DNA from: Polyangia bacterium
GTDB lineage: Bacteria; Myxococcota_A; Polyangia; Polyangiales; JAUICN01
NCBI GenBank assembly: GCA_030427835.1
Contig: JAUICN010000002.1
Location: forward strand, 1 to 64,000
Direction of reading: 5' to 3'
DNA: 64,000 nucleotides
Shown: piece by piece, positions 1-64,000 of the stretch
How the letters are laid out: the number at the start of each line of letters is the position of its first letter
Position numbering within the stretch: the first letter of the stretch is position 1
Translations under genes and position numbers: made by a program
Notes under the pieces: generated by a model
Told to the model about the DNA's origin: nothing
What the model saw: the letters and a program-made list of their open reading frames with translations, nothing else
The model's database searches: none

Positions 1-33
1 TGATCGGCCCTCGGAGCCCAGCAAAGCGACCAT
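1..33 (-). CDS. Possible start of a further leftward gene (partial)
   Basis: An ATG at 33 reading left begins MVALLGSEGRS and stays open to the window edge. It is preceded by purine-rich AGGAGG and GGAGGG stretches that could act as ribosome binding sites. It would lie downstream of the DUF3857 gene pair and in the same direction. Eleven codons are too few to name a product, and the interval 34-139 shows nothing else I can identify. Confidence 0.25.
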   Translation of the reverse strand, partial: MVALLGSEGRS

Positions 34-139
34 GACCCTCCAACCTCCTCAACAATGTTCCTACATTGCCTCGTCGGTTGTCACGCCATGGTGGCTCCGC
101 TGAACACCGATCATTCGTTCATCTAAAGCGCGAAGCGGT

Positions 140-3100
140 CTAGTTCCAGAGGTTGTCAGCCTGTTGGCAGAAGCGTGCGAAGATGGCGTATTCGTTGGGG
201 GGGGTGCGCATGGAGGGGATGTGGATTTCCCTGCGGATGTGGGTTGTTCCTGCCTTTCGTTGCACAGTGAGTGTCGCAGTGGCGCCGTTTGGCCCCAGGA
301 TCTCCCGGGGAGTGACGTGACCTTCGAACAACTCCTGTGGGCCGTGCACTTCCAATACCTGGTGAATTGGAATGGCTACGATTTCGGTGGTGAACCGGGA
401 CGGAAGTGCGGCGAACCGTCGCACCAATTGGGTGGGGAACCAATCCCAGGGTGAAAGTGCCTCGTTGGAAGTGGCCAGGTAGGTAAGCTCCGGATCCGTT
501 TGTGAGGCATTGACCGCAGATTTGTGTGGCACCGTGAGTTGTTCGATTTGGGCGCCAGGGAGTTGAGGGGTCAGATACCCTCGAATCACCCACTGTTCCT
601 TGAGCAGTGGGGGAAGTTGGGAAAAAACTTCTCTCCATTCATTGGCTGCGTCACCAAACCAGGTTTCAGATACTTTTGCATTTGTACCCTGGTCGGTGAG
701 TTCCACATCGATGTGGTGCTGAACTGTGGTTCTGTTTGTACTTTGAACGATTCGTTGGGTGGTGGGGTCTTCGAGATTGTAGGCGAGTTGCCCACGGTAT
801 TGAGCCGGTGTGTGGCCAAAGGGAACGTGCTTCTGTGGGAACAACACACCGTGCCCTTCTACCCACAGTGCGTTTTCCGCGAAGGACTGCAGTACCATTG
901 GAGTCCGGGTTTGTAGTCGTGCGTTGTGGGGATCGCCAACAACAGAGTTTGCGTGTACCAGTTTGGAAGGAATGCCCAACAGGCTGCATAGGTAGTGCAG
1001 CACCACCACCGGTGGCCCCTTACCCGTGAATAGTCGGGTGGCCGCAGATCCGGAGCCGATGCCCTCCACGTGTTTCACGGCCCACTCGTAAAGCGCCTGT
1101 GCGGGCGGCTTGTCACTTGCGTTCACAATGGACTCAGCCAGTGCCGTGGCACGGGGATCCGGGTCGAAGACGCCGTCGTACTGGAGCTGATAGATACTTG
1201 CCGCCGAATCCGGTTGGGCTTGGTGCCCTACCCAGACGTGAGGTACGTATTCGGTGTAGCGGACTCCGTTGGGTTCCTGTGCGGGGAGCGGTTCGGTGTC
1301 CTGCGCAGTCCAGGTGTAGCTGTGGTGCTCGCCGCGGAGCTCTTGGGTGGCAACGGGCGCACCATTGCGTGACTCCACTTGCAGTGTGCCGTCCTCGCTC
1401 CAATCCGCCGGTACCACAGCGCGAAACATGCTCTCCAGAAATGGCGTTTCTGGGTTCTGGAAAAAGAATTGAGGGCTTTGAAATACCCCCGCCAGGCCCG
1501 CGACGGGCGGGTGGTGAACGGCATATTCGTATTCGATGAGGTCACCTTCGGTGAGCCCTGCAAAAGAGTAGGTGCCGCCCTGTTGCGGGTGGTCAGGGGT
1601 GCGTGTGCTTCCGTCGGACTTCCAGGTGCGAAGCGTGAGTATTTCAGCACCGGGAGGTGGATCGAACTCACCCCGAGCGTCCAAGGCTTCCTTGGAGTTG
1701 AGCTTCCAGATGTTGTGGGTGACTTCGATGGAAGCGCCATCTTCGAATACGTAAAACAACGTGTAGTCGAGGGCGAGCACCGATGGATCGGTGGCCTCAT
1801 CCAGGGTTGCCCTGTGCGTGGTCACGAAGGCCTCTCCACTTCTACGAAATGGCGTCAAAAGGTTTGTGGAAGGGTCCACCCGTGCGTGGGCGATGGCGAT
1901 TGCAGCGGAAGCCATGGGGGCATGTTCAACCGCGGTGTTGAGAAGAGCAGGGTTTAGGCTGCTGTCGGCAAAGTGACGATCCAGCCATGTGCTCCAAAGG
2001 TTCGGGTAGAGGGGGTGCTGTACTACGAAGGCCTCGAGATGAAGGTCCGCAAGTTCCGTGTCGCCTTCCATCAATGCGAGTTGCTGGCGGTAGGACTCTA
2101 GGGTTGTGCCGCGTATCAAGCCTAGGGCGTCGAGGCGTGTCACTTCGGTGTTTGCCCATTGGGATTGACCTGACTTGATCGCTGAAAAGAGCGACTCGAA
2201 GGACGACGCGTCGCACTGGGCGTACTGATCATGTGCGAACTTTATTTGATCGTAGTTTCCGTCTACCTGTTCAAGAGCGTGCCCGAGTTGTTGCCAAAGA
2301 ACGCAATGGGTCGGATAGGTGCGGGCCAGGTTCTTGAGCAAACGAACGCTAGGGGAAGGCCGCCCGTTGTAGCTCCACGCTTTGGCCTTTGTGTGCAGGA
2401 GGGCGAATACGGTTGGAAACTTCTGAAGGGCCCTGTTTACCTGGTTCAGGGCTGTTTCGTGTTCAGCGTCCTCCAGAAGGGCGTGTATTTTCCGGTATTG
2501 GGGGCGCCATGAGCTACGGTCACGTACGGCCCACAGACTGAGCGCGTGGTTCGATCGTTGTCGTCGTTGGGCATAGGTTGCGTGGGGATCGGTGACGCTT
2601 GCCTGGGCAAAAAGATCCAACGTGTCTGGGGTGGCGTTTTCGGGCAACTCAAAACCCCCGTCGGTCCGGGGAGTTGCAAGTAGCGACAGGGCCTCTATTG
2701 GCTTGCCCTGGTGAAGTAGGATGCTCGCCCGCAGGGAGTGCTGAAACGCCTGTTCCCACTGGTTGGCCCGCGAGGACCCGAAACTATGCATTGGTGCGTC
2801 AAAGAGGCTTGCAGGTAGGGCACAAAAACCCATGGAACTACCGCTGTACCGCGCAGAAAAGCGTACTCTCAATGGTTCTGTGTTGGGTGTGTGTGGTACC
2901 CATGATTCGATGGGTTGTTGTCGTGTGCGAACACCCTGAGAAAAAAGGTGCTCCGACTGTTCTATCCTTACGTAACTGTCCGAAGTTACCCGGAAGAGGA
3001 GTGGTTCGGTGTGTGGTAGGGACGCGACAAACACCGCAGTGCCACCGGCTTGCCCTGGTGGCTTGGGTAGCGAGAGTTTTCCATCGAGGGATAGAAACTC

Positions 3101-3841
3101 CTGGGGTCGTTGAAGCGGAAGCCCGTTTCCCGGGTCGTAGATCGGCTCGTTGAGCCCCTGTTGGTCCACGGGCCAGGTCCTGTTGAAGTCGGCAAGGGTG
3201 TGGTTCCCAAAGGGCCCATAGGCGGTCCAGGTTCGTGCACAGCCCAGGGTCATTGCGGTACTTCTGACCTTCTCGGGATCCCCCCGTTGTCTCCATTCCT
3301 GTAGGACAATGTCACCTACGTGCATGAAGGCCACGGGCCCAAGCCCCCGGGGGTGCTTCAACAGCTCCTGGAGTGCCTCGAAAGTGCGATCTCGAAACTT
3401 GGGTTCCAGGGGGGCTAGGGCGTGCAGGTGAAACAGGGCGGCCGCGGCAAGATCGTAATGTTCCTGGTTTGGGTGAGTGCCTAGGGACTTCAGCAGCTTC
3501 AAATACGCATGAACGGCTTCAGCGGTCGACCCCCGCAGGTCAAGCCATCTGGCCTGGGTGTACTGGAGGGTTGGATCGTTGGGTGTGGATTGAATGGCCT
3601 GGGCAATTGCCTGTTGCGCCCGATCCATGTTTCCTCCGGGGTGGTACATTTCCCCCAGTGCCAGGGCCCGCTGTATTTCGGGATTGTCGTTTTTGCGCCG
3701 GGCCAGACGGGCCAGATCCTCCAAGTTTCCCGCGTGGCGTAGCTGTGCGGGTACACAGGCCATCGCCATTGTGATGGCGCACAGGATTAGGAATGTTGTG
3801 GGCATTGAAAGAAGGTAGGGCTTTTTGAAAGGGAGTTTCAC
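140..3841 (-). CDS. DUF3857/TPR lipoprotein with degenerate transglutaminase-like domain
   Basis: A 1233-residue predicted envelope protein. The hydrophobic N-terminus ends in a lipobox-like AMAC. Roughly residues 40-660 read as helical TPR-like repeats. About 690-860 resembles the DUF3857 beta domain (it includes the stretch EGDLIEYEY). About 920-1010 aligns in position with the transglutaminase core of the protein encoded just upstream. The catalytic-Cys motif (GYGDCKDKA there) is replaced here by GKGPPVVVLHY, so no nucleophile is visible and I infer a non-catalytic domain. The start ATG overlaps the upstream stop (ATGA), which indicates translational coupling. A substrate cannot be assigned; a binding or scaffolding role beside the intact partner is a guess. 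Confidence 0.85.
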   Translation of the reverse strand: MKLPFKKPYLLSMPTTFLILCAITMAMACVPAQLRHAGNLEDLARLARRKNDNPEIQRALALGEMYHPGGNMDRAQQAIAQAIQSTPNDPTLQYTQARWLDLRGSTAEAVHAYLKLLKSLGTHPNQEHYDLAAAALFHLHALAPLEPKFRDRTFEALQELLKHPRGLGPVAFMHVGDIVLQEWRQRGDPEKVRSTAMTLGCARTWTAYGPFGNHTLADFNRTWPVDQQGLNEPIYDPGNGLPLQRPQEFLSLDGKLSLPKPPGQAGGTAVFVASLPHTEPLLFRVTSDSYVRIEQSEHLFSQGVRTRQQPIESWVPHTPNTEPLRVRFSARYSGSSMGFCALPASLFDAPMHSFGSSRANQWEQAFQHSLRASILLHQGKPIEALSLLATPRTDGGFELPENATPDTLDLFAQASVTDPHATYAQRRQRSNHALSLWAVRDRSSWRPQYRKIHALLEDAEHETALNQVNRALQKFPTVFALLHTKAKAWSYNGRPSPSVRLLKNLARTYPTHCVLWQQLGHALEQVDGNYDQIKFAHDQYAQCDASSFESLFSAIKSGQSQWANTEVTRLDALGLIRGTTLESYRQQLALMEGDTELADLHLEAFVVQHPLYPNLWSTWLDRHFADSSLNPALLNTAVEHAPMASAAIAIAHARVDPSTNLLTPFRRSGEAFVTTHRATLDEATDPSVLALDYTLFYVFEDGASIEVTHNIWKLNSKEALDARGEFDPPPGAEILTLRTWKSDGSTRTPDHPQQGGTYSFAGLTEGDLIEYEYAVHHPPVAGLAGVFQSPQFFFQNPETPFLESMFRAVVPADWSEDGTLQVESRNGAPVATQELRGEHHSYTWTAQDTEPLPAQEPNGVRYTEYVPHVWVGHQAQPDSAASIYQLQYDGVFDPDPRATALAESIVNASDKPPAQALYEWAVKHVEGIGSGSAATRLFTGKGPPVVVLHYLCSLLGIPSKLVHANSVVGDPHNARLQTRTPMVLQSFAENALWVEGHGVLFPQKHVPFGHTPAQYRGQLAYNLEDPTTQRIVQSTNRTTVQHHIDVELTDQGTNAKVSETWFGDAANEWREVFSQLPPLLKEQWVIRGYLTPQLPGAQIEQLTVPHKSAVNASQTDPELTYLATSNEALSPWDWFPTQLVRRFAALPSRFTTEIVAIPIHQVLEVHGPQELFEGHVTPREILGPNGATATLTVQRKAGTTHIRREIHIPSMRTPPNEYAIFARFCQQADNLWN

Positions 3842-6800
3842 AGTTGGGGTTCTCCAGGTGTGGATGAAAACTCAAGTTGCTCGTTGAGCAGCAGATCCAC
3901 CCGTTGTAGCCAGTCGCGAAACTTTGGGTATTCGCGTGCGGAGATCTCAGTGGCAGGGATTGCTAGAAAATAACCGACCTCGTACTGAATGTGGGCTTCG
4001 TCAGCGTCGTTTCGGCGCATTTCCACTTTGACGGTTCCAAACTGGCTTTCTATTTGTTGCTTTTTTTGGGCGGGGCGGTTCGACCATTCGTAGCTGTTGG
4101 GCAAGGTGAAAAGGGTGCTGTGCTCAAGGTGAACGGGTATGGAGATGATCAGATCCTGGGTGCGACTTTGTTCTGGCGCCAGGGAGTTCACCAGGTTCTG
4201 CACGCCTGTGGAGCTGCTCTGGTGCCTGACAGGAACCGAGATCATGTGCGCGTCCTTGCTGATTTCTTTGCGTATGAAGTTTGGAATGCGTGTGTTGTAG
4301 ATGAGACGCACCGTGGATTCCCGCTCTAGTTCTACGGACTGCACGTTCGATATGGAGGCCCCAGGAAATGCGGTTTGGAGAATACGTTCAAGCCGCTCTT
4401 GTCGGGTGGCTGTGGGGGCCAGTTGGCGCCGATAGCCTGCTGCCTGATCTCCGTTGAGGGTTTCTTCGATTTCTGCGGTTGCGGTTGTGTCCGAAAATGC
4501 ATTTACTGTGATTTTTCGGCCGTGTTTCACGTGGTTCAGTGTGATTTCGGGAGTTTCATGGCGTTCCACATGAAGGCGGGGAGCTGTGTTGGGATCGTGC
4601 GACGGGCGTGGACCCACGTGAAGTACGGAAGCCCCTCGGTCCATGGACGGGAGTTCTTGGGATCCATGGTGTTCTGCAGTGCCGTCGAGGTAGAGCTTGA
4701 ACTCAGGTACGTAGGCGATGGCGTGGTCGAATACTGCAAGGGAAGGGACATCGTCGGTCAAGGGGCCGTGCCTTGTGGTACGTAGCAATACGAGATCGGT
4801 CGGGATGCCTGCATGCCGAAGCAGAATGTAGAGAAGAGACGCCTTGTCCTTGCAGTCACCGTAGCCCCGTTCCGTAATTCGAGAGATGGAATAGGGCTTG
4901 TGGCTATGGATACCCAGTTCGAGCCCCACGTAGCGTGTGTTGTCGAGTACCCATCCATAGATACGCTGTGTGGCTGTTTTCCTGTCTTCTGCAGCCGTGA
5001 GATCCAGGTTCTCTGTGAGGTTTTGAACTACTCCCTCGAGCTCTGGTGTGGCCACGAGCTGTTCCTTGATGAGATCCCACCACCACTGCCCCAGTTGTTG
5101 CCATGTTTGAAACGTGGAGATGTGCACGTAGGGCAGCCGTTGCTGGGCACCCCGGGCATGGTGTTCACGTGTGCCTTCGGGTAGGTGGGTTGTGGTAAAA
5201 GTATGTTCGCGGTAGGCGCCTTGGGATTTCGTTTCGTGTTGAATGGGCGGTGCCTGCTGGGAACTGTGGTTCTTGAGCTCGATGCGCAGGTTCATTTCTG
5301 GCGGGTGCCGTAATACGTACTTCCACTGCTCTGTGCGAAGCCCTCCACCCGCGACTTGTAGCGTACCAAAGTAGGTGCCGTACCCTGGGTGCCGGCGGAT
5401 GTCGTAGCGTTGGTACTGGATGTCCACGAGGTCCCCTGGTTGCAGTTGGGGAAAGAGAATGACGCTTGCTTGTCTGTTGTAGAACATGCGGTGCCATGGG
5501 CGACCCATGGGTTCCTGAACCACACCGGATGAATCCTGTGTGGATCCATCTGCGTGGTGCACGCGCGCCGTGACAACGCGCACCTCTTGCTGTTCTGGAT
5601 CGTAGGGAATCGCGTAGCTGGATAGGTCTCGGGCTCCGTCGTCTGTGTGAATGGCATAGGTTAGTCGGGTGGTTTGATCGGATAGACCGCTTGTTTCTAC
5701 AGTTTCCACGGTGATGTTCTGGAGCAGGGTGATCCCGTGATCTTTCGGAGACGCGTCGGGGTAGGGTGGCAGCTCCTCCGGGCCGAGGTGTTGCGCGAGT
5801 GGATCCGTGCTGCTCTGTTGGAGTTGTGCCAAGAGTTTTTTTGCGTGGCGGTGTTGCGGATCCCTCTCAAGTGCAGATCTCAGGTGTTCAATGGCAACGG
5901 GTGTGTTGCCCTGGGTGGTGGCCTGTCGGGCGGCCCACAATTGAACCTCTGGGTCGTTCGCAAACGTAGCAATTAGGGCAGCCCTTCGACTGGTTGGTTC
6001 TTTGCTCGAGTATTTCAGTGCAAAAAGGTGTGTATCCACACGGTGGCTTGCCACCTCGAGCAGGGCTTCAATAAGACCTTCAGCTTGCTCCTGTTCGTTG
6101 CGATGGGCGTGCCAGCGGGCAAGGGCTCGTAGTGGTGCCGGATTGCCGGGCTCCAGTTCTAGCTGTTTATGGAGTCCTGTGATGCCCAACGCCACGAGCC
6201 CCACGTTGTCGGCAGCCTCCCTGTGAGTGTGCCAATAGGCAGGCACGTGCCGTTTTTCAATAGGGACTTTCTGAAGCTCGGCAAGAGCCGAGCGTGGCAT
6301 GTCGTGTCGATTCAGTACCCTGGCGCGGGTTAGATGCCACTGAAGATGAAGATTGCTTTGTTCGGGGGGGTGCGAAAGTAGTGGCACAACTTCGTGCTCC
6401 AGGGGTGTGTTTAGCCACGTTCGAGCCGTGAACCACCGCCTGGAATCCGGGTGGAGGCCTACGGTTGAGGAGGTCACAAGATTGCGAATGTGGTCTGTCT
6501 GGCTTGATCGCTGTGCGATGCGCAGGGCTAGGTCGATCCGAGTGGGCGTGGGTTTTTCATCCACCAGCCGCTTTGCACGGGTCCATAGGGTGTCTCTGTT
6601 GTCGTAGGTTCCTGTGAGATACTGAAAGCGAAGAACTCGTTCGCGCTCGCCTGTGCTCCATGTGTCATCCCAACCCTGTACCGTGTCCCATAGGGAGGGG
6701 TAGGGTGTACGGCGACGGATGGTGGGTGCGTTGACAGTGCTTAACCAAATCTTCCATGATCGGTCTTTTACGCATGTTCGCACCAGGAGTTCGTTTTCTC

Positions 6801-7485
6801 CTGGCTGCATGTCTACCCACAACCGATGGCGATTTGGAAAGGCGTCGTAGTGCTCTGCCTGATCCAGAATCTGGATGCCGTTCCACCATGCACGTACGGA
6901 TCCATTTGCCCCTAGAGAAACCAGGGCTGTTTTTTCGGAAACGGTGTTGGTGGGAACGGTGTATTTCACATAGGCACAGCCAGTGCGCTCGGGGGCAAGT
7001 AAGGGTTGTAGGTTGGGGGATCCGCCATGAAATAGAAGTGCGGGCACGGTGATCCACGTCATCCCCTTGGGATCTTGCTCCTGTTGCTGTGCCTCTTCTG
7101 GGGTGAATCTAGGGCTGACCTCCCAGGTTGTTGGGTTTTCTCGTGTTGTTGGGTTTTCTTGGGTCTCTTTTGTGCGGCCCATGCGAAGGGCTGCCTGTTG
7201 TTGGTAGTGGGTTACTAGGGACCGCACTTCCGGGTGGAGGCGGCTGTCGGCCAGGGTATCTAGGGTGTCCACAATGGTTTTGGGGTGTTGGAAGTCCCAG
7301 CTGTTCCAAAGTTCGATCAACTGGATCGCGGCGTCGGCCGGGTGACCTGCATTGCGGATCCATTCCATGCGTTGGCTTGGGGTGGCGAGGTAATCGTCAG
7401 GGCTGGACGCGCGGGTTTCCGCAAAGGCCCCGTTGGAAGTGACCGATTGCGCCATGAGCAGCGTCGCAAATAGGAGTTGTTTCAC
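3838..7485 (-). CDS. DUF3857/transglutaminase-like protein with TPR region
   Basis: A 1215-residue exported protein with an N-terminal signal (MKQLLFATLLMAQSV). A long helical/TPR region (about 300-560) is followed by a DUF3857-like beta domain (about 580-780). The transglutaminase-like core carries all three expected residues: Cys878 in GYGDCKDKA, His921 in FDHA and Asp934 in YLDG. Such cores are cysteine-protease or transglutaminase folds; the bacterial DUF3857 group has no well-defined substrate, so peptide or peptidoglycan cross-link processing is inference. It is the first gene of a two-gene leftward operon and overlaps the degenerate partner by 4 bp. A proline-rich 18-bp in-frame repeat (ENPTTR/ENPTTW) lies near residue 110. 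It is divergent from the PilZ gene. Confidence 0.88.
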   Translation of the reverse strand: MKQLLFATLLMAQSVTSNGAFAETRASSPDDYLATPSQRMEWIRNAGHPADAAIQLIELWNSWDFQHPKTIVDTLDTLADSRLHPEVRSLVTHYQQQAALRMGRTKETQENPTTRENPTTWEVSPRFTPEEAQQQEQDPKGMTWITVPALLFHGGSPNLQPLLAPERTGCAYVKYTVPTNTVSEKTALVSLGANGSVRAWWNGIQILDQAEHYDAFPNRHRLWVDMQPGENELLVRTCVKDRSWKIWLSTVNAPTIRRRTPYPSLWDTVQGWDDTWSTGERERVLRFQYLTGTYDNRDTLWTRAKRLVDEKPTPTRIDLALRIAQRSSQTDHIRNLVTSSTVGLHPDSRRWFTARTWLNTPLEHEVVPLLSHPPEQSNLHLQWHLTRARVLNRHDMPRSALAELQKVPIEKRHVPAYWHTHREAADNVGLVALGITGLHKQLELEPGNPAPLRALARWHAHRNEQEQAEGLIEALLEVASHRVDTHLFALKYSSKEPTSRRAALIATFANDPEVQLWAARQATTQGNTPVAIEHLRSALERDPQHRHAKKLLAQLQQSSTDPLAQHLGPEELPPYPDASPKDHGITLLQNITVETVETSGLSDQTTRLTYAIHTDDGARDLSSYAIPYDPEQQEVRVVTARVHHADGSTQDSSGVVQEPMGRPWHRMFYNRQASVILFPQLQPGDLVDIQYQRYDIRRHPGYGTYFGTLQVAGGGLRTEQWKYVLRHPPEMNLRIELKNHSSQQAPPIQHETKSQGAYREHTFTTTHLPEGTREHHARGAQQRLPYVHISTFQTWQQLGQWWWDLIKEQLVATPELEGVVQNLTENLDLTAAEDRKTATQRIYGWVLDNTRYVGLELGIHSHKPYSISRITERGYGDCKDKASLLYILLRHAGIPTDLVLLRTTRHGPLTDDVPSLAVFDHAIAYVPEFKLYLDGTAEHHGSQELPSMDRGASVLHVGPRPSHDPNTAPRLHVERHETPEITLNHVKHGRKITVNAFSDTTATAEIEETLNGDQAAGYRRQLAPTATRQERLERILQTAFPGASISNVQSVELERESTVRLIYNTRIPNFIRKEISKDAHMISVPVRHQSSSTGVQNLVNSLAPEQSRTQDLIISIPVHLEHSTLFTLPNSYEWSNRPAQKKQQIESQFGTVKVEMRRNDADEAHIQYEVGYFLAIPATEISAREYPKFRDWLQRVDLLLNEQLEFSSTPGEPQL
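7127..7162 (-). repeat. Two in-frame 18-bp tandem repeats
   Basis: Two adjacent 18-bp units differing at two bases encode ENPTTR then ENPTTW within the linker of the DUF3857 protein. The length is a multiple of three, so copy change would not break the frame. Confidence 0.8.
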
Positions 7486-7579
7486 CCGGTGGTCTTACCG
7501 CTGGTGGCGAATAGAGCCAAGAAAGCTCTCTGAAACCAGAATTTGGACCTGGACACCATGATGTAGGTATTGTGACTAC

Positions 7580-8095
7580 ATGCCCCTGGAATCCACCTGG
7601 ACCGACGTACCTTTCTACCCTTCAGATACCCTTCGGACCGAACGGTTTTCGGCGTCCTCCTTTGGCCTGGTGCCCTATCTTCCACGTCAAACGCTGCGCC
7701 GGTGGGTCCGTACGGATTGCCAGGTGGTGACTGAGCGGGGGTTTTCCCTATTGGGAGAGCGCTCTTTGGATCTGTCGCCCAGGGGGATGTTGGTGGAGAG
7801 CGAAGAGGATCCCACCCTGGGTGAGCCGCTGCTGTTGTCCCTGCGTGTTCCGGGTACGCGCCAGTGGATCGATACCGAGGGCACCATTGCTCGCGTGGTT
7901 CGCGGCCGGCGCCTGTCCGACCCCTACCAGGGTGTGGGCATTCGCTTTGCGCCCCTGGATCCGTTCTCCAACTCTTTGCTTGCCACAAGTCTCAAACGCT
8001 ACCCGCCACCGTTGCCTACCCGCCAACCCCGCCACGACTACGCCGCCACCATTCGAAACATCTACCAAGAACATCGCCCTTGGATCACAGCTTGA
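7580..8095 (+). CDS. PilZ-domain protein
   Basis: A 171-residue cytoplasmic protein with a PilZ-like domain. An arginine-rich RRWVR lies near residue 38, followed about 30 residues later by DLSPRGML, matching the RxxxR and D/NxSxxG c-di-GMP-binding motifs. A beta-rich stretch ends in YQGVGIRFAPL, as is usual for the fold. The C-terminus (SRNIYQEHRP-like, basic and proline-rich) is unassigned. PilZ proteins read c-di-GMP to control motility, polysaccharide or development. It stands alone, divergent from the DUF3857 operon, so its target is unknown. Binding is inferred from motifs only. Confidence 0.85.
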   Translation: MPLESTWTDVPFYPSDTLRTERFSASSFGLVPYLPRQTLRRWVRTDCQVVTERGFSLLGERSLDLSPRGMLVESEEDPTLGEPLLLSLRVPGTRQWIDTEGTIARVVRGRRLSDPYQGVGIRFAPLDPFSNSLLATSLKRYPPPLPTRQPRHDYAATIRNIYQEHRPWITA

Positions 8096-8140
8096 GCTGT
8101 TTGTTTCGCTAGGCGGCGCGGGATTTGCGTTCTTTGTCTA

Positions 8141-8306
8141 TCGCGCACCTCATTCGATCGGATCGAGTTTTAGCCTTGATCTTTGGCTCTGGAGCGGCGT
8201 CGTACGTGCTCGCCGTAGCTTTGGCTACGCCTGCGCGCGCCTTCTCGCTCCAATACCAAATCTGCAGCGGCCAAATTCTCAATCATCTCATATGAGGTGC
8301 GCTGTA
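8141..8306. mobile_element. 160-bp inverted-repeat element, copy 1
   Basis: The element is bounded by the perfect 11-bp inverted pair GCGCACCTCAT/ATGAGGTGCGC (8142-8152 and 8292-8302). It contains a central hairpin CGTAGC-TTTG-GCTACG and is about 85% identical by eye to 57830-57989. Both copies continue into TGTA after the right repeat. It is non-autonomous: no transposase is visible. The reverse strand is open and reads RRRSQSYGEH in the middle, but this comes from the repeat and is not a gene. It lies in the gene-free stretch 8096-8527. The rest of that stretch (8307-8500) shows no further structure beyond possible promoter DNA for the gene at 8528. Confidence 0.8.
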
Positions 8307-8527
8307 GATTTTCTAGCACGCGGTGATTGATGCCAGTTGATAGTGCGTTCATTTCTCGTCTGGGGGGATGGGTTGTTCGATATTGTTTCTGCGAGCGATT
8401 CTGAAGAAACATATTCCGAGTGTCCGGTTGGGGAATTTTTGCCCTTGATCGGTGAGGGAAAGTGACTCCAAGTATCTGACCACCGCGGGGCGATTTTGTC
8501 CGTGGGGTGAGACGAGGAGTTTGCACT

Positions 8528-9598
8528 ATGGCGCATCGGTTGAGGTCGTTTTGTTTGTACCTGTTTGCGTTCACTTGGGCGGCAGGTGTTTCAGAAAGTG
8601 CGCTTGCCCAGGTGCAGTTTGCACCCCTATCGCAGTGTACGGGTCTTGCGCACATCAATACGTTTACGCTCCCCTATTGGGTGGGTGATGTCGAAGCTGT
8701 TGGCGATGACCACATCATTTTCGGTGGGGACAGCGTGGAAATGTGGAGGTACATGGGTACGGCATTTCGTCGAACGGCTACCCTTGGTTCTGATACACGT
8801 GTTCATTCGGTTTCGGCAGGCGATGGCTTTGTCATCACCGTGGATCGCAACGGCAACTGGAGTCCCAAAATATACGCACCACAGTCAGTTCCCACGGGAG
8901 GTTCTTGGTGGGAAGCGTTGTCGTGGAACGAGCTGGCGCTTCCATCTTGGGTTATCAATCGTAGCCCAAACGAGTCATTTCCACCGCAGGTTGTGGCACT
9001 GGGCACAAGTGTTGTGACGGGCAACATGGCCTCAGGATCTGGTGCCCCGTTTCGAATAGGTACTGTGTGCGGGACCCAACCCAGTATCTGCTACCAGGAC
9101 GTGGGTTCTGTGTGGGCACAACACACTAGTAACATATTTGATATTCGCATGGCGAACTCAAACGGCGACCTCTTAGTGAAGCACGCCAACTGGAACCGTC
9201 TGTTTTCACTCACAGAGATGATTCAAGCGGCCACGACTTCGAACTCCTCTCGCATTGGCTACGGGTCGTTGCCACAGCCTGAAAAAGGATCAATTTCTAC
9301 TGGTACATCTAGCACTGCGGGTCAGGTTGGCTTGGCCTACGACGATGCTGCGCAGGCCATGGTGATCCTAGAGCACGTACCCGATGGGCCTGCCCAGCTT
9401 CGTGTCACGACGACCGATGAGGCGGAGGCTCATCCTGAACTTGCCCACGTGGTGTTCGATTCGACCCGTTACCCGTACATGTTTGCAGAGCACCTTCAGG
9501 ACGTGGAAGTTACAAGGGACAAGGTGTACTTGCTTGAGCGGGAAGAGCGCCTTCCTGGCGGTTCAGCTCGGCTCCATATTTTGAAGAAGTGCTGGTGA
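8528..9598 (+). CDS. Secreted beta-propeller-like protein, first of a tandem pair
   Basis: A 356-residue protein with a clear signal peptide (MAHRLRSFCLYLF through ESALAQ). I chose the ATG at 8528 because GAGGAG sits 8 nt upstream; an in-frame GTG at 8507 is less likely. The mature protein starts with a Cys-containing strand (FAPLSQC) and ends with ILKKCW, so a disulfide could join the two ends. The repetitive beta-strand pattern suggests a propeller, but no family is recognised. The neighbouring gene encodes a related lipoprotein: FPPQVVALGTSVVTG here corresponds to FPEIAASGTLVALTG there, and both end in CW. A periplasmic or surface role is inferred. Confidence 0.75.
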   Translation: MAHRLRSFCLYLFAFTWAAGVSESALAQVQFAPLSQCTGLAHINTFTLPYWVGDVEAVGDDHIIFGGDSVEMWRYMGTAFRRTATLGSDTRVHSVSAGDGFVITVDRNGNWSPKIYAPQSVPTGGSWWEALSWNELALPSWVINRSPNESFPPQVVALGTSVVTGNMASGSGAPFRIGTVCGTQPSICYQDVGSVWAQHTSNIFDIRMANSNGDLLVKHANWNRLFSLTEMIQAATTSNSSRIGYGSLPQPEKGSISTGTSSTAGQVGLAYDDAAQAMVILEHVPDGPAQLRVTTTDEAEAHPELAHVVFDSTRYPYMFAEHLQDVEVTRDKVYLLEREERLPGGSARLHILKKCW

Positions 9599-9639
9599 GT
9601 AGACCCTGCAGGGGAAGTTTTGTGAAGGAAGGTGTGGTG

Positions 9640-10866
9640 ATGGTGATATCCAATGAACGAAGTTTGTCTGACAAGGTTTTTGTCGTTGCGATTGGGTGTG
9701 TGATTGGTGTCCTGGTCTCGTCGTGCATGACGGACGATCAAGGTACTTCTGCGCCTTCGAGCCTAGGTACCGGAGGCACCGATACGCTTGTTCCTGACGC
9801 CGTAGACGCGCCCATCCTTGAAGGGGTTTCTGGAATCTCCATGTCGAAACCCAACTCCATTCCTGTGGGCGTTTCAGGGGTAGGACAGACTCGCGGTGGA
9901 ACGGGGAATGCCATCGGTGCGATTCCTCAACCAAATGTTACGTGCACGCAGCTGACCGTGGAAACCGTGTTGCGCCCTTCATTTCGCGTGAATGACGCGG
10001 ATATCCTTCTGAATGGGAGAGACCTTTATGTGGTCGTTTCTGGTGTGGAAGGAACGGCGAGATACCGCTACGATCCTTTGCAACGTGCATTGGTAGATGG
10101 TGTTCTTGTGGAGAGAGCGCGGGCCGATGGCGGGTCACGGTTCAGTCGCGTGGCTGTGGCTGGGCGTTTTCTGGCGTACGGTCGATATCAGGGAAGTCAT
10201 GGCTTGTACCTTGGCCTTCCAAACGGTGTTGCTAGCCCATGGATTGCAGCAACTACCTGGAGCGCTGTTGGACCTGTCAGTCCGACCTTGAATTTGGGTA
10301 CTTCTTTCGATGCTTTTCCTGAGATCGCGGCATCGGGAACGCTGGTGGCGCTGACGGGCCGGAGCACAAGTGCGTCTAGTCCTGTTCAGATTGTGGAGGT
10401 CTCGGGTAGCACGCCCACGAATCTAGGTTTCATGCGTTGGTCAACAGCGCAGGTGACCACGCGACTCGTTGCCATGACAGACGATTGGTTTTTCATCTCC
10501 AACCTGGGTGGGGTAGACATGATTTCTATTCCTGATCTGCGGTCGGCTTTGCTTTCGAATACGGTTCCAGTCTCCACGGGTGCCACTACGTCCTTCAACG
10601 GGGAGGCTTTGGATATGGATGCCTTTGGGGCAAAAACACTCGCACTTCTTGAAAATACTCCATCCCGTAAGATTCTACGGGTGGTTGACCCGAACCCAAG
10701 CGTGGTTGAGCCGCCGATTGCTGAGATTGACGTAAGCGAACTCGGCGAGGTTTCGCGCGTTGCAGTGGAATCCAACGTTGTCGTGCTCGTGGCTCACGAG
10801 TCACAGTTCAACGGGGTCACGGGCGGCCCGGGTATTGTCTATGTGGCTACTGGATGCTGGAAGTAG
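9640..10866 (+). CDS. Lipoprotein related to the preceding gene product
   Basis: A 408-residue predicted lipoprotein with lipobox LVSSC about 30 residues in. The ATG at 9640 is preceded by AAGGAAGG with 7 nt spacing, which favours it over an upstream in-frame ATG at 9589 that overlaps the previous gene. After a Ser/Thr/Gly-rich linker, a beta-rich domain begins with NVTCTQL and ends in VATGCWK, mirroring the Cys positions of the preceding protein. It is probably co-transcribed with that gene (41-bp gap). It looks like a propeller with ends joined by a disulfide; function unknown. Confidence 0.75.
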   Translation: MVISNERSLSDKVFVVAIGCVIGVLVSSCMTDDQGTSAPSSLGTGGTDTLVPDAVDAPILEGVSGISMSKPNSIPVGVSGVGQTRGGTGNAIGAIPQPNVTCTQLTVETVLRPSFRVNDADILLNGRDLYVVVSGVEGTARYRYDPLQRALVDGVLVERARADGGSRFSRVAVAGRFLAYGRYQGSHGLYLGLPNGVASPWIAATTWSAVGPVSPTLNLGTSFDAFPEIAASGTLVALTGRSTSASSPVQIVEVSGSTPTNLGFMRWSTAQVTTRLVAMTDDWFFISNLGGVDMISIPDLRSALLSNTVPVSTGATTSFNGEALDMDAFGAKTLALLENTPSRKILRVVDPNPSVVEPPIAEIDVSELGEVSRVAVESNVVVLVAHESQFNGVTGGPGIVYVATGCWK

Positions 10867-10892
10867 GCGCAGGCAGTGATTCCATTGAAGCG

Positions 10893-12812
10893 TTAGCTGA
10901 CATCGAATGCGTTTTGAATAGCATCGGTTTCGTTCTCGGCTTTTTCAGCATCGGTGGCTTGGTGGGGACTGGGTTGTAGGTAGTTTAGAATGGCGCTTGC
11001 TTGAGTCTGATTCGCGCCGGCTTGGGTGAGTTGTTCTGGGGTTGCTTTCGCGATGGCTTGCACTGACCCAAGTGCCTTTAGAAGCTTGGTACGGGTGATT
11101 TTTCCCACGCCGGGTATTTCGTCGAGTGCGCTTCGGGTTCGGCGTTTGGTGTTGCGTTTTTCACGGTGGAGGTTGGAGAAACGGTGGGCTTCGTCACGCA
11201 ATAGGCAGAGCAGTCGTAGGGATGCTCCGCCACTCTGTATTGTGATTGGGTTCTTTTGCCCGGGTAGGTACACGCGATCTACCACCTTGTCTCGGATGGC
11301 GTTTTGCTTCTCTTTGGCCAAACCGACGACGGGCACATTGTCTAGTTGCAATGCTTTGAGAGCTTCCAAAGCCATGGACAGTTGGCCCTTGCCGCCGTCC
11401 ACGATGAGCAGGTCGGGCAGTTTCCATCCGGCGTCGCCCTTTTTCCCTCGATGAAAACGGCGGGAGAGGGCGTTGAAGATGGCGGCGTAGTCGTCGCCGG
11501 GTTGGATGTTCTGAATGCTCAAACTCCGGTACTGGGATTTATCAAGCTGGCAGTCTTTCATGGCCACAATGGCGGCAACCGTGCCTTCGCCGCCTAGATG
11601 GGAGATATCGATGCATTCCATGAGGTGGGGAACTTGTGGGAGCTTGAGGTGGGTTTGAATCTCCTCCAGTCGCTGTTGGGCGTCCTGTTTGGCTCTCTGC
11701 TTTTCCCCAAACGCATGGTGGGCATTTTTGTTGGCGAGGTCAATGATGCGTGTTTTTGAACCCCGTTGTGGGGTGAGGACTTCTACTTTGCTTCCGCGCC
11801 GGTCTGAAAGTACTTCGGCCCATCCGTCCTGGGCATCCATTTCAACGGGAAGTAGGATTTCATGGGGAACGTATCTGCCTTCCACGTAGTGGTCCCAAAG
11901 AAACGATGCGATGAGTTCCTCCTGGGGAAGGGCCACGCCTTTGAGGGCGAAGGTATGTACCGCCGACAGTCTGCCCTGCCTGAGGTTGAGCACGCTGATT
12001 TCCCCCTGGTCCCCTTCGGTGTGAATGCCAATGGCGTCCTGGTCTTTGCCTGTGACCATGGTGACGTTTTGGCCTTCATGCACTTTTTCGATCGCCTGTA
12101 TTTGGTCGCGGTAGGCTGCAGCGGTTTCGTACTGTTGGGCAACGGAAGCGCCTTTCATTTCTCGCTTGAGTTCCCGGGTGAGTTCGGTGTGGCGACCGTC
12201 GAGGAACATGGAAACTGCTCGAACTTGTTTGCGGTAGTTGCCGTGGTCGATGTCCAACACACAGGGGCCGGGGCAGCGCTTGATTTGGTATTGCAAGCAC
12301 GGGCGGGTGCGGGATTTGAGTTCAGCGTCTCTGCAGGTTCTTAGTTGAAAAGCCCTGTTGATAAGGCGTAGGGTTTTCCTTGCGGAGCTTGCGGAGTTGT
12401 AGGGGCCGAAATAGCGGGCGCCGTCGGGTTTGGGGCGCCGTACAACTTCCAGTCGTGGCCATTGGGCCTTTGTGTCTATCCGGAGTGAGAGGAACTCCTT
12501 GTCGTCCTTGAGCTGAACGTTGTAGCGGGGGAGGTGCTTCTTGATGAGTTGATTCTCAAGAAGGGCGGCCTCTTTCTCTGTTTTGACAACGTAGGTTTCG
12601 AGATCGTGAACGTCCCGGTGTATGCGCTCGATGAAGTACCGGGTGTCGCTGGTACCTGGCAAAAAATAGCTGCGCACGCGGCTGCGTAGACTCCGGGCCT
12701 TGCCCACATAGACAATCGTGCCTGCGGCATCCTTGAATAGATACACCCCAGGCGAGTTGGGCAGCGTTTGCAGCTTCTCCGTAACCTCGGCTGTGACCTT
12801 CTTTGGAAGCAC
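10893..12812 (-). CDS. uvrC: Excinuclease ABC subunit C
   Basis: UvrC makes the two incisions flanking a DNA lesion in nucleotide excision repair together with UvrA and UvrB. At 639 residues the length is normal. The N-terminal GIY-YIG nuclease is clear (SPGVYLFKDAAGTIVYVGKA, residues about 19-38). A UVR region follows at about 200-240, then the RNase H-like nuclease (CIDISHLGG and LLIVDGGKGQL) and C-terminal helix-hairpin-helix segments (IPGVGKITRTKLL). The GTG at 12812 fits the family start. It is a single gene, convergent with the secreted pair and divergent from the nucleotidyltransferase module. Confidence 0.97.
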   Translation of the reverse strand: MLPKKVTAEVTEKLQTLPNSPGVYLFKDAAGTIVYVGKARSLRSRVRSYFLPGTSDTRYFIERIHRDVHDLETYVVKTEKEAALLENQLIKKHLPRYNVQLKDDKEFLSLRIDTKAQWPRLEVVRRPKPDGARYFGPYNSASSARKTLRLINRAFQLRTCRDAELKSRTRPCLQYQIKRCPGPCVLDIDHGNYRKQVRAVSMFLDGRHTELTRELKREMKGASVAQQYETAAAYRDQIQAIEKVHEGQNVTMVTGKDQDAIGIHTEGDQGEISVLNLRQGRLSAVHTFALKGVALPQEELIASFLWDHYVEGRYVPHEILLPVEMDAQDGWAEVLSDRRGSKVEVLTPQRGSKTRIIDLANKNAHHAFGEKQRAKQDAQQRLEEIQTHLKLPQVPHLMECIDISHLGGEGTVAAIVAMKDCQLDKSQYRSLSIQNIQPGDDYAAIFNALSRRFHRGKKGDAGWKLPDLLIVDGGKGQLSMALEALKALQLDNVPVVGLAKEKQNAIRDKVVDRVYLPGQKNPITIQSGGASLRLLCLLRDEAHRFSNLHREKRNTKRRTRSALDEIPGVGKITRTKLLKALGSVQAIAKATPEQLTQAGANQTQASAILNYLQPSPHQATDAEKAENETDAIQNAFDVS

Positions 12813-12931
12813 TTACGGAACCTAGGGCACAAGAGCTCCAGCCTCCAGCCGATGTTGTGACGAAGGCCGATACTTGTGGGCGGGGTTTGGTGATGGCGGA
12901 CAGCAGGCTCCACCTCTGGTAGACTTGGGTA

Positions 12932-13126
12932 GTGGACAAAGTCGTGCAGGTCTTTGGTAGCTTTGATGAGGCAGAACGTGCGGATGACCTGTACTATGCT
13001 TCTCTTACTCCGAAGCAGCGGTTGGAAATCCTTTTTGAAATGATTGCGCAGTACCGGGAGGGTCTGAGTGAAACTGAGCAACGACTTGAGAGAGTTTGTC
13101 GAATTACTCAATACCCACAACGTTGA
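12932..13126 (+). CDS. Small protein paired with nucleotidyltransferase (possible toxin-antitoxin partner)
   Basis: A 64-residue, mainly helical protein starting at GTG 12932 (MDKVVQVFGSFDEAER). It contains a pattern seen in small proteins encoded beside MNT-type nucleotidyltransferases (TPKQRLEILFEMI). The following gene starts inside it with a 59-bp overlap, so the pair is surely co-translated. Which of the two, if either, is the antitoxin cannot be told from sequence. No DNA-binding motif is seen. Confidence 0.7.
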   Translation: MDKVVQVFGSFDEAERADDLYYASLTPKQRLEILFEMIAQYREGLSETEQRLERVCRITQYPQR

Positions 13127-13508
13127 TTTTCTCGTGGTGGGAGGGTATGCGGTTGCGTTCCACGGCTATCCTCGGTACACGGGTGATATCGATATTCTTG
13201 TGCGTTCAACGCTAGAGCAATCGCAATGGTTGGTGAACGCATTGAATGAGTTTGGGTTTGGAAGTTTGGGATTTACTGAAGACACCTTTATGGTTCCCAA
13301 CCAAATCGTTCAACTGGGTCGACCCCCAAATAGAATCGATTTGCTTACCTCAATTTCTGGTGTTGAGTTTGAGGAGGCATGGGCAAGTCGGGTTGTTCAA
13401 GACCTCGACGGTGTTCCGGTTTCTTTTTTGGCAAAGGAACTTCTTGTCAAGAACAAGATCGCGACAGGCCGTACGAAGGATCTTGCCGACGTGGAAAAGT
13501 TGCAGTGA
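13068..13508 (+). CDS. DUF6036-like/MNT-type nucleotidyltransferase
   Basis: A 146-residue protein with a minimal nucleotidyltransferase core. VVGGYAVAFHG supplies the GG motif, and the DID of TGDIDI, about 16 residues on, supplies the paired metal-binding aspartates. NRIDLL could give the third Asp. Such proteins transfer nucleotides to proteins or tRNA ends, and many sit in type II/IV-like toxin-antitoxin or abortive-infection pairs. The start GTG at 13068 lies within the upstream small gene, which supports a functional pair. The assignment to DUF6036 is from memory of motif spacing and should be taken as probable. No mobile-element flanks are seen. Confidence 0.75.
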   Translation: MKLSNDLREFVELLNTHNVDFLVVGGYAVAFHGYPRYTGDIDILVRSTLEQSQWLVNALNEFGFGSLGFTEDTFMVPNQIVQLGRPPNRIDLLTSISGVEFEEAWASRVVQDLDGVPVSFLAKELLVKNKIATGRTKDLADVEKLQ

Positions 13509-13515
13509 GTCTATT

Positions 13516-14130
13516 TTAGACGCGGTGGGTTTGTTTGTCGGTGATTAGGATGTGGGCTGGGGTGTCGTGGGGTTCGTTTGGGAGTTCGGCGAGTAGTTGG
13601 AAGTCGTAGACGGTGATGACGCGTAGGGCACGGGTGCATTGGGGGAGTAGGTGGTCGTAGTGGCCTTTTCCCCAGCCCACGCGATGGCCTTGCAAGTCCG
13701 CCGCTAGTGCGGGGATGCAGATGAGGTCGATTTCGGAAAGGTCGGCGACGGGATATTTGTCTGCGGGCTGCATGAAGCTGTAGCCGGATTCTTCCTGTTC
13801 AAAGTCTTCGGGCACTTTCAGAAGATCTACGGCATGGGTGTCTTTGTTCATTCTGGGTAAAAAGAGACTTTTTCCGGAGGAATGCACCTGGTCATGCAGC
13901 CCGGTGAGATTCACTTCTCCCGCGAATGGAAGATAACTTGCGATGTTGTCTGCGGATTGAAACTCGGGGAGCTTCAACGCAAATTCGCAAATGGCGGAGG
14001 AGCGTTTGAGTTGCGCTTGCTTAGGTAGGGCGCGTCGCAGGGCGCCCAGACGTGTACGAAAAGCGGCTTTCGCTTCTCTTGCAAGGGCGGTGTGCTCTTC
14101 CGGTGTTAGCGTGGGGCCTGGTTGAGCCAC
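13516..14130 (-). CDS. fthC: 5-formyltetrahydrofolate cyclo-ligase
   Basis: This enzyme converts 5-formyltetrahydrofolate and ATP to 5,10-methenyltetrahydrofolate, returning folate to the one-carbon pool. The 204-residue length is typical. The family signature appears as GHRVGWGKGHYDHLL near residue 150, with the glycine-rich loop and the final YD. It starts with GTG at 14130, 9 nt after the zapA stop, the same neighbour pairing seen in many proteobacteria. It is the last gene of the leftward salvage/zapA cluster and converges on the nucleotidyltransferase pair with a 7-bp gap. Confidence 0.93.
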   Translation of the reverse strand: MAQPGPTLTPEEHTALAREAKAAFRTRLGALRRALPKQAQLKRSSAICEFALKLPEFQSADNIASYLPFAGEVNLTGLHDQVHSSGKSLFLPRMNKDTHAVDLLKVPEDFEQEESGYSFMQPADKYPVADLSEIDLICIPALAADLQGHRVGWGKGHYDHLLPQCTRALRVITVYDFQLLAELPNEPHDTPAHILITDKQTHRV

Positions 14131-14139
14131 CGACTTGAG

Positions 14140-14625
14140 CTAGCTGGCGGAGTGGGTGGAGGTGGAGCGGGATACAGTTTGCATCACCATTTGGGAGTCC
14201 GCCGTGCCCTGTTGTGAGCTGGTGTGCTCTGAGGCAGGCACGGGCCGGGACTCTGGAAGTAGGGTTTCCCCCGTGATGTCATCCAGTTCGTCTTCCTGTG
14301 GAACACTTGCGATGCGGGCATCAATGCGGTCCAGGGCAAACTGTACGGTGGAGCGTGCTTTTGACTTTAGTTCCTTTAGGCGTGTCTGCAGCCGCTCACG
14401 CTTGCGTTTCTCGGTAAGCAGTTCGTCCACGGCCTTCATGGCCACCATGGCCAGGGTTTGGGCAGGTGCAGCTTTCGCTGTTCTTGGCCCAAGATCCTGA
14501 ATGCGCCTGTTGATGTCTTCTGCGAGCTGCGCGAGACGCGTGTCGGAGGCATCCGACCGCATTCGATATTGCATGCCCGCTATTTCCAATGTCACGTTCC
14601 GCTTCACGGTGCTGGAAGGTAGCAC
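14140..14625 (-). CDS. zapA: Cell division protein ZapA
   Basis: ZapA bundles FtsZ filaments at the division ring. The N-terminal domain shows the family pattern (VTLEIAGMQYRMRS, then LAQLAEDINRRIQDL), followed by a coiled coil (about residues 65-115). It is longer than usual (161 residues) because of an acidic, Ser/Thr-rich C-terminal tail, which looks disordered. A GTG nine codons in would be an alternative start. It lies 51 bp after the amidohydrolase gene and directly before fthC. The 9-bp gap leaves no room for the 6S RNA gene often found between these two genes in proteobacteria. Confidence 0.9.
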   Translation of the reverse strand: MLPSSTVKRNVTLEIAGMQYRMRSDASDTRLAQLAEDINRRIQDLGPRTAKAAPAQTLAMVAMKAVDELLTEKRKRERLQTRLKELKSKARSTVQFALDRIDARIASVPQEDELDDITGETLLPESRPVPASEHTSSQQGTADSQMVMQTVSRSTSTHSAS

Positions 14626-14676
14626 CTTCCGATCGTTCGCAAACGGGGAATTTTTAATATCGAAAAACAGCAGTGT

Positions 14677-16065
14677 TTATGCAGCCAATCCGGCTCGTGA
14701 TTGGAGTTTTCGGGCGTGCAGGTTGGCTTTGCGGTGCAGTTCACTTGTGTCTGTGAATGTGGGGGTGCGGTTTTTGATGCGCCAGGTGCCGTCTACCATG
14801 ACGTGGCGAACGTCGGCGGCTGTGGTGGAGTAGACGAGCGATGTGTAGGGGTCTGCTTCCAGGTCCAGGTTGGGGGTGGTGTGGAGTTGGTTTTGCTCCA
14901 CCAGTACGAGGTCGGCGCGTTTTCCAACTTCGATGGAGCCGATGTGTTTTCCAAGCCCCAGTGTTTTTGCGCCATCTCGTGTGGCTAGGGCGAATGCTTG
15001 TTTTGCGGTGAGGGCTTGCGCACGATCCGGGGCTGCGATTTGGGAAAGTAGACCCGCTGAGCGAATCTCAGTCCAGGGGTCGAGGCGGTTGTTGCAGGGG
15101 GCGCCGTCTGCACCGATGGCGACGGTGATGCCTGCACGTTGCATGGCCTTGATTTTGGCCACGCCGCTGGCGAGTTTAAGGTTTGTGCTGGGGCAGTGGG
15201 TGATGCGGGTGTTGGTTTGTGACAGCAGCTTGCGGTCGCTTGCGGTGAGCTGCACGCCGTGGGCCAATACTGTGCGGGGGCCGAGGCACCCAAGCTGGTA
15301 GAGTCGTGCGATGTCGGTCATGCCGAACTGCCGTTGCACTTCTTGACTTTCCCCTTTGTGTTCGGAGGCATGGGAGTGAAAGAGGGCGCCGTATTCTTGG
15401 GTGAGCTCGGCTGTTCGTTTCATGAGCCGCGTGGTGCAGGAGAGTACAAAGCGGGGGGCAAAGGCGTAGCCCAAGCGAGGTACTTCTTGGTTGTGTTGGG
15501 AACGCTGCAGTGCGCGGTAAGAGGCTTCGGAACGTTTTAGGCTTTCGGCGGTGCTTTCACGCAGGGATTTGGGCACGCCCTGGCCCTTGTCCATCATGGC
15601 TTTGCCGGAGAAACCGCGGATGCCAGCATCAGTCATGGCACGAAAGATGGCGGATTGGTGATGGACTGTGCCCATGTCGAGAATGGTGGTGGTGCCGGCG
15701 AGCATCATTTCGGTGAGGCCCAGTAGTGCACTTGTGTGAAGCGATGCGGGTGTGTGGGCGCCCTCCAATGGCCAGATGCGGGTGCGGAGCCATTCCATAA
15801 GTGGGAGTTCTTCAGCCATACCTCGAAATAGGGTTTGGCAGAGGTGGACGTGGGATTGGATGAGACCGGGAATGAGCATGCACCCAGACCCATCGACAAC
15901 CTCCAATGGGGCTGCACTACGCAGTGAGGACCGTTGTCTCCGTGTGGTGAATTGGGTGATGGTGCCCTGTTCAACAAGTACGTCGGTATTCAGAACACGG
16001 TTTTCGTCGTCCATGGTGACGACGGTGGCATTTGTGATGAGACAACGTTGGTTTTGAGCGGTCAC
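14677..16065 (-). CDS. Amidohydrolase, MTA/SAH or 5'-deoxyadenosine deaminase-like
   Basis: A 462-residue amidohydrolase-superfamily enzyme. The metal-binding SHVHL sits at residues 71-75. Further expected histidines are in FHSHASEH and LAHGVQL, and the catalytic Asp is in GADGAPCNN. The C-terminal GSIEVGKRADLVLV is the usual beta-sandwich end. This subgroup deaminates methylthioadenosine, S-adenosylhomocysteine, 5'-deoxyadenosine or guanine. The gene begins 4 nt after cytidine deaminase and follows purine nucleoside phosphorylase, which favours a nucleoside-salvage substrate. The exact substrate is not decided by the sequence. Confidence 0.88.
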   Translation of the reverse strand: MTAQNQRCLITNATVVTMDDENRVLNTDVLVEQGTITQFTTRRQRSSLRSAAPLEVVDGSGCMLIPGLIQSHVHLCQTLFRGMAEELPLMEWLRTRIWPLEGAHTPASLHTSALLGLTEMMLAGTTTILDMGTVHHQSAIFRAMTDAGIRGFSGKAMMDKGQGVPKSLRESTAESLKRSEASYRALQRSQHNQEVPRLGYAFAPRFVLSCTTRLMKRTAELTQEYGALFHSHASEHKGESQEVQRQFGMTDIARLYQLGCLGPRTVLAHGVQLTASDRKLLSQTNTRITHCPSTNLKLASGVAKIKAMQRAGITVAIGADGAPCNNRLDPWTEIRSAGLLSQIAAPDRAQALTAKQAFALATRDGAKTLGLGKHIGSIEVGKRADLVLVEQNQLHTTPNLDLEADPYTSLVYSTTAADVRHVMVDGTWRIKNRTPTFTDTSELHRKANLHARKLQSRAGLAA

Positions 16066-16069
16066 GTGC

Positions 16070-16498
16070 CTAGAGCTCGAATGCCAATGGAAGCAGTTCT
16101 TGCAGTGTGGTGTCGATGGGTGTGGCGCCGGGGGCTGTGCTCATGCATCGAATGGGGAGGTCGCGGGCGAATTCTTTGAGCACTTGGCGGCATGCTCCGC
16201 AGGGTGTGGCCGGTGGGTTGGAGCTGGAGATCACGAGCACGGCCTTGGGCGGGGCGGTTGCCCGAATGAGGCCACGGGAGACAGCAGCGGTAATGGCGGT
16301 TTGCTCCGCGCAAATAGAAAGGCCGTTTACTCCATTCTCCACGTTTACCCCGGTTTGGATGGAGCCGTCCTCGAGTAGGAGCGCTGCCGCCACCGGGAAG
16401 TTGGAGTAGGGGGAATGGGAATGTGCCAATGCCTCGATGGCGACCTGTTCCAGGGGTGACCAATCTGGTGCGATGGCTTTGGCGGGTAGGGTGTCCAC
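16070..16498 (-). CDS. cdd: Cytidine deaminase
   Basis: Cytidine deaminase hydrolyses cytidine or deoxycytidine to uridine in pyrimidine salvage. At 142 residues it is the homotetrameric small type. Zinc ligands and acid are visible: Cys63 and catalytic Glu65 in CAEQ, then Cys100 and Cys103 in PCGACRQ. The substrate-binding segment VNVENG is present. The GTG start overlaps the stop of the purine nucleoside phosphorylase gene by one base, and the amidohydrolase follows after 4 nt, so the three are one salvage operon. Confidence 0.95.
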   Translation of the reverse strand: MDTLPAKAIAPDWSPLEQVAIEALAHSHSPYSNFPVAAALLLEDGSIQTGVNVENGVNGLSICAEQTAITAAVSRGLIRATAPPKAVLVISSSNPPATPCGACRQVLKEFARDLPIRCMSTAPGATPIDTTLQELLPLAFEL

Positions 16499-17361
16499 TA
16501 GGAAAGAGTCTCTGGGATTTTTTGGAGGATGTCCATGAGTAGGGTGGTGAAGGTGTGGGCGATGCGGTCGGCGGTGTCTTTGACTTCGTTGTGGGACAGC
16601 TTTGTGGGGGAGATGCCGGCGGCCATGTTGGTGATGCAGCTGACGCCGAGTACGGGTAGATCCTGTTGGCGGGCGGCCAGGGTTTCCAGCACGGTGCTCA
16701 TTCCAACTGCGGATGCCCCCAGCGTGTGGAGCATGCGCACTTCCGCAGGGGTTTCATAGTTGGGGCCAAGTAGCCCGGCGTAGACCCCCCGTTTGAGATC
16801 GCAGCTCTGATTTTTGGCAACGCTCTTGGCTAGTTTTTGTAGGGTGACGTTGTAGGCGTGGGTCATATCCACAAAATGGGGACCGAAGGGTTTTGCGCTT
16901 TGGCCAGCCAAGCAGTTGTGACCTGTTAGGTTGAGGTGATCTTCGATGAGCATGAGGTCGCCTGCGTTGAAGTCTGGGTTTATGCCTCCTGCCGCATTGG
17001 TGAGTACCAGTGCTTTGGCACCCAGTTCCGCCAGTACCCGGACCCCAAAGACGACGGACTCCACGGGGTGCCCCTCGTAGAGATGTACACGGCCTTTCAT
17101 GGCAAGTACGGGGGTGTTTTTTGTTGTGTTGTTTGCGACCCCGAACACCCACTGCCCCGCGTGCCCTGTGACGGATGGGTTGGGCATGTGGGGAACATCG
17201 GCGTAGGGCACGGATTGTATGTTCTCGAGCTGGTCTACCAGACCGCCTAAACCTGAGCCCAGTACCACTCCCACGGGACTTTCAAGACTGTTGGGGATTT
17301 GGCTACGTAGGTACTCCGCGGCTTGTTGTACGTGCTGATGGGATGTTGTGGCCTCTGGCAT
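16498..17361 (-). CDS. punA: Purine nucleoside phosphorylase (PNP/MTAP family)
   Basis: PNP splits purine nucleosides with phosphate to free base and ribose-1-phosphate. The 287-residue protein is the trimeric PNP type. It has the glycine-rich VVLGSGLGGL near residue 27, the phosphate-binding TGHAG, RVHLYEGH, NAAGGINP, and the late MSTVLE purine-site segment. It is the first gene of a leftward cluster (PNP, cdd, amidohydrolase, zapA, fthC). The 102-bp gap to the divergent gene at 17464 holds the likely promoters. Guanosine/inosine preference is expected from the family but not proved here. Confidence 0.93.
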   Translation of the reverse strand: MPEATTSHQHVQQAAEYLRSQIPNSLESPVGVVLGSGLGGLVDQLENIQSVPYADVPHMPNPSVTGHAGQWVFGVANNTTKNTPVLAMKGRVHLYEGHPVESVVFGVRVLAELGAKALVLTNAAGGINPDFNAGDLMLIEDHLNLTGHNCLAGQSAKPFGPHFVDMTHAYNVTLQKLAKSVAKNQSCDLKRGVYAGLLGPNYETPAEVRMLHTLGASAVGMSTVLETLAARQQDLPVLGVSCITNMAAGISPTKLSHNEVKDTADRIAHTFTTLLMDILQKIPETLS

Positions 17362-17463
17362 GGTGGACTGATTTACCTTTTCCTAACGTTCGTTTGTTAT
17401 GTTCCACCCTGGGTGGTTCCACAGTAAGGTACCCCCGTAGGCCAATGTTTGAGGAGATTTTGA

Positions 17464-18168
17464 ATGCATAAGGGGACACTTTTCTTGGTTTTAGCGTGTG
17501 TGGGGTTGCTGGCGGGATGTCAGGTGCATGTGCTGGCGGGCGGTGACGGCTCATCGGCAGAGTCCAGCTCCAGTTCAGGTGGTCAACAGACCACTCAACA
17601 GCGAACCGATCAAAATGGCGGGAGTACGGTGGTGGTGGTTGAGCCGGGCGGGAACGAAATTGGCGCTCAACAACCACAGACGAGTACGGGGGTGGCCTCG
17701 GTACAAGCTACCTGTCGACCCGGTGCCCCCGAAGCTTGCAACGGGCTGGACGACAACTGCGATGGGCGCATTGATGAAGGATGCGGTTACGCGTCTGGTA
17801 CAATCCAGGTAACCATGGCCTGGAACGGTGGCGGTGACATGGACTTGTACGTGACCGACCCCATGGGTGAGGTGTTGAGCTATTCCAACAAGCAGGTGAC
17901 TTCAGGGGGCGTGTTGGACCACGACGCCCGAGGTATGTGCCGACCCGATCAACCCAACAACACGATTGAGAATGTGTTCTGGAACTCGGAGCAGCCCATG
18001 CGCGGCACCTACAGGGTGGAGCTGCACTACTGGGGCGACTGCAATAGCGATGCGGGAGCCATGGATACGACCACGTCGATTGCGGTGGGCGGAAAAGTGA
18101 TCGGTGCTTATAGCTACACGCTCACCCCTACTCAACGGGTCACGCTAGCTACATTTGAGATCCCCTAG
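17464..18168 (+). CDS. Lipoprotein with MopE-type metal-binding motif and YfaP-like domain
   Basis: A 234-residue lipoprotein with lipobox LLAGC at about residue 19. A Ser/Gln/Thr-rich disordered linker follows. Near residue 85 it carries a MopE-type putative calcium-binding motif (EACNGLDDNCDGRIDEG), a hallmark of secreted myxobacterial proteins. The C-terminal domain (MAWNGGGDMDLYVTDPMG, then a VELHYWGDC strand) resembles the YfaP/DUF2135 fold. It is surface-exposed by inference. It converges with the membrane protein gene, with stops overlapping by 4 bp in front of a T8 run. Confidence 0.85.
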   Translation: MHKGTLFLVLACVGLLAGCQVHVLAGGDGSSAESSSSSGGQQTTQQRTDQNGGSTVVVVEPGGNEIGAQQPQTSTGVASVQATCRPGAPEACNGLDDNCDGRIDEGCGYASGTIQVTMAWNGGGDMDLYVTDPMGEVLSYSNKQVTSGGVLDHDARGMCRPDQPNNTIENVFWNSEQPMRGTYRVELHYWGDCNSDAGAMDTTTSIAVGGKVIGAYSYTLTPTQRVTLATFEIP

Positions 18169-18743
18169 TTTTTTTTGTAGCGGTGTTGCTGAGCACTGTC
18201 TTCTTTGTTGGGTTTTTGGGTTTTTGGATCTGATGTTGATGGAGCCCTTTTTGTTAGCAGTAGTCGTGCGCTGAGGATGAGCATACCTATGGACGTGGCC
18301 AGCCTTGCACACACTTGCGCTGCGGTTTGGGGACCACCTTCCATTCCGACGCTTACGAGATGTAGGAAGAAGAAGACCGCGTTGATGGTGGCGAATCGCC
18401 GGATGATCTTGTTGGGCTTTTGTTTTTTTCGAGGGATCCGTTCCTCACGTGCGAGATGCAACCCGAACCCTAAAAATCCCGCACAAAGAAATGCTGCTCC
18501 GAGGTGGTTCGTCCCTTTCGCGTATCCGTCGAGACTTAGCCCGAAAATCGCGGTGGCAAAGAACGATGCGACAAAGAATCCCAGCCATCTCCGGATACCC
18601 TTCGTAGGCGCTTGGTTTTGTTCGACCTCACTTGTGCTTGCTGTCGCAGCCTGACCGACGTGTTGCTTTGCTTGCTCGAGCATGTTGCGAGCAATTCTTC
18701 GTCCGATCATTTTTGCGATTATTTTTGTGATGATCTGGATCAT
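18165..18743 (-). CDS. Small integral membrane protein, unknown
   Basis: A 192-residue protein with a basic N-terminus and about four hydrophobic segments (near residues 52-68, 78-92, 117-133 and 146-162). The C-terminal tail is Lys/Ser-rich and hydrophilic. I recognise no family. The last codons lie in an A8 run on the coding strand (positions 18169-18176). The stop overlaps that of the convergent lipoprotein gene. The 291 bp between its start and 19034 contain short AT-rich stretches but no gene I can support. Confidence 0.6.
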   Translation of the reverse strand: MIQIITKIIAKMIGRRIARNMLEQAKQHVGQAATASTSEVEQNQAPTKGIRRWLGFFVASFFATAIFGLSLDGYAKGTNHLGAAFLCAGFLGFGLHLAREERIPRKKQKPNKIIRRFATINAVFFFLHLVSVGMEGGPQTAAQVCARLATSIGMLILSARLLLTKRAPSTSDPKTQKPNKEDSAQQHRYKKN

Positions 18744-19034
18744 TGACTGTGCCTAACACGTTCGGATGCCGGGAAAAAAGGTCCTATTTTTAATCTTTTA
18801 GGCCAGTTTTTTGGCTTGGTTCTGAGCAAGAGTAGTGGACCGACGCTTACCTTGCGTGCTGTGTATATCTTTGATTTTCTTGGGTAACGACATTGCGCAA
18901 TTGGGTCACACACAATGTGGGTTTGGGACTGCAGTGGGCGTTCTATGCGCCTTTGCCCACCTAGGGCTTCACGGTTTGGCAGTTGGGTTTGGATCTTGCT
19001 GTTCGCGAATGCTGTATTTATATAATATATCACT

Positions 19035-20990
19035 GTGACTGCTATTTTTGCGGTGCCGAGACTGTTTCAGCCTTCGGTGGTTTGCGGTGCCTTACTGGTT
19101 TCAGCCATGGGCTGTGGACGGTTGGGGTTTGATTACAAGACGTCACCCACCCAGCGGTTGGACGGGGGCAGTGATGCTCAGTTGATCGCAGGAGATGGTG
19201 GTGTTGCACAGGATGCCCAGGTCGACGGATCTGTTTCTGCGGACGGTGGTCTCGGCGACGGCACCGTAGGCGACGGCGGTACTGGGGATGCCGGTGTTGG
19301 GGACGCCGGTGTTGGGGACGCCGGTGCTGGAGCCGATGGGTCTACGGATGGTTCCGTCGCTGACGGCGGCTCGTCTGACGGTGGCGCTGACGGTAGTGCA
19401 GACGGTGGCGCCGATGGTGGGTCGCCGATGCCTCCAGACATTCTTGTCATGCTGTTGGGTGGAACAGATGTGACGGAGGGTGGTACAGCCGTGGTGGTTC
19501 GGTTCATGTTGCAGGCTGCTCCCACAGCGGATGTGACCGTTGGTTTGACCTCCTCTGACACGACTGAAGGAACGGTGTCGTCCCCCAGTGTGACGTTCAC
19601 TTCGATGGATTGGTCCAGCCCCCACGACGTGACGGTATCGCCCGTGGACGACAGCCTTATCGATGGCGATCAGATTTTCAATCTTGAAATCCTTGCTGCC
19701 ACAAGTGCGGACATGGCCTACAACGGCATGGACGCGGTCGACGTTGCGTTTACCAACCACGATGACGAAATAGGTGTGCCTGTTCGTATCACCATGAACA
19801 CCATGGGTGGTGAGATCACAGCACACGCGTTGCTTCCACAGGTTTCTTCGAATGGGCAGTTTATTGTTTTTCAGTCCGATGCGACGGACCTGGTGACCGG
19901 AGATACGAACGGTCGGAACGACGTATTTTTGTACGATCGATCATCTGGGAACATGGAGCGTGTGAGTCGAGGTGTTGGCGGGGTTCAAGGGGACAACGAC
20001 TCGTATTACGGAGCGGTCTCGGCGACCGGGCGGTACGTCGCCTTTGCTTCCCGTGCCACCAATCTTGTGCCCATGGATACCAACAATACCCGGGATGTTT
20101 TTCTGTTGGACCGTACCCTCGATACCGTGGAGCGCGTGAGCGTTGCCACGGGAGGAGCACAGGGTGACGGGAACTCTCACTTCCCCACGGTCTCTGCCGA
20201 TGGTCGGTACATATCTTTTCGTTCTAGTTCCACCAACCTTGTGGCTGGGGATACCAATGGCGTCGACGACATCTTTCTTCGCGATCGCCAGATGGCGACG
20301 ACGATTCGAATCACTGAAGTCACAGGATCCGACGCAAACGGGGCGGCCCAGAACCCGGACATGGATGACGGCACCTATGTTGCCTACGAGACCTTAGCAA
20401 CCAATGTTGTCATGACAGATACGAATACGGCCCATGACGTATATTTGTATGAAATCAGTACGGGTATTACGACTTTGCTCAATGAGTCTGCACCGCAAAC
20501 CACGGCGAATGGTATGGGCATGCACGTGCGACTTTCCCCGGATGGGAGTTGGGCTGCGTTCTCCACCAGCGCTAGCAACATAACGGGTGGTCTCGACATG
20601 GATTCGACATGGGACATTCACACATATGAAACTGGCACTGGGACTAGAGAGGTCGCGAGCCTCACACACACCGGGGCCAAAGCGACGCAAATCAGCCAGT
20701 TTGGCATACCTTCGGACGGGGGTGATCGGGTGGTTTTTCTTTCCACCGCCACCAACCTCACTGCGGCACCAGATACCAACGGAACTCGAGACATCTTCGT
20801 TCGCGACAAGTTGGCGGGTACCACGGTTCGATTGCTTGGCGAGGGCGGCGTGGAGCCTGATGCCAACATCATGATTCCCGATATTTCCGCAGACGGTACG
20901 GTGATTGTATTCAACACCACGGCTACCAATATGGTGAGTGGAGATACAAACGGTGTGTACGATATCTTTGTCTACCAACTTCCGCGGTAG
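19035..20990 (+). CDS. PD40/WD40-like beta-propeller lipoprotein (twin A)
   Basis: A 651-residue lipoprotein starting with GTG. Lipobox SAMGC is followed at once by CGRLGFD, a motif shared with the gene at 42237-44192. A Gly/Asp-rich linker of about 90 residues (repeated GDAGV/GAD units) leads to a Calx-beta-like domain (about 135-250). The rest is five or so TolB/PD40 propeller repeats, each with a VSADGRYIAFxS and TNLVxGDTNG pattern. The repeats mark a secreted propeller that probably binds protein or glycan. It has the same length (651) as its twin. msrA follows after 18 bp. Confidence 0.85.
   Translation: MTAIFAVPRLFQPSVVCGALLVSAMGCGRLGFDYKTSPTQRLDGGSDAQLIAGDGGVAQDAQVDGSVSADGGLGDGTVGDGGTGDAGVGDAGVGDAGAGADGSTDGSVADGGSSDGGADGSADGGADGGSPMPPDILVMLLGGTDVTEGGTAVVVRFMLQAAPTADVTVGLTSSDTTEGTVSSPSVTFTSMDWSSPHDVTVSPVDDSLIDGDQIFNLEILAATSADMAYNGMDAVDVAFTNHDDEIGVPVRITMNTMGGEITAHALLPQVSSNGQFIVFQSDATDLVTGDTNGRNDVFLYDRSSGNMERVSRGVGGVQGDNDSYYGAVSATGRYVAFASRATNLVPMDTNNTRDVFLLDRTLDTVERVSVATGGAQGDGNSHFPTVSADGRYISFRSSSTNLVAGDTNGVDDIFLRDRQMATTIRITEVTGSDANGAAQNPDMDDGTYVAYETLATNVVMTDTNTAHDVYLYEISTGITTLLNESAPQTTANGMGMHVRLSPDGSWAAFSTSASNITGGLDMDSTWDIHTYETGTGTREVASLTHTGAKATQISQFGIPSDGGDRVVFLSTATNLTAAPDTNGTRDIFVRDKLAGTTVRLLGEGGVEPDANIMIPDISADGTVIVFNTTATNMVSGDTNGVYDIFVYQLPR
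19284..19328 (+). repeat. Three 15-bp in-frame tandem repeats
   Basis: Three near-identical 15-bp units encode GDAGV, GDAGV and GDAGA in the linker of the PD40 lipoprotein. The differences are single bases. Confidence 0.85.
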
Positions 20991-21008
20991 CCAAGCCAAG
21001 GCGATCCT

Positions 21009-21608
21009 GTGCCAGTTGACGCGGGGCCACTCAGTCCCCAATTGATCCCCATGGATTTGATTCATGGGGCGTTGGGGACTTCTTTGCGGGAGCCGTTTCC
21101 GGACGGTGCTGAGGAGACTGTGTTTGGGATGGGGTGTTTTTGGGGAGCGGAGAAGGCTTTCTGGACGCTTTCGGGTGTGCACACGACCATGGTGGGGTAC
21201 GCCGGTGGACAGAGAGCGGACCCCACCTACGAGCAGGTGTGTGCGGGAGTGACTGGCCACGCGGAAGTGGTGCGGGTGGTGTTCTTTCCTGAGCAGATAG
21301 CGTTTCAAGATCTGTTGAAGGTGTTTTGGGAAAATCACGACCCCACCCAGGGCATGCGACAGGGCAACGATGTGGGTAGTCAATATCGATCGGTGATTTA
21401 CACGTCTTCAAAGGCTCAGATGAAAGCGGCGATGTCTTCTAGGGTGGCGTACCAACTGCAGCTCAGCGCGTCCGGTATGGGCAATATCACCACAGAGATT
21501 CAACCCGTGCCCACATTCTACTACGCAGAGAACTACCACCAGCAGTACCTGGCCAAGAACCCCAACGGCTACTGCGGCCTGGGTGGCACGGGGGTGAAGC
21601 TTCCCTGA
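21009..21608 (+). CDS. msrA: Peptide-methionine (S)-S-oxide reductase
   Basis: MsrA reduces methionine-S-sulfoxide in proteins, repairing oxidative damage. Cys43 in MGCFWG is the catalytic nucleophile. The family segments VGYAGG, GHAEVV and FFxxHDPT (here FWENHDPTQ) are intact. A C-terminal YCGLGGTG supplies a resolving Cys (residue 189). The 199-residue length is normal. It starts with GTG 18 bp after a lipoprotein stop and may be co-transcribed. There is no signal peptide, so it is cytoplasmic. Confidence 0.95.
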
Positions 21609-21625
21609 ACTGCTGGACGCGGTGT

Positions 21626-23233
21626 TTAGTCCAGTGAGGCGCGGAAGAACTCGGGGAAGACGCCCTGATCCACGAGGGTTTTGAGAATGGTGTTGGCGAG
21701 TTCTTCTGCGTCTTCTCGGAACGCATTCGTATCTGATCCCTGGTAGAAGCTAAAGTTGTTTCCAGTTTTCCATTCGCAACCTATTTCGTGGCGATCATGG
21801 TCGTAGTCGTGTGTAACTTCTGGAGCTGCTTCGTTTTTGCATTCGAGATATTTGAGCATCTCTGTTGTCAACCATGCCTTCATTGTTTTCGGGAGTGAAT
21901 CGACTGACATTTTTCCAACGTGGGCAGGTTGGAAGGTTCCATCCGGATAGTACGTGTTCTCTTCAAGGTAGCTAGCGTTTTTGGTTTCTGCGGCACGTAC
22001 GCTGGCATCGGATGGATTGGTTGCGTTGTAGGATGCTGAAATGAAGATGCCTTGTGGCTCTATTCCGAAGTAGAGTAGAACTTCTTTGGTTAAAGGATCG
22101 AGCTCGGAACGGAAACGGATCTTGAGGTCATCTCGTCGTAGAGGATCTACCTGTGACGTGTTTGTACGGTTTAGTATCCCAAAATAAGGCGAGAGATCCG
22201 GGTCTCCCCACTCCCAATCTTCTATTGTGCGCGCTACGGATGGTGCTGGCCGCACTTGGTTGACGATGTGCTGGTTTCTAAGGTTTTGGAGACCGAAATT
22301 GGTTTGTTTTTCATCAAACATGGAAAACTCAAGGTAGTGGTTTGAGCTGTTGGCTATTGGGGTGTGGTACCTAGTGTGTATGGGGGGCTGCAGTCGTGCC
22401 TGCATTTGAACGATGTCTATTCCTCCGTCGTAATGGGTCTGCCCGTCTTTTGCCCAACCGACGATACGTGGTTGTTGAAACCGGACACCTAGGTATTGTC
22501 CCGAATAACCAAACACTCCCGGGACATCCCCAGACACGATTTTTGGCGACGCCAGGCGCCGACCAATTTGAATAGATCGATCACCCTTGTTCAGAGACAG
22601 GCTACCTCGCATTATTGCATGGAGTGGAACCACCACTTCTTCCTGGTCTTTCCATGGTACCTCCACATAGATACTGTCCACGAGGGAGGGAACTTCGGTA
22701 CCATCAGGCAGTTTCTTGTAGTCCGCTGCAAGTCTGTCGTTGTCCCAATCCACATCTTCTAGTTCAGCAGGTGTTTCCCTGCCTACAACGTTTGTGGGTG
22801 AGGCGTCTTGACCCCTAAGCCCCCAGTAGTTGGTAGTGGTGACGACTCTATTGCTTTTTGCGGTGGCGACGCTGATTGGAATAGCTTTGAGCAGATCTTC
22901 GAGACGTGCCTTTCCTTTTGTGTTCTTCCATTTGAGTTCTAGGCTGATTTCGTAGGCGTCAGTGATGAATGTGTCGGCCATGGAAAGGGAGTGTAGGCGG
23001 AGTTTCATGGGCAGGTCGCCGGGGAGCCAGTGGCCTCCGGTGCAGAAGTGTTCTTTGCCGCGGATGGTTTTGGTGGCGCCGTCTTCGGTGCAGAGGGAGG
23101 CGGGGAGGTAGATGTTGTCTTCCTCGCTTGTGGATTTGGATGCGGCTCCTGGGGCGGAGAGGCCGCCGCAGCCAGCGATTGCTAGGTGGGTGGCGGCGAG
23201 GAGTAGGGATGGGATGGGGGTGTTTCGGTACAT
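21626..23233 (-). CDS. Lipoprotein of unknown family
   Basis: A 535-residue lipoprotein. I prefer the ATG at 23233, with GTGGAG 6-7 nt upstream as ribosome binding site, over an in-frame GTG at 23245. Lipobox LAIAGC comes near residue 20, then a Ser/Ala/Glu linker. The body has mixed alpha/beta composition, few Cys residues, and a C-terminal part with CEWKTGNNFSFYQGS. No domain is recognised. It converges on msrA (17-bp gap) and may use its own promoter in the 23234-23446 gap. In composition it resembles the lipoprotein at 27364-28593, but I could not align the two convincingly. Confidence 0.65.
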   Translation of the reverse strand: MYRNTPIPSLLLAATHLAIAGCGGLSAPGAASKSTSEEDNIYLPASLCTEDGATKTIRGKEHFCTGGHWLPGDLPMKLRLHSLSMADTFITDAYEISLELKWKNTKGKARLEDLLKAIPISVATAKSNRVVTTTNYWGLRGQDASPTNVVGRETPAELEDVDWDNDRLAADYKKLPDGTEVPSLVDSIYVEVPWKDQEEVVVPLHAIMRGSLSLNKGDRSIQIGRRLASPKIVSGDVPGVFGYSGQYLGVRFQQPRIVGWAKDGQTHYDGGIDIVQMQARLQPPIHTRYHTPIANSSNHYLEFSMFDEKQTNFGLQNLRNQHIVNQVRPAPSVARTIEDWEWGDPDLSPYFGILNRTNTSQVDPLRRDDLKIRFRSELDPLTKEVLLYFGIEPQGIFISASYNATNPSDASVRAAETKNASYLEENTYYPDGTFQPAHVGKMSVDSLPKTMKAWLTTEMLKYLECKNEAAPEVTHDYDHDRHEIGCEWKTGNNFSFYQGSDTNAFREDAEELANTILKTLVDQGVFPEFFRASLD

Positions 23234-23446
23234 GTTTGGCTCCACAAACTGGCTCCGTGGAATGGTTTTCCAACGGACGTTCTAAATGTGAAGCAATATG
23301 TGTTCCCGCGGTTCTTTCACGGGATCTTTCGTGTTATCAGTTCATTTTAAGCGTGAAATGGGGAGGTTGGACCCCGGTTCTGCCCGGTTTGGAACATGAA
23401 TCGTTCCAGAGCTGGAACGTGGAGCGCTCTGTGTTCCCCCGTTGGC

Positions 23447-24985
23447 CTATTGGCTGAAATGGGGCATGCGGTCCCTTGGGCTTCGGTAGTAGTGGGTGGG
23501 GCCGTAGTTGAGTAGGTTGGTGACGCGGTCGGTGTAGAGACAGGCGAAGTGCTCGACCTGGTGGCCGAAATAGGAGAGCTCTGTGCCGGCTTGGAATGGT
23601 GAGCCCCAATGGGGGTGGAAGGTGCTCTCGATGAGGGAGTCGAGCTCTTCAATACGGGACTCTGCCAGCTCCACCTGCGTTCGCACGATTTCTATTTCCT
23701 GTTCCAGTTGTATGCGTTGATCTTCCAGTTGCTGGCGCTCGTTTGTGCTTGGACCGTTGTCGCCCGAGTGGTTCGGGTGGGCTTTTCGCAGGGTGTCGAT
23801 TTTGCGACGTACGTGTTTGAGTTTGCTTTGAACCTCTAGCAATCTCGCTGTGACCTGTTCTCGGATTTCCGATGTGGTTTCCAGTTCTGTGAGTGCAGAT
23901 GCAGAGACGTGCTGGGCGTGGAGTTCCTCTTTCATTTCTTGAACGATCATGATGGTGCGCCAGGCGGTTTCCTTCTTTGCACGCAGCACGTCGCCGTAGA
24001 TGTGATCACCGATGTAGAGGATTTGATCGCCGGGTGTGTCTAGGTATTTACGTAGGCCACCAAGGTTGCCACCCACGTTCACCTTGCCCCGTGTGGGAAG
24101 TGGGGAGGTTTGGGTTTCACCTTGCTCGTCGGTGTGCGTGAACGGGTGTGTTTTGTTGAAGAATACGGGCTTCTTTGCCGCGGTGATGATGAGGTCAAAG
24201 TAGTTGTGCCAGGTGTGGTAACCGTTGCCGGTGGGCTCGAGTAGGAAACGCATCATGCGTTCGGTGGTCTCTGGGCCAGAGTTGGTGAGAAGAAAGAGTT
24301 GTTTGCCTCCACTACGGAGTTTGTGCAGCAACGTGGCGAGCCTTGGGTCTTTCATGACGAAGGATGCCGGGTCAGCAAATAGGGTGTCGTGAATGGTTCC
24401 GTCGCGGTGGGCCTCGTCGATGGATTCGCGAACGTCTGTGAACAGTTGTAGGAAGTCGAGCTTTTCGCCTTTCTCGTGCATCAGATCAATGATGGCGGTG
24501 TACACGCTGACTTCGGAGAGGCCGTAGAGTGTGTCGATCCAATGGTAGCGATGGCTACCCACACGTAGGCGCCTTGCGTGGTACAGGCTGTGTCGGGTTT
24601 CTGGGTCCAGTTCATGGTAGCCGTGGTAGGCACGTTTGACGTACTGGTAGCGGTCCATCTTGAGCACGTTGCCCAGCTTTTTGTCCACCAGCAGCCCTCG
24701 AATGGGGAAATCGGGTTTGTACTCGATGTCCTTGAGCCATTCGGGGTAGCCACGCTTTACAAGCTTTTCGACTGTGGCGTCGATGCTCAGCTTGTCTAGG
24801 GCCTCCTGTTTGTAGGGGGCCAGGGTGTAGTCCATGTCGAAACCCACCCATTGGATTTGATCCATGCGCAGGTTGCGATTGCAGAATACCCGCCGATGCT
24901 CGGGAGGTGGCTCTGATTGCAAACCCTGGAGGCCGGGGGAAAGTGCAGGAATGGGCGGTTGTGTGAAACGATCAGGCAACCTCAC
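23447..24985 (-). CDS. HAD-IG family 5'-nucleotidase (cN-II-like)
   Basis: A 512-residue cytoplasmic enzyme related to eukaryotic cytosolic purine 5'-nucleotidase. HAD motif I is FDMDYTLAPY (aspartates 50 and 52), motif II is LLTNSG, and motif IV is GDHIYGD near residue 320. It has the long coiled-coil insertion (about 385-465) known in bacterial members. These enzymes dephosphorylate IMP/GMP-type nucleotides; the bacterial role is not settled. The gene stands alone, 83 bp after rpmA in the same direction. It is the usual length for the family (HAD-IG, TIGR02244-type). Confidence 0.9.
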   Translation of the reverse strand: MRLPDRFTQPPIPALSPGLQGLQSEPPPEHRRVFCNRNLRMDQIQWVGFDMDYTLAPYKQEALDKLSIDATVEKLVKRGYPEWLKDIEYKPDFPIRGLLVDKKLGNVLKMDRYQYVKRAYHGYHELDPETRHSLYHARRLRVGSHRYHWIDTLYGLSEVSVYTAIIDLMHEKGEKLDFLQLFTDVRESIDEAHRDGTIHDTLFADPASFVMKDPRLATLLHKLRSGGKQLFLLTNSGPETTERMMRFLLEPTGNGYHTWHNYFDLIITAAKKPVFFNKTHPFTHTDEQGETQTSPLPTRGKVNVGGNLGGLRKYLDTPGDQILYIGDHIYGDVLRAKKETAWRTIMIVQEMKEELHAQHVSASALTELETTSEIREQVTARLLEVQSKLKHVRRKIDTLRKAHPNHSGDNGPSTNERQQLEDQRIQLEQEIEIVRTQVELAESRIEELDSLIESTFHPHWGSPFQAGTELSYFGHQVEHFACLYTDRVTNLLNYGPTHYYRSPRDRMPHFSQ

Positions 24986-25068
24986 CAGGATACCCTATTC
25001 CAGGACCTAATTGGCGGCTTCGGCATGGTTTGCCTTGGCCCGACGGTGCCAGCTGAGCCGGTGTTGCC

Positions 25069-25383
25069 CTAGTTGGCTGTTTCGGCTTGGCCGGCTTCGG
25101 CAGCAGCGTTGGTACGAAGGCGGTTGTCGTCAGCAGCGTAAACGGAGATGAGCTTGCGATCCCGGCCGTGACGCTCGAACTGAACCACGCCGTCGATGCG
25201 GGCCCAGAGGGTGTAATCCTTGCCGGTGCCCACGTTGGTGCCCGCGTGGAAGTTGGAGCCCACCTGGCGAACCAGAATGGAGCCAGCAGAGACTTCTTCC
25301 CCACCAAAGCGTTTTACCCCGCGGTACTGGGGGTTGGAGTCGCGGCCGTTTCGTGTGGCCCCTTGGCCTTTCTTATGTGCCAT
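25069..25383 (-). CDS. rpmA: 50S ribosomal protein L27
   Basis: L27 lines the peptidyl-transferase centre with its N-terminal arm. The sequence begins [16 protein letters not shown] with the typical basic tail, and continues [20 protein letters not shown], the family core. It is longer than most (104 residues) through an Ala/Glu-rich C-terminal extension ([14 protein letters not shown]). It lies 39 bp downstream of rplU, the universal order. obgE, often next, is not there; the HAD nucleotidase follows instead. Confidence 0.97.
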
Positions 25384-25422
25384 TGATCTAGTCTCCTGAA
25401 GTCTTGCTGGGTTGGGGTCTGG

Positions 25423-25746
25423 TTAGGCGGAAATGCCGGTGATCTTGAGTTCGGTGTAGTGCTGACGGTGGCCGTTTTTTCGGCGGTAGTTCTTACGACG
25501 CTTCATCTTGAAGATGATGATTTTGGGAAGTTTGTCCTGGGTCTTGATTTCGGCGGCTACGGAAGCGCCTTCCACAAGAGGGGTGCCGATCTTGGGGACG
25601 TTCCCTTTGGCGGGGTCTCCCTTAACCATGAGAACTCGATCAAAAGTGACGGCGTCGCCTACATTTCCGGCTAGTTTCTCCACGCGGACGGTGTCGCCCT
25701 CTTTAACGCGGTATTGCTTACCGCCGGTTTGAATGACTGCGTACAT
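25423..25746 (-). CDS. rplU: 50S ribosomal protein L21
   Basis: L21 binds 23S rRNA. The protein is 107 residues with the diagnostic opening [18 protein letters not shown] and the C-terminal basic segment [16 protein letters not shown]. It precedes rpmA. The 72-bp leader up to the glycosyltransferase stop must hold its promoter and any autoregulatory site. I see no clear stem-loop there. Confidence 0.97.
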
Positions 25747-25818
25747 GGGGTATTCCTGAAAAACTCTTAAATTCTAGTTACTTGGCTTGTGCCCGGCGAG
25801 CCCTGGGACCTACCGGAA

Positions 25819-27324
25819 TCAAACGGACCGCTGAGTGTACGGATTTGGGCTGGACGTGCAAGTTGATCGGGCTGATTCCCAGAGGGCGACTAGGAGTACT
25901 GTGATTTGGGTGAGGGCGAGGAAGGTGGTGGGTTCCTGGGCTTGGCGGAGCCAGTGCCAGGTGTCGGCGGTGGCGTAGGTGGCAAGCCAGGCGGCGGTCC
26001 AGAGGGTGGCGGCCAGGCGGGGGTGGGAGCCGGTGTCGCGAGCGAGGTCCAGGGGCAGTAGCCACAGGAGGTACCAGGGGTGGATTTGGGGTAGGGCGGG
26101 CAGGATCCCCCAGAGGGCGGCGTGTAGCAGGTGCGGGGGAGCAATGGGGTTTGGGCTGCGCCAGGCTCTGACTGCGAGCAGGCCGAGCCAGAGCAGCATC
26201 CAGGTGAGGACCACAAGTCGTGCGGTGACGGAGGCTAGCTTGCGGGTGGGGTAGAGCTCGGAGCTTGAAATCCACGGTACCCGGAGTTGCATGGGGTGTT
26301 CGGTGTGGCGGGAGGCTTGGTAGAACCTGTGACGTAGTTTTGTTTCGATGAACCCGAAGGCCACGCCGTTTCCCTGCCAGCGGGTGGCGTAGTTGCCGAG
26401 GCCGCCGGAGTTGCTTTGCGATGTTTGGATGAGTGGCCATGTGCACAGGCCGGTGACCGTGAGTACCGCGGCAAGTAGCACTAGGGATTTGCCTTTGCCC
26501 ATGGAGTGGTGTGTTTGGTTTCTATTCGGAAGTAGGGCCACGAGGCCCAGGGGGCCCAGAAGTTTCAGGCCGCTCAGTGCGCCTAGGGCGGTGCCTACCC
26601 GGAAGGGACGTTGTTTCGCGACCAGCAGAGCGCCAAGTAGGAGGAGGCCTCCGAGGGCGGTGTCTAGGTGGCCGGACCCCGCGGATTCCACGAGGGCTAG
26701 GGGGTTGAGGCCAAAGAGCAGGGCTGGCTTGGGGGACGTGGTTCGCAGTAGCAGTGCGGTGACGCCCAGGTGTGCAGATAGGGTCAGTAGCTTCCAGATC
26801 CAGATGTGGCCGCCTACGAGGTTGACCAGGCGAAACCAGACTTGGGCAAAGGGCGGGTAGATCGTGCTGAGTTCGGGGTGGTTGATCTGCTGCCAGTGCT
26901 CGAAGCCAAAGGTGGACCGTAGGTGGGCGAGTTCAGGCGCGTTTGGGGCAAAGCGGTAGGGGGGGATGCCTGCGTTGCCCACGTGGCCGTCCCACAGGAA
27001 ACGGTAGAGGTCGTCCGAGAGCACGGGTGGTGTGAAGGCTAGCGCGAGGCCGGGGACTAGGATGGCAAGCCACCAGCCGCCCAGACTTGCGGGATGGGTT
27101 GGCGTGTTGCTGACCGGAGTGCCGCTGACCTTGAAGTGCGATGAGACCACCACTCCGTAGGGCACGAATGCCAGGGCCGTGTACATGGCCACCGTGGAGG
27201 GCGCCGGGTCAAGTACCCCCGCGATTGCGCAAAGGGCTAGCGCAGTAGAGGTTGCAATGAGCGCTGCCGCTTGTGCGGCTGGCATACGGTTTTGATGGGT
27301 CACCGGCCGGAACGGTAGCCCCAT
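25819..27324 (-). CDS. Polytopic glycosyltransferase (GT87/DUF2029-like)
   Basis: A 501-residue membrane protein with about ten hydrophobic segments. The loop SDDLYRFLWDGHVGNAGIPPY (here near residue 105) is typical of polyprenyl-phosphate-sugar mannosyltransferases of the GT-C class (GT87/DUF2029). HPELSTIYPPFAQ and IHPWYLLWL are further matching segments. These enzymes move a sugar from a lipid carrier in the membrane. The start is uncertain: an ATG at 27285 (MPAAQAAALI) may be real rather than the GTG at 27324. It sits upstream of rplU and could be co-transcribed. Confidence 0.82.
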   Translation of the reverse strand: MGLPFRPVTHQNRMPAAQAAALIATSTALALCAIAGVLDPAPSTVAMYTALAFVPYGVVVSSHFKVSGTPVSNTPTHPASLGGWWLAILVPGLALAFTPPVLSDDLYRFLWDGHVGNAGIPPYRFAPNAPELAHLRSTFGFEHWQQINHPELSTIYPPFAQVWFRLVNLVGGHIWIWKLLTLSAHLGVTALLLRTTSPKPALLFGLNPLALVESAGSGHLDTALGGLLLLGALLVAKQRPFRVGTALGALSGLKLLGPLGLVALLPNRNQTHHSMGKGKSLVLLAAVLTVTGLCTWPLIQTSQSNSGGLGNYATRWQGNGVAFGFIETKLRHRFYQASRHTEHPMQLRVPWISSSELYPTRKLASVTARLVVLTWMLLWLGLLAVRAWRSPNPIAPPHLLHAALWGILPALPQIHPWYLLWLLPLDLARDTGSHPRLAATLWTAAWLATYATADTWHWLRQAQEPTTFLALTQITVLLVALWESARSTCTSSPNPYTQRSV

Positions 27325-27363
27325 AGGTGTTGCTGGTAAAAGCCCGGCCCTAGCCCAGGTGCC

Positions 27364-28593
27364 TTATTGGTTTCGGTGTGGGTGTATTTCGTGGGGTCGT
27401 GGCTGTACACCCTCTTTGCTTGTAAATGCAACGCGGAGGGTGCGGCCCTTGCGGCGTGCATCGTTTGCGAGCCGGGCGGCTTCGATGGGATCGAGCCCAA
27501 TACCCCAGGCTGCATTCACGACGGGGCCCGCTAGCAGTTCTTCCAGGCCGTTGCATTGAAGTAAGGGTGTGTAGTCATCGACAATGACTCCGCTTACGTC
27601 GATTCCCCTCAGTTGGGCCGCGCAGGGAGCTGCTAGGGTGACTTCGTGCTCTGGGTTATCTCCGAGGAACAGGAAGTCTAGGGAGACAGGGCCGTCCAAC
27701 GAGAGGGGTCCTTCTATTGGGCGCCCTCCCAGGTGTACGATGTGAATCTCGACGTTCTCGATTTCCTCCAGTGCGGTGAGAACGTTGCCTGGGACTGGAT
27801 TGGATGAGGGATCCAGGAAGAGGTGGGCAATGTATTTGTCTTGCCACTCTTTTTGCTCGAATAGCTTTTCGATGCCTACGAGACTTTTGGCATCGCCTGG
27901 TGGTCTGATGGTCCAGCCGTCGCCCTCCATCCATTCACTATCGGTCCCTAGGGTGGTCTTGGTGAGTTCGTGGTTGGTGATGAAAGCGCCGTCTTCGCAA
28001 TGCCACAGGCCGTTGACCTTGCCTGTGGAATCCGTTGCATAGGCGCGTATTTTTGGCTGACCCTTTGCAGCAAAAAAGTTTTCTCCAGTGCGTTTGAGAT
28101 CCATTTGCGGTGGAATTTCAAGGGCTAGGTCCACCTCGAGTACGCGGCTTGAGTGGGAGCCTGCTGGGCCCATTTCGATACGGACCTGAATTGGCAGGGA
28201 GTACACTGTGTACGCACCCACTGGCAGCGTTTCTTTTTGATAGGAGACCTTTGTGCTCTTGGGGGAGTCGCCACCGAAGGCGCCGGCGGGGTCGATATGT
28301 TGTAGGAGTCGATCGCGAACTGAGGCGTCGAGACCCCACGGGCCAAGGTCGAGTTGGTTCGGGAACCCGGTTTCAAGGGTGCTGGAAACTTTCCGGTCCT
28401 GGTAGCCCTGGTTGAACTCGTAGGCAATTTGCTTAGCAAGATCGGGACTACATACGCTTGCTTGTTGCTCGAGCCTCTTTGCTCTTGAAGTATCTTCAGA
28501 TGCGGCCGTGCACCCCCACGTGGTCATTATTGCGAGGCATGCGGGTGCCGCCCATGCAGGTGGGAATGAAGTAGTAAGCTTGTGCTGCGCCAT
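27364..28593 (-). CDS. Lipoprotein of unknown family
   Basis: A 409-residue protein with a signal (ending MTTWGC) near residue 28, a possible lipobox. It has mixed secondary structure. The body includes VEIHIVHLGGRPIEG and a C-terminal part with DDYTPLLQCNGLEELLAG. The product ends HPHRNQ. I recognise no domain. It lies upstream of the glycosyltransferase with a 39-bp gap and the same direction, so possibly one transcript. The divergent membrane operon begins 180 bp away. The gap has no gene and is likely promoter DNA. Confidence 0.6.
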   Translation of the reverse strand: MAQHKLTTSFPPAWAAPACLAIMTTWGCTAASEDTSRAKRLEQQASVCSPDLAKQIAYEFNQGYQDRKVSSTLETGFPNQLDLGPWGLDASVRDRLLQHIDPAGAFGGDSPKSTKVSYQKETLPVGAYTVYSLPIQVRIEMGPAGSHSSRVLEVDLALEIPPQMDLKRTGENFFAAKGQPKIRAYATDSTGKVNGLWHCEDGAFITNHELTKTTLGTDSEWMEGDGWTIRPPGDAKSLVGIEKLFEQKEWQDKYIAHLFLDPSSNPVPGNVLTALEEIENVEIHIVHLGGRPIEGPLSLDGPVSLDFLFLGDNPEHEVTLAAPCAAQLRGIDVSGVIVDDYTPLLQCNGLEELLAGPVVNAAWGIGLDPIEAARLANDARRKGRTLRVAFTSKEGVQPRPHEIHPHRNQ

Positions 28594-28773
28594 AGTGTGA
28601 ATAGACCAAGCAACTAATGTGCCACGTAGTTCATGTTGGTTTTCGGGATGTGCTGAGGGCTCCTCGGTGCATTTCTAAAGATTTTAAGCGTGTGGTGAAT
28701 GATTTTGTAGCGGTATGCGTTTAGTGGCATTGTGGCGGCGGCATTTGTGCTGCAGCCCAGGATTTCAAAATTC

Positions 28774-29262
28774 ATGTCTGACAATCAATCGCTCGATCAC
28801 GTTCAATTGCCAAATTCTGTCGGAGAAAAACCGCCGTTTTCGCCCTGGATTGGCCTGGTGGTTGCGTTAGTTGTGGGTGCGCTTCCGTTTTTGCTTTTTT
28901 CGGCGTGGAGTGCCCGACGATTGGGGCGTTTGGGCAAGGATCTGTGGCTGTACGTTGTGGCCGTGGTTGGCGTGTTTGCGTTTTGGACGCCGCTTCATGG
29001 TGCTCGTTTGGATGCGACTGCATTTAAGGCGAGTGGGGGTACCGGTTGGGATGCTCAGTGGCCGTCCATTGTGGCGCGCGTGTTGGCATTGGCCGTATGG
29101 GGATTGTTTTTCGTGCGGCAGCGCGACAGCCATACGGTTTTTCGAGCGGTTGGTGCAAAGTATGGCTCGCCCTGGAAAGCCGCCATTGTTGCCACCGTGG
29201 TTGGTCTGCTGTTTGGTATGGCGGTTTCGACCTTTGTGCTTAAGCCATTCCTCGGCGGCTGA
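28774..29262 (+). CDS. Small membrane protein, first gene of unknown operon
   Basis: A 162-residue protein starting MSDNQSLDHVQLPNSVGEKP. I prefer this ATG to the GTG at 28732 because the leader from there looks non-coding. It has four hydrophobic segments (around 25-45, 55-72, 95-112 and 130-150). Next gene starts one base after its stop. No family is recognised. The topology and tight spacing suggest a subunit of a membrane complex with the next two products. Confidence 0.7.
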   Translation: MSDNQSLDHVQLPNSVGEKPPFSPWIGLVVALVVGALPFLLFSAWSARRLGRLGKDLWLYVVAVVGVFAFWTPLHGARLDATAFKASGGTGWDAQWPSIVARVLALAVWGLFFVRQRDSHTVFRAVGAKYGSPWKAAIVATVVGLLFGMAVSTFVLKPFLGG

Positions 29263-29263
29263 G

Positions 29264-30340
29264 ATGCTTCGTCGTTGGATTGAGCGTTGGAGGTCCCCGC
29301 GTCGGCAAGTGCTGTGGGGTGTCGGCGGGTTTGCCCTGCTTCTTGCGATGCTTGGGACCTATTTTGTTGCTTCTGTCCTGGGGTACTTGCTTGGGGTTTC
29401 GGGTAGCTGGTTCGCTGGCCCGGCAATGGTGGGCCGGTGGCATACGTTTGCCTTTGGGGCGATTTTGCTTGTCTGCTTCTTCATTGTGCCCACGGTGCTT
29501 GTGTTTGTCGCGGGGACTCTATGGGTTTTAGCCTGGTGTCGTCCGGTTGCCTTTGTTGCCCCGCTCGGTGCGTTTGCATTTCAGCTTGTTTCCTATTTCA
29601 GTGTGGTTTGGTTCATCGGTGGAGCAAACCAATTGATCAACCTCGACGAGATCTCTGCGGGTGAGGACGTGGGCATCGTTTCGCGGGTGCACGTTTTTAT
29701 CGAAGGTGCTCGAAACGCCCACGAAGTGTTTAAGGGGAACGATGGCGTGTCAGACGATGAGGTCGTGCGACGGGCGTTGAATCACTCTTCGGATCGAGCG
29801 CACCGCGAGCGTGTTGAGGACCTCTTTGAGGGCGGTAAGCCCGTATGTACGTTGCCAGATCTGAAGGCGTTGTTTCATCCGGCTGTATATCCTGGTGCGT
29901 TTGTGCAGTTTTGGAATGCTAGGCGTATCGATGTGAACTGCCGGATAGCTGTCACGGTTCAACCCGTGGTGATGGATGAGAAGGCCTATGATACGCGTGT
30001 GCCGTTGTATTTTGCAATGGCGCGTGCCGTTCCTGAGTCTTACCACCCGCTCAAAGAGCTTGGCGGTTATTCGCCCTTGGAGCTCGCGTTGGCAAGGGAA
30101 TCTAGTGTGAACGCCGTAGAGCATACCCATGGGCGAAGCATGCTGGCGCTTGCGGTTATTGAATCCATGCCCGTTGAGTTCATTCATCAGTTGCTGGAGC
30201 GTGGTGCTGTGCCTGGCCATCGGGATCACGAAGGTAGAACATCGCTGGATTACCTCCGCATGGTGGAAAATGCGGGTGACCTTCTTGAGGTGATGGCGGC
30301 AGTTGCGGGAGTCGGCTCTGAAGCGGAGGATGAGCTATGA
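29264..30340 (+). CDS. Membrane protein with ankyrin-like C-terminus
   Basis: A 358-residue protein starting at ATG 29264, one base after the preceding stop. Three to four strongly hydrophobic segments occupy the first 125 residues. A soluble region follows with FIEGARNAHEVFKGND and Cys-containing segments. The end carries two ankyrin-like units (PLYFAMARAV, then FIHQLLERGAVPGHRDHEGR), which usually bind proteins. The stop overlaps the next ATG by 4 bp. Function is unknown. Reading on from 28871 would give a longer product, but the early part is in another gene's frame. Confidence 0.7.
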   Translation: MLRRWIERWRSPRRQVLWGVGGFALLLAMLGTYFVASVLGYLLGVSGSWFAGPAMVGRWHTFAFGAILLVCFFIVPTVLVFVAGTLWVLAWCRPVAFVAPLGAFAFQLVSYFSVVWFIGGANQLINLDEISAGEDVGIVSRVHVFIEGARNAHEVFKGNDGVSDDEVVRRALNHSSDRAHRERVEDLFEGGKPVCTLPDLKALFHPAVYPGAFVQFWNARRIDVNCRIAVTVQPVVMDEKAYDTRVPLYFAMARAVPESYHPLKELGGYSPLELALARESSVNAVEHTHGRSMLALAVIESMPVEFIHQLLERGAVPGHRDHEGRTSLDYLRMVENAGDLLEVMAAVAGVGSEAEDEL

Positions 30341-31581
30341 AGTTGATGCGCATATTGATGTGGATGGGTATGGGCGCGATTGCGTTGTTATTCCTAGTCG
30401 TGTACCTGGCTGGGTCGTGGCTCGTGGGTGATAGTGATTCGTCCGATGGCTCGGCCCGATCGGATGGAGGGGCCGGACAGCATTTCCGGTACGACTTTCG
30501 GAAGGACGATCTGTGTGATCACGTGTTCTGGAACTCAAAGGCGATTCGTCGTGCGGCTCATTCCGGAAACTTCAACGTTGAAAAGACCCGTGGCTGGGAA
30601 CGGGAAGATTGGATAGATGATGGACAGGTGACCTACGGTCGCTTCATGATCCCGGGAGTTGATAGGCGAGGTCAGGTTGTGAATGCGGGGCGTCGCTCTA
30701 GGGATGCGGCCCCTCTTCACCCGGCTGAAATGCCGATGACGGCTTTTGTTCGATTTGCCGATGACGAAGAATCTCGGCCGCAGATGCGGATTGTGTACAT
30801 GGGAACCCGTAGCCGTTGTGTTGCTCGACGAATAGAGAATGATGGGCTGGAACCAGCCGTAGCCGACCCTAGCTGGGACGCCGCTTTGGTGGCGCACTCG
30901 ACACCAGGGTTGATGCACGATGTACCGACTCTGGTGTTTGTGGATCGTGAACGCAGCGGCAAGCTCGAGATTGACCCTCGTATGAAGGTCGCGTTCATGC
31001 GTTATTTGGAGTCGCTGCTTCGGCTTCGTGAGAACTGGGCGGAAAGGGGGTTGTCGGTGTCACCGCTGATGGTGTACGGCGCCGGTTTGTATTCAGCGGA
31101 CACCTATGTTTGGCCCGACGGCCGCGCGGGTGCCACCGCTTTGGGAGAGGAGTTGTGGGCCGCGAGAAACTACCCGACGGTACACTCCCGCGATGCAAAA
31201 CGGTTTGTTGGCGCGATGGCGGAGCTTCCTAACATTGCAGAAGCTAGAGAAGTGCTGCTGATTGCGTTCCTTCGCCCTCTTCAAGTGACCCACTTCCTAA
31301 ATAGCTTTCTCGGGCGCAGTTCCGAGGTAGGGGGGCTTTCTAAGTTACTTTCGGAGGCCGCTAAGGCAGGTGAGTTTTCTGATGCCCTGCGCGTCAAAGT
31401 ACATTTGATCACACATGTTGGAGCAGGTGTTGCGAAGGACAAGGATCGCATTGCCCTCGCTGGCGGCTATGTTGGCGAAGTGCGGCAGGTGTTGCGTAGC
31501 CGCTTCAATACGATGCTTGCGGTGCCTGCGGTACTTCACGGAAATATCGAGATCATGCTTCCGGCGTACGCTTGGTATTGA
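30337..31581 (+). CDS. Membrane-anchored protein, third gene of unknown operon
   Basis: A 414-residue protein with one N-terminal transmembrane segment (IALLFLVVYLAGSWLV), then an Asp/Ser/Gly-rich linker and a soluble alpha/beta domain. Candidate core segments are LMVYGAGLYSADTYVW and VHLITHVGAGVAKDKD. The shape suggests a periplasmic domain tethered to the inner membrane. A GGAGG lies just ahead of the overlapping ATGA start, so it is coupled to the upstream gene. No catalytic motif is certain and no family was recognised. The 240 bp after it carry no gene I can support. Confidence 0.7.
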   Translation: MKLMRILMWMGMGAIALLFLVVYLAGSWLVGDSDSSDGSARSDGGAGQHFRYDFRKDDLCDHVFWNSKAIRRAAHSGNFNVEKTRGWEREDWIDDGQVTYGRFMIPGVDRRGQVVNAGRRSRDAAPLHPAEMPMTAFVRFADDEESRPQMRIVYMGTRSRCVARRIENDGLEPAVADPSWDAALVAHSTPGLMHDVPTLVFVDRERSGKLEIDPRMKVAFMRYLESLLRLRENWAERGLSVSPLMVYGAGLYSADTYVWPDGRAGATALGEELWAARNYPTVHSRDAKRFVGAMAELPNIAEAREVLLIAFLRPLQVTHFLNSFLGRSSEVGGLSKLLSEAAKAGEFSDALRVKVHLITHVGAGVAKDKDRIALAGGYVGEVRQVLRSRFNTMLAVPAVLHGNIEIMLPAYAWY

Positions 31582-31821
31582 TTCCGTTCGAATTCAGACG
31601 CCTGAAGATAGGTGCAGTGGATAGGAGTTTGTGGCCATTGAATTACTGATCTGGTTGGGCCCACTGAGGCACCTACCGGAGATGGAAGATGGGTTGCAGG
31701 CCTATTGCGCCGTCTTTTTTAGAATTTCTGCTGATTATCTGCACGGTCGGATTTTTGATTCTGCACACTAGATATGAAAATTCGCGGGGCAATGTGCGTT
31801 TGTTAGCAACTGGCGGAAAGT

Positions 31822-32328
31822 TTGGCCGAAAAAGGGAACGTGATTCTTTGGTCACAGATCTCTCTTCGGTACTTCCGAAAAACAGGAGCATGCCTTTGCT
31901 GGGCGCTGATGGTGTCTGCTGTGTTCGGTGGCGGTTGTGGAACCTTGCGAAATGCTAGAGGTGTTTCGAATGTGGGTACGGCTTCTGCGTGGGTACCGTC
32001 GTTGCACCTGGGCTGGACGAGCAAGAACACCCGACGTTTGAGTGTGAATGTCGGGAGCGAAATTTCTCGACGATCTTGGGATCACGAGGCGCGTGTTTGG
32101 TTGCGTTGGTCGGGGGTTCGAATAACCAATGTGGCGGAAGTGCTGGCCGATTCTCCTGCTCGCGGAAAAGGATCCCCTGCGGAGACCCAGGAACTGTGGG
32201 TGGCCGATTCCCCCTGCAGCAGCTTGAACACCGCTCCGGAATCCTGGACACAGGAACAACGGGTTCTGTGCGAATGGGAAGCCCGTGAACGGGAGCGTGC
32301 GTTTCAGAGTTTGGGAGTTGCTCCGTGA
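31822..32328 (+). CDS. Small lipoprotein-like protein related to the next gene
   Basis: A 168-residue protein with a hydrophobic segment ending VFGGGC near residue 39, which could be a lipobox. The start codon is uncertain; a GTG at 31840 is an alternative. After it comes AWVPSLHLGWTS and RRLSVNVG, which align with GWVPTLRLGARR and RDLSEQQS in the next product, so the two share a module. Its stop overlaps the next start (GTGA). It is unassigned; the alternating pattern suggests beta strands at the outer membrane. Confidence 0.6.
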   Translation: MAEKGNVILWSQISLRYFRKTGACLCWALMVSAVFGGGCGTLRNARGVSNVGTASAWVPSLHLGWTSKNTRRLSVNVGSEISRRSWDHEARVWLRWSGVRITNVAEVLADSPARGKGSPAETQELWVADSPCSSLNTAPESWTQEQRVLCEWEARERERAFQSLGVAP

Positions 32329-32987
32329 GTGTTCTCAAACGATTGTTTGTCACTGTTGTGGCGGCTGGTTCTGCCATGGTCATGTCGCCTGTGGAAGGGC
32401 AAGCGGATGAGCACGTTGATCCCACAGCGACGCAGGCTCGCCCCGGGCCGGGACCTTCAGCGAGCCGTGTGACAATGGCCGTTGTCCAAAAACAGATCGA
32501 AAACTATGGGGATCCCACAATCAAACAGGTTGTGGGGGCCTTGGAAGATGAGCTCTCGGTGCATCCGACGCGTCTTCGGCAGTTGGCCAGACGGGCTAGG
32601 CAGAGTGGTTGGGTCCCCACATTGCGGTTGGGAGCGCGCCGGGGCCAACAACGGGATTTGTCGGAGCAGCAATCCACAAGTTTGGACAAGACAAATACCT
32701 CCTTGGATGACGAGTTTACCTTGCAGGCATGGTTGACGTTTCGGCTGGATCAGGTGGTGTACCACCGGGATCAGGTTGCCCTGGCACGGGAACATCGGGC
32801 CGTTGAGAACGTTCTTGGTGACCTCAAGAACACAGTGGTTGCGCTCTACTTTGAGCGCCGACGTTTGATGTTGGAACGGGACCTTTCTGGAAAACAGGAT
32901 GTGGCCCAGCATGTTCGGATTGCCCGCGTTTCTGCGCAACTGGATGCGCTTACGGGACACCGATTTGCGGCCTTCAGCTCCGACTAG
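32325..32987 (+). CDS. Exported beta/helical protein of a myxobacteria-type family
   Basis: A 220-residue protein with a signal peptide (MSVLKRLFVTVVAAGS). The body has SGWVPTLRLG and beta-like strands (FTLQAWLTFRLDQVVY), then a helical arm (NTVVALYFERRRLMLE) and a C-terminal LDALTGHRF. Proteins with this sequence of elements are familiar from Myxococcota and resemble a piece of an outer-membrane efflux-like barrel; I recall them as hypothetical. It is translationally coupled to the smaller related gene upstream. It converges on the PDZ gene. Confidence 0.65.
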   Translation: MSVLKRLFVTVVAAGSAMVMSPVEGQADEHVDPTATQARPGPGPSASRVTMAVVQKQIENYGDPTIKQVVGALEDELSVHPTRLRQLARRARQSGWVPTLRLGARRGQQRDLSEQQSTSLDKTNTSLDDEFTLQAWLTFRLDQVVYHRDQVALAREHRAVENVLGDLKNTVVALYFERRRLMLERDLSGKQDVAQHVRIARVSAQLDALTGHRFAAFSSD

Positions 32988-33056
32988 TTGGCCAAATTGC
33001 TTGGACCCGAGTGTCGGTATTCCGACAGTGTTCCACGATCTTGACCCGTACTGAGA

Positions 33057-33137
33057 CCAAAAAACGAACCTGGGTCGTTTTCAGAGGGTTCGTTTTGTGC
33101 GGGTTTTTTGTTCGAAACGAACCTGGGTCGTTTTAGG
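33057..33137. terminator. Nested hairpins between convergent genes, likely bidirectional terminator
   Basis: The 17-bp sequence CGAACCTGGGTCGTTTT occurs twice (from about 33065 and 33118). Each copy folds alone (AAAACGA or GAAACGA with TCGTTTT), and the first can pair instead with a later GGTTCGTTTT through AAAACGAACC. T-rich runs follow on one strand and A-rich runs on the other. It sits between the stops of the genes at 32987 and 33133, so termination for both directions is the likely role. Confidence 0.6.
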
Positions 33138-35127
33138 ACGTGTGTTTTGGGAGGTGTCGCCAGGGTTGGTGGGTGGCTAGTTGGTGGAGGGCGGCGATGG
33201 TTAGGGTGAGGAGCAGGGATGGGCCGATGATGAGGCGTGCTTTTTCGACGGGGAGCTGTGGGGCCCACAGGATGTCGAATGCAATGAAGGCCGTGGGGAG
33301 AGTGACCATGGCTATTGCCCAGCAGGTAGGTTTCCAGAGTTGATTTGCCCAGCGGTGAAGGCCTGAGGTGTGGGGTGTCTTGTGTGGCTGGTTGCTGGAG
33401 CGGTTTCGAATGGATTGAATTAGCCACCACACGACAGCCGATTTCAGTACAAAAATGATCACCGCGAGCAGGCGCAGTTTGGGCTCCAGGTGGATTGTGT
33501 CCGTCGCGACACCCGGAAGGGACCATCCACCTAGGCAGAGAAGGGTAATCAAGGGTGCGGCAACGAAACCCCACACTTGGCTGACCACGCTAGCAAGGAG
33601 ACCGCTGTTTGTGGAAGCCCTAGGGGCCACCGCCGCTGCGGTGGTTGCGACTTTTGCGGCGCCCCACAGGGTTGCAATGGTTAGAATCAGGTAGGTGGGG
33701 TCTGCGAAAACAGGCCACTCCCAAGGATTCGCTCCAACGGTTGTGTTTACGTCCGCGTTCACTTGATGGAGCGCTGTTGCGGTGTCGGTGTTTACAAAGA
33801 GCGCCGATGCTGTGGAGGCGGTTGGGGCAAGAAGGTTGAGCTCTCCGCCATGCCATATGTGAGCCCAAATCAGGGCGCCAAATGGCAATAGACCGATGGC
33901 GGATGTGGTGAGGGTTTTACTCGCAGACCACAGGTCTCTACTGGGCAGGGCTGCAAGGAAGGGGAAGATTCCCAATAGCCCAAGGGTCACCACGGCTCCC
34001 AGTTCCACTTGGCCGCGGCAGGCGAAAAAGGGAATGACCCCAAGGGACGTGGCGGTGCACCAAATGTGCACGACGGATGTGCGCCTTCTTCCGGTTGGGG
34101 TGGTGGCGGATTGCTGGGGTAGAATGTTTTGTGGAAAGGGCGTTGAGTTCGCCTTACGGGTAGTTCGTCGTTGCCACAGTGGCGAGCAGAAGAGGGCCAG
34201 GCATAGGAATAGGGTGGCAAGGCCCGCGTACCACCAGCGCATTGGCGTACGTGCAAACGGTGTGGTGCCTATGGTTACTGATTTTGTGGTGCCGTTGCGT
34301 ACCACGGTCAGGTCGATCCGCTCCTGGCCTTGAATCACTCGAAAGTCGCCCGGATTGTGAAGTGGAAAACCCAGTGCGGCAGTGACGATGTCGCCCTCAC
34401 GCAGACCTGATTGATCTGCAAGGGAGCCGGGTTCGACCCGTAGGATCCCAACCCCGGTGGTGACGCCACCCGTCGCTGGGCTACGGGCTGCCAGGCTCCC
34501 GACCGCACTTCCGGTGGGTGTGGAGTTTGAAGGCACGTTGTGGTCCACGGCTCCAAGGCGGAGCCCTAGGGTGCTTGCCAGGCGTTGTGCTTTTTGTTGC
34601 TGTATTCCAGAGCCCTGCACCCCATGGCTTTTGTGGATGACCGTGGTGTGGGTGGGTTGTAACTGTAGGGTGGCGTGGGGGAGTGAACCCACCAGTGTTT
34701 GCCCAGTCGCGGCGCTTTTGACATGGAGGGTGGCGGTTCCTTGGAACCAGCCCCAGGTGATTTCTTGGGTGCCACCCTGCCAGCGCCGGGGAGGTACCAG
34801 GCGAACTTCTTGGGTGTTGGTGGTGCGGCCACGGGCAATCCAGTGGACGTTCTTCGGACGTTTTGCAGGTCGAACAAGCTCTCCCCGGAAGTGTACGAGG
34901 ACGTCCCGCTCCGCAGGAAACCCGTTTCCAGAGAGGCGCAAAACCGACTCTGGGTGAATTTCCTGGGGCTGAATTCCGTGTAAATCGTACACGGATTCCC
35001 CCGCTTCAGGCCCAAAGGTGGAAATTAGGTCGGTACCGCAGGCCCCGAGACCAAGGGCAAGGCTGGCCAGGGTGAGCTTCGACAGGAGAATATGCCTGAA
35101 ACCCCCATGTTTTTGTTCTGTCCCCAT
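33133..35127 (-). CDS. PDZ-domain lipoprotein fused to a complex-I-subunit-like membrane domain
   Basis: A 664-residue protein with lipobox LALGLGAC. The N-terminal part (about 45-165) looks like an IPT/TIG beta domain (PQEIHPESVLRLSGNGFP). About 205-300 is a PDZ domain (GILRVEPGSLADQSGLREGD). One hydrophobic helix at about 305 starts the C-terminal half, which has some eight segments. The order VELGAVVTLGLLGIFPFLAALP, GGELN, PTYLILTIATL, and a later LKSAVVWWLIQSIRNR recalls NuoH (complex I subunit 1), but charged quinone-site residues are not obvious. The fusion is unusual. The NuoH likeness is inference from pattern, not alignment. Confidence 0.7.
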   Translation of the reverse strand: MGTEQKHGGFRHILLSKLTLASLALGLGACGTDLISTFGPEAGESVYDLHGIQPQEIHPESVLRLSGNGFPAERDVLVHFRGELVRPAKRPKNVHWIARGRTTNTQEVRLVPPRRWQGGTQEITWGWFQGTATLHVKSAATGQTLVGSLPHATLQLQPTHTTVIHKSHGVQGSGIQQQKAQRLASTLGLRLGAVDHNVPSNSTPTGSAVGSLAARSPATGGVTTGVGILRVEPGSLADQSGLREGDIVTAALGFPLHNPGDFRVIQGQERIDLTVVRNGTTKSVTIGTTPFARTPMRWWYAGLATLFLCLALFCSPLWQRRTTRKANSTPFPQNILPQQSATTPTGRRRTSVVHIWCTATSLGVIPFFACRGQVELGAVVTLGLLGIFPFLAALPSRDLWSASKTLTTSAIGLLPFGALIWAHIWHGGELNLLAPTASTASALFVNTDTATALHQVNADVNTTVGANPWEWPVFADPTYLILTIATLWGAAKVATTAAAVAPRASTNSGLLASVVSQVWGFVAAPLITLLCLGGWSLPGVATDTIHLEPKLRLLAVIIFVLKSAVVWWLIQSIRNRSSNQPHKTPHTSGLHRWANQLWKPTCWAIAMVTLPTAFIAFDILWAPQLPVEKARLIIGPSLLLTLTIAALHQLATHQPWRHLPKHTS

Positions 35128-35195
35128 GACCCAGGGAGAAGATCGCCAGGGGCGCCCTAGAGGTCAAAAAACTGGAGAACAGTGGTTCAGTAGAC

Positions 35196-35327
35196 GGAAC
35201 GGTAGTGGTGAAGGGGTGAGGAGTCGCGGGCTTCGCCACCGCACGCCCGTTGCCCACAACTAGGGCCGCGGCAGCACGTGCGGTTCCGCATGGAACCGTC
35301 CGGTGAGGGGAATGGAGTCTGGGGCTT
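35196..35327. repeat. 132-bp direct repeat, copy 1
   Basis: This segment recurs at 35450-35581 with an exact 254-bp offset, no indels and about four substitutions. It contains a hairpin (CGGTTCC-GCAT-GGAACCG). Between the copies lies CTCAGCC...GGCTGAG, another inverted pair. The stretch 35128-35628 has no credible gene; its reverse-strand open frame is generated by the repeat and the tRNA. Confidence 0.85.
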
Positions 35328-35449
35328 CGCTGGTGGGGGACCCGGAACGGGTAGTTCCGGCGCAAAGCGGAGTTGTGGGGGAGGCTCAGCCGAATCGTAT
35401 TTGGCTGAGGGGGGATTTGCCGCTGGTTTCCTTCAGGTCCGTTCCTAAG

Positions 35450-35581
35450 GGAACGGTAGTGGTGAAGGGGTGATGAGTCGCGGGCTTTGCCACCGCACGC
35501 CCGTCGCCCACAACTAGGTCCGCGGCAGCACGTGCGGTTCCGCATGGAACCGTCCGGTGAGGGGAATGGAGTCTGGGGCTT
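35450..35581. repeat. 132-bp direct repeat, copy 2
   Basis: Second copy of the repeat at 35196-35327, next to the tRNA-Ala gene. The near-identity suggests recent duplication or mobility. Confidence 0.85.
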
Positions 35582-35594
35582 TGTCCCAGCGAAC

Positions 35595-35620
35595 ATGGGG
35601 AACCTCGAAAGGTTCCCCAT
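35595..35620 (-). terminator. 10-bp perfect hairpin downstream of tRNA-Ala
   Basis: ATGGGGAACC and GGTTCCCCAT pair perfectly around a 6-nt loop, ending 8 nt past the tRNA 3' end. There is no U-tract on the tRNA strand, so it may be a processing or weak termination structure. Confidence 0.55.
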
Positions 35621-35628
35621 TAACACAG

Positions 35629-35701
35629 TGGAGCTGAGGGGGATCGAACCCCTGACCTCATGACTGCCAGTCATGCGCTCTCCCAGCTGAGCTACAGCCC
35701 C
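35629..35701 (-). tRNA. tRNA-Ala (GGC anticodon)
   Basis: Reading left from 35701, the sequence GGGGCTG opens the acceptor stem and CAGCTCC closes it, with discriminator A. The D arm GCTCAGCTGGGAGAGC, the anticodon arm CATGA-CTGGCAG-TCATG with anticodon GGC, and the T arm with TTCGATC are complete. It is 73 nt long and the CCA end is not encoded. Confidence 0.97.
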
Positions 35702-35763
35702 GGTTGAGGCGCCAGCAACTAGCATTGGGTGGGCCAGGGGTCAATGATCGTGCTGGCTACTGG

Positions 35764-37152
35764 CTAGTCGGTGCAGGACCCGGTGCGGGTCCAGGAGAAC
35801 CCCAGGGCCTGTACAGAGGGGTGCCCTGTGGCCTGGTTCTGGCTGGCGTGGTTCTGCGTGGCGTGGTTCTGCGTGGCGTGGTTCTGGCTGGCGGGTGTGT
35901 GGCAAAAGGACAGGGGTGCCAGGCTGCGGCAATCAAACTGGACGTGGCACGTGCCCGGTTCGCAGTTCCCCCAGCGCACGAGGGTGTGTTGATCCTGGCA
36001 CCGAAAGAGCTCTCCCCTGTTGGCGTTGCCCTGCCAGGTAATGGAGAGCTGATTTTCAGCCGCTGTGCCATCCGTGACGGCAACCGTTGGATTCCCTGTA
36101 CTAAAATGGTTGTCCACAGAAACACGGTCTGTGATTTGCGCCAAGGTACGGTGTTCCCCGTTGAACTGGATGCTCCTTTTGTAGTGTCGCAGTGGAAAGG
36201 CGAACTGAGCTTGATTGGGGTTTGGTGGTGGTTCGATGGTTACGGAAATGCGTGAACCCGTGCTGGATTCTAGAGCTGAATTCTGATCCACCCCCAGCGC
36301 GGTTGCCAGGTAGTCGATGGGGCGCTGGGTGCGCCGAGTTGTATCGTCGAGGAGAGATCGAAGTGCGAAGAGGCTGAACGTTTCTTCCCTGGGCCCTTCA
36401 GGGATCATCAGTCCTGCGGTGGTATGTTCTAGGCCCACGGCATGGCCGATTTCGTGGAGTGTGACGGCCGCCCGCCGCCCGGTGGTCTCTTTGACAAACA
36501 GGATGGGGCTCCCTTGACCGGTTTTGTAGGGCTGAAAGTTTGCCCACCCTACGAGAGTTGGGGTCGTGGGCTCCCAATCGTCCATGTACTCACCGCAGGC
36601 CTTGCCGCTGATGCAGTAGCCCGGTGAGATGACAACCTCGATGGTTCGCAAACCCAACCCCCGGTGCCAGGTTTCCCAGTCGTGGGTGTGGTGCCTTTGG
36701 TGCGCTCGGGTGAGGCGGCGGGCGAGCTTTTCATCATCCCCCGGCACGTCGCTTGTGATGCGTACGTGGAATCCGCGCAGGGCCCGGGCCACTTTGGACA
36801 TGAGAATCGTGCGTTGTTCAGGGTTCAGTTTGGAAGCTACTGATTGAAACAGGGTGCCGGGTTTTAGGGTGGCGTTTTTCGCTTTCAAAAATGCCCGTCG
36901 ATCCAACACACTGGGTACTTCTCCCCGATCAATGTGGGTGTATTCGGTTTCCTGGAATGTGAAACGAATCCAGTCGTAGCGGCCACGGGTTAGGTTTTCG
37001 CTCCCCAGCCCCAAGGGTTGCTCTGGCCCTGTTTTTAGCGCTGCGTGGCTATTCGAGTTTTCAACGGCGCAGCCAAACGCCAATAGAAGCACAACAATCG
37101 CCGGTTTGAGAGGGGTACAGCCGGTACAACACATGAATGCTGAACCCAGCAT
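35764..37152 (-). CDS. Zinc metalloprotease lipoprotein (HExxHxxGxxH)
   Basis: A 462-residue predicted secreted lipoprotein, lipobox LLLAFGC near residue 28. The zinc site is HEIGHAVGLEH (His233, Glu234, His237, His243), with Met249 a few residues later as a possible Met-turn, the metzincin arrangement. Upstream, RGRYDWIRFTFQETEYTHIDRGEVPSV is shared with the next gene in the operon, so the two are paralogues. The C-terminus has about five QNHAT-type pentapeptides encoded by 15-bp repeats, then HPSVQALGF. It follows its paralogue by 16 bp and is last of the ribF operon. The substrate is unknown; a predation or envelope role is guesswork. Confidence 0.85.
   Translation of the reverse strand: MLGSAFMCCTGCTPLKPAIVVLLLAFGCAVENSNSHAALKTGPEQPLGLGSENLTRGRYDWIRFTFQETEYTHIDRGEVPSVLDRRAFLKAKNATLKPGTLFQSVASKLNPEQRTILMSKVARALRGFHVRITSDVPGDDEKLARRLTRAHQRHHTHDWETWHRGLGLRTIEVVISPGYCISGKACGEYMDDWEPTTPTLVGWANFQPYKTGQGSPILFVKETTGRRAAVTLHEIGHAVGLEHTTAGLMIPEGPREETFSLFALRSLLDDTTRRTQRPIDYLATALGVDQNSALESSTGSRISVTIEPPPNPNQAQFAFPLRHYKRSIQFNGEHRTLAQITDRVSVDNHFSTGNPTVAVTDGTAAENQLSITWQGNANRGELFRCQDQHTLVRWGNCEPGTCHVQFDCRSLAPLSFCHTPASQNHATQNHATQNHASQNQATGHPSVQALGFSWTRTGSCTD
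35834..35893 (-). repeat. Four 15-bp in-frame tandem repeats
   Basis: Four near-identical 15-bp units encode QNHAS/QNHAT pentapeptides near the C-terminus of the metalloprotease. Copy number could vary without changing frame. Confidence 0.85.
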
Positions 37153-37168
37153 TCATTTTTCATGCCAG

Positions 37169-38539
37169 CTATTGTCGTTGTGGACTAGCCGTTGGAGAAG
37201 AGGGTGAGGTGGAGCATCTGCCTTCGTGTCGGCGCCCTGCTTGGCGCCCTGCTTGGCTCACGGTGCAATGGGAGAAGGGGGCGAGGTGGCTGCAATCGGT
37301 GGATTGGGATTCATGAACGGGCTGGGGATATGTGGCGGTCAGAACCGATCCTTCACATGAGAATGCGATCTCCCCTGGAGGGGGGCTGTGTGATGTTCCT
37401 TTGCTCCAAGCGATGTGGTGAACGCCAGGATCTGCGGACAATGTTCCACCGTTGATGGGGGCGGGGTTGTGATTGTGGGCTTTGTGCTTCTCTGAAAGGT
37501 ATTCCCAGCTTTGTGCCTCTAGAAAGTAGTGGGTGCCCGACTCAAGTTCTACGGGGTGTATTTGGCAGTGCAGGGGTAGCGAAGTGCCTGAAACTCTGCT
37601 GTCGATTGCGGGGTTGGATTCGATGGCGACCTTCTGTGCCTGGGAAAGAAGCAAGGGGTGCCTTCGTATTCCAAACGCAGGTGCAAGGAAGTCGATGGGG
37701 CGCTGCGCGATATGGGTACGGCCTTCGTCTACTCCTGTTCTAGGTACAAATAGATCGAAGGCATATCCCGCACCGCCGTCGGTGGCCATGATGCCACCCG
37801 TTGTGTGGACCAGCCCCACGGCATGGCCAATTTCGTGAAACGTGACTACCGTGTGTGGGGAGTCTTTGACGAATACGGTGGGGCTACCCAGGCCGGTGAG
37901 GTAGTTTCTGTAGCTGCCTGAACCTACGTGTTCTTTCCACTCCAAATCTCGGTATTCCCGGTTGCCGGTGGTGCCCATCTCAGCGTCGTTCGGGTGTTTG
38001 CTGCGTGTGCGAAATCGGTCGCTGAAAACCACTTCGATGGTTTGGGGACCGTGCTTTTGGCGATCCCATTGCCGCAGCGCGGGTGACCCTTGGACATCGG
38101 GAGCAGGTGTTCGGTAGTGAAATCCCACTTCTTCGGTGAGCATTTCGTTGTCGCCATCCACGTCTGAGCTTACCCGTACACCAAAACCGAGAAAGCCCTT
38201 GGCGATGTTTCTCAATAGGGATCGCCGCCTCCAGGTCAGATCGCCGAGAAGCGTGGAGGGTGTGGCCACGAAAGATTCGCCGGGCGGTACCTGATCTTCC
38301 GTGGCGAAGGCGTCGGTGATGCGTTGGGAAACGTTGGGTACCTCGCCCTTGTTTGCAACTTGGTACTGACCACCACGGAAGGTAAAACGAACCCACTTGT
38401 AGCGCCCGGTGGTAGTTTCGTTGGCGAGGTGCTCATCGTTGTGGATGGCCTTTGGAGTGGTCTCAGTTGCCACCGATGCGCACCCAACAAGGTACATCAA
38501 GAACCCCGCACGGGTGTGGTGGATTGCTCTCAAAGTCAC
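37169..38539 (-). CDS. Zinc metalloprotease lipoprotein, paralogue of the next gene
   Basis: A 456-residue protein with the GTG at 38539 as start. This gives a GTGA overlap with the preceding gene and a lipobox YLVGC at residue 20. A longer in-frame reading back to 38782 is not coding: it lies antiframe inside the TPR gene. The zinc motif is HEIGHAVGLVH (His235, Glu236, His239, His245) with Met251 after it. The start of the mature protein (GRYKWVRFTFRGGQYQVANK) matches the paralogue. The C-terminus is Gln/Gly/Arg-rich with a duplicated 12-bp unit (QAGRQAGR). It is an extracytoplasmic protease by inference; the target is unknown. Confidence 0.85.
   Translation of the reverse strand: MTLRAIHHTRAGFLMYLVGCASVATETTPKAIHNDEHLANETTTGRYKWVRFTFRGGQYQVANKGEVPNVSQRITDAFATEDQVPPGESFVATPSTLLGDLTWRRRSLLRNIAKGFLGFGVRVSSDVDGDNEMLTEEVGFHYRTPAPDVQGSPALRQWDRQKHGPQTIEVVFSDRFRTRSKHPNDAEMGTTGNREYRDLEWKEHVGSGSYRNYLTGLGSPTVFVKDSPHTVVTFHEIGHAVGLVHTTGGIMATDGGAGYAFDLFVPRTGVDEGRTHIAQRPIDFLAPAFGIRRHPLLLSQAQKVAIESNPAIDSRVSGTSLPLHCQIHPVELESGTHYFLEAQSWEYLSEKHKAHNHNPAPINGGTLSADPGVHHIAWSKGTSHSPPPGEIAFSCEGSVLTATYPQPVHESQSTDCSHLAPFSHCTVSQAGRQAGRRHEGRCSTSPSSPTASPQRQ
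37231..37254 (-). repeat. Two 12-bp in-frame tandem repeats
   Basis: Two identical 12-bp units lie in the C-terminal coding part of the metalloprotease gene at 37169-38539 and encode repeated QAGR. Confidence 0.75.
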
Positions 38540-39324
38540 ACTGATGCAGGTGCCTGTTTTGCTGTTGTCACGTGGCGCCAGGGTTGGAAATGGGCGCCTT
38601 GGCCTGTTCCGATGGCGATGAGGGCGGGGGCTGTTGTTGTTTCCAGCGGGTGGGTGCCGGTGAGGGGCTGGCCTGGGATTTCTTTTACATGGGTTTGGAG
38701 TTGGGTGTGGGGGTCGAAGGTTTCGATGCGCAGGGTGAGTGGTGGGGTGGGCTCGGGGCTTACCGGTGGTAGGAGGCTCCACCGCACTTGGCCTTGATGT
38801 ACTTCCAGAGTGCCCGGAATGCGTGTTTGTAGTGAGGATTCTGCTGGCGTGGATTCTGTTGGCGTGGGTTCTGCTGGCGTGGGTTCTGCTGGGCGCGATC
38901 CGGTGTTTGTGGGCGCTTCGGCCACATCTGCGAGCACCACGGAGGGGGCTGGTGTGGCTGGGGCGGGTGCCGGATCGGCATCTAAGGCGATCCTTTCCTG
39001 TTGGAGCTCCGGGTCGTTTGGGGTGAGCTTGAGCAGTTGATCGTAGATGGCGGCGGCCCGTGCCTGTTGGCCCTGGCTTGCGAGCAGCCGCGCCATGGCC
39101 CTGGTGGCGATGGGTTCCTTGGAAGGTTTCTCTTGCGGGGTTTGAGAGGGTGACGCGGGGTCGAGTGGAGTTTTTGGCTGTCGTTTTTCTTCCGGTGCCG
39201 TTATTGCAGTCACGGATTCTGTGGAGGCGGGTGGGTCGGGTTCAAACACGGGGGTGAGCCAGCGTTTGACCTGGGGCAGGCGGGCGTCGAGGATTTCTTG
39301 GAGGGTGCGTTGGATTACATCCAT
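38536..39324 (-). CDS. TPR-motif protein encoded after ribF
   Basis: A 262-residue soluble protein without a signal peptide. A basic N-terminus (MDVIQRTLQEILDARL) and a Pro/Thr/Glu-rich linker lead to a single helical pair resembling TPR (ARLLASQGQQARAAAIYDQLL). A second low-complexity run of PAEPT/PAES repeats comes before a beta-like C-terminus (LEVHQGQVRWSLLPP). It overlaps ribF by 10 bp and the metalloprotease start by 4 bp. It could regulate or assemble something with the proteases; nothing in it shows catalysis. Confidence 0.7.
   Translation of the reverse strand: MDVIQRTLQEILDARLPQVKRWLTPVFEPDPPASTESVTAITAPEEKRQPKTPLDPASPSQTPQEKPSKEPIATRAMARLLASQGQQARAAAIYDQLLKLTPNDPELQQERIALDADPAPAPATPAPSVVLADVAEAPTNTGSRPAEPTPAEPTPTESTPAESSLQTRIPGTLEVHQGQVRWSLLPPVSPEPTPPLTLRIETFDPHTQLQTHVKEIPGQPLTGTHPLETTTAPALIAIGTGQGAHFQPWRHVTTAKQAPASV
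38836..38895 (-). repeat. Four 15-bp in-frame tandem repeats
   Basis: Four 15-bp units encode PAEPT/PTEST/PAESS-like pentapeptides in the TPR-motif protein. The repeat length is the same as in the metalloprotease and the acidic protein. Confidence 0.85.
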
Positions 39325-40322
39325 TTGAGGTTCACTGCTTTTTCAGTTTCGGGTGTTTGGCTCAATAGGGATTTGGCCTGTTGTGCGTCCGCGTAAATTT
39401 GTGCCTTGAGGGCATCCAGGCCCGGGAATTTTTGTTCGTCACGCAACCTGTGTGTTGGGGCCACCCGAAGGGTTTTTCCGTAGAGGTCGCCCTCAAAATC
39501 CAGCAGGTGAACTTCAACCGAGGGTTCTGCGGGTTGTCCAGCAGTGACGGTGGGTCGGGTTCCGATGTTCATGACCCCTGGAAGAATCTCGGTGACGGAG
39601 CCAAACTGCTCCGGCGATGGGTCAATACGCACCCACAGGGCGTACACACCGTTTTTGGGAAGTTGGAGTGTGGGGAGTTCGAGGTTGGCGGTGGGAAAGC
39701 CAATGGTGCGGCCCCGTTGCTGGCCCTTGATGACGGTTCCCTCAAAGTCGTGGTGGCGGCCAAGGCATGCGTGCACGGTGTTTAGGTCGCCCAAGGAAAG
39801 GGCCGTGCGCACGCGGCTGGAGGAGATGCGCGCGCCTTGCACTTCCAAGGGGGCAATGGTGCGAACCTCAAAACCTAGCTTTGGGGCCATGGTCGCAAGG
39901 GTTTCGTGGTTACCCGCACGTTGTTTGCCGAAGCGAAAGTCAGGGCCCACCACAATACCTTGGGCTCGGTGGGTTTGTAGAAGGTAGTGCTCCACAAAAC
40001 CTTCGGGGCTTTGTTTTGCGAAGGTGTGGTCAAAGGTGAGTGCAACGGCATTGTTGGCGCCGGCGGCAAGCAGCAACTGTTTGCGGCGGGGGGTGGTGGT
40101 GAGCGGCAAGGGCGCCCGGTCTGGGCGGAGCACCGCGGCGGGATGGGGGTCAAAAAAGAGTGCAGTGTGGTGGTTGCAGCCGAGTTTTGCGGCCATGGCC
40201 TGGGCCTGTTGGAGAAGCTTTTGGTGGCCCAGGTGTACGCCATCGTGGTTGCCGGGGATCACCACCGTGGGCGGGTGTGTGATGGTGCCTGAATGGCCCT
40301 GGGGTGGGTGTGCCGCAGTCAT
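39315..40322 (-). CDS. ribF: Bifunctional riboflavin kinase/FAD synthetase
   Basis: RibF phosphorylates riboflavin to FMN and adenylates FMN to FAD. The N-terminal adenylyltransferase has GNHDGVHLGHQ at residue 24 (usually GNFDGVHxGHQ), FDPHP and ISSSRVR. The C-terminal kinase has GRTIGFPTANL and GVMNIGTRPT. The 335-residue length fits. It leads a leftward operon: a TPR-motif protein overlapping by 10 bp, then two metalloproteases. A divergent xseB starts 118 bp away. Confidence 0.96.
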   Translation of the reverse strand: MTAAHPPQGHSGTITHPPTVVIPGNHDGVHLGHQKLLQQAQAMAAKLGCNHHTALFFDPHPAAVLRPDRAPLPLTTTPRRKQLLLAAGANNAVALTFDHTFAKQSPEGFVEHYLLQTHRAQGIVVGPDFRFGKQRAGNHETLATMAPKLGFEVRTIAPLEVQGARISSSRVRTALSLGDLNTVHACLGRHHDFEGTVIKGQQRGRTIGFPTANLELPTLQLPKNGVYALWVRIDPSPEQFGSVTEILPGVMNIGTRPTVTAGQPAEPSVEVHLLDFEGDLYGKTLRVAPTHRLRDEQKFPGLDALKAQIYADAQQAKSLLSQTPETEKAVNLKWM

Positions 40323-40440
40323 GGGGTTGGGCGAAGCCCTAGCAGGACGGCCGAAAAACGCATCAGGTCTTCGTTTGTCCGCCCTTTAGGACTGCAATAC
40401 CGTGCGATTTTTCCCTGGTTGAGCTACCTTCAGATCTGGC

Positions 40441-40704
40441 ATGCCAGCGACTAAAACCGAGTCTTCTACCCAGTTTGAGACATTGCTCGAGAGGCTCCAG
40501 GGCCTTGTGGAGCGCCTTGAGAAGGGTGATTTGCCCCTGGAACAGTCCCTTGAGGTGTTTGAGGAGGGTGTGAAACTTTCCCGGGAGGGGCTGGCACGGC
40601 TGGATTCGGCGGAAGCCCGGGTGGAGCAGCTGTTGGCAGATGGCTCGACGGAACTACTTGAGGGCGAGGCGCTTGAGGGTGCTTCGAAAGAGGTGAAGGC
40701 GTGA
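40441..40704 (+). CDS. xseB: Exodeoxyribonuclease VII small subunit
   Basis: XseB pairs with XseA in the single-strand-degrading exonuclease VII. The 87-residue, helical protein shows the core FETLLERLQGLVERLEKGDLPLEQSLEVFEEGVKL pattern at residues 12-46. xseA is not in the window. Its stop overlaps the next gene by 4 bp (GTGA). Confidence 0.95.
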   Translation: MPATKTESSTQFETLLERLQGLVERLEKGDLPLEQSLEVFEEGVKLSREGLARLDSAEARVEQLLADGSTELLEGEALEGASKEVKA

Positions 40705-41840
40705 GCGACCTGGAGGATGACGTGAGTGACGTTGAAGAGGGTGCGGCGGATTCCGAGGATTTGGGCCAGGAGCTTCGTTCTGTGGATCTTGGCGATTTGG
40801 ATTTCGATGGTGGCGTTTCCGAAGGTGACGGCACTGGCGACGATGATCCTGAAGCGCCGCCGCCGCCGTTGGGCGGTCCATCTTTGGGTGCTCCGTCTTT
40901 GGGTGCGGAGCTGCGTACCCATGAGGTGAGCTGGCCCACGGCTTCCGATGCTGACCAAGAGGGCGAACTTGAACCAACAGCTACCGGAGCCCTGCGTACT
41001 TCTGTTGCTGACGAATCTTCTGTGGGTGGCGGCGGCCCAGAGGGATCTCTTGGGGAATGGGGAACCTCGGCGGGCAGCCCTTCCGTGAGTTTCGGTGAGG
41101 ATTTTGAGGCGGCCCCGCCACGGGAACTGGCGGCCCCCCAGGAGCAGGCGATGCTTACCACAACGTTTTTGGAACAGGGCTCCCCTTCTGTGGATCGTGA
41201 ACTCGATGGTGACCACGGAAGTGTCGGCGATTCAGCAAGGGTGCTTACTCGAAGTTCCGTTCAGGTGCGTTGGCAGCCTGAGTTGTTGAACGGCGCTGGA
41301 TTGACTGGGCCTGGGCTGCCTGGCTCTGGGCTGCCTGGCTCTGGGCTGGCGGGCTCCGAAGGGGATGATGAGGGCTTTGACAGCTTCGATGGGGATGGGG
41401 CTGACAGCGCTGGCGGGGAGTTGGGTGAAATCCCTAATGTGCCCGCAGATCTTTCTGCGCCGGATGCATTTCCTCACCCGGAACCGGGCCAGGCGGTGAA
41501 AGCCCGACCTGCGCCGCACCCGTCGCGAACACGGTTGTCGTCGGCGCCGCCCATGTTATCGGTGTCTTCCATGCCGCCCATGTCTTCTGAAGCGGGTGGC
41601 ACAGCAGAGGTTCCGCAGAGGCCCCCTATTCCCGCCACCGTGGAAGCGTTTGCCCTGGAAGAGTCGGCGGACTTTGAAGCCTTGGATGAGGTGGTGGAGT
41701 TGGATGATCTGGAGGGCGTGGATGAGTTGGAATCGTCTGACGACGTGGCAGAAATACAGGGTGAAGAGGAGCCTATTGGTGGCGATCTAGCGGAAGATGG
41801 GCCGCCTCCCCTGGATCGACAGGATGGAGTGAATGGTTAG
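40701..41840 (+). CDS. Acidic low-complexity protein
   Basis: A 379-residue protein with dense Asp/Glu (LEDDVSDVEEGAADSEDLG) and Gly/Ser/Pro stretches. It has no membrane segment, signal peptide or recognised domain. GLPGS pentapeptides repeat at residues 205-219. The composition suggests a long disordered protein. It overlaps xseB (GTGA) and the next gene (8 bp). An antisense open frame of 231-276 codons across its 5' half is a composition effect. Confidence 0.65.
   Translation: MSDLEDDVSDVEEGAADSEDLGQELRSVDLGDLDFDGGVSEGDGTGDDDPEAPPPPLGGPSLGAPSLGAELRTHEVSWPTASDADQEGELEPTATGALRTSVADESSVGGGGPEGSLGEWGTSAGSPSVSFGEDFEAAPPRELAAPQEQAMLTTTFLEQGSPSVDRELDGDHGSVGDSARVLTRSSVQVRWQPELLNGAGLTGPGLPGSGLPGSGLAGSEGDDEGFDSFDGDGADSAGGELGEIPNVPADLSAPDAFPHPEPGQAVKARPAPHPSRTRLSSAPPMLSVSSMPPMSSEAGGTAEVPQRPPIPATVEAFALEESADFEALDEVVELDDLEGVDELESSDDVAEIQGEEEPIGGDLAEDGPPPLDRQDGVNG
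41313..41357 (+). repeat. Three 15-bp in-frame tandem repeats
   Basis: Three 15-bp units encode GLPGS, GLPGS and GLAGS within the acidic protein. Confidence 0.85.
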
Positions 41841-42201
41841 GCTACTTAGAGCGTCCCTAGGGGTGATGTTCAATCGGCATGGTTTTAAGGGTGTGCCCCT
41901 GTTCCTTACGTTTCTTACCGTGGGGCTGTTTGTGGGTTCCGGGTTTGCATTGGCCGATGCCCTGGTGGATGTGGAAGTGCGTGGCATTTCAGAAGAGGCC
42001 GGTGGTCAGGTGAATATTCGCTCCCGGGATGGGAAACGATCCCGTTCCTGTGCGGTGCAAGCCCGGCGTTGTCAGATTTCGGGGGTTCCCGGTGGATCCT
42101 ACCGGGTGACCTTTACGCCTTCGGGTGGTTCACCTACGGCTCCGCAATCTGTGATGGTGCCCCCCTCCGGAACGGTCCGGCTTGTGGTTTCTGGTTCCTA
42201 G
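41833..42201 (+). CDS. Small exported protein
   Basis: A 122-residue protein with a hydrophobic segment (PLFLTFLTVGLFVGSGFALA) serving as signal or anchor. A small beta-rich domain follows: VDVEVRGISEEAGGQVNIRS, then two Cys residues in CAVQARRC. The end VSGVPG-like and GSYRVTFTP strands recall PEGA-like surface domains. It overlaps the acidic gene by 8 bp. Function unknown. Confidence 0.65.
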   Translation: MVRLLRASLGVMFNRHGFKGVPLFLTFLTVGLFVGSGFALADALVDVEVRGISEEAGGQVNIRSRDGKRSRSCAVQARRCQISGVPGGSYRVTFTPSGGSPTAPQSVMVPPSGTVRLVVSGS

Positions 42202-42240
42202 GTTTTCTTTCTGGGTTTTCTTTCTGGGTTTTCTTCCTAG
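42200..42240. repeat. Three T-rich 13-bp repeats between convergent genes
   Basis: The unit GGGTTTTCTTTCT occurs about three times between the stop at 42201 and the leftward gene's stop at 42237. The T-rich strand could help terminate the rightward operon. Confidence 0.55.
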
Positions 42241-44192
42241 GGAATGGGGATCATGTAGACGTCGTGCTTGCCGTTGTTGTCGGCGGGTACGAGGCTTGTG
42301 AGGGTGGAGAACACGATGATGCCGCCGTCTGCCGCACCGGACATGGCCGCATGTACGGCACCAGTACCCCCTGGGACCAACCGCGTTTCGCCAGCGTTGA
42401 TGTCTCGAATGTAGAGGTCTGATTGGCTGTTGGTATCCTCGGGTGTGAGCGCAGCGGTGGTGCGAAATAGGACAAGGTTGCCGTCGTCGGTCATGTCGGC
42501 CAGTTCGCTCATGGCCGGAATTTGCTGTCCGTTGCCGTCCAGGGAAACGCGGATGGTTTGCCCGCTGATGCGGTCATGTCGGAAGACGTCGGGTTGGCCG
42601 TTGGTGTCGCCTGCCACGAGATTGCTGGCGTAGGAAAGGAACGCAACCAAGCGGCCGTCCGAGGAAAGATGTGGAAAGAAACTGGAGTTGTTGCCCTGGC
42701 CACCCATGGAGTCAAGGGATCCGATTTCGTTGGTCATCCCTGCCAGGTCGCGGACGAATACGTCTGGTTTCCCGTTGGTGTCTGTGGGAACGATTTGGGT
42801 GTCACTTGTGTAGAAGGCGGCAAAGGTGCCGTTGGCTCCGATGGCAGGGCTGGTGGGTATGCCGGTTTGTTGCGTCATGTCGTGGCGAATGCTTAGTAGG
42901 GAGTTGGTTCGGCTTGCGCAGTAGTCGTAATAGAAGTTGTCGTGCCTTCCATTGGCGTCGCCGGGGATGAGGTTGGTGGCGGGGGAAAGGTAGACCACAT
43001 GGCACCCATCGGAGGACATGGCCACGCGACTTGAGGGCGCGTCGGCTTCACTGCTGTCGAAGGCTTGGCTCACAAGAATCGTCTGTTCGGTGAGCATGTC
43101 TCGCATGTAGAGGTGTTGGGTGCCCGATGTGGTGGGGTTCACAAGATCTGTCTTGGTGGATTCAAAGGCCACGTGTCGACCTCCCCCGGCTGCGGCGTAT
43201 TTGGCAACGCCAAACGTGTAGCCGCTTCCAACGGCGCCGCCCGCACCGGCTTGGCCTAATTGGTTCGCTGAAACAAGTTCATGCTGGCGCGTGATGATAT
43301 CGTAGCGGTAGACGTCAAACTTGTTGTCGCTGTCGTTGTTGGAGAAGTTGCTGGAGCTTGTTTCGAAGACGACGTGCGTGGTGTCGCTTGAGACTGCGGC
43401 GTTCCAGGAGAACCCGTTGCCAGGAGTGCCTTGGAGGTCACCCGAAACGAGAATGGGCGCTTCGTCGTCTTCGTTGGTGATGGGAACGTTGCCAGGGGAG
43501 AGGTTGTTCCAGTTCACGTCTGCACTGCTGTAGGTAAAATCGATGGAGTAGATGATTGGGCCGTCGGCGATTGCGTCGTCCTGCCCGGTGACGATGATGG
43601 GTTTGTAGGTGTTCCAATCGCCGGAGTTGAACACCATGGAGGTTGTGGTGAGCAGTTGTCCTTCAGAGGGATCGGAGGAGGAGAAGCTGAGCGTGACAGG
43701 TGCCGCGGGTGCGCTCTGTAGGCGGATTTGAAGCTCAACCGTGGAACCGAGTTCTGTGGTGGCGTAGTGACTCAGTGTGGTTTCTACCCCCAATGGGCCC
43801 ATGCCGCTGTCGCCACCCATGCCAGTGTCTCCCATGTTGGCATCGCCACCCATGCCGGCGTCGCTGTCCATGCCGGAGTCCGTTGTGCCGCCATCCACGC
43901 CTGGTCCGCCGTCTGAGAGGCTGGAGTCACTGGTGGCGTCTGTGGTGTTGGCGTCTTCCAGCCCTCCGTCGGGTTGGTTTCCCCCGGTTTGAGTGGCATC
44001 GAACGTGTAGGGCCCGGCGTCTAGGGTATTGAACTGCAGGCCGATTTCATCGTAGCCAATTCGCCCGCAGCCCTGGGTTAGCGGTACAATCGCGAGGCAA
44101 ATCCCTGGGCATAGGTAAAGAAAAAGGGTGCGCAAGACCCTGAAGTCACCGCGCACCCCTCCCCCTTTTGTGGCTGCCCCCCCCTGGCCCAT
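42237..44192 (-). CDS. PD40/WD40-like beta-propeller lipoprotein (twin B)
   Basis: A 651-residue lipoprotein with lipobox LTQGC followed by CGRIGYD, near the CGRLGFD of the gene at 19035. A linker of Gly/Met/Asp repeats (SGMDSDAGMGGDA) leads to a Calx-beta-like segment (LSFSSSDPSEGQL) and about six PD40 propeller repeats with the LSSDGRLVAFLS and TNLVPGDANG pattern. It has the same architecture and length as twin A. The upstream 242-bp AT-rich gap separates it from the divergent metalloprotease gene. A surface-binding role is inferred. Confidence 0.85.
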   Translation of the reverse strand: MGQGGAATKGGGVRGDFRVLRTLFLYLCPGICLAIVPLTQGCGRIGYDEIGLQFNTLDAGPYTFDATQTGGNQPDGGLEDANTTDATSDSSLSDGGPGVDGGTTDSGMDSDAGMGGDANMGDTGMGGDSGMGPLGVETTLSHYATTELGSTVELQIRLQSAPAAPVTLSFSSSDPSEGQLLTTTSMVFNSGDWNTYKPIIVTGQDDAIADGPIIYSIDFTYSSADVNWNNLSPGNVPITNEDDEAPILVSGDLQGTPGNGFSWNAAVSSDTTHVVFETSSSNFSNNDSDNKFDVYRYDIITRQHELVSANQLGQAGAGGAVGSGYTFGVAKYAAAGGGRHVAFESTKTDLVNPTTSGTQHLYMRDMLTEQTILVSQAFDSSEADAPSSRVAMSSDGCHVVYLSPATNLIPGDANGRHDNFYYDYCASRTNSLLSIRHDMTQQTGIPTSPAIGANGTFAAFYTSDTQIVPTDTNGKPDVFVRDLAGMTNEIGSLDSMGGQGNNSSFFPHLSSDGRLVAFLSYASNLVAGDTNGQPDVFRHDRISGQTIRVSLDGNGQQIPAMSELADMTDDGNLVLFRTTAALTPEDTNSQSDLYIRDINAGETRLVPGGTGAVHAAMSGAADGGIIVFSTLTSLVPADNNGKHDVYMIPIP

Positions 44193-44434
44193 AACAGTAT
44201 CATAACAATTTTCTGTTAAATGTGTAACGAATTGTTGGGGTAATTCGCACTTTATGTTTAGCGTAAGTTATTGAAATTACATATGTTGATTTGAGCTCGT
44301 TCGGACGTTCAGTGAAAAATATTGCTGGATTCTAGTTCTGGCGAGGCTGGAACGCCCATTGGGTGCTTTGCCTGTGACGTGACTGGTTTTCCCATTCCTG
44401 GAGATGTGGATCGGTCAGTAGTAAGAATAGGCCC
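44193..44434. promoter_or_regulatory. AT-rich divergent intergenic region
   Basis: This gap between the PD40 lipoprotein (left) and the metalloprotease (right) is clearly richer in A/T than its neighbours, with runs near 44203-44290. It probably holds both promoters. I cannot place -10/-35 boxes with confidence, and no gene or strong hairpin is seen. Confidence 0.4.
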
Positions 44435-45199
44435 GTGACTTACTTTCGATGGGTTCTTCTTGGGTGGATGTGTGCATTGGTCCTTGGTGGGTGCGCGGGC
44501 GATGATTTCGATCCACTTGAGGTGTTTGCACCATCGGTGACGGATGTGGTGTTTGAGGTGGACTACGAGGAGGGTGCAGAGCCGTTCGTGGGGAACCTTC
44601 CCAATGGCAACAGCCGTTGGAATCTCACGCGCAACAACGTGGAAGCCATGTTTGGGGTAACCCCCGCTCGCACGTTTACGATTCCTGATCAGCTCGCCCA
44701 GATGGAAAATCTTGGCGCTATTGATGACGGTGTTTTTTCCGTTAGTAATCTATTGTCCATTGCCGACCAGGCGTCGGATGAGACGAATACTTCGAGTCGG
44801 AAGGTATTCCATGTGCTGTTTCTCGATGGATACTTGGATGATGGCGGAGAGCCCAACGAGGGTGTGTTGGGGGTTTCCATTGGCGGTACGCGCACCATTG
44901 CCATGTTCAAACCCGTGATCGACAGCACCAGCGCGGCTGGGTTTGTGGAGCAGACCACGTTGGTGCACGAGTTTGGCCATGCCATTGGCCTTGTGAACAA
45001 TGGTGTTCCGTTGCAATCAGAACATCACGATCACGAAAACGGTGCCCACTGTACCAACGACAAATGCGTGATGTATTTCGCCAACGAAGGCAAGGCCGAT
45101 CTTGCGGATTTTGTTCGACGACTGGTGGTGACCGGAGACGACACCGTATTCGGCCCCGAGTGCCAGGCGGACGTGGAAGCTGTGCGCGGTGATGAATAG
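44435..45199 (+). CDS. Archaemetzincin-like metalloprotease lipoprotein
   Basis: A 254-residue lipoprotein (lipobox LVLGGC). The zinc motif HEFGHAIGLVNNG (His178, Glu179, His182) is followed by HHDHENGAHC, then CVMY. The layout HExxHxxG...HCxxxxC.M matches archaemetzincin-type sites, but with an insertion before the third His, a form I recall from hypothetical proteins in Myxococcota. The Cys pair (206 and 211) and Met213 fit. It is probably a monomeric, envelope-anchored peptidase; the substrate is unknown. Confidence 0.82.
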   Translation: MTYFRWVLLGWMCALVLGGCAGDDFDPLEVFAPSVTDVVFEVDYEEGAEPFVGNLPNGNSRWNLTRNNVEAMFGVTPARTFTIPDQLAQMENLGAIDDGVFSVSNLLSIADQASDETNTSSRKVFHVLFLDGYLDDGGEPNEGVLGVSIGGTRTIAMFKPVIDSTSAAGFVEQTTLVHEFGHAIGLVNNGVPLQSEHHDHENGAHCTNDKCVMYFANEGKADLADFVRRLVVTGDDTVFGPECQADVEAVRGDE

Positions 45200-45221
45200 T
45201 ACTGGCGGATGGTAGTGGGGA

Positions 45222-46724
45222 CTACAGACTGGTATCGACCGCGGTGTACCAAAACTGGTGGTTGGCGGTAGCCTTCTTCCGGCCCTTGTTGATGGATTTC
45301 AAAAGTTCGGCTCCTTCTTGGCCCACGGCGGTGTATCCCATGGCCTCTAGCGCGCTGCGGGCGGTACCTATTCGATGTGTGGGGCCAAAGAGGATGACGA
45401 GGTGGTGGGCCTTGGGGCACGTGCGCACTTTCCCTTGTTTGTTTGCGACGCTTCCGAGCTCGCTTGTGGGCAGGGCCCCTTGGTTGACGTCAATGTAATC
45501 AATCCCCGTGTTCGAATAGTCGTCGCCCGTATTGAAAGTGGCCGTGGGCTGACCGGCGATGAGAAGGGAAGCGTTGTCGTACACTGAACTGAGGGCCTTG
45601 AAGGCTCCGCCTGATTTCGCAAGAATTCTGGAGCGCCAGTCACCCGCAGGCACCGTGCTTCCTGTTGTTCGGATCTCGCAGGTAAAGTTGTCCTTCACCG
45701 TGGTGGTGGGTGGACGGTAGCCGACGCCTTCCCCAAAGGTCACCCTTGGCATGTGGCGCTCTAGAAAGATGTCTGCGGTTCCGACTGCGTAGATGCCGAG
45801 TACTTCCCCGATGTGAATGCCTTCCATGCGGAGCAACTTGCTCCAGCCCAGTTGCTCGTAGGTTTCAACAGCGTTCTCGATGCACTGTACGGGTACGAGG
45901 CCCATCTCGTTGAGGAAGGGGCCAAAGATGTAGTGCCAGAGGTCGCGGCATTCGCTGGACCAGACCATGCGGTAGATGGCCCAACTTAGGACGATGGTGC
46001 CCGTGGCTCCGATGGCGGACATGGTGCCGGTGGTGGCGCTGCCCATGGCTGCTGCGGTTCTCGCAGCGGCGGCCAGGGGTACGCGCAGGGTCTGCGTGAT
46101 TGTGTTCGCACCTGTGGTGAGGGCAGTTCGAATGGTGTTGAAGGACTTGGCGCCAGACTTTGCGGCCCGGGTGACCACGACCCTGACTTTCTGAAGCCAG
46201 TTCGGGCTTCTGGGACCTGTTCCCTTGGGCCATTTGGTGTGGGGTTGGGATGTGGCGAGTTGCTCTACACTTTTCGCAAACTCCGCGGCGGTGGGTCCAC
46301 CGAAAATGAAGGCGAAGGAGGGGCCGTTGTTGGAGGGTTGGTCCATCATGGCTTGGATGTGTTCGCGGTTCGTGGTGGTGGGTAGGGTGTCGCCTTGATG
46401 GTTGATGACGCTGCTGGCGCCGGCACCATTGGTGGCCTTGAGGCACATGAAGGCGGGCTGTACGTCGCCCTGTTCGATATGGGGCTGGAAGTCGTTGCAG
46501 TCCTGCGCTGGAAAGGCGAGCGATAGGGTGAGCTCTGGTGTTTTCCCGTCGTCCATGGCCTGGTAGGCCTCTTCCATGGAGAGGGTTTGGATGTGTTCCG
46601 GGTCTGCGGATTTCGCGGAGGAGTGAAGAGCTGTGCAGGCCGTGGCCCAGGGGACTATGGCCAACAGTAGGGTGAGCGGGTGGGGTGAACGCTTGGGTAC
46701 AGCGGGTAAGCGCGTGGGGGGCAT
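45222..46724 (-). CDS. Lipoprotein of unrecognised three-member family, copy A
   Basis: A 500-residue lipoprotein (lipobox ATAC). The N-terminal domain holds LSLAFPAQDCNDFQPHIEQGDVQ and CLKATNGAG, nearly matched in copy B. After KGTGPRSPNWLQKVRVVVTRAA come Ala/Thr-rich hydrophobic turns and TIVLSWAIYRMVWSSECRD, a likely membrane-inserting segment with conserved Cys. The C-terminal half (MEGIHIGEVLGIYAVGTAD onwards, PKAHHLVILFG) is also shared. No known domain. The paralogue starts 122 bp upstream. Function is not predictable; the segment suggests pore or membrane activity only as speculation. Confidence 0.8.
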   Translation of the reverse strand: MPPTRLPAVPKRSPHPLTLLLAIVPWATACTALHSSAKSADPEHIQTLSMEEAYQAMDDGKTPELTLSLAFPAQDCNDFQPHIEQGDVQPAFMCLKATNGAGASSVINHQGDTLPTTTNREHIQAMMDQPSNNGPSFAFIFGGPTAAEFAKSVEQLATSQPHTKWPKGTGPRSPNWLQKVRVVVTRAAKSGAKSFNTIRTALTTGANTITQTLRVPLAAAARTAAAMGSATTGTMSAIGATGTIVLSWAIYRMVWSSECRDLWHYIFGPFLNEMGLVPVQCIENAVETYEQLGWSKLLRMEGIHIGEVLGIYAVGTADIFLERHMPRVTFGEGVGYRPPTTTVKDNFTCEIRTTGSTVPAGDWRSRILAKSGGAFKALSSVYDNASLLIAGQPTATFNTGDDYSNTGIDYIDVNQGALPTSELGSVANKQGKVRTCPKAHHLVILFGPTHRIGTARSALEAMGYTAVGQEGAELLKSINKGRKKATANHQFWYTAVDTSL

Positions 46725-46845
46725 TCTAGGCTACCTAGCCAGATTTATGCCAGCCGACCTTTTTCCACAATGATGGGCCTAAACCGCTTTCAGTGCCCAC
46801 CAAAGTGGCTACTCGGGTTTCGTGTCCCCACCTGGTCTGTACACT

Positions 46846-48378
46846 CTAGGGGCGGTGATCGGTGTCGATGTACCAGAGCTGGTGGGTACTGGGTTTGGCA
46901 CTGGTTGAGTTCTCGATGGAATCCAGCCACCCACCACGGTCAACATCCTTGTAGCCGTATCCGTCCAACATACCGGCGATGCCCCAGCGCATGTCAGGCA
47001 TTCCGGTGAGTACAATCACGTGATGGGCGGTGGGGCAGGTTTTCACGGTGTTTCCTTTTGCCGCCAGTGCTTGGAGGAGCGCGTTGCTGCCGTTTCCCGT
47101 GCTGTAGACGTCCACGCCCGTGTTGGCGTAGTCGGTACCCGCAAGGAAGCTTGCTACAGGCTTATTGTTCACCTTCAGCATGGCGGGTGCGCCCAGCCAT
47201 CCCACGTGATCCAACAGGGAGCCTATTTTCGACAGTAGGCTTCCGATGGATCCTGTCTGGGTTAGTTGCACACCGGTGGTGATGCCGCAGTGGGGACGAT
47301 CATCTGTTTTAGGGATAGCTCTGGGGTACCTGCCGCCGTGGTCGATCTGAAGTTCTGGCATGTGTTTGAACAGGAAGGCTTCGGCAGCGCCCACTTGGTA
47401 GATGCCTAGGAACTCACCGAGGGCGATGCCTTCCATGCGCAGCATGTTGCTCCAGCCCAGTTGCTCAAAGGTTTGCTGGGCGTTTTCCACGCATTGCACG
47501 GGGACCAAACTGATGGCGTTGAGGTAGGGCCCGAAGATGTAGTGCCAGATGTCGCGGCACTCGCTGGACCAAACCATGCGGTAGATGGCCCAGCTAAGAA
47601 CGGTGAGGCTCGCGGCTCCACCCATGGCGGGAAGTACACTCGAGGTTGCAGCGCTAGAGGCTGCCGTGCTGGCGGCGCTGGTGACGATTGGAACGGCCCG
47701 TGCGGCTGCAGTGAGGGCGACGCGTACGGTGCTTGCAAAGACCGTTGCGCCGGCCGCAAGTTGGGTTTTGATGGCGTTGAAGGTTTGGGCGCCCGAGGTA
47801 GCGGCCCGGGTGAGGGCGACGCGTACGTTTTGCAACCAACCGGGGTTGCTGGGGCCGGTACCCTTGGGCCACTTGGCGTTGGGCTGAGTTTTGGCCAGCT
47901 CTTGCACCTGTTGAGCAAAGTTTTCTGCGACCGGTCCACCTAGTAAGAATGCCCAGGAGGGACCACCGTGCCCGGCATGCTGCCGTAGGGCGCGGAGGTG
48001 TTCGTCGTTCTGGGTGGTGGGGAGTGTTTTCCCATCGTGATTGATGATTTCTGTTGCCCCAGCACCGTTGATGGGCTTGAGACACATGAAGGCGAGTTGT
48101 ACATCGCCCTCTTCGATATGGGGCTGGAAGTCGTCGCAATCTGTGGCCGGGAATGCCAAAGAGATCGTGAGTTCCGGGCTCGCGTCGTCGTCCATCGCAA
48201 GGGTTGCCTCTTTCACCGACAATGTGTGAACGCCGTTTGGGCTGAGGGCCTCGGGGTTCGCTGATTTTAGGGCGGTTCCGTTTGCCGCCATGCACGCCGG
48301 GGCTAGCAGGACGAGTAGACCGAGTATTTGCCGTTGTATGCCGGTATGGGGGACTCGAGGGGAGAGCGGGGGGGCCAT
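46846..48378 (-). CDS. Lipoprotein of unrecognised three-member family, copy B
   Basis: A 510-residue paralogue of the gene at 45222. Shared stretches include LSLAFPATDCDDFQPHIEEGDVQ and LSWAIYRMVWSSECRDIWHYIFGP, then VQCVENAQQTFEQLGWS. Its signal ends LLAPAC. Conserved Cys residues in both copies suggest disulfides. It is followed, same direction, by copy A after 121 bp, so one operon or two. It diverges from a lipoprotein gene (48635), with a 21-bp tandem repeat between. Confidence 0.8.
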   Translation of the reverse strand: MAPPLSPRVPHTGIQRQILGLLVLLAPACMAANGTALKSANPEALSPNGVHTLSVKEATLAMDDDASPELTISLAFPATDCDDFQPHIEEGDVQLAFMCLKPINGAGATEIINHDGKTLPTTQNDEHLRALRQHAGHGGPSWAFLLGGPVAENFAQQVQELAKTQPNAKWPKGTGPSNPGWLQNVRVALTRAATSGAQTFNAIKTQLAAGATVFASTVRVALTAAARAVPIVTSAASTAASSAATSSVLPAMGGAASLTVLSWAIYRMVWSSECRDIWHYIFGPYLNAISLVPVQCVENAQQTFEQLGWSNMLRMEGIALGEFLGIYQVGAAEAFLFKHMPELQIDHGGRYPRAIPKTDDRPHCGITTGVQLTQTGSIGSLLSKIGSLLDHVGWLGAPAMLKVNNKPVASFLAGTDYANTGVDVYSTGNGSNALLQALAAKGNTVKTCPTAHHVIVLTGMPDMRWGIAGMLDGYGYKDVDRGGWLDSIENSTSAKPSTHQLWYIDTDHRP

Positions 48379-48508
48379 GGAGCCCTATGCCTTGCCAGTT
48401 TTGTGCCAAGCCAGTGATCCGCTCAAAATGTAGTACATTTGCTCCAACTACCTCGCTGTCTACCCCGGAAGGTGGCTAGTCGGGTTGTTTGTCTCCAGCA
48501 TCTTGGTC

Positions 48509-48550
48509 CATCGGTACAGGCTTCCTAGGCATCGGTACAGGCTTCCTAGG
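48509..48550. repeat. Two perfect 21-bp tandem repeats
   Basis: CATCGGTACAGGCTTCCTAGG occurs twice head to tail without mismatch, 131 bp from the leftward start (48378) and 85 bp from the rightward start (48635). It contains CCTAGG. It may be an operator pair or just a duplication. Confidence 0.85.
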
Positions 48551-48634
48551 AAGAGCTTCGGGTACGCGGGCGTATGGCACCGGTGTGCATTGCAAAGGAA
48601 ACCAGGCCACAGTTGGGCCGAAGGTGGCTTACTT

Positions 48635-49675
48635 ATGACTCGACGTGGCAGTTTCGCGTTTGGCGCTAATTTTCTGGGGCTCTCTTTTTTACTGGGGTTC
48701 ACCCTTGTTGGCTGTGTGGCTCTTTCCGGGGCCTCTGAGGAGTTCGGGGCGAAGGGTGTGGCCCAGGAAGTGCTGGATGGGGTGGGTGTGTTCCTGGGTT
48801 GGGGTACGGATCGGTACGAACACCCGCTGTGTGAGGGTGTGGTGGTAGGTGCCGAGCAGAGCACAGCGGTGGTTTGGACCGCGCTCACGCAATATGGGGC
48901 CGTGGGGCCCAGGGTTGAGTTTTCGGAGAAGTTCGTTGAATCAAGAAAAAAGGCCAGGAATGTGGCCCGCATCAAGGAACCTGAGACTCGCTACTTTTGT
49001 GTGGCGTCATCTGGTTCTGCGGAGTGTTGCACGGACCACGATTGCGATGCGGGTCTGCCCTATTGCGATGCCGTTTGTGAGGATAGGTGCCGACTTCGTA
49101 TTGCCTACGTACAACAGGGCACCGAGTGCCAAGGGCTCATTGAGGACAACAAGTCCTTCTACTTCATGCGTGGCCTTTCGGAGTTTTTTAATCCCAATGT
49201 GACAGGCGTGGCTGCGGTTACACGCCATCGCTACTTTGTTCGCCCAGATGAGTACGAACCTGATCTTCCAAAGGAAACGGTGCCGGGGGTTTCTCCTCCG
49301 ACGCCTCCCACGGAGCGCTACGCCGTTGCTGTTCGAAATGAGCTTGTGGGTGCGCCTGGTCCGGAGGTGCCGACCATTGGCATGCAAACCGTGTGGCGCC
49401 GGCTAAGCCAGGTGGAAACGGGCAATGCGATGTTGGGGAGTGATCTTGGAAAGGATGTTTGCTGGGTAGATCCCATTGCGGCCCTGGCGCGCGCGTCCGA
49501 GCAGGCTTCCCATGTGGTGTACTACACACAGTTTTTTGATGACGACGACCGTTTGGGCATCAAGCGGGTGGTAACGACTCCGATTGGCCCCTACTCGCTT
49601 ACTGTAGAACAGGCGGGAATCTACAGGGGTTCCGTGCGGCTCCTGAATGGCAAGTTCGCTGGCTTTGTGGAATAG
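48635..49675 (+). CDS. Cys-rich lipoprotein beside the three-member family
   Basis: A 346-residue lipoprotein; ATG 48635 gives lipobox LVGC, and codons before it (to 48485) read only the repeat. The mature part has a Cys cluster SAECCTDHDCDAGLPYCDAVCEDRC near residue 130, an EGF- or Dickkopf-like arrangement seen in secreted myxobacterial proteins. The rest is mixed. Its 3' end overlaps the third family copy on the other strand by 55 bp. No clear function. Confidence 0.78.
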   Translation: MTRRGSFAFGANFLGLSFLLGFTLVGCVALSGASEEFGAKGVAQEVLDGVGVFLGWGTDRYEHPLCEGVVVGAEQSTAVVWTALTQYGAVGPRVEFSEKFVESRKKARNVARIKEPETRYFCVASSGSAECCTDHDCDAGLPYCDAVCEDRCRLRIAYVQQGTECQGLIEDNKSFYFMRGLSEFFNPNVTGVAAVTRHRYFVRPDEYEPDLPKETVPGVSPPTPPTERYAVAVRNELVGAPGPEVPTIGMQTVWRRLSQVETGNAMLGSDLGKDVCWVDPIAALARASEQASHVVYYTQFFDDDDRLGIKRVVTTPIGPYSLTVEQAGIYRGSVRLLNGKFAGFVE

Positions 49676-50654
49676 GGTTTGAGGAGTACGTCGTTTTTGG
49701 TGGCTACTTGGTGAAGTAGAAGAGTTTTTTGCGACTGGGTGATCGATTCCGATAGGTTGCTTCCGTACAGCTTCTTGAAGCCATGGTTTTCCAACAGGGT
49801 TGTGTTTCTTGGTGTGTTGTTGCCCAGCACGATGAGGTAGGTGGCGGTTGGGCACAGGGCAATTTGTGCCGCTTTTTCCGGAAGGGTGAGGGGATGCACG
49901 TCTGCATAGAAATCTGAAAGTACCTTCGGGATTTCCGAGCCGAACTGGTAGGGCAGGGGGAGAGGGGTTTTGTTGATGATGAGCTGCGCGGGCCCACGCA
50001 GTGATCCCAATTGCCAGGACAGATTCGAATCCCTGTAGAGTTTGCTTGGGTTGGTGGGTCCGCTCTTTCCAAGAAGCTTCACTGTGCACTGTCCGTCGCT
50101 CCTGGGGGTATCGACACCCGGTGGAAGATAGCCAGGTTCGTGGCGTAGGCTGTATTGCTCGATGATCTTTGCGGCTTCCACGGCGCTTACGAGGCCGAGC
50201 GCGTTCCCAAGGATGGCCATCTCTTTGCGTACAAGGCCGTAGAGGCCGAACTGTTCGTAGGCTTCCTGGGCCTGTTCCCAACATTTCTGGTGCAGCAGGC
50301 CCATCATATCCAGGAAGGGCGCGAATAGGTTGTGGATGAGGTCGTCGCAGGTGAAGGATTCGATGATTCGAAATACCCCCCCAACTGAGGGTAAATGCTC
50401 CTGTTGCTGCCAGGGTCTGGGGGAAGGTGCGTGCTGTTTGGATGACGGCCACCCGCAGTACCTTTCCGGTGGTGGCGAGGGATTGTTTGAGGAGTCGTGT
50501 GCCTGTGTGTACGCCCCTTAGGATGATGGTTCTTGCTCTGGAGAAGAAGTGCGCTGTAGGAGCGACTTCGGCGCCGCATCCGAGCAGACAAAGCACCGCA
50601 ATCGCGGTGCCTAGGGTTGCGTTTCTTGGGGGGTATTCTGAATAGCCTCAGCAA
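49621..50654 (-). pseudogene. Third copy of the lipoprotein family, frameshifted in two homopolymers
   Basis: Reading left, TTG 50654 begins LLRLFRIP; dropping one C from a C6 run (50628-50633) joins it to ATLGTAIAVLCLLGC, a good lipobox. A second break is a G7 run (50376-50382): dropping one G turns LSWGG-IS into LSWGVFRIIES, which then aligns with LSWAIYRMVWSS of copies A and B. After that DDLIHNLFAPFLD matches RDLWHYIFGPFLN. It ends at 49621. The N-terminal domain of A and B (about 150 residues) is absent. It is decayed, phase-variable, or mis-sequenced. Confidence 0.75.
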
Positions 50655-50786
50655 GAACTGACCCGTGGCTAGAAACGGTTTCCTATGCGGAGTGGCACCG
50701 TTTCGGGATTCATTCCCTTGTTGTCTGATGGCCATTGTTACGAAAATTTGGACTTCGGGTCCCGTTTTTGGCCCAATCCATGGGCG

Positions 50787-52055
50787 ATGGTTCAACCGGT
50801 GCGACGCATGCTTTGGGTAGGTGGTGCTTTTCTGGTGATGGCGCTTTTTGTGCCGGTGCCTGTGCACGCGGAATCCGTGTCCAGCCGGGGGCGTTGGACG
50901 GTGCAACCTGGGGATGTGCTGGGCACGTTGGCACGGCGTTTTCACGTTAGCGTGGACGAGCTGAAGCGCTGGAATGAACTCACCTCGGACCGTATTCGGG
51001 TGGGGCAGACCCTGGTGGTGCAGTGTCCGCCTGAGCTTCGAGCATCGCCCTCTTCTACCGAGGAGGACCAATCCGCGCGAACTACGCCATCGGTCGATGA
51101 GGGTGGTGAAGCTTCTGCTGAGGGCGAAGGCCCGCGTACGCAGCGGTATGTGGTGAAACGTGGAGATCGCCTTTCACGTATCGCCCAGTCTCACGGGATG
51201 ACAGTCGAGGACATTGTTTCGCTCAATCCTGGGATGTCTCCAAACCGGTTGCGGGTAGGGCAAATCCTCCGCATGCGACAAGGAAAATACCAGGTGGAGT
51301 ATGAGGTGCGCCGCGGGGATACCTTAAGTTCTCTTGCGAAACAGCACGATGTTTCGGTGCGAGATTTAAGCCGCTGGAATCGGCATGTGAACCCCAACAG
51401 GATTCGATCGGGGCAGCAGTTGGTGATTCACACGGATCGGGCACCGAGCCATTCCGAGTCTGTGGGCGCTCCCAATCGTGGTGTGTTGCGTAACGCCGCT
51501 CAGTTGCCCACCCACCCGGGGTACGTGATCCGAAGCCGGAACAAGGCGTGGGGGACAGCGGAAACGATTCACGCCATCGTGGATGGTGCCGACCGTGTGG
51601 TGGCGCGCCACGGGAGTTCACCACGCATTCGTGTGCATGATATTAGCCGCCGCTACGGGGGATCCCTTGACGGACACTTGAGTCATCAAAGCGGGCGCGA
51701 TGTGGACATCGCATATTACCAACGGCGGTGCCCCAACAACGTGTGTATGTTCGTGAGCGTTCGGCCCCGAGATTTGGATGTGCGGCGGCAATGGACCCTG
51801 TTTCAGCACTGGCTGGAGAACGATTCGGTGGAGTCGATTTTCGTGGACTACGCGTTGCAACGGCCGCTCTACCAGTTTGCACAGCGCAATGGCGCAACCA
51901 CTCAGCAGTTGGACCGCTGGTTTCAATACCCAAGGGGAAAAAATGTTCCCGCCGGGGTGGTGCGCCACTTCCCTAAACACCACCACCACTTCCACGCCCG
52001 TTTCCGTTGTCATTCCACGGACTCCGAGTGCTCTCCGCCGCTTGCGAGTCACTAG
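50787..52055 (+). CDS. LysM-repeat MepA-type murein endopeptidase
   Basis: A 422-residue secreted protein; ATG 50787 gives a signal peptide ending VPVHAES. Three LysM domains (about 37-79, 119-164, 170-215) bind peptidoglycan. The C-terminal domain is like penicillin-insensitive murein endopeptidase (peptidase M74): LSHQSGRDVDI (His300, Asp305, Asp307) and HHHHFHARF (398-406) supply zinc ligands. It should cleave D-Ala-mDAP cross-links; family members are periplasmic. A codon-rich upstream start at 50685 is unlikely. Confidence 0.9.
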   Translation: MVQPVRRMLWVGGAFLVMALFVPVPVHAESVSSRGRWTVQPGDVLGTLARRFHVSVDELKRWNELTSDRIRVGQTLVVQCPPELRASPSSTEEDQSARTTPSVDEGGEASAEGEGPRTQRYVVKRGDRLSRIAQSHGMTVEDIVSLNPGMSPNRLRVGQILRMRQGKYQVEYEVRRGDTLSSLAKQHDVSVRDLSRWNRHVNPNRIRSGQQLVIHTDRAPSHSESVGAPNRGVLRNAAQLPTHPGYVIRSRNKAWGTAETIHAIVDGADRVVARHGSSPRIRVHDISRRYGGSLDGHLSHQSGRDVDIAYYQRRCPNNVCMFVSVRPRDLDVRRQWTLFQHWLENDSVESIFVDYALQRPLYQFAQRNGATTQQLDRWFQYPRGKNVPAGVVRHFPKHHHHFHARFRCHSTDSECSPPLASH

Positions 52056-52155
52056 GGCGGCGATTTTTGCGTAGTTCTGCGACGTGTACGAAACGTTTGC
52101 GCAGTGCATGATCGTGGACAGGGAAGTGCTGGTTTCCCATACTCGTAAGTAGGGA

Positions 52156-54339
52156 GTGTTGATCCGATTTTCATGTGTGACGAAACCCACATCCTGCGCA
52201 CAGCTGCACAGGTGGATGGGGTGGTTTGTGCCTGCTGCTTTGGTGCCTGCTGTTTTGGTTGGGTTAGTTGCGCTGTTCGGGTTGGGCTGTGGTGAAGTTA
52301 CCAAGGGCGTGACTGTGGAGGTGGTGGCCCCCCTTTCGCCCGGTGTGGAGTTTCAGTACGTGGAGACTCGGATCTCCGAGGGCGTGAATCGCTCTGGAGA
52401 GGTTCTGCACACGATTCATTTGGCGGCCTACGCCAATCATGGTTTTGGCGTGGGGTTCCCGGTGGCCCATATCGATCACCTTACCCGGGGTCAGTACACG
52501 GTGTGCACTCGGTTGCTCGATGCCCGTTACAAGCTTCTTCATGAGCGGTGCGCGGTGGCCACGGTGGTGGATGATGCTGTGGTGCGTTTGCACTTTACCC
52601 GGGAATGCGAGACTGTGTTGTGCGCAAGCAATCAGGATCAACTAGCGGACCAATGTGTGAAGGGTTTGTGCGTGGATCCGCGGTGCGACCCCCACGGGCT
52701 TCCAGAATCTTCCTATTGTGCACCGTTGGCAGAAGTTGGGTGTACTTCAGATAGTGAGTGCAGCTCGGACGTGGCCTGTGCACCTGGCCTGTGTGTGGAT
52801 GGCATGTGCATGGCTCAACCGGATGACAACCTTTGCGGGGAGACTGAGTATTGCCATTCTTCTAAGGGGTGCACGACGTTGCCAGCGTTGTTGTCCGAGG
52901 GGCCTGAGGTGGATCCAAGCTGCGGTACACTTTGCAAGATCCCTGGTTCCTGTGCCCATGGGTTTTGGAGTTGTGTTGGAGATTCCAAGGAGTGTGTGGG
53001 TTTGGTTCCCCTGCCCGAGCGGACCTCCTGTGGTTCGGGTGGATTGTGTACCCGTGGGGCGGAGTGTGTGCAGTGCATTGTGGGGCAGGATTGTTCCAAC
53101 GGTGGAAACGAGTGTTTGGTGGCGAGCTGTAGCGCAAACGCGTGTCTCACCACGCCTGTGGCTGAGGGTACACCTTGCGGTGGTGGTTCCTGCGATGGAT
53201 CGGGGCAGTGCATTCCGGTACTTTACGCGGACCAAACGATGACCGCGGGTACATTTGGCTATTCTGTGGCGGTGGACAACGACATCATGGTGGTGGGTGC
53301 GCCCGGTGAAAACAGTTCGTTTGGTGCGGCCTACGTGTTTGAGAAAACCAACGGAGCTTGGGGCCAGGTGGCCCATCTGACCCCTGGGACTGTGCAGACC
53401 ATGTATCGTTTTGGGTTTGCGGTGGATGTGGAAGGCCAGACCATTGTGGTCGGCGCGGACTCCACTTCCAATGCCCTGGACGGTGCGGTGCACGTGTTTG
53501 AACGGCAGGGGGGAGGGGCCTGGGTTGAAACCCAGGTGGTAAAGAGCAATGACATTCATCCCAATGATAGTTTTGGGTTTTCGGTTTCACTGAATGGAGA
53601 ACGGCTGGCGGTGGGCGCGACCAACGAGGTGCAGATGGCTGGATCGGTGGGTGCCGCCTACGTGTTTCAACGCAATGGAAGTGGGGTTTGGACCCAGGAC
53701 CAAAAGCTGACGGAAGCCGGTTTGCAGATTGCCGCACGCTACGGATACTCTGTGGACCTGGATGGGGATCGCCTGGCGGTGGGTGCCTATGCCGCAGACA
53801 CTGCTCACACGGATGCAGGTAAGGTGTTCGTGTACGAGAAGGGTACTGTTTGGAATAGGACTGCGACGCTGACCGGAAGTGCTTCCAGCGGCTACGACTA
53901 CTTTGGTGTGTCGTTGGACCTGGAGGGGGACCGGCTGGTGGTGGGATCCACACGGGAGATTGGCCAAAGCAACCCCGCAAGCCGTGCGGGTTCAGTGTAT
54001 CTGTTTGCGTTGGGATCGGGCACAGGGTGGCAGGAAACTCACCGACTTCAGGCCAGCGATGGAACTGGAAGCAATCTCTTTGGCCGGTCGGTACGGTTGG
54101 TGGGCGATCAACTTGTGGTGGGTGCTGCGTTTCAGGACTCGGAAGGGGCTGTGTATGTGTTTGATTTGGGTGGCAGTACGCCCGTGCAGACTACCAAGCA
54201 GACGGCGGTGGGTAGCCAGCCCAACTACTACTTGGGGTGGAGCCTCGATGTGGCTGACTCGGAGATGATGGTGGGCGCCATTGGCGACACCAGCGGGGGC
54301 AGCTACGTTGGCGCCACCCATGTGTTTCAGATGCCCTGA
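52156..54339 (+). CDS. FG-GAP repeat lipoprotein with Cys-rich N-terminal region
   Basis: A 727-residue lipoprotein with lipobox GLGC. The start is unsettled: GTG 52156 gives a 45-residue leader, and a GTG at 52177 (MTKPTSCAQ) also gives basic residues. About residues 160-350 hold many Cys residues in SDSECSSDVACAPGLC-type units. From about 360 seven FG-GAP/integrin-like repeats occur (GYSVDLDGDRLAVGAYAAD), typical of a seven-blade propeller. Such proteins mediate adhesion. Next gene starts 21 bp on. Confidence 0.85.
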   Translation: MLIRFSCVTKPTSCAQLHRWMGWFVPAALVPAVLVGLVALFGLGCGEVTKGVTVEVVAPLSPGVEFQYVETRISEGVNRSGEVLHTIHLAAYANHGFGVGFPVAHIDHLTRGQYTVCTRLLDARYKLLHERCAVATVVDDAVVRLHFTRECETVLCASNQDQLADQCVKGLCVDPRCDPHGLPESSYCAPLAEVGCTSDSECSSDVACAPGLCVDGMCMAQPDDNLCGETEYCHSSKGCTTLPALLSEGPEVDPSCGTLCKIPGSCAHGFWSCVGDSKECVGLVPLPERTSCGSGGLCTRGAECVQCIVGQDCSNGGNECLVASCSANACLTTPVAEGTPCGGGSCDGSGQCIPVLYADQTMTAGTFGYSVAVDNDIMVVGAPGENSSFGAAYVFEKTNGAWGQVAHLTPGTVQTMYRFGFAVDVEGQTIVVGADSTSNALDGAVHVFERQGGGAWVETQVVKSNDIHPNDSFGFSVSLNGERLAVGATNEVQMAGSVGAAYVFQRNGSGVWTQDQKLTEAGLQIAARYGYSVDLDGDRLAVGAYAADTAHTDAGKVFVYEKGTVWNRTATLTGSASSGYDYFGVSLDLEGDRLVVGSTREIGQSNPASRAGSVYLFALGSGTGWQETHRLQASDGTGSNLFGRSVRLVGDQLVVGAAFQDSEGAVYVFDLGGSTPVQTTKQTAVGSQPNYYLGWSLDVADSEMMVGAIGDTSGGSYVGATHVFQMP

Positions 54340-54360
54340 TGCCATTGTTCGGGACGAAGT

Positions 54361-55251
54361 GTGAATCTTAGGGTTTGGTTACAGGCCGCGCGGCCGTTGG
54401 CGCATGTTAGTTTGCTGTTTCCATTGTTGTGGGGGCAGTTGTTTGCGGCGCATGTGGATGGGTGGCGAATGGTTTGGGTACACCTGTTTGGGGTGTTCGC
54501 TCACCTGTTCATTGTATTCGCGAACGACGTGGCGGATGTAACCGTGGATCGGGCACGTGGGGGTCGCACCCTGGTGTCTGGAGGATCGGGTGTGCTCGTG
54601 GAGGGCAAGATTTCTGTGGCGACGCTCAAACGTGCTGCGCTTGCGATGGCGTTGCTCATGCCGGTGCCGTTGTGGGTGGCGGAATTGGGGGTTTGGAGCG
54701 CGGTGTACGCGGGCGCCACGGTTCTTTTGGTTTGGCTTTACAGCTTTCCACCTGTTCGAGCTTCCTACCGCGGTTGGGGTTCAATTCTGCAGGGTGTGGG
54801 TGTGGGTGTGGTGCTTCCACTGGTGGGATTTCAAGCTCAGGCTGGCTCCTTGGGTAGGCTTTTTTGGTGGTTCTTGGTTCCCACGTTTTTGTTGGGCGTG
54901 GCATCGAACCTAATCACCGCTTTGCCGGATTTGGAATCGGATGGGGCGTCCGGAAAACGAACCGAGGTTGTGCGGTGGGGGCATGTGAAGTCACGGAGTG
55001 TGGTTTTCTTACTTCTTGCATGCGCTGCGGGTTACGTGGGTGTGTTGGTGCTAGGAGTGTTCTTTTTGTCGACCTTGTGTGTCGGATTGGGTTGGCTATG
55101 GGTGGAGCACCGGCGACTCAAGGGCGGCGCCACGACGCTTCGCTTTGTTGAGGTCACCATGGGCGTACTGCAACTGACGTGGATACTGATGTTGGCCTAT
55201 GGGCTACTGGGCCAGCGGTTGTGGAGCTATTGGCTACACGGAATAGGCTGA
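54361..55251 (+). CDS. UbiA-type prenyltransferase
   Basis: A 296-residue membrane protein with eight or nine hydrophobic segments. The first Asp-rich site NDVADVTVDR (residues 55-64) and the second DLESD (190-194) bind the prenyl diphosphate through Mg. The order resembles MenA/UbiA members that prenylate quinone precursors. Substrate cannot be told: no quinone-pathway genes are nearby. It starts with GTG and ends inside the stop of slt on the other strand (25-bp overlap). Confidence 0.88.
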   Translation: MNLRVWLQAARPLAHVSLLFPLLWGQLFAAHVDGWRMVWVHLFGVFAHLFIVFANDVADVTVDRARGGRTLVSGGSGVLVEGKISVATLKRAALAMALLMPVPLWVAELGVWSAVYAGATVLLVWLYSFPPVRASYRGWGSILQGVGVGVVLPLVGFQAQAGSLGRLFWWFLVPTFLLGVASNLITALPDLESDGASGKRTEVVRWGHVKSRSVVFLLLACAAGYVGVLVLGVFFLSTLCVGLGWLWVEHRRLKGGATTLRFVEVTMGVLQLTWILMLAYGLLGQRLWSYWLHGIG

Positions 55252-57395
55252 TCCCAGGGGGGGAGGTTTCCTGAGTGGAGCCATTCGTAGCGGCCGTAGG
55301 CTTCCAGGACTTTGCGGGTGTAGCGGCGGGTTTCGCGGTAGGGGATTTCTTCTACCCAAACATTGAATGGGGGTGGTGGAGTGCTTTCACATGCCCGGGT
55401 GATCCACTTCTGGGCGTTGTGTTTGCCCGCGTTGTAGGCCGCTGGAACGACACCAACCACGCCGAAGTCATGTAGGTGTTGGCCGATGAGCGTGGCTCCG
55501 AGCAATATGTTTGTTTCGGGTTCGGTGAGTGTGCCTGTGGTGATGGGTGGCGTTGCGGTTTCCCGCACCCGAGCGGCCGTGGCGGGCATGAGTTGCATGA
55601 GCCCCTGTGCTCCCGCGGAGGAACGCACGTCTGTGGTGAAGCGGCTTTCGGTGCGACTGACGGCCAACAGTAGCGAGGTTGAGACGGTGGTGTGGTCACT
55701 TGCGGTTTGAAACGCTCCGGCGAAGGGTGTGGGGTAGGCCCCCTTCCAAAGGGCAGCGCTTACCGCGGTGGTCTCGGTGCTGGCTCTTGGAAGGGTGAGG
55801 GTCGCCCATGAGATGGCCTGGGCGTGCCTTTGGGATTCGTGCAGCAGTGCCGATAGCCAGGCGATCTGTGCGGTGCTTGGTTTGTCATGCCGGTTGGAGT
55901 GTTGCGCTTCAAGTATCACCAACTTTGCTTCTCCCATGTTTGCTAGTTTTGCCAGGCGATGGCTTGTGGCCTGTTCGTAGGGGGTTAGCGCGCGGTGTAC
56001 GGCGGCCCAGGGTAGTTTGTGGGTGGGTGATTTGGGTATGTCCTGCAGGGTCGGGTGTTGTTGGTGTACGAGCTGAGCGTAGTAGCTCACCGGCCAGCGG
56101 GTCACTGTGGTTTGGTAGCTTTGTTGGGCTTCTTCATTGCGGCCCAGATCCTGAAGTAGGTTTCCGTGCCAATAGGCATTGCGGCCTGGGGTGCCTTCGT
56201 CTGCATCTCCGCTGCTAAGGAGCCCGCCAGCGAGCCATTCCACCGCCCGTTCCCTGTGGAGTACGGCACCGGTGCCATCGTGGTTTTGGTCAGCGAGCCG
56301 AGCGTCTTTGTATTCTAACCAGGCGCGCCGGAACCGTGCGCGATCTGCGTGGTCCGAATGGGGAAGTTGGATGACCAGTTGTTCGAGCCATTGCTTTGCC
56401 TGGGGGCGGTCGTCCTGATCCACCGAAGCAATGGCGGCCCCAAATAGGGCGTCGTCGGCCAGGCGGTGTTGGGGAAAGCGTTCGAAGAGGGCGCGGTAGT
56501 GGGTGATGGCATGATCGAAACGCCCGGCACGTAGGCTTTCGCGGCCGCCGTAGTAGCGAACCCAGGGCTGCACCGAGGGTTGGGGGCACTGGGGGGCGGT
56601 GGCATCGGCCCAGGCGACGGTGCGGGCCCGATCCCGCTGGCGTAGGATGGCGCGGCCCTGCTGTAGTTTGGCTTCGCAGGCACGGTCGGGGTTGCGTCGT
56701 TGCAGATCTCGAGCGAGTTTTTCGAACGCTTTTTCTGCCTGTTTGTATTGGCCCCGCTGTAGGAGGTGTTCTGCCCTTGACCAAGGGTCTAGGGGTGGCG
56801 CGGTGGATCCGCCTATGTGCGTGAGTGCCGACCGAGCTCCAGCGGTTGCGTGTTGGGAAGTGTTGTAGTGCGCAATGAACTTGGCGGCCTGTTGCTGCCC
56901 GGCCCAGGGGTAGTCGAGGGGGCGTAAGGCCTCGAGGGCGCGGGTAACTGAAAGGCGTGCGATCAGCGGTACGGCGTGTAGGGTGGCCCAGGGGGCCAGG
57001 TCCACGTCGGTTTCACGTACGGCATTCCAATGGCCCAATGCACGATCTGGCAGATGGAGTTCCTCACAGGCGCGGGCGGCCATCCAATGGAGCGTTCCCC
57101 GTTGGGGTTCTAGGGTTTCGGTGTGGCCGTTGTGTAGGTGATGTTCGGCATCTGCCAGTGCTTTTTTGAAGTCGCCTGCGTCGATCTGCGCCCGTACGGA
57201 ATCCGATTCTGGGGTGGGGTAGGGCAGAGAGGTGGGCCCTGGGTGCACGGGAGTGTTTGTTGTGTGGGAAGTCTGCGCAGGAGTTGTGCCCGGGGTGCTT
57301 CCGCGGCAGGTGGCGCCCGTGAGGGACAGCAGCACGAGTGGGAGCAACCATCGGTGGCTGTGCCTTAGGGGGGGATCGGTAGAAAAAGGTTTCAC
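55227..57395 (-). CDS. slt: Soluble lytic murein transglycosylase lipoprotein
   Basis: It cuts glycan strands of peptidoglycan to 1,6-anhydro-muropeptides. The 722-residue protein has lipobox TGATC and a long helical TPR/superhelix region (about 70-540). The SLT catalytic domain shows SRTESRF (Glu583), AGAQGLMQLMP, and VPAAYNAG. Slt is usually soluble; the lipobox suggests outer-membrane anchoring as in MltC/E types. With the MepA-like gene nearby, this is the second murein hydrolase in 7 kb. Confidence 0.93.
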   Translation of the reverse strand: MKPFSTDPPLRHSHRWLLPLVLLSLTGATCRGSTPGTTPAQTSHTTNTPVHPGPTSLPYPTPESDSVRAQIDAGDFKKALADAEHHLHNGHTETLEPQRGTLHWMAARACEELHLPDRALGHWNAVRETDVDLAPWATLHAVPLIARLSVTRALEALRPLDYPWAGQQQAAKFIAHYNTSQHATAGARSALTHIGGSTAPPLDPWSRAEHLLQRGQYKQAEKAFEKLARDLQRRNPDRACEAKLQQGRAILRQRDRARTVAWADATAPQCPQPSVQPWVRYYGGRESLRAGRFDHAITHYRALFERFPQHRLADDALFGAAIASVDQDDRPQAKQWLEQLVIQLPHSDHADRARFRRAWLEYKDARLADQNHDGTGAVLHRERAVEWLAGGLLSSGDADEGTPGRNAYWHGNLLQDLGRNEEAQQSYQTTVTRWPVSYYAQLVHQQHPTLQDIPKSPTHKLPWAAVHRALTPYEQATSHRLAKLANMGEAKLVILEAQHSNRHDKPSTAQIAWLSALLHESQRHAQAISWATLTLPRASTETTAVSAALWKGAYPTPFAGAFQTASDHTTVSTSLLLAVSRTESRFTTDVRSSAGAQGLMQLMPATAARVRETATPPITTGTLTEPETNILLGATLIGQHLHDFGVVGVVPAAYNAGKHNAQKWITRACESTPPPPFNVWVEEIPYRETRRYTRKVLEAYGRYEWLHSGNLPPWDQPIPCSQ

Positions 57396-57473
57396 GTTGG
57401 CTTGGATGCACGTTGGTTGATTTGGCGGTGCATCTCAAGTTTGCGTGCTGGCTGGGATTGTTAGGCCCCCCAG

Positions 57474-57522
57474 CATGTGAAAAATATTTTTCTCTGCACG
57501 GCAGAATATTATTTTTCACATG
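57474..57522. repeat. Perfect 13-bp inverted repeat
   Basis: CATGTGAAAAATA and TATTTTTCACATG pair perfectly around a 23-nt spacer. AT-rich, upstream of slt and downstream of the decayed gene, it could be a terminator or an operator for slt. Its first arm lies 78 bp from the slt start. Confidence 0.7.
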
Positions 57523-57538
57523 CCAGGGCCTGGAGTGG

Positions 57539-58140
57539 CTATTTCAGCGCTTTGTAGTTTTCGATTGAAAAGCCCCGGCCACAGTCGTCTGCGCAGTGGA
57601 GGGGGCGGTAGGCGCAGGGTTTCGAGTCGTCCGCTGGAATCAAAGGCGAGAACGATCTCGTTGTTCTTCGCGTCCTGAACCAGGATCTCCGTGCGGCAGT
57701 ATTCGTAGAGGTCGTCGATGGTTTTGACCCCCCAGCTGTTCTCGTGGGTACCCATTTTCTTCCTGCTGCTCAACCCAGGAGGTTTTTTGAACGCGATCGG
57801 TGGTCCATTCCTCGGTGTCCCAGCTTATTGCGCACCTCATTCGCTCTGATCGAGTTTTGACCTTGATCTTTGGCCCTGGAGCTGTGTCGTACGTGCTCGC
57901 CGTAGCTTTGGCTACGCCTGCGCGCGCCTCCTTGCTCCCGAACCAAATCTACTGCGGTCAAACTCTCAATCATCTCAAATGAGGTGCGCTGTAAAAAGGC
58001 GCGTTGGGTCACCGTCTTGTTGTTCACTGTGTAGGTCATGTCCCATCCAAACCCCGCCCAGGAGGTAAATCCCAGGCTGTATTCATAGGTGTCGGGCGAT
58101 TGCCTATGATGTTGGTGCCTGGGGTTGCCCAGGGTGGCAC
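57539..58140 (-). pseudogene. Decayed small secreted-type gene interrupted by the 160-bp element
   Basis: Fragments on this strand fit one ancestral protein: DTYEYSLGFTSWAGFGWDMTYTVNNK near the start, then the inserted element (57830-57989), then ISWDTEEWTTDRVQKTSW, a shift at GGG to THENSWGVKTIDDLYEYC, and a shift at CCC to CAYRPLHCADDCGRGF with a TAG at 57541. The fragment order (TYTV.NKTV, TIDDLY, FDSSGRL, CADDC) recalls DUF6174-like proteins. Start uncertain (GTG 58140 in another frame). Not functional as read. Confidence 0.65.
57830..57989. mobile_element. 160-bp inverted-repeat element, copy 2
   Basis: Same GCGCACCTCAT/ATGAGGTGCGC ends as copy 1, followed again by TGTA, and the same central hairpin. 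It sits inside the decayed gene, so it is likely inserted. No clear target duplication is seen. It is probably moved in trans by an enzyme outside the window. Confidence 0.8.
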
Positions 58141-58155
58141 GGTGGCCTGGAAGTT

Positions 58156-58629
58156 CTATTTCGGTCTAGGTGCGCGTTGGCTGATTTGATCTTCTACCTC
58201 AAGCTCTTGGTTCTTTTCTCGGGCGTGCTTTTGTTCGGCGACCCAATCGTCCCTGTGGTTTTCAATGACGCGGGCTTCGGCGCGGGTGGTGGCTAGGTGG
58301 GTGCGGGCCTCTTCCATTTTCTGTTCGCAGGCGTGTACCTGTTGCTGCGCGTGGTGGGTCTTTTCGGCCAGCCGCTGGGCTTCCTTGCGCCGCCGTTCCA
58401 TGTAGGTGCCCAGCCGTTGAAGCACGAGGCCATCTGCCTGGGCTAGGGCCCGTGCTTCTTCGGCCTTGGTTTCTTCATGGTGGTGGTCTTGTGCCTCTTT
58501 TGCCTCGCGGAGGGACAGTTCTGCGTTTTCCAACTGTTGCAGGGTGGATGCTAGACCTGCTTTGGCCGTTTCCAGGGCCTGATCTCGCACTTTTTGTAGG
58601 CTTTTCAGCGGGTACGATTTTGCAGGCAC
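58156..58629 (-). CDS. Coiled-coil protein, FliJ/YscO-like
   Basis: A 157-residue highly helical protein. From GTG 58629 (MPAKSYPLKSLQKVRDQALE) it is one long coiled coil rich in Ala, Glu, Gln and Arg, ending VEDQISQRAPRPK. The N-terminal YPLKSLQKVRDQ and length resemble FliJ/YscO-type stalk proteins of flagella or type III secretion, but no such genes are near. The longer reading to 58872 overlaps the divergent lipoprotein gene. I rate the name as a possibility only. Confidence 0.6.
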   Translation of the reverse strand: MPAKSYPLKSLQKVRDQALETAKAGLASTLQQLENAELSLREAKEAQDHHHEETKAEEARALAQADGLVLQRLGTYMERRRKEAQRLAEKTHHAQQQVHACEQKMEEARTHLATTRAEARVIENHRDDWVAEQKHAREKNQELEVEDQISQRAPRPK

Positions 58630-58857
58630 GATCGGGGAGTTTACCTTTCTTGAACTGTGACTACCAGGTGTGGGTACCACTAAACGGCGACTGCGACGGG
58701 TTTTGTCCGGAGCATGGCTAGTGGATGGGCCACTGGATGGGTTTGGGTGTGTTTCGTGGGGATTTTGCCCCGCCAAACGGGTTGGATCTGGTTTTGCACT
58801 CGAACGGCTTTGGCGGCCATGGGCTTGCCTAAAAATCAACGAAATACGGGGTGCAGT

Positions 58858-59934
58858 GTGGATCGGTTTCAAAAAACGGGTGTGTTGTGTGGTTGCGTAG
58901 CGGTGGTTTCTGCTGGGCTTGTGGCATCCCTTGGGCTTGTCGGTTGCACTGTTGCGAGTAACTCCAGTTTGGACGTCGGGGAGGCCAAGAATGGGGATGT
59001 GGCGCGCACTGCCTGCGAGCCCTTGGCGAAGGCGATGGCCAACAAAGCCGTGTCTGCACTCGGTGACACCGCGCTTACCGAGGTGTCACCGACGTTGTCG
59101 TTGGGGGGTTTTGGTCGAAGCGACGAAGAGGTTCCGGTTCCTATGCAGGTGTTTCGTAGGCAGGTCGAGGGTGAGACGGTCGGGGTAGATTTCCTTTCGA
59201 CCGTGGAGAACGGGACTGACTTGGATTCCGTCGCCGTGCGTTTTGTATTGGGCGGCGGCGACACCCACGTCGATCGGGTAAACCGCGGCCAATGGGCCGT
59301 TCTGAGTTTCAAGCAGGGCTTGGCAACCTCGGAGATGAACCGGTTGTCTGTGTGTTCATCCTGGACCGAAGGCGTTGTTACGTTGGACAAGAACAGTGCC
59401 GCGGATCGCTACGCGGGCGCCCTGTTGAAGCCATTGGATGGTTTGAACGCCCAGGCGGTGCTTGATCTTCGATATTTGGACTACACGTTGCAACAGCCCA
59501 ACAACGCTCTTGCTGGCCTTGAGGATATTCGGTTCGTTGCAGGTCTGGTTTCCTTGGAGACCTTTGGTATTTGCACGAGCGAATGCGATTTGTACGAGAA
59601 TACGTGGGCGATTCTGGATGCTTCGCCTCTTTCCGGTTTGCATGGGATGCAGCAGCTATTTTTGGACAACAACTACATTACAGATCTCTCGTTCGTTCAG
59701 AACATGCCTCAGTTAGTGCGCCTTAGTATTGAAAATACTGAAGTGAACGATCTAAGCCCTCTTTGCGGCAACGTGCACCCGAGGGTGTCTGTCTACATCA
59801 CTCGGACACCGATCGCCTACAATGCGGGTGATCACCTCCTGCTCGATAGGAAGCAGGTGGAAGCGTTCTATGGGTGTTTTCCTGGGGGCTACCTTGGCCG
59901 CACCAGCTACAAGATCACCGTTCCCCACAACTAG
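58858..59934 (+). CDS. LRR lipoprotein, array member 1 (divergent)
   Basis: A 358-residue lipoprotein; GTG 58858 (MDRFQKTGVLCGC) gives lipobox LGLVGC, and ATG 58819 is an alternative. The N-terminal domain contains RGQWAVLSFKQG and RLSVCSSWTEGV, which match QWSVLGFHHSG and RVRSCASAIPAGV in members 2-3. A shorter LRR part follows (LSGLHGMQQLFLDNNYITDLSF). It is the most divergent of four tandem genes and has fewer repeats. Role unknown; LRRs usually bind proteins. Confidence 0.8.
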   Translation: MDRFQKTGVLCGCVAVVSAGLVASLGLVGCTVASNSSLDVGEAKNGDVARTACEPLAKAMANKAVSALGDTALTEVSPTLSLGGFGRSDEEVPVPMQVFRRQVEGETVGVDFLSTVENGTDLDSVAVRFVLGGGDTHVDRVNRGQWAVLSFKQGLATSEMNRLSVCSSWTEGVVTLDKNSAADRYAGALLKPLDGLNAQAVLDLRYLDYTLQQPNNALAGLEDIRFVAGLVSLETFGICTSECDLYENTWAILDASPLSGLHGMQQLFLDNNYITDLSFVQNMPQLVRLSIENTEVNDLSPLCGNVHPRVSVYITRTPIAYNAGDHLLLDRKQVEAFYGCFPGGYLGRTSYKITVPHN

Positions 59935-59999
59935 CGTTGGGGATCTTGTGCACCTGTTTGGGTGTGCTTGCCGCGACGAAGGTGAGCGGATCATGAATA

Positions 60000-60053
60000 C
60001 CGGCTAGCCGGCGATTCTGCTAGTACCCGCCTGGCTGCCAGGCTTTGCCTGGT
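60000..60053. promoter_or_regulatory. Palindrome and hairpin upstream of array member 2
   Basis: CCGGCTAGCCGG (60000-60011) is a perfect 12-bp palindrome, and GCCAGGC-TTT-GCCTGG follows at about 60037-60052, shortly before the GGAGG and ATG at 60075. Either could be a terminator for member 1 or a control site for member 2. Confidence 0.45.
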
Positions 60054-60074
60054 GGCGATTGCCTGGGAGGTTGT

Positions 60075-61454
60075 ATGGGGATTCGTCGTGCTGTTGTTGT
60101 AATGTTTGTGCGGGGGTTGCTAGTGCGGGGGTTGCTTGCTGCGGGCTTGGGGAGCCTCGGCCTGGGGATGGGCTGTGCCGTTGATGGTGGCAATGTTTCC
60201 GGTGGCGGCGTTGCGGAGAACAAAGGTTCCGGCGCCGATCTCTACACGAAGTGCGAAGTGGCTGTGGAGTATGAAACGTTTGCACCTCAGACGATGCAGA
60301 GGTTGGTGACGGACCAGGAGCTTCGGAATGGGGACGTGTACCCCTTTGAGGAGCGCAAGCTGGGTGTGGCCTTGGGTGCACTTTTTGGCATTAACCTAAA
60401 TAGCCTTGTTGCGCCTCAGCTCCACGTTCGTGAGAACGTGTTGGACGTGGTGTTTCGTGTTCCTGCGTCGCTTTCAGATTTTGCCGAGTCGGAGGATGGC
60501 CATATGGTGATGGCTCTTCGCTACCCCACCCAAGAGTGCGCAGTCGAGGAAACGTGCGTCGGGCGCAGGGTTACGGGCCAGTGGTCGGTGCTTGGGTTTC
60601 ACCACAGTGGAAAAACGATAAAGCGCGTGCGCTCCTGTGCTTCTGCAATACCTGCCGGGGTGCATGACGTGGAAGGAGACGACTCGCGTTTGGAAAGCTT
60701 TTCCGACCTCTCGGAGGCGGAAGTGTTGAACGTCGCTAAGGTCAAGGATTCCCTGATCAGTTCTTCTGAAGCCCACGTGTACTCTGGATTCGTCACCCTG
60801 GAGGAAGTCGCTATTGGAAATAACTGGATGGATGCTTCGGACAGGTTTAAGGACTTGTCTTTTGTAAAAGGTTTGCCTTTTTTGAAGCTGTTGAAAGTGA
60901 TGGGACAGCCCGTAGAGGAAGTTCAAGCCTTGGAAGGTTCGAATATTGAGACTTTAGATTTACGAATCACCTGGTTTCGTGACCTGAGCACGTTACCTGC
61001 GTTGCCCAAGCTAAGGAGCTTGAACCTTTGGTACAACGGCATTCGAAGCGATCAAGGGAATCTCCGTGTGCTTACGCAATTTCCGAACTTGGTAGACCTT
61101 GATTTGGGACACAACGAGATCACTCGTTTGGATGACCTAGCTGAACTCTCCACGCTCCAACGGCTAAGCCTTTACGGCAATAATCAGAACCGTCGCGGGG
61201 AGCCCCTGGACGTTACGCCGTTGCGAAAGCTCACGAACCTTACCTTTTTGGATATTCGGCGTTCGCAGGTTCGTTCTCTTACACCCATGGCTACAACCCT
61301 GGGGGCTGGGTTGAAAGCAGGCGAGGTGGTGGAAGTTCTTGCCGGTCAGCTGAACGACGACAAGGAGGCTGAGTTTCGAACAGCTTCTGATGCGTTTCTG
61401 GAAGAGCGATTTGGTGCTCTCGAGAACCGCCCGATCGTGGATCTAGAAAACTAG
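60075..61454 (+). CDS. LRR lipoprotein, array member 2
   Basis: A 459-residue lipoprotein; ATG 60075 has GGAGG 4 nt upstream, and lipobox LGMGC. The N-terminal domain (about 40-230) has GALFGINLNSLV, LDVVFRVPAS, CxxxEETC and the QWSVLGFHHSG motif. LRRs run about 230-390 with LPKLRSLNLWYNGIRSDQG and NLVDLDLGHNEITRLDDL. The C-terminal cap holds DDKEAEFRTASDAFLEERFG, matched by KRESANFLKERF in member 3. An adhesion or recognition role is inferred. Confidence 0.85.
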   Translation: MGIRRAVVVMFVRGLLVRGLLAAGLGSLGLGMGCAVDGGNVSGGGVAENKGSGADLYTKCEVAVEYETFAPQTMQRLVTDQELRNGDVYPFEERKLGVALGALFGINLNSLVAPQLHVRENVLDVVFRVPASLSDFAESEDGHMVMALRYPTQECAVEETCVGRRVTGQWSVLGFHHSGKTIKRVRSCASAIPAGVHDVEGDDSRLESFSDLSEAEVLNVAKVKDSLISSSEAHVYSGFVTLEEVAIGNNWMDASDRFKDLSFVKGLPFLKLLKVMGQPVEEVQALEGSNIETLDLRITWFRDLSTLPALPKLRSLNLWYNGIRSDQGNLRVLTQFPNLVDLDLGHNEITRLDDLAELSTLQRLSLYGNNQNRRGEPLDVTPLRKLTNLTFLDIRRSQVRSLTPMATTLGAGLKAGEVVEVLAGQLNDDKEAEFRTASDAFLEERFGALENRPIVDLEN

Positions 61455-61745
61455 TACTCTATGTTGGTTCATTATATTTTGTTCGCGCTTGGTGTGGCCC
61501 GAAAGCTGTGCAGCACGTGAACCCTAGTGGGTGTGGGCGTTGTTAGATTGTTGGGTCGGCCGTGTTGCCTTAGGTCGTGGTTGCCGTAGGTCGTGATTGT
61601 CTGGGAATGGACCGTGTCGTGGCCAACTAGGTGGGACTTGTACGATCCTCCCCTGGCTACTGGAGTTTCCGAACGGTGCGTTGCCATGGCGGATACTGTG
61701 TTTTAGGTCGTTGGCCCGGTATTTGCTTTGTGGATTTGTACTCTG

Positions 61746-63128
61746 ATGTTTCGACGTTTTCCGTATTCGTATTTTTCTGGTTCTTTTTCCTGTATCGGCG
61801 CTGTTGTTGCGGCTTTCCTATCTGTTTGGGTGGGCTTCGGATGCGTGACCCCCACGTCTCCCGCGATCGACAAGAGCGTTGATTCCTACGCGTTGTGCAA
61901 AGCGGTGGTGGATGAGAACCGCTTTAGTGCGGGCCGATTGGCCTCTGTGGTGCAGGGTGGGGCGGATACGGGTTTTGACAGGCAAGCTCTTGGTGAATCG
62001 TTGGGTTCACTTTTTGGCGTGTCTTCCAGGTTTCAGGTTACTCCAGTGCTTGAGCGTAGGGATACGCACCTCGACGTGGTCATTGATGTTCCTGCTGGAG
62101 AATCAACTTGGTCAGCGGGCGACGCCGGTCGTTTTTGGATCTTGGTGCGTTACTCGACCAATCACTGTGTGTACGAAGACGGCTGTTCTGAGATACGGAC
62201 TACGGGTCACTGGTCTGTTTTAGGCTTTCACCACGACGGCGATCGGGTGCAGCGAGTACGCACTTGCAGTTCGGCTCTCCCGGGCCAAGTGTTTCACGTG
62301 AATGCTGGCGACGAGCGTCTTGGTGCGTTTGATTCGTTGGATGCCGAAACCGTTCGGATTTTGCAGGAAGTGCACGTCCGTGGAGTGAACTTTCGGGATG
62401 TGCACTTTCTGTCGGGTTTTGTGGGTTTGGAAAAAGTTACCGTGGATACCAATCCCCGGGACGCGAAAGGGGCTTTTCGAGACTTGAGTTTCGTTCAGGG
62501 TCTACCGCACTTGAAGCAACTGCACGTGATTCGCCAGGAGGTGAAAGACCTCACGCCGCTATTGGCGTTGGCTCCGCTGGAAGTGAAGAAACCCGGGGAC
62601 TTTTCGCCGTCCTTGGAGCGATTGTCCTTGGTTGAAAACGAGGTCGATGAGATTCCAGTGCTGAGATCATTGACTCGACTCACGCATTTGGATCTTGAGG
62701 CGAATTTGATTCGAAGTTCCTACAATGCGCTTGCGGCGCTTTCTGGCCTGACAAACCTCGAGGAACTCAGTTTGGCACGCAACCAAATCGACAAGGTGGA
62801 CGAGTTGGCAACACTCACCGAGTTGCGGGTGCTCAACCTCTCTGGAAATGGACTGGGGCGAGAACATCGGATTGTGGATGCCACGCCTCTTCAAGGAATG
62901 ACCAAGTTGACGGATCTCAACTTGTACCAAGCCAAACTCGAATCTTTTGATCCGTTGGTTGGTACTCTAGGTGCCGATGTGCCCGCCAATACCGAGGTGA
63001 CTCTGCATCTGAACACGTTTCTTTACAGTTCTAGCGCGATTGAGGTCTTTAAGAGGGAGTCTGCGAACTTTCTGAAGGAACGCTTCAAAGGTCGCACCCC
63101 GCCCAGGGTCGTGGTAACTAACCGGTGA
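61746..63128 (+). CDS. LRR lipoprotein, array member 3
   Basis: A 460-residue lipoprotein (lipobox VGFGC), preferred start ATG 61746 (MFRRFPYSYF). The N-terminal domain repeats the member 2 pattern: LGSLFGVSSRF, LDVVIDVPAG, GHWSVLGFHHDG and VRTCSSALPGQVFHV. LRRs follow (RLTHLDLEANLIRSSYNAL, NLEELSLARNQIDKVDEL). Its stop overlaps the next ATG by one base. The 291 bp before it (61455-61745) hold only short direct repeats of TAGGTCGTG and no gene. Confidence 0.85.
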   Translation: MFRRFPYSYFSGSFSCIGAVVAAFLSVWVGFGCVTPTSPAIDKSVDSYALCKAVVDENRFSAGRLASVVQGGADTGFDRQALGESLGSLFGVSSRFQVTPVLERRDTHLDVVIDVPAGESTWSAGDAGRFWILVRYSTNHCVYEDGCSEIRTTGHWSVLGFHHDGDRVQRVRTCSSALPGQVFHVNAGDERLGAFDSLDAETVRILQEVHVRGVNFRDVHFLSGFVGLEKVTVDTNPRDAKGAFRDLSFVQGLPHLKQLHVIRQEVKDLTPLLALAPLEVKKPGDFSPSLERLSLVENEVDEIPVLRSLTRLTHLDLEANLIRSSYNALAALSGLTNLEELSLARNQIDKVDELATLTELRVLNLSGNGLGREHRIVDATPLQGMTKLTDLNLYQAKLESFDPLVGTLGADVPANTEVTLHLNTFLYSSSAIEVFKRESANFLKERFKGRTPPRVVVTNR

Positions 63129-64000
63129 TGATTGTGCGTACCGGCCAGCCTGTTTTGTTGGCGTTCGTGTGGGTTTTTGCCTTTGGCTGTGCTGCGGCTA
63201 CCCAGGGAGCCCATGAAAAGCAGGGGTTGGGCCTGTACGCGGAATGCATTGCTGCCGTGGAGGAATCGGGCTGGGTGGAAGCTCTCGAGGGTGACCCGAT
63301 GGGTTCCAGGCCGATTGGGCTGGCGTTGGGAAACCTGTTTGAGGTGGATGCGTCTACCCCAGTGATACCTGTTTTGAAACGGAACACGCATGCGTTGGAT
63401 GTGGTGCTGCGTTTGGATCCAAAATTGTCTGGTTTGTCACGCAGTGATGATGGCCTGTTTGTGATTGCCCTGCGCTTTCCAAAGGACACCTGTGAAGATG
63501 AGAATAGCTGCTCTGCTTCAGACAGTGGTAAACCCTGGGCTGTGGTGGGCTTTCACAAGGAGCCTGGTGATGTGAATTTCGTGCGGTCCTGCTCGGCTGC
63601 CCTGTCCGGTGTGTTTGACGTGGAAGAGGGTGACGATCGCCTGGAGGGGTTTGAGGACGTCTCTGATATTTTGAGTTTGGCGAAGTTGCGTATTGGTGGC
63701 GGTGATTTTGAAGACGCCAATTTTCTTGTGGGCTTTCCCAACCTTGAGGCGGTTTCTATTGGGAATAGTTACAGGTTTGGCTGGGATCGGTTTAGGGACC
63801 TCACCTTTGTGGCCGGTTTGCCCCACCTGGAAGTGCTTGCGGTGGAGAAACAACAGGTGCGGGATCTTTCACCGCTGGCCCATGCCACGGGCCTTCGGGA
63901 GTTGGCGTTGCCGGGCAACTCCATTGACGAACTGACACCTTTGCAGGGGCTAGCTCAGCTCGAGAAGGTGGACCTCAGTCACAATCTGATTCGGAGCTCC
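63128..64000 (+). CDS. LRR lipoprotein, array member 4 (partial)
   Basis: Open from ATG 63128 to the window edge (291 codons). A signal (MIVRTGQPVLLAFVW) with lipobox AFGC is followed by the array's N-terminal domain: LGNLFEVDASTPV, LDVVLRLDPK, AVVGFHKEPGD and VRSCSAALSGVFDV. LRRs begin near the end (LRELALPGNSIDELTPL, VDLSHNLIRSS). It overlaps member 3 by one base (TGATG), so the two are coupled. Confidence 0.85.
   Translation, partial: MIVRTGQPVLLAFVWVFAFGCAAATQGAHEKQGLGLYAECIAAVEESGWVEALEGDPMGSRPIGLALGNLFEVDASTPVIPVLKRNTHALDVVLRLDPKLSGLSRSDDGLFVIALRFPKDTCEDENSCSASDSGKPWAVVGFHKEPGDVNFVRSCSAALSGVFDVEEGDDRLEGFEDVSDILSLAKLRIGGGDFEDANFLVGFPNLEAVSIGNSYRFGWDRFRDLTFVAGLPHLEVLAVEKQQVRDLSPLAHATGLRELALPGNSIDELTPLQGLAQLEKVDLSHNLIRSS

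Follow-up and report, generated by a model that had tools for sequence, protein, structure and literature searches.

A frame-broken third copy of a predicted lipoprotein gene in a Polyangia genome and its probable decay at homopolymer runs

The window analysed here comprises the first 64,000 nucleotides of contig JAUICN010000002.1 (385,618 bases) in the draft genome of a Polyangia bacterium (GCA_030427835.1; 3.32 Mb in 30 contigs, 98% complete). It contains three related genes on the minus strand, two of which are intact (copies A and B) and one of which (copy C) shifts frame at seven consecutive G, together with a convergent gene between B and C and a divergent gene beyond C (Table 1). The product of the convergent gene gave no match at the curated cut-off in Pfam or NCBIfam, and a perfect tandem repeat of a 21-base unit in two copies (48509-48550) lies just 5' of it. 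No promoter of the sigma-70 type was found in 44900-51200. As a control, 717,002 bases of the same genome were sampled, corresponding to 21.6% of the genome with a GC content of 58%.

Table 1 Genes, pieces and homopolymer runs at the locus (window coordinates; run letters refer to the coding strand unless marked).
Feature	Coordinates	Strand	Basis
Copy A, intact, 500 aa	45222..46724	-	ORF listing, genome search, alignment
C6 run in copy A, codons 2-3, in frame	46716..46721	-	
Copy B, intact, 510 aa	46846..48378	-	ORF listing, genome search, alignment
C7 run in copy B, codons 2-4, in frame	48368..48374	-	
Predicted lipoprotein gene (by eye), convergent, between B and C	48635..49675	+	ORF listing
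Copy C, frame-broken third paralogue, possible TTG start to stop in post-A6 frame	49704..50654	-	both ends placed by eye
A6 run (T6 on +) near 3' end of copy C, possible third break	49725..49730	-	by eye
Copy C core, C-terminal half of the family, post-G7 frame	49733..50376	-	profile match, codon log-odds
G7 run (C7 on +), site of coding-frame change	50376..50382	-	profile and frame HMM
Upstream piece of copy C, hydrophobic stretch, LLGC lipobox and helical region, frame entering G7	50384..50626	-	codon log-odds; weak homology except to A
C6 run (G6 on +) near probable start of copy C, suspected second break	50628..50633	-	matches the 5' C runs of A, B and C25 in position
Divergent gene, three LysM stretches and peptidase M74 domain; true start may lie further downstream	50685..52055	+	

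When copy B was used as a query, five family members were found in its own genome, namely A, B, copy C and one member each on contigs C17 and C25 (hereafter named after their contigs). Copies A and B are 50% identical, and the identity to B is 27% for C17, 21% for C25 and 26% for copy C. Copy C has four intact paralogues (A, B, C17 and C25). By eye, the family members look like lipoproteins, the boxes of A and B being less canonical; in copy C, LLGC can be seen after a hydrophobic stretch, with the basic n-region located in another frame. Outside this genome no credible relative was found. In 55 comparison genomes, all listed as belonging to the same order and none to the same genus or family, the best non-self match was at E 0.0155 with B as the query and at E 0.0384 with the copy C core. 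Two scans of GTDB species genomes, using two or six short peptide patterns, retrieved no relatives of the family; these scans require exact matches and so reach close relatives only, and entries for this genome or one very near to it were possibly omitted from them. Database searches were similarly negative, with a best E value of 0.16 in Pfam (queried with A, B and the core of copy C) and 0.23 in PHROGs (all five members), no match of any of the five members in NCBIfam or PADLOC, and no solved structure matching the five-member profile up to E 1. The predicted structure of copy B with A had a mean pLDDT of 30.9 and was too poor for use.

A preliminary description of this DNA had reported two homopolymer frameshifts in copy C, at G7 and at C6, and both runs lie exactly where it placed them. 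For G7, the frameshift is confirmed by two independent kinds of evidence. First, the profile built from the four intact members matches copy C over positions 236-471 of 475 (E 6e-31 for a search space of 1), and this match begins at the first codon after G7, in a frame that differs from that of the upstream coding signal; other translated pieces of at least 15 residues from both strands of 49601-50720 matched the profile at best with E 0.073. Second, a three-periodic codon-statistics model (frame HMM) trained on the contig's long open frames, which uses no homology, switches frame at 50379/50380. Over 50384-50626 the total log-odds is +9.2 in the frame entering G7, compared with -29.1 and -13.7 in the other two frames. 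The frame break at G7 is therefore real in this assembly. Runs of at least seven G or C are not themselves rare (79 in 717 kb), but a frame change at such a run is. Copy C carries three runs of at least six, of which one is the break just described and two are suspected breaks. If the frame is read unchanged through G7, it stays open for 323 further codons, antisense into the neighbouring gene (49403-50596, minus strand). As an alternative protein end this stretch is unsupported, because 44 of 370 genes contain off-frame stretches of at least 216 codons; at random places in long frames, off-frames of that length are found in 0.8% of cases, which makes the one in copy C unusual by its place.

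The preliminary description had also stated that, with one base removed from each run, copy C aligns column for column with A and B. This is overstated, since copy C is without the family's N-terminal domain. In the alignment, read by eye, this domain of approximately 130-150 residues separates the lipobox from the helical region in the four intact relatives A, B, C17 and C25. On its own, the upstream piece gave no profile match (E 0.17 for its best stretch). Joined to the core by X it added 8.5 bits, a gain equalled by 29 of 1000 full shuffles, and with its last four residues (LSWG) held fixed, 174 of 1000 shuffles scored as well. In pairwise comparisons, its similarity to A was clear (0/500 shuffles as good) and that to C17 suggestive (4/500); no clear similarity was detected to B (145/500) or C25 (85/500).

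A second break at C6, near the start of copy C, is plausible. The frame entering G7 offers only a GTG as a start, which would leave almost no signal peptide, and a TTG with a basic n-region lies upstream of C6 in another frame (both by eye); these observations are the reason for suspecting C6. Signal peptides do not align. The suspicion gains indirect support from the other members, because C runs also lie near the likely starts of A, B and C25. A 5' C run within about 30 nt of the likely start is found in four of the five members (C6 in A, C25 and copy C, C7 in B), and the 5' ends of the family appear to share it except for C17, which has no C run near its start and only a G6 far inside the gene. 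In C25 the run (L057:5388-5393) covers nt 13-18 counted from the likely ATG, or nt 31-36 counted from an alternative upstream TTG. The A6 run is perhaps a third break. The frame after it ends at once in KLFYFTK and a stop, which resembles by eye the family ends HQLWYIDTDHRP and HQFWYTAVDTSL, each followed by a stop; in a homology test of this very short tail, 681 of 1000 shuffles scored as well.

One explanation of these breaks is a consensus error, in which case the organism would have an intact gene and the assembly would have miscounted one or more runs. The break at G7 and both suspected breaks are all at homopolymers and would be of the same one-base type (by eye), the remainder of copy C looks intact, and if G7 were the sole break, a single assembly error would suffice. 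The control sample was examined for similar events. Its 717 kb yielded 155 same-strand frame changes, of which 152 were like ordinary gene junctions and three were odd, that is, the upstream stop lay more than 60 nt past the change or no start was nearby. Only one of the three had a homopolymer of at least five within 80 nt, namely the G7 of copy C. The other two, in L071 near base 5923 and in L087 near base 9487, have no homopolymer nearby. This rule recovered 73 of the 120 one-base shifts that were simulated at runs of at least five sampled from contig C18, and an earlier, stricter rule recovered 27 of 50. Since no other odd frame change in 717 kb adjoins a homopolymer, generally poor homopolymer calling is unlikely, and so is widespread consensus error in the assembly. 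The sample contained 343 runs of at least six and 71 of at least seven located 150 nt or more inside called coding stretches; these were by construction not at a detected frame change, and they leave out the G7 of copy C owing to its place at the end of a stretch. From these counts the rule of three gives a rough upper bound of about 1.4% per run of at least six and about 7% per run of at least seven, so that with only 71 control runs a rate of a few percent per run is still allowed for the longer class. If C6 is also a break, however, an error becomes much less likely, as it would be very improbable for a single small gene to collect two or three errors barring locally poor coverage, and the lost domain is of another kind than miscounted runs. 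Taken together, we regard consensus error as unlikely, and the G7 change probably exists in the organism rather than being a single assembly error.

The 5' C run raises another explanation, in which slippage at C6 near the start turns the lipoprotein off and on, copy C being in the off state. The runs within about 20 nt of the likely ATG of A, B and C25, with the C6 of copy C at the matching place, speak for it, whereas among 522 called genes 13, A and B included, carry a C run of six or more within the first 54 nt; this figure is a minimum, as C25 and the gene at 55227-57395 escaped the start rule. By gene class, and with the same imperfect start rule, such runs were present in two lipoprotein-like genes out of 53 (both of them the copies A and B), in 3 of the 106 other genes that look secreted and in 8 of the remaining 363, so that a genome-wide 5' C run specific to lipoproteins is unsupported. 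Two of the genes with 5' C runs have a housekeeping look and are, as we take them from their sequences, GTPase-like and kinase-like, which weakens a switching role. In addition, the 5' enrichment was spotted post hoc, and the family members are not independent. With another start rule, 211 genes together had five G/C runs of at least seven in their first 60 nt, and 231 kb of gene bodies had 23. Separately, we observed that two minus-strand genes that look lipoprotein-like by eye, at 42237-44192 and 55227-57395, carry a G/C run near the listed start, of eight at 44177-44184 and of seven at 57368-57374, respectively.

The runs of copy C are themselves short. Contingency tracts usually comprise eight or more G or C, a length that neither G7 nor C6 reaches. 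Short tracts can nevertheless switch, as excerpts of PMC1891110 describe the bvgS C6 tract of Bordetella pertussis as phase-variable, a published exception. The same excerpts describe an excess of C/G runs longer than eight in Bordetella (PMC1891110). In our sample long tracts are not over-represented; G/C runs are depleted, with observed/expected ratios of 0.67 at lengths of at least six, 0.54 at seven and 0.59 at eight, and A/T runs of at least six are at expectation (1.01). According to passages of PMC2831843, with which our sample agrees, poly-C and poly-G are generally under-represented in prokaryotes, and no 5' bias was found for them; as far as those passages go, the 5' C runs of the family are therefore somewhat unusual. 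Conservation of the tracts is also uneven, because the 5' run is shared by four of five members and no run is present in the corresponding codons of A, B, C17 and C25 at the place of G7, which argues that G7 is not a conserved switch. It would be a second, internal break where one switch suffices. Slippage-controlled switching, the surface-gene interpretation offered in the preliminary description, is quite improbable for copy C, and we keep it as a minority reading because C6-C7 lies close to the start in all members except C17. Put for the family as a whole, the idea that the conserved 5' poly-C serves as a low-rate on-off switch in a genome that avoids such runs, with copy C caught off, is a long shot.

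It can also be imagined that the protein is still made at a low level, with transcription slippage or ribosomal frameshifting correcting the frame at the runs. The codon signature of copy C is intact, and homopolymer frameshifts of Blochmannia and Buchnera are reportedly corrected by transcriptional slippage, judging from the excerpts of PMC3017870. Those cases, however, are described there as poly-A/T tracts in AT-biased genomes (PMC3017870), whereas copy C has G7 and C6, and two or three corrections per message would be needed if all runs are breaks. We consider such recoding very improbable.

Of the three options that the preliminary description had left side by side, decay fits best, general long-read error is unsupported, and phase variation is retained in the minor place given above. 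We favour decay, with a probability of roughly 0.6: copy C would be a recently inactivated, redundant paralogue on its way to loss through slippage-driven decay. This reading is preferred because the copy is redundant, a domain is lost, one break is demonstrated with one or two more suspected, and the paralogues have no counterpart of G7. The interruption of the frame relative to the homologues and the further loss of the domain (by eye) are both as found in pseudogenes. The signs of relaxed constraint, namely codon drift, lost conserved residues and stops, were looked for and not seen. The codon log-odds per nt is 0.053 for the core, close to 0.055 for both A and B, and 0.038 for the upstream piece. 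Copy C keeps 19 of the 26 columns that are invariant in the other four members, and the same test gave 19 of 27 for C17 and 19 of 21 for each of A, B and C25. In the approximately 300 codons of the two pieces of copy C there is no in-frame stop. The damage looks recent since the core codon signature and the conserved columns have hardly drifted; for the same reason, "recent" is the most that can be said of this decay, and we assign copy C to the pseudogenes less firmly than the broken frame would suggest. Furthermore, an intact codon signature with no in-frame stop would be equally expected from an error or a reversible switch, which counts against decay.

If decay is the correct reading, replication slippage would have changed the run length by one base at G7, probably at C6 and perhaps at A6. 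With intact relatives present, there would be no selection against a change in run length, and copy C would be heading for loss. We infer, rather than observe, the order in which the domain was lost and the frame was broken. Copy C presumably no longer makes a working protein.

As for its meaning, decay of copy C would be a routine loss of a redundant surface gene at homopolymers, a finding ordinary in kind, and it would warn annotators against calling copy C intact or phase-variable. If the shared 5' C run did vary in length, it would represent poly-C phase variation in a family without relatives found outside this genome. We believe that this shared run is the one feature at the locus most worth read-level attention.

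Compared with known systems, copy C resembles contingency loci with poly-C/G tracts in Neisseria, Campylobacter and Bordetella in being a surface-type gene with a C run near the start of several family members and one member out of frame. It differs from them in that its runs, known from a single assembly, are only 6-7 long, a second, internal break is present, and the genome sample is poor in G/C runs. With the slippage-tolerated frameshifts of Blochmannia and Buchnera it shares a frame broken at a run and little other visible decay; here, in contrast, the runs are G/C in a sample of 58% GC, more than one break is suspected, and the gene is redundant. Recent homopolymer-frameshift pseudogenes of bacteria are likewise characterized by a one-base frame change at a run in a redundant and otherwise intact coding sequence, as seen in copy C. 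Unlike them, copy C is also without a whole domain and has no relative by which the event could be dated.
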